Shown: positions 1-35,605 of the stretch, piece by piece | Layout of the letters: each line of letters opens with the position of its first letter | Position numbering within the stretch: position 1 is the stretch's first letter | Source of the DNA: Schwartzia sp. (in: firmicutes) | GTDB taxonomy: Bacteria; Bacillota; Negativicutes; Selenomonadales; Selenomonadaceae | Length of the DNA stretch: 35,605 nt | Assembly (NCBI GenBank): GCA_017383125.1 | Contig: JAFNYY010000088.1 | Span: forward strand, 1-35,605 | Direction: 5' to 3' | Notes under the pieces: generated by a model | Databases searched by the model: none | What the model was told of the DNA's origin: nothing | Seen by the model: only the letters and a program-made list of their open reading frames with translations | Translations under genes and position numbers: made by a program

Positions 1-1
1 A

Positions 2-1072
2 GAGGAGATTGTAACCCATCCCAAGACGGGAGCAGAGATATACCGGCTTGAATACGGTGTATCTTCACCGGAGGTTCAGTTTACCCAGAAATATACTAAG
101 AAAAATCCCAGTAAGCTTCAGCTGACCTTCAAGAAAACAAAGCTCGGCAAGATAGAGCGGGAGCAGCAGCTTGACGGAAGGTATGCCAGTAATATAGTCT
201 TCGACGACAGTAAGAGGGGCAAGGTGCTGGTAACGATAACCTTTGCCGGCGAAGTAAAGAAGCAGGGTTATAAAATCTATTACGCCAAAGCCGATAAGCT
301 GACGAAAAAGCCGGCAAGGCTGGTAATGGAAATTGAAAAGAGGGGAAGCTACGGCCGGGATGTAGAGCTGAACGGTCTGAAGGGAAGAACAATAGTCATC
401 GATCCCGGACACGGCGGCGTAGATACCGGAGCAATCGGCCCCAGCGGTACGAAGGAAAAGGTCGTTACTCTCTATGTGTCGCAGGCACTGCGGGATATTC
501 TCGAGACTGCCGGCGCAAAGGTGACAATGACCCGGGATACCGACTGCGATGTTTACGGCCCAAATGCCACTGACCGTCAGGAGCTGGATGCCAGAGTAGA
601 GGTGGCACGGCGAACCAGAAAAGCGGATGTGTTTCTCAGTATTCACTGTGATGCTTTTTCCAATCCGCAGTCAAACGGAACCGGCACATTCGTTTACGGA
701 AAATTCCAGGAAGATTATCGGCTCGGCCAGGCACTGCAGGACGGCATGATTCGTCGCGGCGGACGCCATGACCGCGGCGTAAGGGAAGCAAATTTCTATG
801 TAATCAAGCATTCGCCGGTGCCTTCGGCATTGGTAGAGCTGGCTTTTATCACCAATTACAAGGAGGAGATGCTTCTCTGCTCAGACGGATTCCAGCAGGA
901 TATGGCAATCGGTCTGGCTGAGGGACTGGCAGAGTTTCTTCGCGGATACAAAAATGACTCAGTCGATACGGGGAAGAAGTTCGGACTGTCTTCCAGACAG
1001 CGTCGGGAAAAGCGGGATCAGGCTAAGGATGCTTCCATCAGAAGTACAAAAGAGGAGCGTAGCCGGAAATGA
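2..1072 (+). CDS. N-acetylmuramoyl-L-alanine amidase, AMIN + Amidase_3 (5' partial)
   Basis: Zinc-dependent cell-wall hydrolase that cuts the bond between muramic acid and the peptide stem; it should act outside the membrane. The reading frame is open from base 2, so the true start and any signal peptide lie upstream. The first ~110 visible residues resemble an AMIN domain (beta-rich, Lys-rich), followed by an Amidase_3 catalytic domain. The metal and catalytic residues expected for the family are visible: His137 in DPGHGG, Glu152, His215 in SIHCDAF and Glu279 in LVELAF (visible numbering). The C-terminus carries an extra ~35-residue basic tail rich in Arg and Lys. The stop overlaps the next start (ATGA), implying translational coupling to the GerM-like lipoprotein. 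Family assignment is secure; which amidase paralogue it is cannot be said. Confidence 0.93.
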   Translation, partial: EEIVTHPKTGAEIYRLEYGVSSPEVQFTQKYTKKNPSKLQLTFKKTKLGKIEREQQLDGRYASNIVFDDSKRGKVLVTITFAGEVKKQGYKIYYAKADKLTKKPARLVMEIEKRGSYGRDVELNGLKGRTIVIDPGHGGVDTGAIGPSGTKEKVVTLYVSQALRDILETAGAKVTMTRDTDCDVYGPNATDRQELDARVEVARRTRKADVFLSIHCDAFSNPQSNGTGTFVYGKFQEDYRLGQALQDGMIRRGGRHDRGVREANFYVIKHSPVPSALVELAFITNYKEEMLLCSDGFQQDMAIGLAEGLAEFLRGYKNDSVDTGKKFGLSSRQRREKRDQAKDASIRSTKEERSRK

Positions 1073-1659
1073 AAAAGGCGGTGAACTGTCGAATGAAGCG
1101 GTATGTTAAGAGCTGTTTGATGCTCGTCTTTGTTCTGATGATGTCTTTGGTGCTGACAGGCTGTGATGAGACAAATAAACCTGCCGACAAGTCAGCGGAG
1201 GTTGGCAGCGGGACAACGGTAAAAGAGAAAAAGAACAAACCGGAGATCCAGCCGGAGGTCACTGTATATTTCCCCGACAGCATGGGTGAGAAGCTGATGC
1301 CGGTTAAGCTGAAGATAAAGGGAGAGGCTCCGGCAAGAGAGATAATCAATCTGCTGCTGGCGGGTCCTGATGAAAAGGAACGGGCCGCAGGGATGACGAA
1401 GGCGTTCCCGAAGGGCGTAAAGCTTTTGGGCATTACAATCAAGGACAAGCTGGCGAAGGTCGATTTCTCAAAGGAGCTGAGGGAGAATTTTCAGGGCGGT
1501 TCCACAGGTGAGCTGATGCTGGCCGCATCGCTTGTGAATACACTTACAGGAAGCCCGGAAATAAAGCGGGTGAAGATACTGGTGGAGGGCAAGGAGATAG
1601 AGAGTCTTTCCGGTCATCTTGATCTTACCGAACCGATGGAACGGTTTAAGGATTTCTAA
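1069..1659 (+). CDS. GerMN-domain lipoprotein
   Basis: Predicted exported lipoprotein with a GerMN (sporulation/spore germination GerM-type) domain. The N-terminus has a basic start, a hydrophobic stretch and a lipobox LTGC with the lipidated cysteine at residue 32. A Lys/Glu-rich linker follows, then a GerMN domain from about residue 65 to 190 (pattern EIINLLLAGP, then VDFSKEL, then NTLT). Translation could also begin at the ATG at 1093, which sits behind GGCGGTG and would give a more usual signal peptide length with Cys24. It overlaps the amidase by four bases and the two form one unit ended by the terminator at 1673. Amidase plus GerM pairs suggest a cell-envelope role; the precise function is unknown outside spore formers. 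Confidence 0.88.
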   Translation: MKKAVNCRMKRYVKSCLMLVFVLMMSLVLTGCDETNKPADKSAEVGSGTTVKEKKNKPEIQPEVTVYFPDSMGEKLMPVKLKIKGEAPAREIINLLLAGPDEKERAAGMTKAFPKGVKLLGITIKDKLAKVDFSKELRENFQGGSTGELMLAASLVNTLTGSPEIKRVKILVEGKEIESLSGHLDLTEPMERFKDF

Positions 1660-1672
1660 TAGAAAAATATGC

Positions 1673-1711
1673 AAAAAAGGAAGCAGTTATGCATAAAACT
1701 GCTTCCTTTTT
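1673..1711 (+). terminator. Rho-independent terminator after the amidase/GerM unit
   Basis: A-tract, 10-bp stem GGAAGCAGTT / AACTGCTTCC (1679-1688 with 1697-1706), 8-nt loop, then five T. The flanking A and T tracts also pair, so it could work in both directions. Confidence 0.87.
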
Positions 1712-1712
1712 G

Positions 1713-1742
1713 TTGCGGTTGGACAGGATGCCGTGCTATAAT
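1713..1742 (+). promoter_or_regulatory. Candidate sigma-A promoter of the hybrid kinase gene
   Basis: TTGCGG (1713-1718), 18-bp spacer, perfect TATAAT (1737-1742). It lies just after the upstream terminator and would give a leader of about 110 nt. The -35 is imperfect. Confidence 0.45.
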
Positions 1743-1859
1743 AACGCTGAATAGCTGTCAAATTTATTATGGCATAAGTCTTTGCATAACGGCGAATAAA
1801 TGTTCTTCACCTCTGCAGGATGACGAGCTCGTTACGGATGATTTTCGGTGGAGCAAAAC

Positions 1860-4800
1860 ATGGAAAAGGGATTATTCAGGCAGCAGCTGGAGAAATATTT
1901 TTCTCCGGAACTGCCGACAAAGCAAGTTCTTTTTAACCTTACAACGGCGGCAGGTATATGCGGAGGTCTGGTTACGCTGTTTTTGTCGCTTCTGACAGAT
2001 ATGCCGATGACCAGACATATTATCACGATTACCTGCCTTGCACTGCTGCTGTTTACCGGCAGGATGGCAAATGACGGCGGTAATCTTGAGGCAGCTTCAC
2101 TTGTATTGACCCTCGTCCTGTCAATTGTTCTTGTCCCGGTGATGTTTCTCACCGGGGGAGGAATTGCCGGCGGTGTGCCTCTGTGGATGATTATGGGTCT
2201 TAGTCTTAGCTTTGCCCTTCTGGAAGGCAGAACAAGGAAGCTGGTGCTGTTTGCGGAGGCTGCAGTATATATTTCTCTGCTGGCTCTTTCGTATTTCCAT
2301 CCGGAAATGGTACCCCATTACTACACAAGGGCTGTAAGCTACATTGAAATCGGTCAGGGAGTCTTTGTCGTAGCATTTATGATCGGCTTTGTTATTTGCT
2401 GGCAGACCCGTCTGTACGAAAAGACGATGGAGAGCTATGCGGAGCAGAACGAAAGACTGAATGCTTCCAAGGAAGAAGCAGAGAATGCCAGAGCAGAAGC
2501 AATGGCGGCCAATCGGGCCAAGAGCCGGTTCCTGGCCAATATGTCTCACGAAATCCGTGTGCCGATCAATGCCGTTCTCGGCATGGACGAGCTGATTCTC
2601 CGTCAGACAAAGGACAAGGAGATTGAGCAGTATGCCGTCAATCTTCGGGAGGCAGGACAGAATCTGCTGAATATCATAAATGATATTCTTGATTTCTCCC
2701 GGTTGGAATCCGGCAAAATGGAAATCTCTGAGACGGATTATCATCTGGAAGAAATACTTCACGATGCAGTGAACATGATTTCCCCCTGGATGGAGAAACG
2801 AGGTCTGGCTTTCAGGCTGGAAAGCGACGGAGAGCTTCCCTCCGGTCTTCACGGCGACAGCATCCGCATACAGCAGATACTGGTAAACCTGTTGACTAAT
2901 GCGGCGAAGTATACCAATGAGGGTTCGGTTGAGCTGTTTGCCGGATATCGGAAGATAGACGATGACAGGATAGAGCTTATTCTCACCGTAAAGGATACCG
3001 GTATAGGTATCAGCAGCGAAAACAAGCAGAAGCTGTATGACTCTTTCCACAGGATTGAGGAGGAACAGAACCGCAATATTCAGGGCGCTGGCCTTGGTCT
3101 TTCGATAGTAAAGCAGCTCCTTGACCTGATGCATGGCATAATCAAGGTAGACAGTATATACGGCAAGGGTTCAACCTTTACTGTAGAAATCCCGCAGGGA
3201 GTCCATGACTGGTCTCCGGTGGGGGATGTAATGACGACTCTGAGCAAGGCTCGGGAAGACAACGAAAAATACAAAGAGCGCTTCAGAGCACCCCAGGCAA
3301 AGGTGCTGATTGTCGATGATATGCCGACCAATCTGATCTATGTAAAAAAGCTGCTGAATCCGGTAGGAATTCAGGTGGATACTGCACAGGGCGGCAGAGA
3401 GTGCCTGAGTATGCTTCAGCGCAAGCGCTACCATGTAATCTTCATGGACCACATGATGCCGGAAATGAACGGCATGGAAACCATGCGGCGAATGAGGAAT
3501 CTGGTAGGAAACCGGAATATTGGCGTGCCGGTGGTAATGGTTACCGCCAATGCTGTGTCCAATGTCATAGAAGAAAGCCGGCTGGTTGGTTTCAGTGATT
3601 ATTTGAAAAAGCCGATTCGAGGCATTGAGCTGGAAGACATGATACTGAAGTATCTTCCGGTTGGCATCGTCAATCTGATTGATGCTCCTAAGGAGGAGTC
3701 GGTTACGGCGGTTACCGCCGTTTCTCACGAGGGAGAAGTGCCTCTGAATCTCGGATTTCCTTCGGTCAGCGGTATCGTCGTACCGGATACTGTGCCGGAG
3801 GCACTGCGGCCGCTCTGCCGGATGGTTGCCGGTCTTGATGTGGAGGTCGGTATCAGCTACTGCGGCGGGGATATCAATCTGTATATGGAGACTTTGACCG
3901 AGTATTCCGCCAATGACAGGCTGCCGGAGCTTGAGAGATTCTATAGTGCCGGAGACTGGGACAACTATCGCATCCAGCTGATGGCGCTGAAAACCACCAC
4001 CCTTGCCATCGGCCATGCCAAGCTGTCGGAGGCGGTAAAGGCGCTTGAAGCAGCGGCGAAGGAAGAAAACATCGATGTTATAAGATATGGTCATTCTGCG
4101 GCGATGGAGGTCTACAGGGAACTGATTGAGAAAATCGGCAAATTCCTTGAGCTGAAAGAAACCGATGATAAAAACCTGCAGGAGGCTGAAAAAGCTTCCG
4201 GGGAAAGTCTTATTCTGGTGGTTGATGATAAAGACGACTGCCGAAAGATTGTGCGTCATGCCCTGTGCGGTGACTGCAGAATCGAGGAGGCAGTAAATGC
4301 AAAAGAAGCGTTTGATTTCATCGACCGTGAAACTCCTGACCTTATCCTGCTGAACACAGCGCTTGACGGTGAACCGGACGGGTTCGGAATCATGGAACAG
4401 CTGCGGATGGATTCGGTATGGCAGAAAATACCGGTCGTCTCTCTTACTTCCACCGGCGACACGGCGGCGGAGCTTCGGGCACTGAAGCTGGGAGCGGTGG
4501 ATTTCATTTCCAAGCCTTTGGCAGCAGAAGTCGTCGCTCAGAGGGTACAAAACATACTTGAGCTTAACAACCTCAGTCAAAATATGAATGACAGGGTTGA
4601 GAGTGCCGCAAAGATTTTCGGAGAACGAAGCGAAGCGGCGGAAAAGCTGGCCCGTCAGATAATAGAGACGCTTGCCAGCACATTAGACGCAAGCGACAAA
4701 TATCAGAGAGACCATGCCTTCCGTGTAGGCCGGCTGGCCAAGGAAATCGGCAGGCGTATGAGCTGCTCGGAAAGGGATCAGCAGCAGCTTTACTACATGG

Positions 4801-5234
4801 GTCTTGTATATGATATAGGCAAGGCTGCTGTGCCGAAGGAAATCCTTTATAAGCCGGGGGGACTCAGCGAGGAGGAAAAATCCGTCGCTCAGCGCCATGC
4901 GATTATAGGAGAGGAAATGCTGAAAAGGGTAACCCTTGAGCCGGAATTCGCTCAGGCAGCCCGCTGGCATCATGAGCGCTATGATGGTATGGGATATCCG
5001 GACGGTATAAAGGGACAGAGCATTCCGCTCTTTGCCAGAATAATTTCCGTGGCAGACTCCTATGATTCCATGCGCTCCCACAGAGCATACCGGAAGCCGC
5101 TCCCCATGGTGGAGGTGCGGGAGGAATTCCTGAAGGAAAGCGGTCGTCAGTATGACCCGGAAATTGTTAAGGTCATTGTGCAGATGATAGAGGATGATCC
5201 TATCTACGCAGGGGAAATAAACAAACTGCAGTAG
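1860..5234 (+). CDS. Membrane hybrid histidine kinase with two REC domains, HPt-like region and HD-GYP domain
   Basis: Large signalling protein (1124 aa). The start is set at the ATG at 1860 because GGTGGAG (1847-1853) lies at good distance; the in-frame GTG at 1848 has no clear ribosome site. Order: hydrophobic multi-pass region (~25-190), coiled coil (~190-220), HisKA with H-box His230 (MSHEIR), HATPase with N box (NLLTNAAKY) and G boxes (DTGIGI, GLGLS), receiver 1 with Asp530 (FMDHMMPEMNG), HPt-like helices (~655-760), receiver 2, and a C-terminal HD-GYP domain (HHERYDGMGYPDG). Kinase core and receiver 1 look intact. Three later sites are altered: Met708 where HPt domains carry the phospho-His, Asn832 where receiver 2 should carry Asp, and Tyr984 in place of His in the HD pair (YDIGK). 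The ligand and output are unknown; classical c-di-GMP hydrolysis is doubtful. It appears to be a single-gene unit. Confidence 0.93.
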   Translation: MEKGLFRQQLEKYFSPELPTKQVLFNLTTAAGICGGLVTLFLSLLTDMPMTRHIITITCLALLLFTGRMANDGGNLEAASLVLTLVLSIVLVPVMFLTGGGIAGGVPLWMIMGLSLSFALLEGRTRKLVLFAEAAVYISLLALSYFHPEMVPHYYTRAVSYIEIGQGVFVVAFMIGFVICWQTRLYEKTMESYAEQNERLNASKEEAENARAEAMAANRAKSRFLANMSHEIRVPINAVLGMDELILRQTKDKEIEQYAVNLREAGQNLLNIINDILDFSRLESGKMEISETDYHLEEILHDAVNMISPWMEKRGLAFRLESDGELPSGLHGDSIRIQQILVNLLTNAAKYTNEGSVELFAGYRKIDDDRIELILTVKDTGIGISSENKQKLYDSFHRIEEEQNRNIQGAGLGLSIVKQLLDLMHGIIKVDSIYGKGSTFTVEIPQGVHDWSPVGDVMTTLSKAREDNEKYKERFRAPQAKVLIVDDMPTNLIYVKKLLNPVGIQVDTAQGGRECLSMLQRKRYHVIFMDHMMPEMNGMETMRRMRNLVGNRNIGVPVVMVTANAVSNVIEESRLVGFSDYLKKPIRGIELEDMILKYLPVGIVNLIDAPKEESVTAVTAVSHEGEVPLNLGFPSVSGIVVPDTVPEALRPLCRMVAGLDVEVGISYCGGDINLYMETLTEYSANDRLPELERFYSAGDWDNYRIQLMALKTTTLAIGHAKLSEAVKALEAAAKEENIDVIRYGHSAAMEVYRELIEKIGKFLELKETDDKNLQEAEKASGESLILVVDDKDDCRKIVRHALCGDCRIEEAVNAKEAFDFIDRETPDLILLNTALDGEPDGFGIMEQLRMDSVWQKIPVVSLTSTGDTAAELRALKLGAVDFISKPLAAEVVAQRVQNILELNNLSQNMNDRVESAAKIFGERSEAAEKLARQIIETLASTLDASDKYQRDHAFRVGRLAKEIGRRMSCSERDQQQLYYMGLVYDIGKAAVPKEILYKPGGLSEEEKSVAQRHAIIGEEMLKRVTLEPEFAQAARWHHERYDGMGYPDGIKGQSIPLFARIISVADSYDSMRSHRAYRKPLPMVEVREEFLKESGRQYDPEIVKVIVQMIEDDPIYAGEINKLQ

Positions 5235-5281
5235 ATATTGGCTCATAGATATAGTCATTTAAATTCTAAGGAGGAATTAAC

Positions 5282-5677
5282 ATGGCAGAAGAAATGGCAA
5301 AAGAAAAAGGTATTGGCAGCATCCGTATTGCTGACGAAGTAGTCAGCATCATTGCGGGTATGGCATCCACTGCTGTCGAGGGCGTAGCAGGCATGAGCGC
5401 CGGTATTGTCGGCGGTATTGCCGAGGTTCTTGGTCATAAGAGCTTCACCAAGGGCGTGAAGGTTGAGGTTGGCGAGAAGGAAGCTGCCGTAGATTTGTTC
5501 ATTATTGTGAAATACGGCGTCCGCATCCCCAACATTGCCCTGAAGGTACAGGAAGCCGTAAAGACTGCCATCGAGAGCATGACCGGCCTTGTTGTCGTTG
5601 AGGTCAATGTTCATGTTCAGGGTGTTGCCCTGCCGGAGCAGGAAAACACAAAAGAGGATGACCAGCGGGTTCATTAA
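5282..5677 (+). CDS. Asp23/Gls24 family envelope stress protein
   Basis: 131-aa Asp23 (alkaline shock) family protein. In Staphylococcus, Asp23 is a membrane-associated protein anchored by AmaP and linked to cell-envelope stress; that role is carried over by family. The typical pattern is visible: IRIADEVV start of the domain, GVAGM, a repeated VGEKEAAVDLFIIVKYG strand region, and the ending VEVNVHVQGV. The start follows a strong AAGGAGG site. It is the first gene of the conserved Firmicutes string asp23-amaP-DUF2273-nusB. The final ~12 residues are acidic and probably disordered. Confidence 0.93.
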   Translation: MAEEMAKEKGIGSIRIADEVVSIIAGMASTAVEGVAGMSAGIVGGIAEVLGHKSFTKGVKVEVGEKEAAVDLFIIVKYGVRIPNIALKVQEAVKTAIESMTGLVVVEVNVHVQGVALPEQENTKEDDQRVH

Positions 5678-5689
5678 TGGTATAGGGCG

Positions 5690-5709
5690 GAGGGGCTTCA
5701 TCGCCCCTC
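5690..5709 (+). other. Hairpin between asp23 and amaP
   Basis: Stem GAGGGGC / GCCCCTC (7 bp) with a 6-nt loop, in the gap between the two genes. No solid T run follows, so it is more likely an mRNA-stability or processing element, allowing more asp23 product than downstream product, than a true terminator. Confidence 0.35.
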
Positions 5710-5752
5710 TGCATACCTTTGATTTTATTGCCGGAAGAGGAGGCCGTAAGCT

Positions 5753-6336
5753 GTGGATTTGTTCAAACGCATTGCAGTACTGATTTTTGCTGCGGGGATG
5801 ACGGTGGCTTCGCTGGCTTATCTGGCATTGGCTTCGGGTCTTGTGCCGTGGTACATGGTAGAGACGCATATAAAGCCTCTTATCGGCAGCCTGCCCTTCA
5901 TCGGTGCCGGTGCTGCGGCTTTGCTGTGGAGCATTATGCTCCTGCTTATGTTTTCTCACGGCCGGGGACTGTTTCCCATGAAGGGGAAATTGTCATAGGC
6001 GGCGGTGAAGGCGGCAGAGTGAATATAGCTCCGGAGGTAATCACCGGAGTAGCAGGCAAAGCAGCTGCTGAGGTAAACGGGGTCAGGGAGGCTTTTGCAG
6101 AGGTCAGCCCGTCCGACAGCGGAGAAAACCCGGCCATTACCCTGAAAGTGGGTCTTGTCATCAGCAGCGGAACGGACAGAAATGCCCTTGAGCTTGGTGA
6201 GGAGGCTCGTACCAGGGCAGAAGAAGCTGTGAAGTCAATCACTGGGCTGGATAAGGTAAAGGCCGATGTTCATATCGTAGAGGTATCGTCCGGAATGAAC
6301 AGGGATTCAAAGAACGCCAAACGGCGGGTCGTGTAA
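5753..6336 (+). pseudogene. amaP: Alkaline shock membrane anchor AmaP, split by a frameshift
   Basis: AmaP anchors Asp23 at the membrane. Translation should start at GTG 5753 behind GAGGAGG; the product begins MDLFKRI and has two membrane segments, as expected for AmaP. This frame runs into a stop at 5996-5998 after 81 residues. The Asp23-like C-terminal half (VNIAPEVITG to ADVHIVEV) lies in the -1 frame and ends at 6336. It has no credible start of its own: upstream in that frame the translation is cysteine-rich nonsense antisense to nothing useful. Joined, the two parts make ~194 aa, a normal AmaP length. The shift must lie between about 5955 and 5992. It is either a one-base deletion, a sequencing error, or recoding; no classical X XXY YYZ slippery heptamer was found there. 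Confidence 0.8.
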
Positions 6337-6348
6337 GCAGGTGACAGT

Positions 6349-6585
6349 GTGAAGGAAATGATATTAGACAGGCTGAAATCTCTTTGGGAAGCCCATCCTG
6401 TGACGATGGTTACTACTTCAGTCGGAATCCTTCTGGGCGTGTTTATGCTTCTGATTGGATTCTGGGCTACCCTGTTCCTGCTATTGACCGGTTTTGCCGG
6501 GTTTGTTATCGGCCGCTGGCTTGAGGCAGACCCTAGTCGCCTGAACGGCTTTATAGAAAAAATTGACGATGTATTTCGTCGCTGA
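6349..6585 (+). CDS. DUF2273 small integral membrane protein
   Basis: 78-aa protein with a short amphipathic N-terminus and a long hydrophobic hairpin (about residues 18-52) followed by a charged tail. It matches the DUF2273 small membrane proteins that regularly sit between amaP and nusB. The start is GTG 6349 with AGGTGA just upstream. The function is unknown; by context it probably assists Asp23/AmaP at the membrane. Confidence 0.85.
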   Translation: MKEMILDRLKSLWEAHPVTMVTTSVGILLGVFMLLIGFWATLFLLLTGFAGFVIGRWLEADPSRLNGFIEKIDDVFRR

Positions 6586-6615
6586 AAATAAATTATGACT
6601 AAGGAGACTTTTTGA

Positions 6616-7071
6616 ATGAGTCGCAGAAATGCCAGAATTGTGGCAATGCAGGCCCTGTTCCAGTTTGATATGGGTCAGCCACTGGCTAATGATATGTCCG
6701 AGGCAGAAGTACGGGAAACAGCGCTGATGATGGCAGCTGACAGCGGTAAGGACGGAGAGCCTACCAAGCTCAGTGAAGCAGACCTTCAGTTTGCCCGCTT
6801 TCTGGTAGACGGTGTCCTCGACAACAAGGCAGCTATTGATGAGATGATAACGGCTGTATCCAAGAACTGGAAGCTGAGCCGCATGGCATCCATTGACCGC
6901 TGTGTTCTTAGAATGGCCGTTTTCGAGCTGAAGTTTGCTCCTCATGAGAGCGCTGCTCCGGTTGGAACTGTCATTGACGAGGCTGTCCGGATTGCCAAGG
7001 GCTTTGGAACCGATAATTCGGGAAAATTTGTCAACGGTGTTTTGGCCAGCGTTATAGAGGATAAGATTTGA
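6616..7071 (+). CDS. nusB: Transcription antitermination factor NusB
   Basis: 151-aa all-helical NusB. With NusE (S10) it binds boxA RNA and supports processive transcription of rRNA operons. The N-terminus RRNARIVAMQALFQFD and the C-terminal ELKFAP...IDEAVRIAKGFGTDNSGKFVNGVL are the standard signatures. The start follows AAGGAG. It lies in the long operon, 19 bases before xseA. Confidence 0.96.
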   Translation: MSRRNARIVAMQALFQFDMGQPLANDMSEAEVRETALMMAADSGKDGEPTKLSEADLQFARFLVDGVLDNKAAIDEMITAVSKNWKLSRMASIDRCVLRMAVFELKFAPHESAAPVGTVIDEAVRIAKGFGTDNSGKFVNGVLASVIEDKI

Positions 7072-7090
7072 ACCCCGCAGAGAGCCGTTT

Positions 7091-8293
7091 ATGGATACAA
7101 AAAAATTAACTGTAACCGAACTGACCCGCTACATAAAGCTGCTGCTTGAGAGTGACAGGATAACCGGTCATGCGGTAGCTGTGGTTGGTGAGGTTTCCGG
7201 TGCCAATATAGGGCCGCGGGGCCATATGTATTTTTCCCTGAAGGACAGCGGGGCAGCTCTGGACTGTGCTGTTTGGGCATCTTCTGTAAGCCGCCTGAGT
7301 CACAGGCCGAAAAATGGCGATAAGATACTGGCCGTGGGAAAGATTGACCTCTATGCCCCACAGGGAAGATACAAGCTGGTAGTCAATCAGGTGCAGCCTG
7401 TAGGTGCCGGAGATATAATGGCGGAGCTGGATGCCTTGAAAAACAGGCTGACAGCAGAGGGAATCTTTGCGCAGGAGCATAAGAAGCCGCTGCCGGCATT
7501 CCCCAGAACAATAGGAATTATTACTTCTGCCACCGGTGCCGCCCTGCAGGATATGGTGAGGGTGGCAAAGGCCAGAAATCCCCGGGTCAGGCTGATTTTT
7601 CATCCGGCAAAGGTGCAGGGTGAAGGTGCAGCGGCCGAGATTGCAAAGGCGATAGACTACTTCAGCCGTGAGAATAATGCGGATGTATTGGTCTGCGGAC
7701 GCGGCGGCGGCTCCATGGAGGATTTGTGGGAATTCAACCGGGAAATCGTCGTCAGAGCGATTTACAACTGCCGGGTGCCGATTATTTCGGCGGTCGGTCA
7801 TGAGACGGATTTCACGCTGGCGGATTTTGCTGCCGATGTGCGGGCGGCAACACCCTCCAATGCTATGGAACTGGCTGTACCGGATACGGTGGAGCTGAGT
7901 AGCAGATTGAGGCATCTGGCGGTAAGACTTCAGCAGGCAGCACATTCGAAGATAAGATACAGACAGACTCTGCTGGATGGGCTGAAGCGAAGCAGGACTC
8001 TCTCAAATCCTGCGCTGCTGCTGTCAGAAAAGCGTCAGCGGCTGGAACTTCTGGCGGAGAGATTGGCCGAAAAGAGCAGGGGAATCATTGACAGCAGGAA
8101 GCAGCGGTTGATACTGCAGCGGGAGCGGCTGGCTCTACTTGACCCCATGAATCTTTTGCGCCGTGGTTACGGAATCGTCAGCAGCAATGACGGCAGACTG
8201 CTCCGCAGTGTCAGCGGAGTCAAGGTCGGAGACGATATAGTAGTGAGATTGTCAGACGGAGAACTGACAGCTTCCGTTGACTCAGTGAAGTGA
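7091..8293 (+). CDS. xseA: Exodeoxyribonuclease VII large subunit
   Basis: 400-aa catalytic subunit of ExoVII, which degrades single-stranded DNA to short oligonucleotides. An N-terminal OB-fold domain spans about residues 1-100. The central catalytic domain contains GRGGGSMEDLWEFN and VGHETDFTLADFAADVRAATPSNA, both diagnostic. A long coiled-coil region rich in Leu, Gln and Arg (~265-350) binds the small subunit, and a short C-terminal beta segment ends the protein (RRGYGIV). The length is typical for Firmicutes. Its stop overlaps the extended xseB reading frame, consistent with coupled synthesis. Confidence 0.97.
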   Translation: MDTKKLTVTELTRYIKLLLESDRITGHAVAVVGEVSGANIGPRGHMYFSLKDSGAALDCAVWASSVSRLSHRPKNGDKILAVGKIDLYAPQGRYKLVVNQVQPVGAGDIMAELDALKNRLTAEGIFAQEHKKPLPAFPRTIGIITSATGAALQDMVRVAKARNPRVRLIFHPAKVQGEGAAAEIAKAIDYFSRENNADVLVCGRGGGSMEDLWEFNREIVVRAIYNCRVPIISAVGHETDFTLADFAADVRAATPSNAMELAVPDTVELSSRLRHLAVRLQQAAHSKIRYRQTLLDGLKRSRTLSNPALLLSEKRQRLELLAERLAEKSRGIIDSRKQRLILQRERLALLDPMNLLRRGYGIVSSNDGRLLRSVSGVKVGDDIVVRLSDGELTASVDSVK

Positions 8294-8328
8294 CGGGGAT
8301 GTCTGAGAATATACAGATGGAGAAGAAA

Positions 8329-8577
8329 ATGGCTGCAAGGAAAAACGCAGAAAAGGAGCAGACCTTCGAGGAGGCTCTCGGAGAGCTCGAAGCAATCGTA
8401 GCCGAAATGGAGCAGGGTGAACCTACTCTTGTGGAGCTGACAGAAAAATACAGCCGGGGAGTAATGCTGGTAGATAAGTGTCAGCAGGAGCTTGACCGGG
8501 CTGAAAAAATGATAGATATGATGGTAAAGTCCGACGGGTCACTGGTGGAAACGGATATGACCACGCTGCGGGCCTAA
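8329..8577 (+). CDS. xseB: Exodeoxyribonuclease VII small subunit
   Basis: 82-aa helical small subunit of ExoVII; it wraps the coiled coil of XseA. Signature: TFEEALGELEAIVAEMEQGEPTL and a second helix LVDKCQQELDRAE. The start is chosen at ATG 8329 because GGAG at 8319-8322 is six bases upstream and the length becomes typical (~80 aa). The frame is open back to a GTG at 8290 that overlaps the xseA stop, but neither that GTG nor the ATGs at 8299 and 8317 have a good ribosome site. Confidence 0.93.
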   Translation: MAARKNAEKEQTFEEALGELEAIVAEMEQGEPTLVELTEKYSRGVMLVDKCQQELDRAEKMIDMMVKSDGSLVETDMTTLRA

Positions 8578-8599
8578 AAAATAATTTGGTGGTAGTACA

Positions 8600-9499
8600 A
8601 TGACAGAAACAGCAATAAAAGAAATGAAGACCCAGTGGAATGAACGGCGTGAGCTGGTGGAGTCTGAGCTTCCAAAGCAGCTGCGCCAGTCGGGAAAGCC
8701 GCTGGATGAAACCCTTACCGAGTCTATGGAATACAGTCTCATGGCAGGAGGAAAGCGACTGCGTCCTATCCTGCTCATGGCGGCGGCTGATGCTGCCGGT
8801 GCGAAGGGTGAGGATTTCCTCGCCAGCGCTTGTGCCATTGAGATGATACATACCTACTCGCTGATTCACGATGACCTTCCGGCTATGGACAATGATGATT
8901 ATCGCCGGGGGAAGCTTACCAACCACAAGATTTACGGAGCCGGTATTGCGACTTTGGCCGGAGATGCGCTTCTGACGCTGGCCTTTGAGGTAATGACAAG
9001 GGAAGATGTCTCCCCTGAGATAAAGCTTGCGGTAATTCAGGAGATGAGCGCCGCTGCCGGTCCGCAGGGAATGGTGGGCGGTCAGGCAGTAGACCTTGAA
9101 TCGGAAGGAAAACGCATTCCTTTGGAAAAGCTGCGAGAGATGCACTTGGGTAAGACCGGTGCGCTCTTCAAGGCAGCTATCCGCTCCGGTGCAATTCTTG
9201 CCAAAGCAGACGAAAAAACGCTGGCAGCTCTTACCGATTACGCACTGGCTTTTGGCCTCGCCTTCCAGATTACTGATGATATTCTCGATGTGGTAGGTGA
9301 TGAGGCAACCATCGGTAAGCCTGTAGGCAGCGATGAGCGCAACAACAAGTCCACCTATGTTACCCTTACCTCTCTTGAGGAAGCAAGGCGCCTTGCCCGT
9401 GAGGCTGTAGATGACGGCCTTAAGGCGATCGCGCCGCTCGGAGATAAGGCAAAATTCCTCGGAGCCCTGCTGGAGTATCTGATTTCCCGGGATAACTGA
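8600..9499 (+). CDS. ispA: Polyprenyl synthetase (farnesyl/geranyl diphosphate synthase)
   Basis: 299-aa trans-prenyltransferase that condenses isopentenyl diphosphate with allylic diphosphates to make farnesyl (possibly geranylgeranyl) diphosphate for quinones and undecaprenyl carriers. The first Asp-rich motif is HDDLPAMDND around Asp91-Asp97, with the two-residue insertion typical of bacterial short-chain enzymes. The second is DDILD (226-230). GGKRLRP (50-56) binds diphosphate. It sits between xseB and dxs, the usual Firmicutes arrangement, so two isoprenoid steps are co-transcribed. Confidence 0.95.
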   Translation: MTETAIKEMKTQWNERRELVESELPKQLRQSGKPLDETLTESMEYSLMAGGKRLRPILLMAAADAAGAKGEDFLASACAIEMIHTYSLIHDDLPAMDNDDYRRGKLTNHKIYGAGIATLAGDALLTLAFEVMTREDVSPEIKLAVIQEMSAAAGPQGMVGGQAVDLESEGKRIPLEKLREMHLGKTGALFKAAIRSGAILAKADEKTLAALTDYALAFGLAFQITDDILDVVGDEATIGKPVGSDERNNKSTYVTLTSLEEARRLAREAVDDGLKAIAPLGDKAKFLGALLEYLISRDN

Positions 9500-9529
9500 G
9501 GCATCATAAAATTTGAACGGAAGAAAATT

Positions 9530-11437
9530 ATGTATTTTATTTTGGAACGCATCAATAGCCCTGCTGACCTTACGCAGCTGTCCATCAGCGAGATGGAGCA
9601 GCTGGCAGGGGAGCTTCGCCGCCTGATTGTTGATACCGTGGCAGAGAACGGAGGCCATCTGGCTTCCAGCCTCGGAGCCGTTGAGCTGACACTTGCCCTG
9701 TACAAGGTGTTCCGCCTGCCTCAGGACAAGGTCGTATGGGATGTCGGCCATCAGGCCTATGCGCACAAGATTCTCACCGGACGCCGGGAGAGATTCGCTA
9801 CCCTTCGCCGGAAGGATGGCATTACCGGATTCCCCCGTCGGGCAGAGTCCGTTTATGACGTGTTCGGCGTAGGTCATGCTTCGACTTCGGTATCGGTAGC
9901 CCTTGGTCTGGCTGCTGCCCGTGATATCTGCGGCCGTGGGGAGCATGTGATAGCCGTAATCGGCGATGGTGCCATGACCGGCGGTGAGGTTTTTGAAGCC
10001 CTGAATCACGCCGGTGAGCTGAAGAAAAATGTCATAGTAGTGCTGAATGATAACGGCATGAGCATAGACGGACACAGCGGTGCTCTGTCTGACTATCTGT
10101 CCCGTCTTAGGATTACTCCAGAGTACATTCGGGCAAAGCATGAGCTTGAAGGTCTGATAAAGCATATTCCCCACATCGGAGAAACTGTATATAAGACAGC
10201 TTCCCTCATCAAGGAAGGAGTAAAGTCCGCTATCGTTCCCGGCGGCCTCTTTGAAGAGCTGGGATTCCGCTACATCGGTCCTGTTGACGGACATAATATA
10301 AAGCTTCTTACTGAGGTATTTGATGAGGTTCGTCAGCTTGACGGCCCGATACTTGTACATGTCCGGACCAAGAAGGGCAAGGGTTACATCCCTGCAGAAA
10401 TTGAGCCTGAGAAGTTCCACGGCGTTGGCCCCTTCGAGGTTTCCAGCGGTCAGGTGAAAAAGAAGGCAGCTCCCCCGAGCTATACTCAGGTTTTCAGCGA
10501 TACTCTACGGGAGCTGGCAAGAGAAAACCGGGATATTGTGGCAATTACGGCAGCCATGCCCAGCGGTACGGGACTGAAGGCCTTTGGCGAAGAATTCCCG
10601 GAGCGGTTCTTTGATGTCGGTATTGCCGAGGAGCATGCTGTTACCTTGGCCGGCGGTCTTGCTGCCGGAGGGGTTCGGCCGGTGGTAGCGATTTATTCCA
10701 CCTTTATGCAGCGGGCATACGACCAGATATTCCACGATATCTGCCTGCAGAATTTGCCTGTCCTCCTCTGCCTTGACAGAGCCGGACTGGTAGGTGAGGA
10801 CGGAGCTACCCATCACGGTGTGTTTGATTTGTCCTATCTGAGAAACCTGCCGAATCTTACAATCATGGCTCCGAAGGACGAAAATGAGCTGCGCCAGATG
10901 TTGGCGGCTGCATTCTCCTACAACAGCCCAGTGGCAATTCGCTATCCACGCGGAGCAGGACTGGGTGTAGAGCTGCAAAAGGAGCTTCAGCCGATGGAGC
11001 GGGGCAAAGCCGAGAGGATGGCAGTCCCCGAGGTGGATGCTGCGGCGGCTCCGGTGACCATTTTTGCTGTGGGAAGTCAGGTGGACAGCGCCCGTCAGGC
11101 GGCTGTCAGACTGAAGAATGAAGGAATAGATGCGGCCGTAGTCAATATGCGCTTCATAAAGCCGCTGGATATAGACACCATCGCTTCCGTAGTGAATAAT
11201 CCGGCAACAAAGCTGATTGTCACGGCTGAAGAAAATGTTCTGGCCGGAGGCTTTGGCTCCGGGGTGCTGGAGGCGATAGCCGATATGGGAGCCAATGTGC
11301 CGGTGCTGCGTTTTGGTATCGGTGACGAGTTCGTTCCCAACGGAACCCAGAAGGAAGAACGAGAATACTGCGGACTGCTGCCGGAGCAGATGGCTGAAAA
11401 GATTGCTGCCCGGTACAAAAAAGCTGTGGAGAAGTAA
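9530..11437 (+). CDS. dxs: 1-deoxy-D-xylulose-5-phosphate synthase
   Basis: 635-aa thiamine-diphosphate enzyme that joins pyruvate and glyceraldehyde-3-phosphate, the first step of the MEP isoprenoid pathway. The ThDP motif is GDGAMTGG (145-152) with NDNGMS (~173-178). The substrate-region His43 is in GGHLASSLG; the proton-relay Glu lies in GIAEEHAVT (~367), and the transketolase C-terminal domain ends in GGFGSG. Full length. ATG 9530 follows GGAAG. Its stop is two bases from tlyA. Confidence 0.97.
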   Translation: MYFILERINSPADLTQLSISEMEQLAGELRRLIVDTVAENGGHLASSLGAVELTLALYKVFRLPQDKVVWDVGHQAYAHKILTGRRERFATLRRKDGITGFPRRAESVYDVFGVGHASTSVSVALGLAAARDICGRGEHVIAVIGDGAMTGGEVFEALNHAGELKKNVIVVLNDNGMSIDGHSGALSDYLSRLRITPEYIRAKHELEGLIKHIPHIGETVYKTASLIKEGVKSAIVPGGLFEELGFRYIGPVDGHNIKLLTEVFDEVRQLDGPILVHVRTKKGKGYIPAEIEPEKFHGVGPFEVSSGQVKKKAAPPSYTQVFSDTLRELARENRDIVAITAAMPSGTGLKAFGEEFPERFFDVGIAEEHAVTLAGGLAAGGVRPVVAIYSTFMQRAYDQIFHDICLQNLPVLLCLDRAGLVGEDGATHHGVFDLSYLRNLPNLTIMAPKDENELRQMLAAAFSYNSPVAIRYPRGAGLGVELQKELQPMERGKAERMAVPEVDAAAAPVTIFAVGSQVDSARQAAVRLKNEGIDAAVVNMRFIKPLDIDTIASVVNNPATKLIVTAEENVLAGGFGSGVLEAIADMGANVPVLRFGIGDEFVPNGTQKEEREYCGLLPEQMAEKIAARYKKAVEK

Positions 11438-11439
11438 CT

Positions 11440-12381
11440 GTGACACCGGAATTTGATACAAACGAAGAATATACGCCGGTTATCGGTGAACCTGTAAAGA
11501 AGGTTAAAACGAAAAAAATCGGTAAGGTACGCCTTGACCAGCGTCTTGTAGAACTGGGACTGGCTCAGAGCCGTGAACGGGCAAAGACAACCATCATGGC
11601 CGGACTGGTGCTGGTAGACGGTCAGAAGACAGATAAAGCAGGGGCCATGATTAAGGAGGACGCGGACATCCGTATCCTCGGCGGTGAGCTGCCTTATGTC
11701 AGCCGGGGAGGCCTTAAGCTTCGCCGGGCAATCGACTGCTTCGGACTGAATCTTACCGGAGCTGTCATGGCAGACATCGGAGCTTCCACCGGCGGCTTCA
11801 CCGACTGCGCCCTGCAGAATGGAGCGAAGAAGGTATATGCTGTCGATGTGGGCTACGGTCAGCTTGCCTGGAAGCTGCGGACGGATGACCGGGTAGTAAA
11901 TATGGAGCGGACGAATATCAGAAATGTTACACCGGTTGATATCGGTGAACTGCTGAATTTCGCTTCTATTGATGTAGCATTTATATCCCTTGATAAAGTC
12001 CTCCCTGCGACCTGGGAGCTTCTGATTCCCGGTGGTTCCGTGGCAGCCCTTATCAAGCCTCAGTTTGAGGCCGGCCGCGGCAAGGTGGGCAAGCACGGTG
12101 TCGTAAAGGAGCCGGAGACTCATCGGGAAGTAATCGAGAAGGTTATTTCCGCAGCCGAAGAAATCGGCTTTTCCGTCATGGGATTGGATTATTCCCCAAT
12201 CAAAGGCCCAGAGGGAAATATTGAATATCTTATCTATCTCAAAAAGCCGGGCAATGATGCGGTGACCGCTCAGGAACCCTTTGATGCGGCAGCTGTAGTA
12301 GCGGCAGCACATGAAGCTCTTGGCAAGCTTACACCGGCAGAGACCGAAAAGAATTTCCTTAATTCAATGAAGGAGGCTTGA
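11440..12381 (+). CDS. tlyA: TlyA family rRNA 2'-O-methyltransferase (hemolysin A family)
   Basis: 313-aa SAM-dependent methyltransferase; TlyA enzymes methylate 2'-OH of cytidines in rRNA. An N-terminal S4 RNA-binding domain (RLDQRLVELGLAQSRE) precedes a FtsJ-like domain with the SAM motif ADIGASTGGFTDCAL. GTG 11440 is the start, with GGAG eight bases upstream. The protein is ~40 residues longer than usual, with a Lys-rich N-terminal extension (~30 aa) and an Ala-rich tail. The next gene, nadK, starts three bases after the stop. The old name hemolysin should not be read as toxin activity. Confidence 0.93.
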   Translation: MTPEFDTNEEYTPVIGEPVKKVKTKKIGKVRLDQRLVELGLAQSRERAKTTIMAGLVLVDGQKTDKAGAMIKEDADIRILGGELPYVSRGGLKLRRAIDCFGLNLTGAVMADIGASTGGFTDCALQNGAKKVYAVDVGYGQLAWKLRTDDRVVNMERTNIRNVTPVDIGELLNFASIDVAFISLDKVLPATWELLIPGGSVAALIKPQFEAGRGKVGKHGVVKEPETHREVIEKVISAAEEIGFSVMGLDYSPIKGPEGNIEYLIYLKKPGNDAVTAQEPFDAAAVVAAAHEALGKLTPAETEKNFLNSMKEA

Positions 12382-12384
12382 AGG

Positions 12385-13239
12385 ATGCTGACTATTGCTG
12401 TTTTCCCAAACATGGATAAAGAAAACGCCAATATGGTCCTCAACCGGATATTTAACTTCTTCCGGAACCGGGAAGTCCGGATCATCATGCCGATGAATGA
12501 GGCGAAGCACTTCGGATATGAATCTGCCGGAGTGGATAACATAGAGGAACAGCCTATAGATATGGCACTCTCTATCGGCGGTGACGGAACCCTTCTCGGT
12601 ATTGTGCGCCGCCTGTATGAGCGTGATATTCCGGTCTGCGGGATCAATATCGGTACGCTTGGCTTCTTGGCCGACATTGAGCTGCAGGAGATCGAATCGA
12701 AGCTGGAAAAAATTATTGAAGGTCAGTACTACATTGAAGAACGAATGATGGTATCCGGCTTCGTGAAGGCGCCGGGCCATGCCGAGAGATTTTTGGGCCA
12801 TGCCATAAATGATGTCGTAGTTACCAAGGGCGGCGGAGCCCGTATGCTTCATCTCGGATTGTCTGTTGACCACTGCAATGTTATGGACTACAAGGCAGAC
12901 GGAATAATCGTATCTACTGCCACCGGCTCTACGGCGTATTCCTTGTCAGCCGGCGGACCGATTATTAACCCGAAGATTAAGGTTCTGGTTATGACACCGA
13001 TTTGTCCGCATACCTTCAATGCCCGTCCGATGGTTATCGATGAGAATGACGAGGTCTGCATTGAACTGCAGACACCTCATACCGATACGGTGGCTACCTT
13101 TGACGGACAGGAAAACTTCAGGATACCCTATGGGGCGGCAGTCATTGTCCGCAAGGCATTGATGCCGGCGAAAATCGTGAAATTTGATGACAAGAATTAT
13201 TACCAGACAATAAGGACAAAGCTGCTTTACAACGCTTAA
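12385..13239 (+). CDS. nadK: NAD kinase
   Basis: 284-aa kinase that phosphorylates NAD+ to NADP+. The diagnostic GGDGT (65-69) and NIGTLGFL follow the N-terminal Rossmann-like half. The C-terminal half has NDVVVTKG, the ATGSTAYSLSAGGPI nucleotide loop and TFDGQ. Length and layout are normal. Placement between tlyA and argR-recN is the usual Firmicutes order. Confidence 0.96.
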   Translation: MLTIAVFPNMDKENANMVLNRIFNFFRNREVRIIMPMNEAKHFGYESAGVDNIEEQPIDMALSIGGDGTLLGIVRRLYERDIPVCGINIGTLGFLADIELQEIESKLEKIIEGQYYIEERMMVSGFVKAPGHAERFLGHAINDVVVTKGGGARMLHLGLSVDHCNVMDYKADGIIVSTATGSTAYSLSAGGPIINPKIKVLVMTPICPHTFNARPMVIDENDEVCIELQTPHTDTVATFDGQENFRIPYGAAVIVRKALMPAKIVKFDDKNYYQTIRTKLLYNA

Positions 13240-13296
13240 AAGAGTAAGTGAAAGTTTAATGGCTGAGTACTGTAGGACAGGGAAAAGGAAATCATC

Positions 13297-13770
13297 ATGA
13301 AGCGACGCGTTGATAAAAGAATCCGACAGGATAAGATAAGAGAGATAATCACATCAAGAGCTATCGAGACGCAGCAGCTGCTCACCGAGGCTCTGTTAGA
13401 GATGGATATTGAGGTCACTCAGGCGACTGTGTCCAGAGATATCAAGGAAATGCGCCTGATTAAGGTAACCGCTGACGGCGGACGCTCCCGCTATGCCTGC
13501 CCCAATGAGGAAGTAAACTTCCCAACGAAGAATCGTCTGGAGCAGCTTCTGGCTGAGGCAATAATCAGAATCGACAGCAGCGAGAATATCATCGTGCTGA
13601 AGACACTGCCCGGTACCGCCAATGCTATCTGCGCTGCCCTTGACAATGCCGCCTGGCCTGAGATTATCGGTACGCTGGCTGGTGATGATACCATACTGGT
13701 TGTTGTAAAGCCCAAGGAAGCCGTCGCTTCCTGCCGTCAGAAAATTGCGGACATGTGGGGAGGTAATTAA
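13297..13770 (+). CDS. argR: Arginine repressor
   Basis: 157-aa ArgR/AhrC regulator, slightly longer than usual because of a basic N-terminal extension. The winged-helix DNA-binding domain is residues ~10-75 with QATVSRDIKEMRLIKV. The C-terminal domain binds arginine and forms hexamers, with GTANAICAALD and the GTLAGDDTILVV motif. Its stop TAA is directly followed by the recN ATG. In Firmicutes argR and recN are commonly paired. Confidence 0.96.
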   Translation: MKRRVDKRIRQDKIREIITSRAIETQQLLTEALLEMDIEVTQATVSRDIKEMRLIKVTADGGRSRYACPNEEVNFPTKNRLEQLLAEAIIRIDSSENIIVLKTLPGTANAICAALDNAAWPEIIGTLAGDDTILVVVKPKEAVASCRQKIADMWGGN

Positions 13771-15465
13771 ATGCTCTCAACGCTTACAGTATGGAACTTT
13801 GCTCTGCTGGCCCGTACGGAAATAAATTTTGGCACCGGTCTGAATATTCTTACCGGTGAAACCGGTGCGGGAAAATCTATACTTATTGATGCCCTGGGTG
13901 CAGTTTTGGGCCACCGTCTCTCCGTTGACATGATTCGCACCGGATGCGAATGGCTGCGGGTGGAGGCGGTTTTTGACATTGAGGGAGAAACTGAGCTTAT
14001 AGATTTCCTCAAGGAAGAAATGATTGATTTGGACGGGACAGAGCTGATTATCACCAGACAGCTTACCGATAAGGGAAAGAGCTCTGTGCTGGTGAACGGC
14101 TGCCGTACCACTCTGACGGTGCTGAAAAATATAGGTGAGTTCCTCTTTGATATTCACGGACAAAATGAAAATCTCGCCCTGCTGAAAATGGAGAATAAAT
14201 TTCGTCTGGTGGATGGGGCAATCCCTGAAATAAAGGATGCCCTCAGAGGTTACAGGATAGCCTATAATGAATGGCAATCCGCAAAGAGGGAGCTGCAGGA
14301 GCTGGAGGAGAGTCTGGCAGCAGCCGCAGAGAAGAAGGATCTGCTCACCTGGCAGATGGAGGAAATAGAGAAGGTAAAGCCGACAGCAGGAGAATACGAG
14401 AAGCTGGAGGCCGAAGTAACGAAGCTGTCCAACGGTGAGAAGATAGCTGAGGACATCAGCGAAATATCCGGCCTTCTTGGCGGCGTCGGTGAGGCTCCCG
14501 GAGTGGCGGACGCCCTCAGTCAGGCAATCGGCAGACTGGAGCATCTGAGCCGTTACGATGACAGCCTTGATGATCTGATTGACCGTCTGGAAAACGACCG
14601 GGTAGATATTGTTGATGTTTTTGCCCGCATAGACGACTATCACGATTCACTGGATTTTGACCCGGGCTATCTTGACAGACTGCAGGGCCGTCTTGATAAG
14701 CTTGACCGTCTGAAAAAGAAATTTGGTCCTACGATAGAGGCTGTACTGGAACGGTATGAGGAAATAAAGAATGACCTTTCCCTTATCGAAAACGGTGACG
14801 GAGATCTTGATAGGCTGCGTAAGACAGCTGCTGCGGCAGAGGAACGGGTACATGAAGAGGCAGAGAGGCTTACCGCTCTTAGAAAAAAGGCGGCAGAAAA
14901 AATATCCCGTGATATAACTGCCGAGCTGAAGGAGCTGGGCATGGAGAAGGCCTGTTTTACTGCAGAAATCAGACCCGGAAACGGCTGCGGTGAAATGGGC
15001 GCAGATGAGCTGGAGCTGCTCTTCAGCGGCAATGACGGAGAGCCGGTAAAACCTTTGGCAAAGGTTGCCTCCGGCGGCGAGCTTAGCCGCATATCGCTGG
15101 CGATCAAGAGTGCTGCAGCCGAAGGGGACAACCTTGCTCCCAGTATGGTGTTCGACGAAATCGATACCGGCATCGGCGGCAGGACGGCACAGATGGTGGC
15201 TCAGCGTATCGCCAGAGTGGCGAAGTCCCGGCAGGTGCTTTGCATAACTCATTTGGCAGCCATAGCCTCTATGGCTGACCGTCATCTCTATCTGGCAAAG
15301 GAAAGCGAAAACGGACAGACAACCACCACTGTCAGAATCATTGAGGGGCAGGATGAGGTGGCTGAAATTGCCCGAATGGCAAGTGGCCTGGAATTGTCTG
15401 AGGCAGCACTGGCCAATGCAAGAGAGATGCTGGAGCATGCAGCTGCAGCGAAAAGGATGCTGTGA
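13771..15465 (+). CDS. recN: DNA repair protein RecN
   Basis: 564-aa SMC-like ATPase acting early in double-strand break repair. Walker A is GETGAGKS (29-36) and the Q-loop region DIHGQNENLAL follows at ~127. A long coiled-coil (about residues 155-370) separates the two ATPase halves. The C-terminal half carries the ABC signature VASGGELSRISLAIK and Walker B VFDEIDTGIGG. Full length. It is the last gene of the long operon. Confidence 0.97.
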   Translation: MLSTLTVWNFALLARTEINFGTGLNILTGETGAGKSILIDALGAVLGHRLSVDMIRTGCEWLRVEAVFDIEGETELIDFLKEEMIDLDGTELIITRQLTDKGKSSVLVNGCRTTLTVLKNIGEFLFDIHGQNENLALLKMENKFRLVDGAIPEIKDALRGYRIAYNEWQSAKRELQELEESLAAAAEKKDLLTWQMEEIEKVKPTAGEYEKLEAEVTKLSNGEKIAEDISEISGLLGGVGEAPGVADALSQAIGRLEHLSRYDDSLDDLIDRLENDRVDIVDVFARIDDYHDSLDFDPGYLDRLQGRLDKLDRLKKKFGPTIEAVLERYEEIKNDLSLIENGDGDLDRLRKTAAAAEERVHEEAERLTALRKKAAEKISRDITAELKELGMEKACFTAEIRPGNGCGEMGADELELLFSGNDGEPVKPLAKVASGGELSRISLAIKSAAAEGDNLAPSMVFDEIDTGIGGRTAQMVAQRIARVAKSRQVLCITHLAAIASMADRHLYLAKESENGQTTTTVRIIEGQDEVAEIARMASGLELSEAALANAREMLEHAAAAKRML

Positions 15466-15533
15466 AGGGCCAACGGCAAATGCCATGGCTGTCACATATA
15501 TTTACATTGTAATTGTGAAAGGAGGTGAAACAG

Positions 15534-16730
15534 ATGATACTAGATAAGATTCTACGGTTTTTTATAATTCTTCTGGGGTCGGTGGCTGGTGCAGCGGCAA
15601 TGCGTTTGGCAAGTCCGGTTCTGACTCAGTTTGTGACAACAGAGATTTTGAAAACCGATTTGGGATTTTTCCGTCTAACTATATCCAGTTTTATATGTAT
15701 TATTTCCGGACTTATTCTGGGCGGCATGGCTAGCAGCCTGCTTGCTCCCTTATTTATTCATCAGCTCAAGGGCTTTTCGGCCTGGGTCGAGGCACAGATA
15801 AACAAAATGCCTACTCACGATGCCATTGCCGGTGTCTGCGGTCTGGCTTTAGGACTTATTATTGCCAATCTTTTAGGGGCGGCATTTTCCCGGGTGCCTA
15901 TCATCGGTGACTACGCACCGGTTGTTTTCAGTCTTGTCTTCGGCTATATGGGAATCAGCATACTGATTCGTAAGCGGGAGGAACTGGAAACGGTATTTGA
16001 TGCCATCCCCAAGCTTCTGCGTGAGCTGGTAAAGGCAAAGGGTGCGCAGACAGATGCGCCGCCGCCGGTGGCTGTTGTCAGCGTGGTAGAGAAGCCAAGC
16101 ACACTAGAGACGCCAACGATGATGACGGAGGACAGACAGTACAAGCTGCTGGATACGAATGTCATTATTGACGGACGAATAGCCGATGTTGTTGACAGCG
16201 GCTTTCTGGAGGGTACACTGCTGGTGCCGGTCTTCGTTTTGGAGGAGCTTCAGCATATTGCCGACTCCGCCGATGTGCTGAAACGGGGACGGGGACGCCG
16301 CGGACTTGATATCCTGCAGCGTATACGCTCTCACGAAAAAATACTGGTAGAGGTAACCGGTGAAGATTTTGACGATGTGAGTGAGGTTGACTCAAAGCTT
16401 GTCCGCCTTGCCCAAAAGGTAAACGGCAAAATTATCACCAATGACTACAACCTGAACAAGGTTGCAGAGCTTCGGGGTGTCACCGTACTGAATATCAATG
16501 AGCTGGCCAATGCGGTCAAGCCTGTTGTTATTCCCGGTGAGACAATGACGGTTAATGTGGTAAAGGAAGGCAGGTCACAGGGTCAGGGCCTTGCATATCT
16601 TGAAGACGGAACGATGATTGTAATAGAAAACGGTCACCGTTACCTCAACAGTACCATTACGGTAGAAGTCACTTCCGCTCTGCAGACGGCAGCCGGCAGG
16701 ATGATTTTTGCTAAACCGGCTAACGGATGA
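15534..16730 (+). CDS. YacL-like membrane protein with PIN and TRAM domains
   Basis: 398 aa. The start is ATG 15534, eight bases after an ideal GGAGG; the in-frame GTG at 15525 lies inside that site. Four membrane segments fill the first ~150 residues. A linker leads to a PIN (PilT N-terminal) nuclease-fold domain at ~200-330, with acidic residues in LLDTNVIIDGR, PVFVLEELQHI and ITNDYNLN. A TRAM RNA-binding domain follows (~335-395: GETMTVNVVKEGRSQGQGLAYLEDGTMIV in overlapping parts). The family (B. subtilis YacL) is widespread, and its substrate, presumably RNA, is not established. It is separated from recN by 68 bases. Confidence 0.9.
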   Translation: MILDKILRFFIILLGSVAGAAAMRLASPVLTQFVTTEILKTDLGFFRLTISSFICIISGLILGGMASSLLAPLFIHQLKGFSAWVEAQINKMPTHDAIAGVCGLALGLIIANLLGAAFSRVPIIGDYAPVVFSLVFGYMGISILIRKREELETVFDAIPKLLRELVKAKGAQTDAPPPVAVVSVVEKPSTLETPTMMTEDRQYKLLDTNVIIDGRIADVVDSGFLEGTLLVPVFVLEELQHIADSADVLKRGRGRRGLDILQRIRSHEKILVEVTGEDFDDVSEVDSKLVRLAQKVNGKIITNDYNLNKVAELRGVTVLNINELANAVKPVVIPGETMTVNVVKEGRSQGQGLAYLEDGTMIVIENGHRYLNSTITVEVTSALQTAAGRMIFAKPANG

Positions 16731-16861
16731 GCAACCGGCATTTAACGGTTATAGCAGTGTTTGACTTATATTGTTTTTCATTTTTTTATATTAATGAGCA
16801 ATTATTGGGAGATTCCTAAGAAATTTATAGCGGTAAGATGTTTATTTTCTTTTGATGTATA

Positions 16862-16889
16862 TTGACACAATATTTTGTTATGATATAAT
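16862..16889 (+). promoter_or_regulatory. Promoter of the cold-shock gene
   Basis: Consensus TTGACA (16862-16867), 16-bp spacer, consensus TATAAT (16884-16889). The 130 bases upstream are AT-rich and hold only a weaker TTGACT (16761) and a small AACCG/CGGTT inverted repeat right after the yacL-like gene. Confidence 0.82.
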
Positions 16890-16945
16890 GAAGGTTGTGC
16901 GGTGTGCAAAAGCACCGCTTTAAAAATTTTAGGAGGATCTTCAAC

Positions 16946-17149
16946 ATGACGGGAAAAGTTAAATGGTTCAGTGCGGAAAAGGGCTACGGTTTCATTGAGC
17001 AGGAAGCTGGCGGCGATGTATTCGTTCATTTCTCTGCTATTCAGGGCGACGGATTCAAGACTCTCAACGAGGGCGAGGCTGTAGAGTTTGAAATCGTCGA
17101 GGGCGCTCGTGGTCCTCAGGCTTCCAATGTAGTTCGTAAATCTGCCTGA
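16946..17149 (+). CDS. csp: Cold-shock domain protein (CspA/CspB type)
   Basis: 67-aa single cold-shock domain RNA chaperone. RNP1 is KGYGFI and RNP2 is DVFVHF; the N-terminus MTGKVKWF is standard. The start is ATG 16946, ten bases after AGGAGG; upstream in-frame codons do not belong to the protein. It is monocistronic between a consensus promoter and a strong terminator. The leader is short (~50 nt) with a GCGGTG/CACCGC hairpin (16899-16918) just upstream of the ribosome site, which might modulate translation with temperature. Confidence 0.96.
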
Positions 17150-17167
17150 TTTAGCTATATCATTTGG

Positions 17168-17193
17168 AGACCCGGCTTCTGCCGGGTCTTTTT
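17168..17193 (+). terminator. Terminator of the cold-shock gene
   Basis: Perfect 9-bp stem AGACCCGGC / GCCGGGTCT with a TTCT loop, then a T run. Confidence 0.93.
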
Positions 17194-17240
17194 CTGTGCG
17201 GAAACAGGAAAGATGTATACAGTATTTTACGGAAAATATA

Positions 17241-17269
17241 TTGACAACATCTGCCTGTGAGTATATTAT
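17241..17269 (+). promoter_or_regulatory. Promoter of the trp leader
   Basis: TTGACA (17241-17246), 17-bp spacer, TATTAT (17264-17269). Transcription would begin near 17276, directly ahead of the T-box stem I. Confidence 0.75.
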
Positions 17270-17533
17270 TTTCCTAAATTGAGGCGAAAATTTAATACTA
17301 TAAATCAGTGAACGGGAAATAGTACTCCGATGTTCGAATGTTCAGCGAGCCGGTGTAGAGCATAGCTCTGGTGTGATGATCGGTCAGGAGAAGCGGATGA
17401 ATGGTCCCGGGAGAGTCCTCCGAAGGTTTTACTGTGTAGGCAGGAACGGAAGCCACCGTTATATGGCTGAGAGCATCGAGCCGATCAGGTTCCGTGTTCA
17501 ATAATGAAGGTTATTCATCGGGTGGTACAGCGA

Positions 17534-17573
17534 ATCCATTTCGTCCCGTAGGGGAGCGAAGTGGATGTTTTTT
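17534..17573 (+). terminator. T-box terminator 1
   Basis: Stem 17534-17547 with 17552-17566 (about 13 pairs, one G-U and one bulge), loop GTAG, then six T. The TTTCGTCCC strand is shared with antiterminator 1, so the two folds exclude each other. Confidence 0.88.
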
Positions 17574-17618
17574 ATTTTACCGGTGAATGATGAATTAGGG
17601 TGGTACCGCGATCCGTTT

Positions 17619-17668
17619 CGCCCCTGAAGCAAGGTTGTTATGCTGACGGGTGTCGGGGCGGTTTTTTT
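17619..17668 (+). terminator. T-box terminator 2
   Basis: CGCCCC (17619-17624) pairs with GGGGCG (17655-17660), then seven T. The long interior can form a second small hairpin AGCA/TGCT. The CGCCCC strand is shared with antiterminator 2. Confidence 0.85.
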
Positions 17669-17713
17669 GTTGACCGGAGTGGTTTGACCGGTGAATACCG
17701 GAGGGAGGTTTGT

Positions 17714-18325
17714 ATGCTGATAAAGATCTGCGGCATCAGAGATGTTGATGCTGCCCGTACCGCGGAGGATGCCGGGGCTGATTTCATCGGTTTCATTCTT
17801 TCCAAGGGATTCAGACGGACTATAGAGCCGGAAAAGGCGGCGGAGATCTGTCGTAGTGTTAAACGGGTGAAGAAGGTCGGGGTTTTTGTTGATGAGGCGG
17901 CCGAATATGTAAATGAGGCGGCGCGCCTCTGCGGTCTGGACTATGTTCAGCTTCATGGACATGAGACAGCGGAATATGCGGCGTCAATAAATTATCCCAT
18001 AATAAAGGCCATGCGCTACGGAGATGATTTCACAGCGGAGGCAGCCAACAGCTACCCGGCGGAGATGATTCTCGTTGACAGCTTTGCCAACGGCAAGGTG
18101 GGTGGCAGCGGCCAGGCCTTTGCCTGGCAGGAGGCAGCGGCAGAGACGGAGAAACTGAAAAAGCCGTTTCTGATTGCCGGAGGCATATCGAAGGAAAATG
18201 CCGACGAGGCAATGCGAATTTTTAATCCCGACGGGCTTGATGCTTCCGGCAGTCTGGAGGACGAGGATGGGAATAAGTCACCGGAAAAAATTCGTGAATA
18301 TCTGGGCGCTGTAAAAGGCAAATGA
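17714..18325 (+). CDS. trpF: Phosphoribosylanthranilate isomerase
   Basis: 203-aa TIM-barrel enzyme converting phosphoribosylanthranilate to CdRP in tryptophan synthesis. The catalytic Cys is in KICGIRD near the N-terminus; the general acid Asp is in LVDSFA, followed by the phosphate loop GKVGGSGQ. The active-site strand VQLHG is present. ATG 17714 follows GGGAGG by five bases; upstream in-frame sequence belongs to the T-box leader. The C-terminal phosphate-binding motif reads DASGSLE rather than the common DVSSGVE, a modest deviation. It is the first gene of the trp operon, an unusual position for trpF. Confidence 0.95.
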   Translation: MLIKICGIRDVDAARTAEDAGADFIGFILSKGFRRTIEPEKAAEICRSVKRVKKVGVFVDEAAEYVNEAARLCGLDYVQLHGHETAEYAASINYPIIKAMRYGDDFTAEAANSYPAEMILVDSFANGKVGGSGQAFAWQEAAAETEKLKKPFLIAGGISKENADEAMRIFNPDGLDASGSLEDEDGNKSPEKIREYLGAVKGK

Positions 18326-18391
18326 TACTTTATCGGGGCGTGGCTTGTAGAAGAAGTGAGCCTGCTCCGCAAAATAATGCAAGGTGATACG

Positions 18392-19183
18392 ATGAAAGAT
18401 ATTCTCGCAGAAATCGTAGAAAAGAAGCGGGCGGTTGTAGAGGCTGCCAGGGAACAGATGCCTTTAGACAGGCTCAAGGCAGAGCTGAAGCAGGGTACTC
18501 ATCGGGCGGCTGAGGTTCTGGAGGCGGCGGACTTCTCTCTGATTGCCGAATGTAAGCTCAATTCACCAGCCAAGGGTCGCCTCTGCAGGCGCTACGAGGT
18601 CACGGAGCTGGCAAAGATATACAGTGAAAACGGAGCAGCAATGCTTTCAGTTCATACCGATTCACATTTCCTCGGACGAAATGAGGATATTCCGGCAGTT
18701 AAGGCCATAACGGAGCTGCCCGTAATGCGCAAGGAGTTCATCATAGATGAATACCAGATTTACGAAGCGCGATGGCTTGGGGCTGATGCAGTGCTTCTGA
18801 TTGCCAGAATTCTTACCGGTGAGCAGCTGAAAGAATTTTTGGATATTACGCACCGGCTGGGGATGGATGCACTTATCGAGGTTCACGATGAAGACGATAT
18901 TGATAAGGCATTGGCAACCTCCGGGAAATTTATCGGGGTGAATAACCGCAATCTGAAAACATTTATTACATCCATCGATAATACTCTGGAGCTGCTGCCG
19001 TATATCAGAGAGCGTGACAAGCTGAAGGGTAGAGTTCTCATCAGTGAAAGCGGCGTGCAGAACAGAGCCGATGCCGAAAAGCTCCGGCTGGCAGGATGCC
19101 GCGGCGTGCTGGTAGGAGAGGGGCTTGTGGTAGCTGAGGATGTGGGAGCTATGACAAGAGAAATAGCTGCAGCCGGAAAATAA
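18392..19183 (+). CDS. trpC: Indole-3-glycerol phosphate synthase
   Basis: 263-aa TIM-barrel enzyme that closes the indole ring from CdRP. The start is ATG 18392 behind AAGGTGA; the frame reaches an upstream GTG at 18356 without a ribosome site. Catalytic elements are visible: AECK and SPAKG, MRKEF (common form LRKDF), EVHDE, VNNRNL and ISESG. The stretch SVHTDSHFLGRNEDI differs from the common SVLTEPxxFxGSL, so the enzyme is divergent but looks complete. It follows trpF after 66 bases. Confidence 0.94.
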   Translation: MKDILAEIVEKKRAVVEAAREQMPLDRLKAELKQGTHRAAEVLEAADFSLIAECKLNSPAKGRLCRRYEVTELAKIYSENGAAMLSVHTDSHFLGRNEDIPAVKAITELPVMRKEFIIDEYQIYEARWLGADAVLLIARILTGEQLKEFLDITHRLGMDALIEVHDEDDIDKALATSGKFIGVNNRNLKTFITSIDNTLELLPYIRERDKLKGRVLISESGVQNRADAEKLRLAGCRGVLVGEGLVVAEDVGAMTREIAAAGK

Positions 19184-19261
19184 AATAGGAAATAAACTAC
19201 TTTGCAACTAATTAAACGATGGTATTATCGATTTCGACAGAAATAACGAGATCTGATATCA

Positions 19262-19290
19262 TTGGACTGTTTTAGTAGTTCATTTAGATA
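19262..19290 (+). promoter_or_regulatory. Possible internal promoter before trpB
   Basis: TTGGAC (19262-19267), 17-bp spacer, TAGATA (19285-19290) in the 140-base AT-rich gap between trpC and trpB, the largest gap inside the trp genes. Both boxes are imperfect. Confidence 0.33.
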
Positions 19291-19323
19291 AAAGGTTTAA
19301 TCATAAAAAGTGGGGGATATAAA

Positions 19324-20502
19324 ATGGCAACTAAAAGATTTGGTAAGTACGGCGGACAGTATGTACCTGAGACGGTAATGCCTGTCCTGAACGAACTGGA
19401 AGATGCTTATGATAAGTACAAGGATGACCCGCAGTTTATCGCTGACTTCAAGCGTATCCTGAAGGAGTATGCAGGTCGTCCGTCCATGCTCTACTATGCC
19501 GAGAAGCTCACGAAGCATTACGGCAAGGCAAAGATTTTCCTGAAGCGTGAAGATTTGCTCCATACCGGTGCTCATAAGATTAATAATGCCCTTGGTCAGG
19601 CCATCCTGGCCAAGCGCATGGGTAAGGAATGCATCATCGCCGAGACCGGTGCCGGCCAGCACGGCGTTGCTTCCGCTACCGTAGCCGCACTGTTCGGCTT
19701 CAAGTGCAAGGTTTTCATGGGCAAGGTGGATGTTGAGCGTCAGAAACTCAATGTATTCCGCATGAAGCTGCTGGGTGCAGAGGTTATCCCTGTTGAGGGC
19801 GGTTCCGGCACTCTTAAGGATGCCATGAATGAGGCAATCCGTTATTGGGCTGCCCATGTAGATGATACCTATTACCTCATCGGCACTGTTGCCGGTCCGG
19901 CTCCCTATCCTGAGCTGGTTCGCGATTTCCAGAAGGTTATTGGCGAGGAGATTCGTGAGCAGGTAAAGGAACAGGCCGGCGGCCGCGTAGATTATCTGGT
20001 TGCCTGTGTAGGCGGCGGCTCCAATGCTATGGGTACCTTCTATGAATTCCGCAATGATAAAGATGTAAAGAAGTTCGGTGTAGAGGCTGCCGGTAAGGGC
20101 ATGGATACCGATGAGCACGCCCTGACTCTGGAGAAGGGCCGTCCCGGTGTTCTCCATGGTGCATACAGCTATCTGCTGCAGGACGATGACGGTCAGGCAC
20201 TGGAGGCATACTCCATTTCCGCCGGTCTCGACTATCCGGGCGTTGGCCCCGAGCATTCCTACTTCAAGGATGCTGGCATTGTTGACTATGTAGGTATTTC
20301 TGATGATGAGGCTCTGGCAGCCTTCCGCCGTGTATCTGAGCTTGAGGGTGTCATCCCGGCAGTAGAAAGCTCTCATGCATTGGCATATCTTGAGAAACTC
20401 ATGCCCACCACCAAGGAGGATGAGGTTGTTGTCGTCTGCCTCTCCGGCCGCGGCGACAAGGATGTTCAGATGGTAGCAAAGGTACTGGGGGAGGAGATTT
20501 GA
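19324..20502 (+). CDS. trpB: Tryptophan synthase beta subunit
   Basis: 392-aa PLP enzyme that joins indole and serine. The PLP lysine lies in [13 protein letters not shown] (Lys ~85), the catalytic region ETGAGQHG follows, and GGGSNAMG binds the cofactor phosphate. Length is standard for TrpB1. A GGGGG site precedes the ATG. Arginine codons are almost all CGT/CGC, unlike trpF, indicating strong expression-type codon bias. trpA starts one base after its stop. Confidence 0.97.
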
Positions 20503-20503
20503 A

Positions 20504-21295
20504 ATGAATCGCATTGACAGTAAATTTCAGGAACTGAAGGCCGCTAAGAAAAAGGGCCTCGTAATCTTCATTACCGCCGGTGCCCCGGATATTGAATCTA
20601 CAATCGCAGCTGTAAAGATGGCAGAGGCAAATGGTGCGGATGCCATAGAGCTGGGCATTCCTTTCTCCGATCCTATGGCCGATGGCCCTATCATCCAGAG
20701 GTCTTCCTTCGAGGCCATCAAGAAGGGCATGACTGTAAAAAAGCTTATTGCTCTCGTAAAGGAAATTCGCACCTTTACCAACATCCCCATTCTTGCTATG
20801 GGTTATCTTAACAATCTTCTTAATTACGGTCTTAATGATTTCTTCGCCGATGCTAAGGCAGCCGGTCTGGACGGACTCATTCTTCCGGATGTTCCTCACG
20901 AAGAATCGGCAGAGCTTCGCGAGCTCGGTGACAAGCTTGATATGCCCATCGTTGAGTTCGTTACCCCCGGAACTGTACCCCGCCGCATTACCGAGACCTG
21001 CGTTAATGCAAAGGGCTTCATCTACTGCGTATCGGTCAACGGTGTTACCGGTGTCCGCAAGATAGACTACGGCCCCATCGGCAAGGTTGCCCAGTCTGTG
21101 CGGGAGCAGAGCAGTGTTCCGGTAGCTGTCGGCTTTGGTATCGGCTCCGGAGAGGCTGCCGTAGAAGCCGCCGCTCACGCTGATGCAGTCATCGTCGGCT
21201 CCGCAGTATTAAAGAAGCTGCTGGAAAATGACATGGATGCTGCTGCTGGCATTGTTTCCGAGATACGCACTGCTTTGGACAAGGCGTATAACTAA
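20504..21295 (+). CDS. trpA: Tryptophan synthase alpha subunit
   Basis: 263-aa TIM-barrel subunit that cleaves indole-3-glycerol phosphate to indole. Signatures: FITAGAPD, the catalytic Glu in ELGIPFSDP, Asp in the DGLILPDVP strand, and phosphate loops GVTGVR and GFGIGSG. It is tightly coupled to trpB and shares its CGC-rich arginine codon use. A terminator follows 12 bases after the stop. Confidence 0.97.
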   Translation: MNRIDSKFQELKAAKKKGLVIFITAGAPDIESTIAAVKMAEANGADAIELGIPFSDPMADGPIIQRSSFEAIKKGMTVKKLIALVKEIRTFTNIPILAMGYLNNLLNYGLNDFFADAKAAGLDGLILPDVPHEESAELRELGDKLDMPIVEFVTPGTVPRRITETCVNAKGFIYCVSVNGVTGVRKIDYGPIGKVAQSVREQSSVPVAVGFGIGSGEAAVEAAAHADAVIVGSAVLKKLLENDMDAAAGIVSEIRTALDKAYN

Positions 21296-21307
21296 CTGTA
21301 TATGGGA

Positions 21308-21332
21308 GGGCGGTCTCTGGCCGCCCCTTTTT
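21308..21332 (+). terminator. Intrinsic terminator between trpA and trpE
   Basis: Stem GGGCGG (21308-21313) / CCGCCC (21321-21326), 7-nt loop, then C and five T. It ends only nine bases before the trpE ATG, so it splits the trp genes into two expression levels or acts as an attenuator. Confidence 0.82.
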
Positions 21333-21341
21333 GTGAAAATT

Positions 21342-22832
21342 ATGAAAACTATACCATCTCGTGAGGACTTTATTACCCTCGCAAAAGACTCAAATATCAT
21401 TGCTGTTTCTACAGAGCTGTTCAATGACCTCGATACACCGGTGTCCGTTTACTACAAGCTGGTGGGAGAGGAAACGGGCTTCCTGCTGGAGTCTGTAGAG
21501 GTAAATCAGAAATATGGCCGTTACTCCTTTATCGGGGCTGAACCCTTCATCAGATTGGAGGTATATGCCGATCAGCTGATGATGGAGCAGAACGGACGCA
21601 TGCGCTGCTACGAGGGTGCTCCTGTTGACACCATCAAGCGCTTCATGGCGAAGTTTAGTGCGCCGACTACGGAAAAGCCGCTGCCACTGATTAACGGTGG
21701 CGTTATCGGCTATCTGAATTACGATATTGTTGCCACCTTCGACCGGGTACGGGGACTTGATCTGGGGGAGGGAGACCTTCTCGGACAGTTTATGATGTGC
21801 CGTCAGCTGGTAATGTTTGATCAGCTTCGTCATACGACAAGGCTGGTCTATATGGCTGAAACAGATGGGACAGATGCCGGAGCCGTCTATGACAAGGCGG
21901 TGGAAGCTCTGAAGAAAACAGAGGAGAAGCTGGCAGCTCCGCTGGAGAATATTCATCAGTACAATGAGCCGAGGCAGGACAAGCTGGACTTTCTTGCCAG
22001 ATACGGTGAAATGACGGAGTCCTTTGATAATATTATTAAGAGCTGCCGTGACCACATTATCGCCGGCGACATATTCCAGATTGTCCCCAGCCAGCAGTTC
22101 CGTGAGAAGATTACACAACCGCCCTTTACCTTCTATCGACGGCTGAGACAGGCCAATCCTTCTCCGTATATGTTCTACCTGAACTTCGGTGAGACGAAGC
22201 TGGTGGGTGCATCACCTGAGATGCTGGTACGGGTAGCTGGTGATGAGCTGACTACTTATCCTATCGCCGGTACCCGCCGCCGCGGAGCGAATGATGCGGA
22301 GGACGAAGCTCTGATGGCTGACCTTCTGCAGGATGAAAAGGAATGCGCCGAGCATTCTATGCTGGTAGACCTTGCCCGCAACGATATTGGCCGCATCAGT
22401 GAAGCCGGCAGCGTCCGCGTCACAAAGCTGAAGGTCATAGAGAAGTTCTCCCATGTCATGCACATGGTTTCCGAAGTAAAGGGAAAGAAGAAGCCCGAGT
22501 ATACCCCGATGGATGTATTGAAGGCCTGCTTCCCGGCGGGAACGGTCAGCGGAGCGCCGAAGCTCCGGGCCATGGAAATAATCAACGAGCTGGAGGCTGT
22601 CCGCCGCAACGCCTATGCCGGTATCGTCGGCTATCTTGATTTTGACGGCAATATGGATACCTGCATCACCCTTCGTACTATGCGTATAGAAGGAGACGAG
22701 GCAATAATTCAGGCCGGAGCCGGTATCGTTTACGATTCTGTAGCCATCAATGAATACAGGGAAATCCTGCAGAAGGCAAAGGTATTGTTCGGAATCGTCG
22801 AGGAGGTGGAGAATAATGCTGTTGCTCCTTGA
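21342..22832 (+). CDS. trpE: Anthranilate synthase component I
   Basis: 496-aa chorismate-using subunit that forms anthranilate with ammonia supplied by TrpG. The N-terminal allosteric LLES motif (FLLESVE) and RYSFIG indicate tryptophan feedback control. The C-terminal chorismate domain shows GDIFQIVPSQQF, LVGASPEML, PIAGTRRRG, LVDLARNDIGR, FPAGTVSGAPK and GAGIVYDS. The start is taken at ATG 21342 (an in-frame GTG lies at 21333). Neither has a normal ribosome site; the nearest purine-rich stretch, GGGAGGG, is at 21304-21310 on the far side of the terminator hairpin. It overlaps trpG by 17 bases. Confidence 0.96.
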   Translation: MKTIPSREDFITLAKDSNIIAVSTELFNDLDTPVSVYYKLVGEETGFLLESVEVNQKYGRYSFIGAEPFIRLEVYADQLMMEQNGRMRCYEGAPVDTIKRFMAKFSAPTTEKPLPLINGGVIGYLNYDIVATFDRVRGLDLGEGDLLGQFMMCRQLVMFDQLRHTTRLVYMAETDGTDAGAVYDKAVEALKKTEEKLAAPLENIHQYNEPRQDKLDFLARYGEMTESFDNIIKSCRDHIIAGDIFQIVPSQQFREKITQPPFTFYRRLRQANPSPYMFYLNFGETKLVGASPEMLVRVAGDELTTYPIAGTRRRGANDAEDEALMADLLQDEKECAEHSMLVDLARNDIGRISEAGSVRVTKLKVIEKFSHVMHMVSEVKGKKKPEYTPMDVLKACFPAGTVSGAPKLRAMEIINELEAVRRNAYAGIVGYLDFDGNMDTCITLRTMRIEGDEAIIQAGAGIVYDSVAINEYREILQKAKVLFGIVEEVENNAVAP

Positions 22833-23388
22833 TAACTATGACTCCTTTACCTACAATGTTTACCAGCTGCTGTGCCAGCTGGGGGCGGAGGTAGAAGTTA
22901 TCCGAAATGACTGCACTACTGTAGAGGAGATTCGTAAGAAAAACTACGAGGCAATCGTTCTCTCTCCCGGTCCCGGTGTTCCTTCTGATGCCGGCATTAC
23001 CGAGGATGTCATCAGAGAGCTGAAGGGAGAGGTTCCGATACTTGGAATCTGCCTCGGTCATCAGGCCATCGGCGAGGTATTCGGCGGCAGGGTAATCGGT
23101 GCCGGAGCCATCGTCCACGGCAAGACCTCCCGGATAAAGCACTGCGGCAGTGGCTGCTATGAGGGGCTGCCTCAGTCCATGGAGATTGGCCGCTATCACT
23201 CTCTGATTGTGGAGAGGGCCAGCCTTCCGGATTGCTTTGAGGTGACGGCAGAGCTGGAGGACGGCATGATAATGGGTCTCCGTCATAAGGAATATGATAT
23301 CGAAGGAATGCAGTTCCATCCGGAATCAATTCTCACTCCGCTAGGCTATAAGCTGATGGAGAACTTCCTGAAACGAATAAAGAAATGA
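22816..23388 (+). CDS. trpG: Anthranilate synthase component II (glutamine amidotransferase)
   Basis: 190-aa class I amidotransferase that releases ammonia from glutamine for TrpE. The nucleophile Cys is in LGICLGHQAIG, and the His-Glu pair is in FHPES. The start is ATG 22816, preceded by GGAGGTGGAG inside the end of trpE; the longer upstream frame is trpE sequence read out of phase. It might also serve para-aminobenzoate synthesis (PabA), as in some Firmicutes. Its stop overlaps the next ATG by ATGA. Confidence 0.95.
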   Translation: MLLLLDNYDSFTYNVYQLLCQLGAEVEVIRNDCTTVEEIRKKNYEAIVLSPGPGVPSDAGITEDVIRELKGEVPILGICLGHQAIGEVFGGRVIGAGAIVHGKTSRIKHCGSGCYEGLPQSMEIGRYHSLIVERASLPDCFEVTAELEDGMIMGLRHKEYDIEGMQFHPESILTPLGYKLMENFLKRIKK

Positions 23389-23582
23389 AGAAAATCATTT
23401 CACTGCTGGTATGTATTATGGTATGCAGCTTTGCGGCTTGTGCAGCTGCAGGGACTGGGACGAAAAAGCTGTCCAACGGCAATGTGCTGCTGCCGTAGCT
23501 GATGGATCATGTGCTGGATGCCGGCACCTACACGGAGTTGAATTACGCTAATGCCAGAAAGATGATGGCTGCTTACCTTTGA
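23385..23582 (+). pseudogene. Small lipoprotein ORF with an in-frame stop, coupled to trpG
   Basis: The ATG overlaps the trpG stop (ATGA). The first 37 codons encode a clean lipoprotein signal: basic MKK, hydrophobic core, then FAAC with Cys19. A TAG at 23496-23498 ends it after VLLP. The same frame continues for 27 plausible codons (LMDHVLDAG... to MMAAYL) to a TGA at 23580, just ahead of the operon terminator. The simplest reading is a ~65-residue lipoprotein gene with one nonsense mutation, for example from CAG or GAG. A 37-residue exported lipopeptide is the alternative. No family is recognised. Confidence 0.5.
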
Positions 23583-23603
23583 TAAATAAAAAGATAGTAA
23601 TCG

Positions 23604-23633
23604 GGCTGCTGCATAATTGTGCGGCAGCCTTTT
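23604..23633 (+). terminator. Terminator at the end of the trp region
   Basis: GGCTGC (23604-23609) pairs with GCAGCC (23624-23629), with an inner GCA/TGC extension and a TAATTG-type loop; four T follow. Confidence 0.82.
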
Positions 23634-23652
23634 CTGTCTGGAATAAATTGCC

Positions 23653-23682
23653 TTGCAATTTATTGAATATCTGCATTATAAT
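23653..23682 (+). promoter_or_regulatory. Promoter of the PotD-like gene
   Basis: TTGCAA (23653-23658), 18-bp spacer, consensus TATAAT (23677-23682). The leader to the ATG at 23809 is about 120 nt. Confidence 0.65.
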
Positions 23683-23683
23683 A

Positions 23684-23697
23684 TACCATATATGGTA
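23684..23697 (+). promoter_or_regulatory. Perfect 14-bp palindrome, candidate operator
   Basis: TACCATATATGGTA starts one base after the -10 box and covers the expected transcription start, a common place for a repressor site. The cognate regulator is unknown. Confidence 0.5.
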
Positions 23698-23808
23698 AAA
23701 GGGTGGAGTCTGTCTTAAAGGGCGGGGTCTTCTTGAAAACAGATAAATAGAGTGAGTGGTATCCTGGCGGCTATGTTTAAGCTGCGCTGTTTTAGTGGGG
23801 GGTTACCA

Positions 23809-24873
23809 ATGAAAAAACGAGCAATGCTTTGTTTGATGCTTACGCTGTTTCTCCTTTCTGCTTTAGTGATTACCGGCTGCGGCGGAAAGGGCGTCGGTCA
23901 GAATACGAAGCGTCAGCTGAAGGTCTACAACTGGGGCGACTATATTGACCCGTCTGTTCTTAAAAGCTTTGAGAAAGAGACCGGTATCCATGTGGTGTAC
24001 GATACCTTTGTCACCAATGAGGATATGTATGTAAAGCTCAAGTCCAGCGGAAAAGACTATGATGTTGCCATTCCCTCTGACTATATGATTTCCCGGATGA
24101 TCAGGGAAAAGATGGTGGAGAAGATTGACACATCTAAGCTTAAGAATTACAAGCTGGTCGGTGAACGCTTCCTGAATGCATCCTTTGATCCAAAGAACGA
24201 ATACTCTGTCCCCTTCATGTGGGGAACTGTCGGCATTGCCTGCAACACAAAGATGGTTAAAGAAAAGGTTGACAGCTGGGCTGTTCTCTGGGATAAAAAA
24301 TACGAAAAACAGATTTTCATGCTGGACAGTCCGAGAGACTCCATCGGTATCACGCTGAAATACCTTGGCTATTCTCTGAACAGCGGCGAAGGAAAGGCGC
24401 TTGATGATGCCGCCAGAAAACTGGTGGAGCAGAAGCCCCTCGTCAAAGCCTATGTTGTGGATGATGTGAAGGACAGGATGATTGCCGGGGAAGGCGCTCT
24501 GGCAGTTGTCTGGTCGGGGGATGCCCAGTACATCATGGAGAGAAATAAGGATGTGGCCTATATCATTCCCAAGGAGGGTACAAACATCTGGATTGATTCC
24601 ATGGTAATCCTTAAGGGCTCCAAAAATAAGGATGCGGCTATGGCCTTCATCGACTATATGATGCGTCCTGATATCGCCAAAAAGAATGTAGAGTACATCG
24701 GCTATGCGACTCCTTTGCCGGAGGTGCAGAAGCAGCTTCCCAGGGAAGTACAGGAAAGCCTTGCTGCTTATCCGCCCAGGGAGCTTATTGAGAACGCCGA
24801 GTTCTTTAATGATTTGACCGAAAACCTGCCCAAATATGAAGAGGTATGGACAAAGGTCAAGATAGCACAGTAA
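23809..24873 (+). CDS. Spermidine/putrescine-type ABC transporter substrate-binding lipoprotein
   Basis: 354-aa periplasmic-type binding protein of the PotD/PotF family. The start is ATG 23809 behind GGGGGG; a longer frame from 23752 is not supported. A signal peptide with lipobox ITGC is followed by VYNWGDYIDPSVL, the typical PotD start. DYDVAIPSDYMI, VPFMWGTVGI and WSGDAQYIM are further family signatures, including the aromatic and acidic residues that line the polyamine site. No potA, potB or potC is adjacent, so it is an orphan here. The next gene, prfC, starts 15 bases after its stop, suggesting co-transcription. Confidence 0.92.
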   Translation: MKKRAMLCLMLTLFLLSALVITGCGGKGVGQNTKRQLKVYNWGDYIDPSVLKSFEKETGIHVVYDTFVTNEDMYVKLKSSGKDYDVAIPSDYMISRMIREKMVEKIDTSKLKNYKLVGERFLNASFDPKNEYSVPFMWGTVGIACNTKMVKEKVDSWAVLWDKKYEKQIFMLDSPRDSIGITLKYLGYSLNSGEGKALDDAARKLVEQKPLVKAYVVDDVKDRMIAGEGALAVVWSGDAQYIMERNKDVAYIIPKEGTNIWIDSMVILKGSKNKDAAMAFIDYMMRPDIAKKNVEYIGYATPLPEVQKQLPREVQESLAAYPPRELIENAEFFNDLTENLPKYEEVWTKVKIAQ

Positions 24874-24888
24874 ACCGGAGGTATAATT

Positions 24889-26508
24889 TTGTCTACAGAT
24901 ATAGATCAGCTTCGTAGCGAAACAGCAAAGAGACGCACCTTTGCTATCATTTCTCACCCGGATGCCGGTAAAACTACCCTTACCGAGAAGCTTCTGCTCT
25001 ACGGCGGAGCTATCCATCTTGCCGGTTCCATCAAGTCCCGCAAAACAGCCCGTCATGCCGTTTCTGACTGGATGGAGATAGAAAAGCAGCGCGGTATTTC
25101 CGTTACATCTTCAGTTCTGCAGTTTGATTACGGCGGATGCCGGATAAATATTCTTGATACTCCGGGCCATCAGGACTTTTCCGAAGATACCTACCGTACC
25201 CTTATGGCAGTAGACAGTGCCGTAATGGTGCTGGACGCGGCAAAGGGTGTCGAGACTCAGACAAAGAAGCTCTTCAAGGTCTGCAAGGAGCGCCATGTAC
25301 CAATCTTTACCTTTGTAAACAAGCTGGACCGCTATGGCAAGGTTCCTATCGACCTGATGGACGAAATAGAAAATGTCCTGGGAATCCGGGCATATCCTAT
25401 GAACTGGCCGGTAGGCAGTGACGGACGGTATCAGGGCGTCTATGACCGCCGGAAGAATGTGGTTGAGCTGTTTGCGGCTGATACCACCCACGGTCAGGAG
25501 GCACGCCTCTCTGATGTATACGAAATGGGTTCTGATGAGCTGAAGGCTCGTCTTGACGAAGCTACTTATCAGAATCTGCTTGATGATATTGAGCTTCTGG
25601 ATGCAGCCGGCGAAGAATTTGATCTCGAAAAGGTGGCCTGCGGTGAGCTGACCCCTATGTTCTTCGGCTCGGCTATGACGAACTTCGGCGTACAGAACTT
25701 CCTCGAGGAGTATCTGCGTCTGGCTCCGCCGCCGGTAGCCCGCGAGTCATCAATCGGTGCCATCGAGCCGGTTGACGAAAAGTTTTCGGCATTTGTCTTT
25801 AAGATTCAGGCAAACATGAATCCCGCACATCGTGACCGACTGGCATTTATCCGTATTGTATCCGGTAAATTTGAGCGCAATATGACCGTCTGGCATGAGG
25901 CCAGCGGCAAGCCTATCAAGCTGGCTCAGCCGCAGCAGTTCCTGGCGCAGGATCGTCAGATTATTGATGAGGCGTGGCCGGGAGATATCGTAGGTCTCTT
26001 TGATCCGGGTATCTTTGGTATTGGTGATACGATATCCGATACTTCTACGAAGTTCCGCTTCGCTGATTTCCCGGTATTCCCGCCGGAAAAATTCGCCCGT
26101 GTTGAAGCGAAGGATACCATGAAGCGCAAGCAGTTCCTGAAGGGAATCGAGCAGCTTACTCAGGAGGGGGCGATTCAGCTCTTCAAGGAAGCAGGCTACG
26201 ATTCGATTATTGTAGGAACTGTCGGTACTCTGCAGTTTGATGTCCTTGTTTACCGCCTCAAGAGTGAGTACGGTGTAGATGTAATTCTCACCATGCAGCC
26301 CTTTGAGGTTGCCCGCTGGCTCGTGTATGAGGACGGACATACGGCTACACCGGAGGGTATGCGTGGTATTGACCGCGGCATGTTTGTATATGACCGCAAC
26401 GGTCTGCCGGTACTGCTGGTTAACAACGAGTGGGCTCTTGGCTGGATTACCGATAACAATCCGGGTCTTGAGCTGTATCCTGTTCCCCCTGATAAAAAAG
26501 AGATTTGA
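24889..26508 (+). CDS. prfC: Peptide chain release factor 3
   Basis: 539-aa translational GTPase that recycles RF1/RF2 after termination. G1 is SHPDAGKTTLTEKLL, the switch region has KQRGISVTSSV, G3 is DTPGHQDF and G4 is NKLD, all in the first ~150 residues. RF3-specific domains 2 and 3 follow, with KRKQFLKGIEQLTQEGAIQ and GTLQFDVLVYRLKSEYGV in overlapping parts. The start is TTG 24889, seven bases after GGAGG. The protein starts at the normal RF3 position, so the TTG is credible and may keep expression low. Confidence 0.96.
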   Translation: MSTDIDQLRSETAKRRTFAIISHPDAGKTTLTEKLLLYGGAIHLAGSIKSRKTARHAVSDWMEIEKQRGISVTSSVLQFDYGGCRINILDTPGHQDFSEDTYRTLMAVDSAVMVLDAAKGVETQTKKLFKVCKERHVPIFTFVNKLDRYGKVPIDLMDEIENVLGIRAYPMNWPVGSDGRYQGVYDRRKNVVELFAADTTHGQEARLSDVYEMGSDELKARLDEATYQNLLDDIELLDAAGEEFDLEKVACGELTPMFFGSAMTNFGVQNFLEEYLRLAPPPVARESSIGAIEPVDEKFSAFVFKIQANMNPAHRDRLAFIRIVSGKFERNMTVWHEASGKPIKLAQPQQFLAQDRQIIDEAWPGDIVGLFDPGIFGIGDTISDTSTKFRFADFPVFPPEKFARVEAKDTMKRKQFLKGIEQLTQEGAIQLFKEAGYDSIIVGTVGTLQFDVLVYRLKSEYGVDVILTMQPFEVARWLVYEDGHTATPEGMRGIDRGMFVYDRNGLPVLLVNNEWALGWITDNNPGLELYPVPPDKKEI

Positions 26509-26523
26509 TGGGAATTTCATTCA

Positions 26524-26552
26524 TTGAGTTTATTTAATGATTGGGTTATAAT
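26524..26552 (+). promoter_or_regulatory. Promoter of the small membrane protein gene
   Basis: TTGAGT (26524-26529), 17-bp spacer, consensus TATAAT (26547-26552), just after prfC. Confidence 0.7.
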
Positions 26553-26586
26553 ATGATTGTGGTTTTACCACCGGGAGGTTTTTAGT

Positions 26587-26874
26587 TTGGATTGGCTCTT
26601 TGGCGGATTATCAGATGCCGAAATAACAGTTCGGACTCTTTGCAGCTTCGGTTCCTGCATCGCTATTGCGCAGATTGTCGGTACCGTAGTCGGTGAAGAG
26701 CGGAAAAAGAAATGGTTCAAGAAGCGAGTGCAGAAGTATGCGCTCCTCAATCGCCGCGGCTTTATGGGTGAAAATACCAATTTTGGCCGGCCGATTACCA
26801 AGGAAGGCTATTTGATTTCAATCGGACTTGTCATTAGCTGGGTATTAGTCACGATTCTTTGCTTTAAGGTCTGA
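26587..26874 (+). CDS. Small membrane protein of unknown function
   Basis: 95-aa protein, not recognised. The start is TTG 26587, eight bases after GGGAGG. Hydrophobic segments lie at about residues 15-36 (rich in Ile, Ala and Val) and 75-93 at the C-terminus. Between them is a strongly basic stretch (ERKKKWFKKR, then NRRGF) that should face the cytoplasm, giving a hairpin topology. It has its own promoter and a terminator at 26886. It precedes the metal-chelate ABC genes, but a link is only positional. Confidence 0.75.
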   Translation: MDWLFGGLSDAEITVRTLCSFGSCIAIAQIVGTVVGEERKKKWFKKRVQKYALLNRRGFMGENTNFGRPITKEGYLISIGLVISWVLVTILCFKV

Positions 26875-26885
26875 CATCAATCGGG

Positions 26886-26918
26886 AAAACTCCCTGTCCG
26901 GAAGGCAGGGAGTTTTTT
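26886..26918 (+). terminator. Terminator after the small membrane gene, abutting the ABC operon
   Basis: Stem ACTCCCTG / CAGGGAGT extended by AAA/TTT, then six T in all. It ends 13 bases before the next start codon, with the ribosome site GGAG just after the T run. Confidence 0.87.
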
Positions 26919-26931
26919 GTGGAGATTTGCG

Positions 26932-27939
26932 ATGAGTAAGAAAAAATTGGCGGTACTGTCCGCGATTCTGTCTTTCACATTTATGTTTGGCGGCTGCGGG
27001 GAAAAGACTGCAGCACCGGGAGGAAGCGGCAGCAAGACCGCAGTATTCCAAAGCAATCACAAGGAACATGGGACGGCATCAGCCGAGAATTACTTCGCCG
27101 TGATTATCGATGACATGGGCAGGGAGGTTCGCCTGCCGAAGAAACCGGAGCGCATTGTCGTTACTTCGGCCTCCTTTCTTGAACCGCTGCATGCTGTAGG
27201 CGGCGATGTAGTCGGCCGTCCTGACTCCCGCACGAATATGCCGGACTTTGCGAAGGATAAGACCAGTATCGGCAGGGTCTACAACATAGATGTTGAAAAG
27301 CTTGTTTCCTGCTCACCGGATCTCGTTATCATAAACAAGGGCATGAACGAGAAGCTGCTGACGACCCTTGATATGAATAAGATTCCTGCTATCGTGCTGG
27401 ATATGAAGAATTATGACAGCGTAAAGCGTGAAATCGGGGTTTTTGCACAGCTTACCGGCAATAAGGAGGCCGGAGAAAAGTTTGTCAAAAACATGGATGA
27501 AAAGATAGATAATATTGTCGCTGTAGTACCGCAGGAGAGTAAGCGGGTGGCAATTCTCCACAGTACCGGTCAGGGACTGAGTGTCCAGCTGGATACCAGT
27601 ATCGCCGGCTCGGTGGCAAAGCGGCTCGGCTTCGTGAATGTGGCACAGGGAATGAACGCCATTGAGGGAAATCCCGATGCAGCGCCGTACAGTATCGAGA
27701 CTCTGGTAGAGCAGAACCCGGAGATTATCTTCGTAACCAGTATGGGAAAGATTGAAGATATCAAGAAGAGTATGGAAAAGACTATTGCCGAAAGTCCGGC
27801 ATGGCAGACGATTCCTGCCGTGAAAAACGGTAAAATCTATTATCTGTCTCAGAACCACTTTCTCCTTAGTCCGGGAGTGCATTTCCCGGATGCCTTTGAG
27901 GAAATGGCAAAACTGATTTATCCGGGGGCAGTGAAGTAA
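26932..27939 (+). CDS. Iron-chelate/cobalamin ABC transporter substrate-binding lipoprotein
   Basis: 335-aa class III (TroA-like helical backbone) binding protein. The start is ATG 26932, seven bases after GGAG. Signal peptide with lipobox FGGC (Cys ~22), a Gly/Ser/Lys linker, then the usual DMGREVRLPKKPERIVV opening of FecB/BtuF-type proteins. The C-terminal end FPDAFEEMAKLIYPG is family-typical. The ligand could be ferric siderophore, haem or vitamin B12; the sequence does not settle it. Its stop overlaps the permease start (TAATG). Confidence 0.93.
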   Translation: MSKKKLAVLSAILSFTFMFGGCGEKTAAPGGSGSKTAVFQSNHKEHGTASAENYFAVIIDDMGREVRLPKKPERIVVTSASFLEPLHAVGGDVVGRPDSRTNMPDFAKDKTSIGRVYNIDVEKLVSCSPDLVIINKGMNEKLLTTLDMNKIPAIVLDMKNYDSVKREIGVFAQLTGNKEAGEKFVKNMDEKIDNIVAVVPQESKRVAILHSTGQGLSVQLDTSIAGSVAKRLGFVNVAQGMNAIEGNPDAAPYSIETLVEQNPEIIFVTSMGKIEDIKKSMEKTIAESPAWQTIPAVKNGKIYYLSQNHFLLSPGVHFPDAFEEMAKLIYPGAVK

Positions 27940-28976
27940 TGGAAGCCAAAGAAAATGGCAAAGCATTAGACAAAAGAGAAGAGCAGGGAACAACTGACGC
28001 GTCAAGGATGCGCCGGCTGGTTTTCCTGCTCCTTTTTTCGGCGCTGGTGGCCTTGGGCTTTATTGTCTCCGTAGAGATGGGTTCTGTGCCGATTACGACA
28101 GAGGAGATATACGCGGCTCTCTTTGGAAACGGTGCCGGTACTCATCAGCAGATTATAATGAACATTCGTTTGCCGAGGACCATTGTAGCCGCACTCGTAG
28201 GCATCAATCTCGCTCTTTCGGGTGCGATTCTGCAGGCGATTATGAAAAATCCGCTGGCTGACCCGCATATCATCGGTATTTCCTCCGGTGCAGGTCTGGC
28301 GGCAGTCCTTTTGATGCTGGCGTTTCCTGCGCTGGAGTATCTCGTTACTCCGGCGGCTTTCCTTGGCGCTATGGGTGCTGCCTGTGTGATTTATCTGCTG
28401 GCATGGAAAAACGGAATACGCCCGGTTCGGATAATTCTGGCCGGCGTTGCCGTTTCTGCATTCCTCGGTGCCGGAATTTCGGCGGTAATGATTTTTAACA
28501 GCGACAAGGTACACGGGGCACTGATGTGGATGGTCGGCGGTCTGGCTACCAGAAGCTGGCCCCATGTAGGCATAATTTATCCGTACACCATCGTCGGAGT
28601 AATCCTGGCGATGATAGGGGCGAAGCATCTCAACATACTTCAGCTTGGAGATGAAATGGCCAAGGGACTCGGACTCAATGTTGAGCTTACCCGTATCGTT
28701 ATGACAGCCTTAGCGGCACTTTTGGCGGCCAGCGCAGTTTCCGTCGTGGGACTGCTGGGCTTTGTCGGACTAATCGTTCCCCATGCTGTTCGTCTTATGA
28801 TTGGCTCAGACTATCGTTACCTGCTGCCGGGGGCGGCGCTCCTTGGTGCGGCCACTGTTATGCTGTCGGATACCTTCGCAAGGACAGCCTTTGCTCCTAC
28901 TGAGCTGCCGGTTGGAATCCTGATGGCGGTTTTCGGCGCGCCGTTCTTCCTCTTCCTGCTTAGGAGGGAGCTGTAA
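27939..28976 (+). CDS. FecCD/BtuC family ABC permease
   Basis: 345-aa integral membrane permease with about ten membrane segments. The family signatures MNIRLPRTIVAALVG, NPLADPHIIGISSGA and GFVGLIVPHAVR are visible. The N-terminal ~25 residues are charged and cytosolic. It should form a homodimer that works with the binding protein and the ATPase. Both of its junctions overlap by one base (TAATG), so the three genes are translated as a unit. Confidence 0.95.
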   Translation: MEAKENGKALDKREEQGTTDASRMRRLVFLLLFSALVALGFIVSVEMGSVPITTEEIYAALFGNGAGTHQQIIMNIRLPRTIVAALVGINLALSGAILQAIMKNPLADPHIIGISSGAGLAAVLLMLAFPALEYLVTPAAFLGAMGAACVIYLLAWKNGIRPVRIILAGVAVSAFLGAGISAVMIFNSDKVHGALMWMVGGLATRSWPHVGIIYPYTIVGVILAMIGAKHLNILQLGDEMAKGLGLNVELTRIVMTALAALLAASAVSVVGLLGFVGLIVPHAVRLMIGSDYRYLLPGAALLGAATVMLSDTFARTAFAPTELPVGILMAVFGAPFFLFLLRREL

Positions 28977-29782
28977 TGGACAATGTAAAACAGGCTGTTT
29001 TGGCAGCGAAGAATCTGACGGTAAAAATCGAAGAAAAAACGATACTGTCTGATGTGAATATCAGCTTTACTCCCGGAAAACGGACGGCTATTATCGGCCC
29101 GAACGGAGCGGGAAAGTCGACACTGCTGAAAGCACTGGCCGGTCTTAACCACCGATACGAGGGAAGTGTGCTGCTCGGTGATGAGGACACAAAGAAGCTC
29201 AGCCGAAAGGCTTTCGCCCGGAGACTGGCGATACTGCCCCAGGGAATGACTGTGCCGGCGGATGTTACCGTCAGCGAGCTGGTGGACTACGGCCGGTTCC
29301 CCTATCGGGGAATAATGACGGCCGGCGATCCCAAACGGGACAGGGAGGCAGTAGAGCAGGCACTGGCCAAGACTCACCTTAAGGGATATATGAGCCAGCG
29401 GGTGATGACGCTTTCCGGCGGTGAGCGCCAGCGGGCCTTTATCGCGATGGCACTGGCGCAGGAACCGGAAATTCTCCTGCTGGATGAGCCTACGACATAT
29501 CTGGATATCGGACACCAGCTGGAAGTCATGAACATCATCGAAGAGCTGAACCGCAGCGAGAACATGACCATAATCATGGTACTCCACGATATCAATCATG
29601 CTCTGCAGTATGCGGATGAAATCGTGGTGATAAAAGACCATGGCATATACCGACAGGGAACGCCGGGAGAAATCCTGACAGTGGACCTGCTGGCAGAGGT
29701 TTTCGGAGTAAAGGCCGATGTTTTTGTAAATTCCAACGGTATAAGCGTTTTGTCGCCCATATCACTGGCGGAGAGAAGTTAA
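28976..29782 (+). CDS. Iron-chelate/cobalamin ABC transporter ATP-binding protein
   Basis: 268-aa FecE/BtuD-type ATPase that powers the importer. Walker A is GPNGAGKST (41-49), signature LSGGERQRAF, Walker B ILLLDEPTTYLD, switch His in VLHDINHAL. It is the third gene of the ABC set. No distinct terminator follows; the next 140 bases are AT-rich. Confidence 0.96.
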   Translation: MDNVKQAVLAAKNLTVKIEEKTILSDVNISFTPGKRTAIIGPNGAGKSTLLKALAGLNHRYEGSVLLGDEDTKKLSRKAFARRLAILPQGMTVPADVTVSELVDYGRFPYRGIMTAGDPKRDREAVEQALAKTHLKGYMSQRVMTLSGGERQRAFIAMALAQEPEILLLDEPTTYLDIGHQLEVMNIIEELNRSENMTIIMVLHDINHALQYADEIVVIKDHGIYRQGTPGEILTVDLLAEVFGVKADVFVNSNGISVLSPISLAERS

Positions 29783-29821
29783 AAAAGCTGTAAATATTGT
29801 CAGAATTTCTTGATTTTTCTC

Positions 29822-29850
29822 TTGCTTTTTTGCAGTATTCTCTGTATCAT
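29822..29850 (+). promoter_or_regulatory. Candidate promoter of the FtsB/DivIC-like gene
   Basis: TTGCTT (29822-29827), 17-bp spacer, TATCAT (29845-29850). Downstream at 29889-29904 lies a perfect hairpin CGGTCT-TTTC-AGACCG in the leader. Confidence 0.42.
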
Positions 29851-29923
29851 TGGAATGTGCTGAAAGTTTATCTTTTTTGAGTTTTTATCGGTCTTTTCAG
29901 ACCGTTCAAAGGCAGGGGACAGT

Positions 29924-30238
29924 ATGGCACGGAGGGATAGTTCCAGAGGCTCCCGTGGCAGCCGACGGGCTCCTAGCTGGTTCTATATGGTGGTATCGGT
30001 TGTTTTAGTATATTTCGGATACTGCTTTTACAATCAGCAGGTGTACCTGAACGGTATCAATGAAAAGTATCAGGTAGCAGAGCAGCGACTGGCTGCGGCT
30101 CAGAAGGTCAATGAGGGCCTTCGTGAGGAAAAGGCGGGGCTTGAGGATCTTCGCAGAGTAGAGAAGGTAGCCCGCGAGGAGCTGAACATGGTACGCTCCG
30201 GCGAGATGCCATATATTTTGCCGCATGGCAGCAGGTAA
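29924..30238 (+). CDS. Septum formation initiator, FtsB/DivIC family
   Basis: 104-aa bitopic cell-division protein. The basic N-terminus (Arg/Ser repeats) is cytosolic, one membrane span lies at about residues 18-36, a coiled coil covers ~40-80, and the C-terminus has the family pattern ARELNMVRSGE-like (here AREELNMVRSGEMPYILP). It would join DivIB/FtsQ and FtsL at the septum. Firmicutes commonly have divIC, an S1-domain gene, tilS and hpt together, exactly the order here. Confidence 0.88.
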   Translation: MARRDSSRGSRGSRRAPSWFYMVVSVVLVYFGYCFYNQQVYLNGINEKYQVAEQRLAAAQKVNEGLREEKAGLEDLRRVEKVAREELNMVRSGEMPYILPHGSR

Positions 30239-30285
30239 TTATGCTCGTATAGGGCTTACATTTTATCTTAGGAGGAAGCAGCATT

Positions 30286-30822
30286 TTGTCCATTGAAGTT
30301 GGCAGTATTTTAGAGGGAACCGTTAGTGGTATCACGAAATTCGGTGCATTTATTGAGCTTCCCGAAAATAAGACCGGTCTGGTCCATATTTCAGAGGTAG
30401 CGGATGTTTACGTCAACGATGTAAACGATTTCCTTAAGCAGGGACAGAAGATAAAGGTTAAGGTACTGGCTATTAACGACAATGGCCGTATCGGTCTGTC
30501 CGTAAAGCAGGTGCCGGAGAACAAGGCTGCTCAGGCAGCAGCTGCTCCCCGTGGCGAACGCCCGCAGGCAGGCGGCCAGGGTGGTTCCTTTGCTGACAGA
30601 CAGAATCGTCCGCCTCGTCCGGCCGGTGCTGTACCTCCTCGTCCTTCCCGTCCTCCGATGGGCGGCGGTTTCTCCCGTCCCAGCGGTCGTTTCAGTAGCG
30701 GCCCCATGTCCTTTGAGGACAAGCTGTCGAAGTTCCTGAAGGACAGTGACGAGCGCCTCACCGATTTGAAGCGAAAGACCGATTCTAAGCGTGGCGGTCG
30801 CGGCTCCCGGCGTGGTGACTGA
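30286..30822 (+). CDS. S1 RNA-binding domain protein with Arg/Pro/Gly-rich tail
   Basis: 178-aa protein related to the YabR/general stress protein 13 group. The S1 domain is residues ~1-72 (GSILEGTVSGITKFGAFIEL, then GLVHISEVAD and RIGLSVK, as partial overlapping motifs). Residues ~80-140 are low complexity, rich in Pro, Arg, Gly and Ala (PPRPAG, RPSRPPMGGG). A conserved helix SFEDKLSKFLKDSDERLTDL follows, then a basic RGGRGSRRGD end. TTG 30286 is the start, ten bases after GGAGG. Likely RNA or ribosome binding; the target is unknown. Confidence 0.9.
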   Translation: MSIEVGSILEGTVSGITKFGAFIELPENKTGLVHISEVADVYVNDVNDFLKQGQKIKVKVLAINDNGRIGLSVKQVPENKAAQAAAAPRGERPQAGGQGGSFADRQNRPPRPAGAVPPRPSRPPMGGGFSRPSGRFSSGPMSFEDKLSKFLKDSDERLTDLKRKTDSKRGGRGSRRGD

Positions 30823-30836
30823 TTAGTGAAGAGAAT

Positions 30837-30873
30837 GGCGTGCCCTGTTCATTCAGCAGGACACGCCTTTTTT
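30837..30873 (+). terminator. Terminator after the S1-domain gene
   Basis: Stem GGCGTGCCCTG / CAGGACACGCC (one C-A mismatch), 8-nt loop, then six T. Confidence 0.88.
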
Positions 30874-30906
30874 ATTCGAGATTATACAGAATCCGAGGAT
30901 GAATAA

Positions 30907-32406
30907 ATGGACAGGACATTATTATCATTCAACGGAAAAATGAATAGATTCGTTGATGACAATGAATTGCTGCCCAAAGGGGCGGCAGTAGTTGTTGCCT
31001 GCTCGGGAGGGCCGGATTCTTTGGCTCTGCTGGACTGGCTGCTGTCCCAGCAGGAAAAGCGGCAGCTGAATATCACTGCAGCCCATTTCGAGCATGGAAT
31101 CCGTGGCGAGGAGTCTCGGGCTGATGCTGCCTTCGTCCATGACTTCTGTGTGTCCCGAGGTATTCCCTGCCGTATCGGCCATGGTGATGTACCGTCCTAT
31201 GCAGCGGAGAATGGTTTGTCTATGGAGACTGCGGCCCGCGAGCTGAGATATACATTCCTGCGGAAGGTGGTTACTGAGTCTTTCTCCGCGATAAAGCCAC
31301 TGATAACGCGCTGGGATACCCGTGAGGTTTTCCTGGCAGTCGGTCATCACGGCGATGACCAGGCCGAGACAGTAATGATGCGTATATTGCGAGGGACGGG
31401 AGTAAAAGGGCTGTCATCAATGAGGCCGGGCCGGTTGATGACAGAATGGCTTAAACCGGAGAATGAGTGCGGAAGCATCCTGCCGGTGCACTGCCGCCTT
31501 ATTCGTCCGCTTTTGGCAGTAAGCCGTGCGGAAATAGAGGAGTATTGCCGACTGAGAGGCTTGTCGCCGCGTCGTGATTCCACGAACGATGTGCCGGAGG
31601 AGGCTGTGAGAAACAGCCTGCGGCTTGAATTGCTGCCGCTGCTGAGGGAAAGATACAACCCGGAAATAAATAATGCGCTTTGCCGTCTGGCGGAGATTTC
31701 GGCAGACCTCTCAGATTGTGTTGCGGCTGCCGCGGATGAAAAGGCAAAGGGAATAATCAGAGACAATACAATTGACCGTCCGGCATTTTCTGTTTGTCCT
31801 AAGGCTCTGCAGCAGGAGCTGCTCAGACGGCTGCCGGGACTGGAAAAATGTTCCTACAGAGATATAGAGGCTGTGCGCCGCCTTATTTGTACAGGCGAAA
31901 GCGGACAGCAGCTGAGCCTTCCGGGCGCAATCCTGCGACTTGAATACGACCGGGCAATTATTGCCAGAACACTTCCGGTAAAATCCCAAGTTGACGGGGA
32001 AGAAGAGAAAAAATTGTTTCTTAACGGCAGCGGAGACAGTACAAAAACGGAAGTTTGTGGTAAAATCATTTCAGCTGTGTATACAGAAGCGGTGAATGAG
32101 ACGGCAGCTTTCAGTGGGGCTGCCGATGAATCAGCAGCTGTTATTGATGCGGATAAGGTTAAGCTGCCGCTTATTGTGAGGCGACGGCGGCCGGGGGACG
32201 CATATCTGCTTTCCGGCGAAGGTGCCGGTCGGAAAAAGGTCAAGGACTATTTCATTGACAGAAAGGTGCCGCGGGAGAAAAGGGATACTGTTCCTGTCCT
32301 GACCGACAGCGACGGAAATATCCTGTGGCTGGCAGGCTTTATCAGAAGCGGCTGCGCAATGATTGACGAGAACACAACGAATATAATTCGAGTTACAGTT
32401 GAGTAA
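30907..32406 (+). CDS. tilS: tRNA(Ile)-lysidine synthase
   Basis: 499-aa enzyme that attaches lysine to C34 of the CAU-anticodon tRNA-Ile, changing its decoding to AUA. The PP-loop SGGPDS is at 33-38; HHGDDQAET and RILRGTGVKGL are family signatures. The C-terminal TilS domain is recognisable by RRRPGDAY, KVKDYFIDRKVPREKRD and WLAGF. It is somewhat longer than the B. subtilis enzyme. The hpt gene starts 14 bases after its stop. Confidence 0.96.
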   Translation: MDRTLLSFNGKMNRFVDDNELLPKGAAVVVACSGGPDSLALLDWLLSQQEKRQLNITAAHFEHGIRGEESRADAAFVHDFCVSRGIPCRIGHGDVPSYAAENGLSMETAARELRYTFLRKVVTESFSAIKPLITRWDTREVFLAVGHHGDDQAETVMMRILRGTGVKGLSSMRPGRLMTEWLKPENECGSILPVHCRLIRPLLAVSRAEIEEYCRLRGLSPRRDSTNDVPEEAVRNSLRLELLPLLRERYNPEINNALCRLAEISADLSDCVAAAADEKAKGIIRDNTIDRPAFSVCPKALQQELLRRLPGLEKCSYRDIEAVRRLICTGESGQQLSLPGAILRLEYDRAIIARTLPVKSQVDGEEEKKLFLNGSGDSTKTEVCGKIISAVYTEAVNETAAFSGAADESAAVIDADKVKLPLIVRRRRPGDAYLLSGEGAGRKKVKDYFIDRKVPREKRDTVPVLTDSDGNILWLAGFIRSGCAMIDENTTNIIRVTVE

Positions 32407-32420
32407 CGGAGGCCAGAGCA

Positions 32421-32957
32421 ATGTATAATGACTTGGAACGCATAATGTTTGACGAAGCAACTTTGAAAGCAAAGGTGGCTGAGCTTGGAGCTGTCATCAC
32501 CGAAGAATATCGCGGTAAAAATCCTCTGATGGTAGGTATCCTGAATGGTGCTATGGTCTTCTATACCGACCTGATTCGTCAGGTGAGGATTCCTATCGAG
32601 ACTGACTTTATGCGTGTTTCCAGCTATGGAGCAGCTTCCGTCAGCTCGGGCAAAGTAAAGATAAAAAAGGATCTTGATGTGGATATTATCGGCCGTCATG
32701 TCATCGTTGTTGAGGATATTATTGACAGCGGCAATACTATGGCTGCTCTGTTGAAGCACCTTTCCAATCGCGGTGCAGCCTCAGTGAAGCTCTGCGCGCT
32801 TTTCTCCAAGCCTTCCAGACGCGAGGTGGAGGTCAAAATCGACTACCTGGGCTGGGAGATCCCCGATGCATTTATCGTCGGCTATGGTCTGGACTATGCA
32901 GAGAGATACCGCAATTTACCGGAAGTTGGTATCTTGAAGCATGAAGTCTATGCGTAA
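32421..32957 (+). CDS. hpt: Hypoxanthine phosphoribosyltransferase
   Basis: 178-aa purine salvage enzyme converting hypoxanthine (and guanine) plus PRPP to IMP/GMP. The PRPP-binding loop reads VVEDIIDSGNTM; the N-terminal LMVGILNGAMVF and the C-terminal YGLDYAERYRNLPEVG are typical. The start follows GGAGG. In many Firmicutes ftsH comes next; here AT-rich sequence and an IS30 remnant follow instead, and no terminator is obvious. Confidence 0.96.
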   Translation: MYNDLERIMFDEATLKAKVAELGAVITEEYRGKNPLMVGILNGAMVFYTDLIRQVRIPIETDFMRVSSYGAASVSSGKVKIKKDLDVDIIGRHVIVVEDIIDSGNTMAALLKHLSNRGAASVKLCALFSKPSRREVEVKIDYLGWEIPDAFIVGYGLDYAERYRNLPEVGILKHEVYA

Positions 32958-33011
32958 GTAGCTAATTGATAATAAAAAAGCCAAAGTGTAGTGATCGTAA
33001 ATTGCAATAAC

Positions 33012-33694
33012 AAATTGAACAAAATTTTGAATTAAGCTAATAGATTGTCATTAAGAGAATATACCTTATCCAAGAACTCCTCAAAAAGGTCTTCTGGCGT
33101 TCGATATCCCAATTTCTTTCGTGGCAGAGCATTCATCTCATCCGCAAAGTGAAGGATTTGCTCAGCGGAATACAAGTCAATGGAAACACCCTTTGAGATG
33201 TATCTCCTAAAGATTCTGTTATGGCGTTCGTTCTGGGCTCTTTCCCATGAGGAATAAGGGTGCGCGAAATATATCGATACGCCATACGCTTCAAGCTCAG
33301 ACAGACGCGAAAACTCGCTAACCCAGTCCACAAAAGGATTACCGTTAAGAGCCTTGGCTTTTCGATGGCAACGACTACGGTTCACCTCATAGTTTGCTTG
33401 TCCTCGGCTTGGATTGTATTCAGGAAAGCGGCCTCTTGAGCCGTTCCTTTCGCCTGTGCCACGCTTGATTTCATACATAATGGTAGACGTGCTATAGCTC
33501 TAAGCGTATATTTTAGCTTCCTGTATATCTTGATGCTTACTCTATCTTCAAATTTTAAGTGCTGACCGCTTCCGCGAGAAAGGGTAATCATGCTAGGATT
33601 GTTACGACTCATGGTGCATCTCCTTTGATGGGTTTTGTGTGATAACTTAATTCTACCAAAAAGATTCGCCGTGAGTCTTTTATTTGTTCAATTT
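33012..33694 (-). mobile_element. Decayed IS30-family insertion sequence
   Basis: The 12-bp AAATTGAACAAA at 33012-33023 recurs inverted as TTTGTTCAATTT at 33683-33694, flanking a broken IS30 transposase on the minus strand. Outward of both arms a GTAAA-type motif continues (33007 side and the TTTTAC at 33697-33702), though with a 7-base offset. At under 0.7 kb the element is far shorter than an intact ~1.1 kb IS30 element. Confidence 0.75.
33032..33612 (-). pseudogene. IS30 family transposase, frameshifted and internally deleted
   Basis: The start (33612, behind AAAGGAG on the minus strand) and the first ~45 residues match the IS30 N-terminal HTH (FEDRVSIKIYRK then LRAIAR). A short deletion then shifts the frame; the match resumes as TIMYEIKRGTG in the next frame from 33478. 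The text jumps from CHRKAK straight to EFSRLSELEAYGVSIYFAHPYSSWE, the last part of the DDE catalytic domain. The catalytic core with the first two acidic residues is therefore missing. The C-terminal PRKKLGYRTPEDLF is intact. It cannot transpose by itself. Confidence 0.87.
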
Positions 33695-33899
33695 CATTTT
33701 ACAATCTACCGAATCTTCAGATACAGCAACGGCTCAGCATCTGAAGGATGTTCAGGATGAATATGAGGGGATGCAGGATAAAAAGAAGAAACTCAAAAGG
33801 GATGCTCTCCCCGTTAAGAGTCAGCAACATGGACGGGAACTGCCGAAGATTAAACGGGCATCTGATGAACATGATTATCATGATAAAACACCAAGCTGA
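33684..33899 (+). pseudogene. Charged C-terminal gene fragment next to the IS30 remnant
   Basis: An open frame enters from the IS inverted repeat and encodes ~65 Lys/Glu/Asp-rich residues (for example DEYEGMQDKKKKLKRD) ending at 33899 inside a hairpin. It lacks a credible start and ribosome site, so it is probably the tail of a gene cut by the element. The protein is not recognised. A competing frame (33748-33936) looks less protein-like. Confidence 0.35.
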
Positions 33900-33917
33900 A
33901 AAGCCTGGTGTTTTATC
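33882..33917 (+). terminator. Strong hairpin, probable bidirectional terminator
   Basis: GATAAAACACCA (33882-33893) pairs perfectly with TGGTGTTTTATC (33906-33917); inside, GCT/AGC with a GAAA loop extends it. The T tract is within the stem arm. Confidence 0.6.
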
Positions 33918-33928
33918 TCGAACTGCTC

Positions 33929-33957
33929 TTGATTAAAACATATGGCGTGTGTATAAT
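33929..33957 (+). promoter_or_regulatory. Promoter of the RHH / restriction-modification unit
   Basis: TTGATT (33929-33934), 17-bp spacer, consensus TATAAT (33952-33957). It follows the hairpin at 33882 and precedes the RHH gene by 22 bases. Confidence 0.72.
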
Positions 33958-33963
33958 ATACAC
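33949..33963 (+). promoter_or_regulatory. 15-bp palindrome over the -10 box, candidate operator
   Basis: GTGTATA-A-TATACAC, a 7+1+7 perfect inverted repeat that contains the -10 box. Binding there would block RNA polymerase; the adjacent RHH protein is the natural candidate. Confidence 0.55.
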
Positions 33964-33979
33964 CAAGGGGGAATGACCT

Positions 33980-34144
33980 ATGAAAGTAAGATTGAACATA
34001 TCTGTTGATGAAGAAACTGATAAGAAACTCAGACAGTTTGCTGCTGAGTCTCATACTACTGTTTCCCAGTGGATTACAGATAGAGTATGGGAAAAGGACA
34101 AAGCTGAAAAAACTGAGAATCGTACTACGAAACATAAGAGGTAA
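33980..34144 (+). CDS. Small ribbon-helix-helix DNA-binding protein
   Basis: 54-aa protein beginning MKVRLNISVDEETDKKLRQFA, then a second helix with TVSQWITDRVW, the pattern of Arc/CopG-type RHH repressors: a beta strand with alternating Arg/Asn/Ser contacts, then two helices. The tail is very basic and polar. The start ATG 33980 follows AAGGGGGAA. It ends six bases before the methyltransferase start, so the two are one operon. Family function: DNA-binding dimers that often repress their own promoter. Here it is probably the controller of the restriction-modification gene; an antitoxin role is less likely because no toxin-sized partner is adjacent. Confidence 0.82.
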   Translation: MKVRLNISVDEETDKKLRQFAAESHTTVSQWITDRVWEKDKAEKTENRTTKHKR

Positions 34145-34150
34145 AGTATT

Positions 34151-35605
34151 ATGGCTAAAGCATTTAATACAAAAAAAGTCTCAGAGACAACAACTGAAAA
34201 TATATTTAGAGATTTCTATGGTTCTAAAACCTTCATCGAAAAAAGTGCTATTCCTAAATCATATGGCTTTGTATCCAAGAAGGGAACTTCTATGGAGGGC
34301 TATCCTGATTTTTTTAAGGATATGATCGATTTTGTGATTGTTGTTGAAGCAAAAGCTTTAAAGCATTCTGAGGCAGAGAAAGAAGTTCAATATTATATGC
34401 TTAACAATAATATCAGGACAGGCATAGTAGGAATGGCTATATCTGGTCAGGAATTAAGCCAGATAAAGGTGACATATTATTTTAAGAAACCAGACGATAA
34501 TGCTATTGAGATGTTTCAAGTTAGAGATAAATTTTTATCTGTTGATAATATTGCTCTGACATATCAAAAGAAAATTGCTGGTGAAACTATTTCAGATGAG
34601 GAACTGACAAGAATTATAAAACGGTTGAATGAGATTTTTCATGATGGAAATAAGGTTCGTGACACTGACAGAAGTTTGTTTTTTTCTGGAATTTTAATAG
34701 CTCTTAGGAATGACGATTTTAGAGCTAATTATCATTCTATTCAACCACCATCAAAGACAGAGATAGCGACAACTAAATTAACTCTGTTAGAATCACATAA
34801 TCTTAACAAGAGGTTGTTGGAAGCAATTGATATAGAACTGAATGGAAAAGTTAATAATCTGTCAAAAGAGTTCAGTTGGAAAGATAGATTTTCATTTATA
34901 TCCACTATTGATTTTCCATTAGATACGTATAAAAGCATCATTGATACCATTGAAAAAAAGATATATTATCCGTTCATTAATGATGAGAAGCGAGATGTTT
35001 TAGGCAAAGCTTATAAACTTTTTTTGTCAAGGGCTGGAAAGGTTGAAAACAAAAATATCATTTTGACACCTGACCATATTAAATCTCTTATGGTTAAGCT
35101 GGCTCGGCTCGATACAAATGATGTTGTGCTTGATACTTGCATGGGACCAGGGGGGTTCTTAATGGAAGCTCTTGAAGTTCTTACAAATTATGCAGGAGAT
35201 AATCTTGATAAGATTGATGAAATTTGTACTAAGCAACTGATAGGTTTTGAAATCGACCCTGTTTTGTTTGCATTGGCATGTTCAAATATGTTTTTACATG
35301 GAGATGGCCGTTCGAACTTATTATATAGAAGCAGCTTGCTGAATGATGATAGTGAGGCATTAGCCGATAACAAGGATGATATTCTTTTTAAATATATCAA
35401 AGAACAGAAACCAACAAAGTGCATTATTAATCCACCATATGAACAGGATAATCCAATAAAGTTTGTAAAGCAGGCTCTTGAATACTTAGAGCCCAATGGA
35501 AAATTAGTTATCATTATGCCTACTCCGACATTGACAAAACATCAGGGCGAGAGTGATTTGTCACATGATATTTTGGCAATAGCTAAACTGGATTATGTGA
35601 TAAAG
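34151..35605 (+). CDS. Combined endonuclease / N6-adenine DNA methyltransferase of a restriction-modification system (3' partial)
   Basis: 485 codons are open to the window end without a stop. Near the N-terminus a PD-(D/E)xK nuclease motif is visible: Pro52-Asp53 then Glu66-x-Lys68 in VVEAKAL. A helical region follows (~130-310), then a gamma-class amino-methyltransferase: SAM motif I LDTCMGPGGFL (327-337) and catalytic motif IV NPPY (427-430), with GFEIDP in between. One chain carrying both activities suggests a Type IIG-like (BcgI-style) enzyme; a Type I modification subunit is the alternative, but the N-terminal nuclease argues against it. A specificity part would lie beyond 35605. ATG 34151 follows GAGG. 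The sequence is markedly AT-rich compared with the core genome, a sign of transfer. Confidence 0.87.
   Translation, partial: MAKAFNTKKVSETTTENIFRDFYGSKTFIEKSAIPKSYGFVSKKGTSMEGYPDFFKDMIDFVIVVEAKALKHSEAEKEVQYYMLNNNIRTGIVGMAISGQELSQIKVTYYFKKPDDNAIEMFQVRDKFLSVDNIALTYQKKIAGETISDEELTRIIKRLNEIFHDGNKVRDTDRSLFFSGILIALRNDDFRANYHSIQPPSKTEIATTKLTLLESHNLNKRLLEAIDIELNGKVNNLSKEFSWKDRFSFISTIDFPLDTYKSIIDTIEKKIYYPFINDEKRDVLGKAYKLFLSRAGKVENKNIILTPDHIKSLMVKLARLDTNDVVLDTCMGPGGFLMEALEVLTNYAGDNLDKIDEICTKQLIGFEIDPVLFALACSNMFLHGDGRSNLLYRSSLLNDDSEALADNKDDILFKYIKEQKPTKCIINPPYEQDNPIKFVKQALEYLEPNGKLVIIMPTPTLTKHQGESDLSHDILAIAKLDYVIK

Follow-up and report, generated by a model that had tools for sequence, protein, structure and literature searches.

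The window analysed here is a 35,605-nucleotide stretch of DNA (contig JAFNYY010000088.1) from a Selenomonadaceae MAG (1.76 Mb, 134 contigs, 84% complete), and it carries a tRNA-Trp T-box leader (17297-17668) upstream of the tryptophan biosynthesis genes trpF-C-B-A-E-G (17714-23388). The parts of the leader are listed in Table 1. trpD is absent from this operon and was found on another contig (C97). The extra hairpin located between the Stem IIA/B element and the discriminator apparently retains its pairing, with altered bases, in the relative G116.

Table 1 Features of the trp leader and of the first gene of the operon (window coordinates).
Feature	Position	Strand	Basis
Sigma-70-type promoter, TTGACA-17 nt-TATTAT	17241..17269	+	consensus matches 11/12
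Stem I, sole copy	17300..17418	+	RF00230 alignment; sequence
Specifier UGG (Trp)	17402..17404	+	aligned to RF00230 specifier position; letters checked
Stem II and Stem IIA/B element	17419..17468 (approximate limits)	+	RF00230 alignment
Extra hairpin GAGCAUCGAGCC / GGUUCCGUGUUC	17471..17499	+	direct sequence reading
Split Stem III (proposed), 5' strand GUUAUUCAUCGG	17510..17521	+	native-sequence MFE pairing with 17580-17591; comparative tests
Antiterminator 1, T-box bulge UGGUACA (17523-17529)	17519..17548	+	folding
Terminator 1 and U-run	17534..17572	+	-21.4 kcal/mol, z -5.3
Split Stem III (proposed), 3' strand CCGGUGAAUGAU, then GAA (17592-17594)	17580..17591	+	MFE fold
Antiterminator 2, T-box bulge UGGUACC (17601-17607)	about 17596..17626	+	folding
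Terminator 2 and U-run	about 17613..17668	+	-19.3 kcal/mol
trpF, first gene of the operon	17714..18325	+	NCBIfam

The T-box architecture (Stem I, Stem II and IIA/B upstream of the T-box) was recovered by the alignment to RF00230, which covers model positions 1-219 (E 3.4e-19), includes the second T-box and carries the first antiterminator/terminator module (module 1) within a 109-nt insert. The score was 85.8 bits over 17299-17628 here and 91.8 in the relative G116, below the gathering cut-off of 93 (a threshold of the database, not a feature of the mechanism), because module 1 is counted as an insert. Double-module T-boxes are probably under-annotated, since Rfam-style models undercall or misread such leaders. 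The tRNA-Trp of the genome has the anticodon CCA and the 3' end GCCA; both T-box bulges present UGGU to this end, the last pair being U-G, and a U at that bulge position is frequent in Trp T-boxes (PMC7778990). The tryptophan specificity proposed in an earlier note on this DNA thus agrees with the UGG specifier, the trp genes downstream and the tRNA.

Two T-box cores, TGGTACAGCG (17523-17532) and TGGTACCGCG (17601-17610), are the only ones in the leader and lie 78 nt apart; taken by itself, so short a core does not reach significance in the 35-kb window (3 found vs 1.4 expected), whereas its context does. The antiterminators fold with -8.3 kcal/mol (module 1, 17519-17548) and -9.4 kcal/mol (module 2, about 17596-17626), and are followed by the terminator hairpins T1 (17534-17566, -21.4 kcal/mol, z -5.3, U6 tail) and T2 (about 17613-17661, -19.3 kcal/mol, z -1.5, U7 tail). 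In each module the antiterminator and the terminator after it use a common strand (the 5' strand of the terminator), so that the two structures are predicted to be mutually exclusive, as the earlier note had held. Its claim of one tryptophan specifier stem was also upheld: RF00230 aligns a single Stem I (UGG at 17402-17404), and the hidden second specifier stem that the note named as a possible objection was looked for in the leader and not found. A second Stem I was rejected on length as well, the spacer between T1 and T-box 2 (about 20-25 nt) being too short to hold it, just as the note had argued. The leader is therefore not a pair of tandem complete T-boxes.

Equivalence of modules 1 and 2 as complete switches was not supported, the full Stem III-AA geometry being found here only in module 2. 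In the genus of the window the bases before T-box 1 read UUCAUCG, lacking the AA that normally follows Stem III, and the local hairpin there is weak (-1.2 kcal/mol); T-box 2 is preceded by AA at 17593-17594 and by a predicted helix between 17510-17521 and 17580-17591. What had been described as two complete modules consequently stands as two serial antiterminator/terminator pairs, the first of them lacking the AA and a stable Stem III. Since module 2 has both, the two checkpoints are probably unequal, with module 1 as the weaker one and module 2 as the canonical discriminator. Possession of a Stem III and AA by every unit is not known to define T-boxes whose terminator-antiterminator units are duplicated.

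Stem III is indispensable to the discriminator (motif RRRxG-StemIII-AA), and an antiterminator alone cannot appreciably bind tRNA (PMC7583486), so module 2 would need a Stem III. The MFE structure of the native segment 17505-17630 (-48.9 kcal/mol, z -3.85) pairs 17510-17521 with 17580-17591 around T1, followed by GAA and antiterminator 2, and mirrors the layout of a single-module leader with module 1 as the loop of Stem III. For the duplex of the window itself, significance was only nominal with a 30-nt query (p 0.013) and absent with a 60-nt query; the case for a split Stem III therefore rests on comparison with other leaders.

To build the comparison set, 84,980 species were searched for pairs of T-box cores spaced 52-112 nt apart and with an intervening TTTT, which gave at least 117 stretches. 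After removal of false matches and addition of the trpF loci of the family, the set comprised at least 115 leaders, grouped into 47 clusters (78% identity). Ten pattern matches were dropped (L014, L018, L021, L026, L052, L058, L082, L095, L101, L102) because they lay in coding sequence, had no T-box context or were truncated. Compact double modules were found in 93/380 genomes (45/102 genera) of the bacterial class to which the window belongs, and the reversed control pattern had no match. The genes downstream, read from translated starts except for those compared with the Trp proteins of the window, were among the leaders listed mostly sodium:solute symporters, then trpF (in the family of the window); others were asnS-like, trpE (Clostridium and others), serC-like, genes for amino-acid ABC binding proteins and further genes.

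The 35 nt before T-box 1 and the spacer before T-box 2 are complementary across the 47 clusters (mean z -1.55, t -6.9, combined p 1.7e-14, against dinucleotide shuffles), and five control windows in the same test were null. When module 1 was replaced by a linker, the expected cross pairs were 12.3 vs 7.3 for shuffles (Wilcoxon p 6.8e-6). Covariation pointed the same way: in the symporter-gene clade 94% of the cells were paired vs 20-51% when the arms were slid, and alignment column 14 changes together with both 3' arms; in the asnS-like clade the second arm likewise pairs with the loop of the first hairpin, with values of 94% vs 31-46%. These structure-based alignments are partly biased in favour of the structure. 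For the asnS-like arms, hand-trimmed sequences replaced a MAFFT alignment that had misplaced two rows. Unsupervised RNAalifold gave the same cross-module helix in several clades. AA stands at -6/-5 of T-box 2 in 38/47 clusters vs 2-19% at neighbouring offsets. In the trp leaders of six genera the helix lies in the same place with differing sequences, and in most of them it ends about 5-8 nt before T-box 2. No alternative helix was found in some clusters (for example L030, L069, L071, L084, L118). A fixed-window duplex test was weak, its positive control failing because the windows had cut the arms, and a swapped-partner test, confounded by base composition, was not relied on.

Building on what was computed here (a single Stem I, two modules and a conserved cross-module helix), we consider it probable that the leader is a transcriptional tRNA-Trp T-box with a partly duplicated expression platform, in which module 1 is looped out by a split Stem III and both checks are made serially. 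Uncharged tRNA-Trp would dock on the single Stem I and antiterminator 1 would form, T1 otherwise stopping transcription. Once the polymerase is past T1, the spacer (17580-17591) would pair back with 17510-17521, looping out module 1 and creating a Stem III immediately upstream of antiterminator 2. T-box 2 would thereby be placed like the T-box of a single-module leader, and the same docking site would be interrogated again with the docked tRNA or a newly docked one. The polymerase would thus meet the two modules serially, and the trp genes would be expressed only when both have been passed. We infer that the helix forms during transcription and that one docked (or newly docked) tRNA is read twice; the split Stem III would probably account for the control of two modules by one docking stem. 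Its overlap with helix A1 of antiterminator 1 amounts to at most 3 bases, so that the helix might compete with module 1 instead of merely stacking on it; its formation could also help to free the tRNA end from T-box 1. Two serial checks would lower leakage (basal read-through) and steepen the response, and an effect of this kind has already been proposed for double T-boxes generally (PMC9413887).

The trpF leaders of related genomes bear on an alternative that we regard as unlikely, in which module 2 alone provides the tRNA switch. Module 1 would then be a remnant, or a constitutive partial terminator that lowers basal expression, and the helix would do no more than neutralise the insert. Besides the absence of the AA and of a stable Stem III from module 1 in the window, this alternative draws on three kinds of relatives: those of genera g3, g19 and g20, in which module 1 has a shortened or altered bulge and a retained, still strong terminator; G132 (g18), which has lost module 1; and the nine genera with one module upstream of trpF (g2, g8, g15, g16, g21, g22, g23, g24, g27). 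Against it, UGGC was kept in g3, g19 and g20, that is, the UGGN is retained in module 1 even where the remainder diverged; both modules are intact in the two genomes of the window's genus (g1; G000 and G116) and are present in g5 (G023) and in most of g18; and a constitutive terminator as strong as -21 kcal/mol would shut down the operon almost completely if no antiterminator worked against it. The earlier note had named relatives with only one module and a decayed second copy as counting against its reading; here the relatives gave a mixed picture, with the many single-module leaders, the loss in G132 and the altered module 1 of g3, g19 and g20 on one side and the intact modules of the window's own genus on the other. 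In g6 and several further genera of the family, trpF had no T-box directly before it. In a TrpF+TrpC tree the double or altered leaders fell in g1, g3+g5, g18, g19 and g20, a supported 15-row clade was entirely single-module, and G132 was placed as a loss inside g18; the backbone was unresolved, and one gain vs several losses of module 1 were not distinguished.

Three further observations were made on these trpF leaders. That of G188 (L132) is seemingly reduced to a promoter and a terminator hairpin, Stem I and the T-box being gone. The single-module leaders of g24 (G177) and g15 (G123, G124) have an unusually long loop in the hairpin before the T-box. The loop in G177 contains CCGUGGCGCGG, possibly a relic of module 1.

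The cross-module complementarity could also be a by-product, without a role, of the duplication of the 3' arm of Stem III, arms 1 and 2 being visibly alike in several clusters. We judge this improbable: the arms have diverged with compensatory change, arm 2 of the trp leaders is not copied from arm 1, but pairing occurs in six genera whose sequences differ, and the helix is present in the native MFE structure. Two independent switches, with a different tRNA molecule for each antiterminator and the second one working without a Stem I, would accord with the two full T-box cores and their acceptor-pairing sequences, but are very improbable given that an antiterminator alone hardly binds tRNA (PMC7583486), that the second Stem I is missing and that the spacer is just 20-25 nt long.

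Leaders with three or four modules and one upstream arm were found in L120, L077, L261, L262 and L112; L120 (Lysinibacillus xylanilyticus), L077 (Priestia taiwanensis) and L261/L262 (g52) resemble the window in having one upstream 5' arm and several 3' arms and modules, and differ from it in their greater number of modules and in the genes that they precede. In L261 and L262 the same 5' arm forms a more stable pairing with arm 3 (-17.3 kcal/mol) than with arm 2 (-9.7 kcal/mol). In leaders of the other topology the single 5' strand of Stem III can pair with a 3' strand before T-box 1 and later with another before T-box 2. We tentatively extend the split Stem III to an RNA ratchet, an idea about which we are slightly more doubtful than convinced, in which one 5' strand re-pairs serially with the 3' arm of every successive module. 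Each re-pairing would loop out the module already used and offer the following T-box to the tRNA still docked on Stem I, so that one site would be read twice, three times or four times.

Vitreschak et al. reportedly described in 2008 (in RNA) T-boxes in which the terminator-antiterminator elements are duplicated. The window is like them in having one specifier stem and two serial antiterminator/terminator units (a single Stem I with two modules 78 nt apart); a probable Stem III split across module 1 is documented for the window. The earlier note's caution that the class is not wholly new is therefore justified, the duplication being known and compact double modules being present in almost a quarter of the class genomes scanned. 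Single-module trp leaders of the same family (g21, g22 and others) have Stem I, the specifier, IIA/B and the T-box as in the window, and, also as in the window, a hairpin whose end lies some 6 nt upstream of the T-box, but no module 1 inside the loop of that hairpin. Bacillota trp operons can also carry tandem complete T-boxes, with two or three full sensor-plus-platform units (PMC12452182); these share with the window the serial tRNA-Trp-responsive terminators before trp genes, whereas the window has a single Stem I. The window is thus a member of a widespread, known class, and the proposed split Stem III is its interesting part. No earlier mention of a shared or split Stem III was found in the literature searched, the key 2008 and 2009 papers lying outside that search. 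Partial T-box duplications pose the question of how one tRNA docking stem controls two or more distant switches; a shared split Stem III offers a concrete answer that can be tested. It accounts for how a second antiterminator could function when no Stem III is formed locally, and it would apply to numerous leaders of Negativicutes and Clostridia, those with three or four modules included.

The loop of T2 contains, at 17632-17646, a near copy (13/15) of the start region of trpF (17706-17720, AGGTTnnTATGCTGA), which gives a short open frame running across T2. A further ACCGGTGAAT copy lies after T2 (17684-17697); it is not kept in G116, and in the window it can form CCGGU-GAAU-ACCGG beside the ribosome-binding site of trpF.
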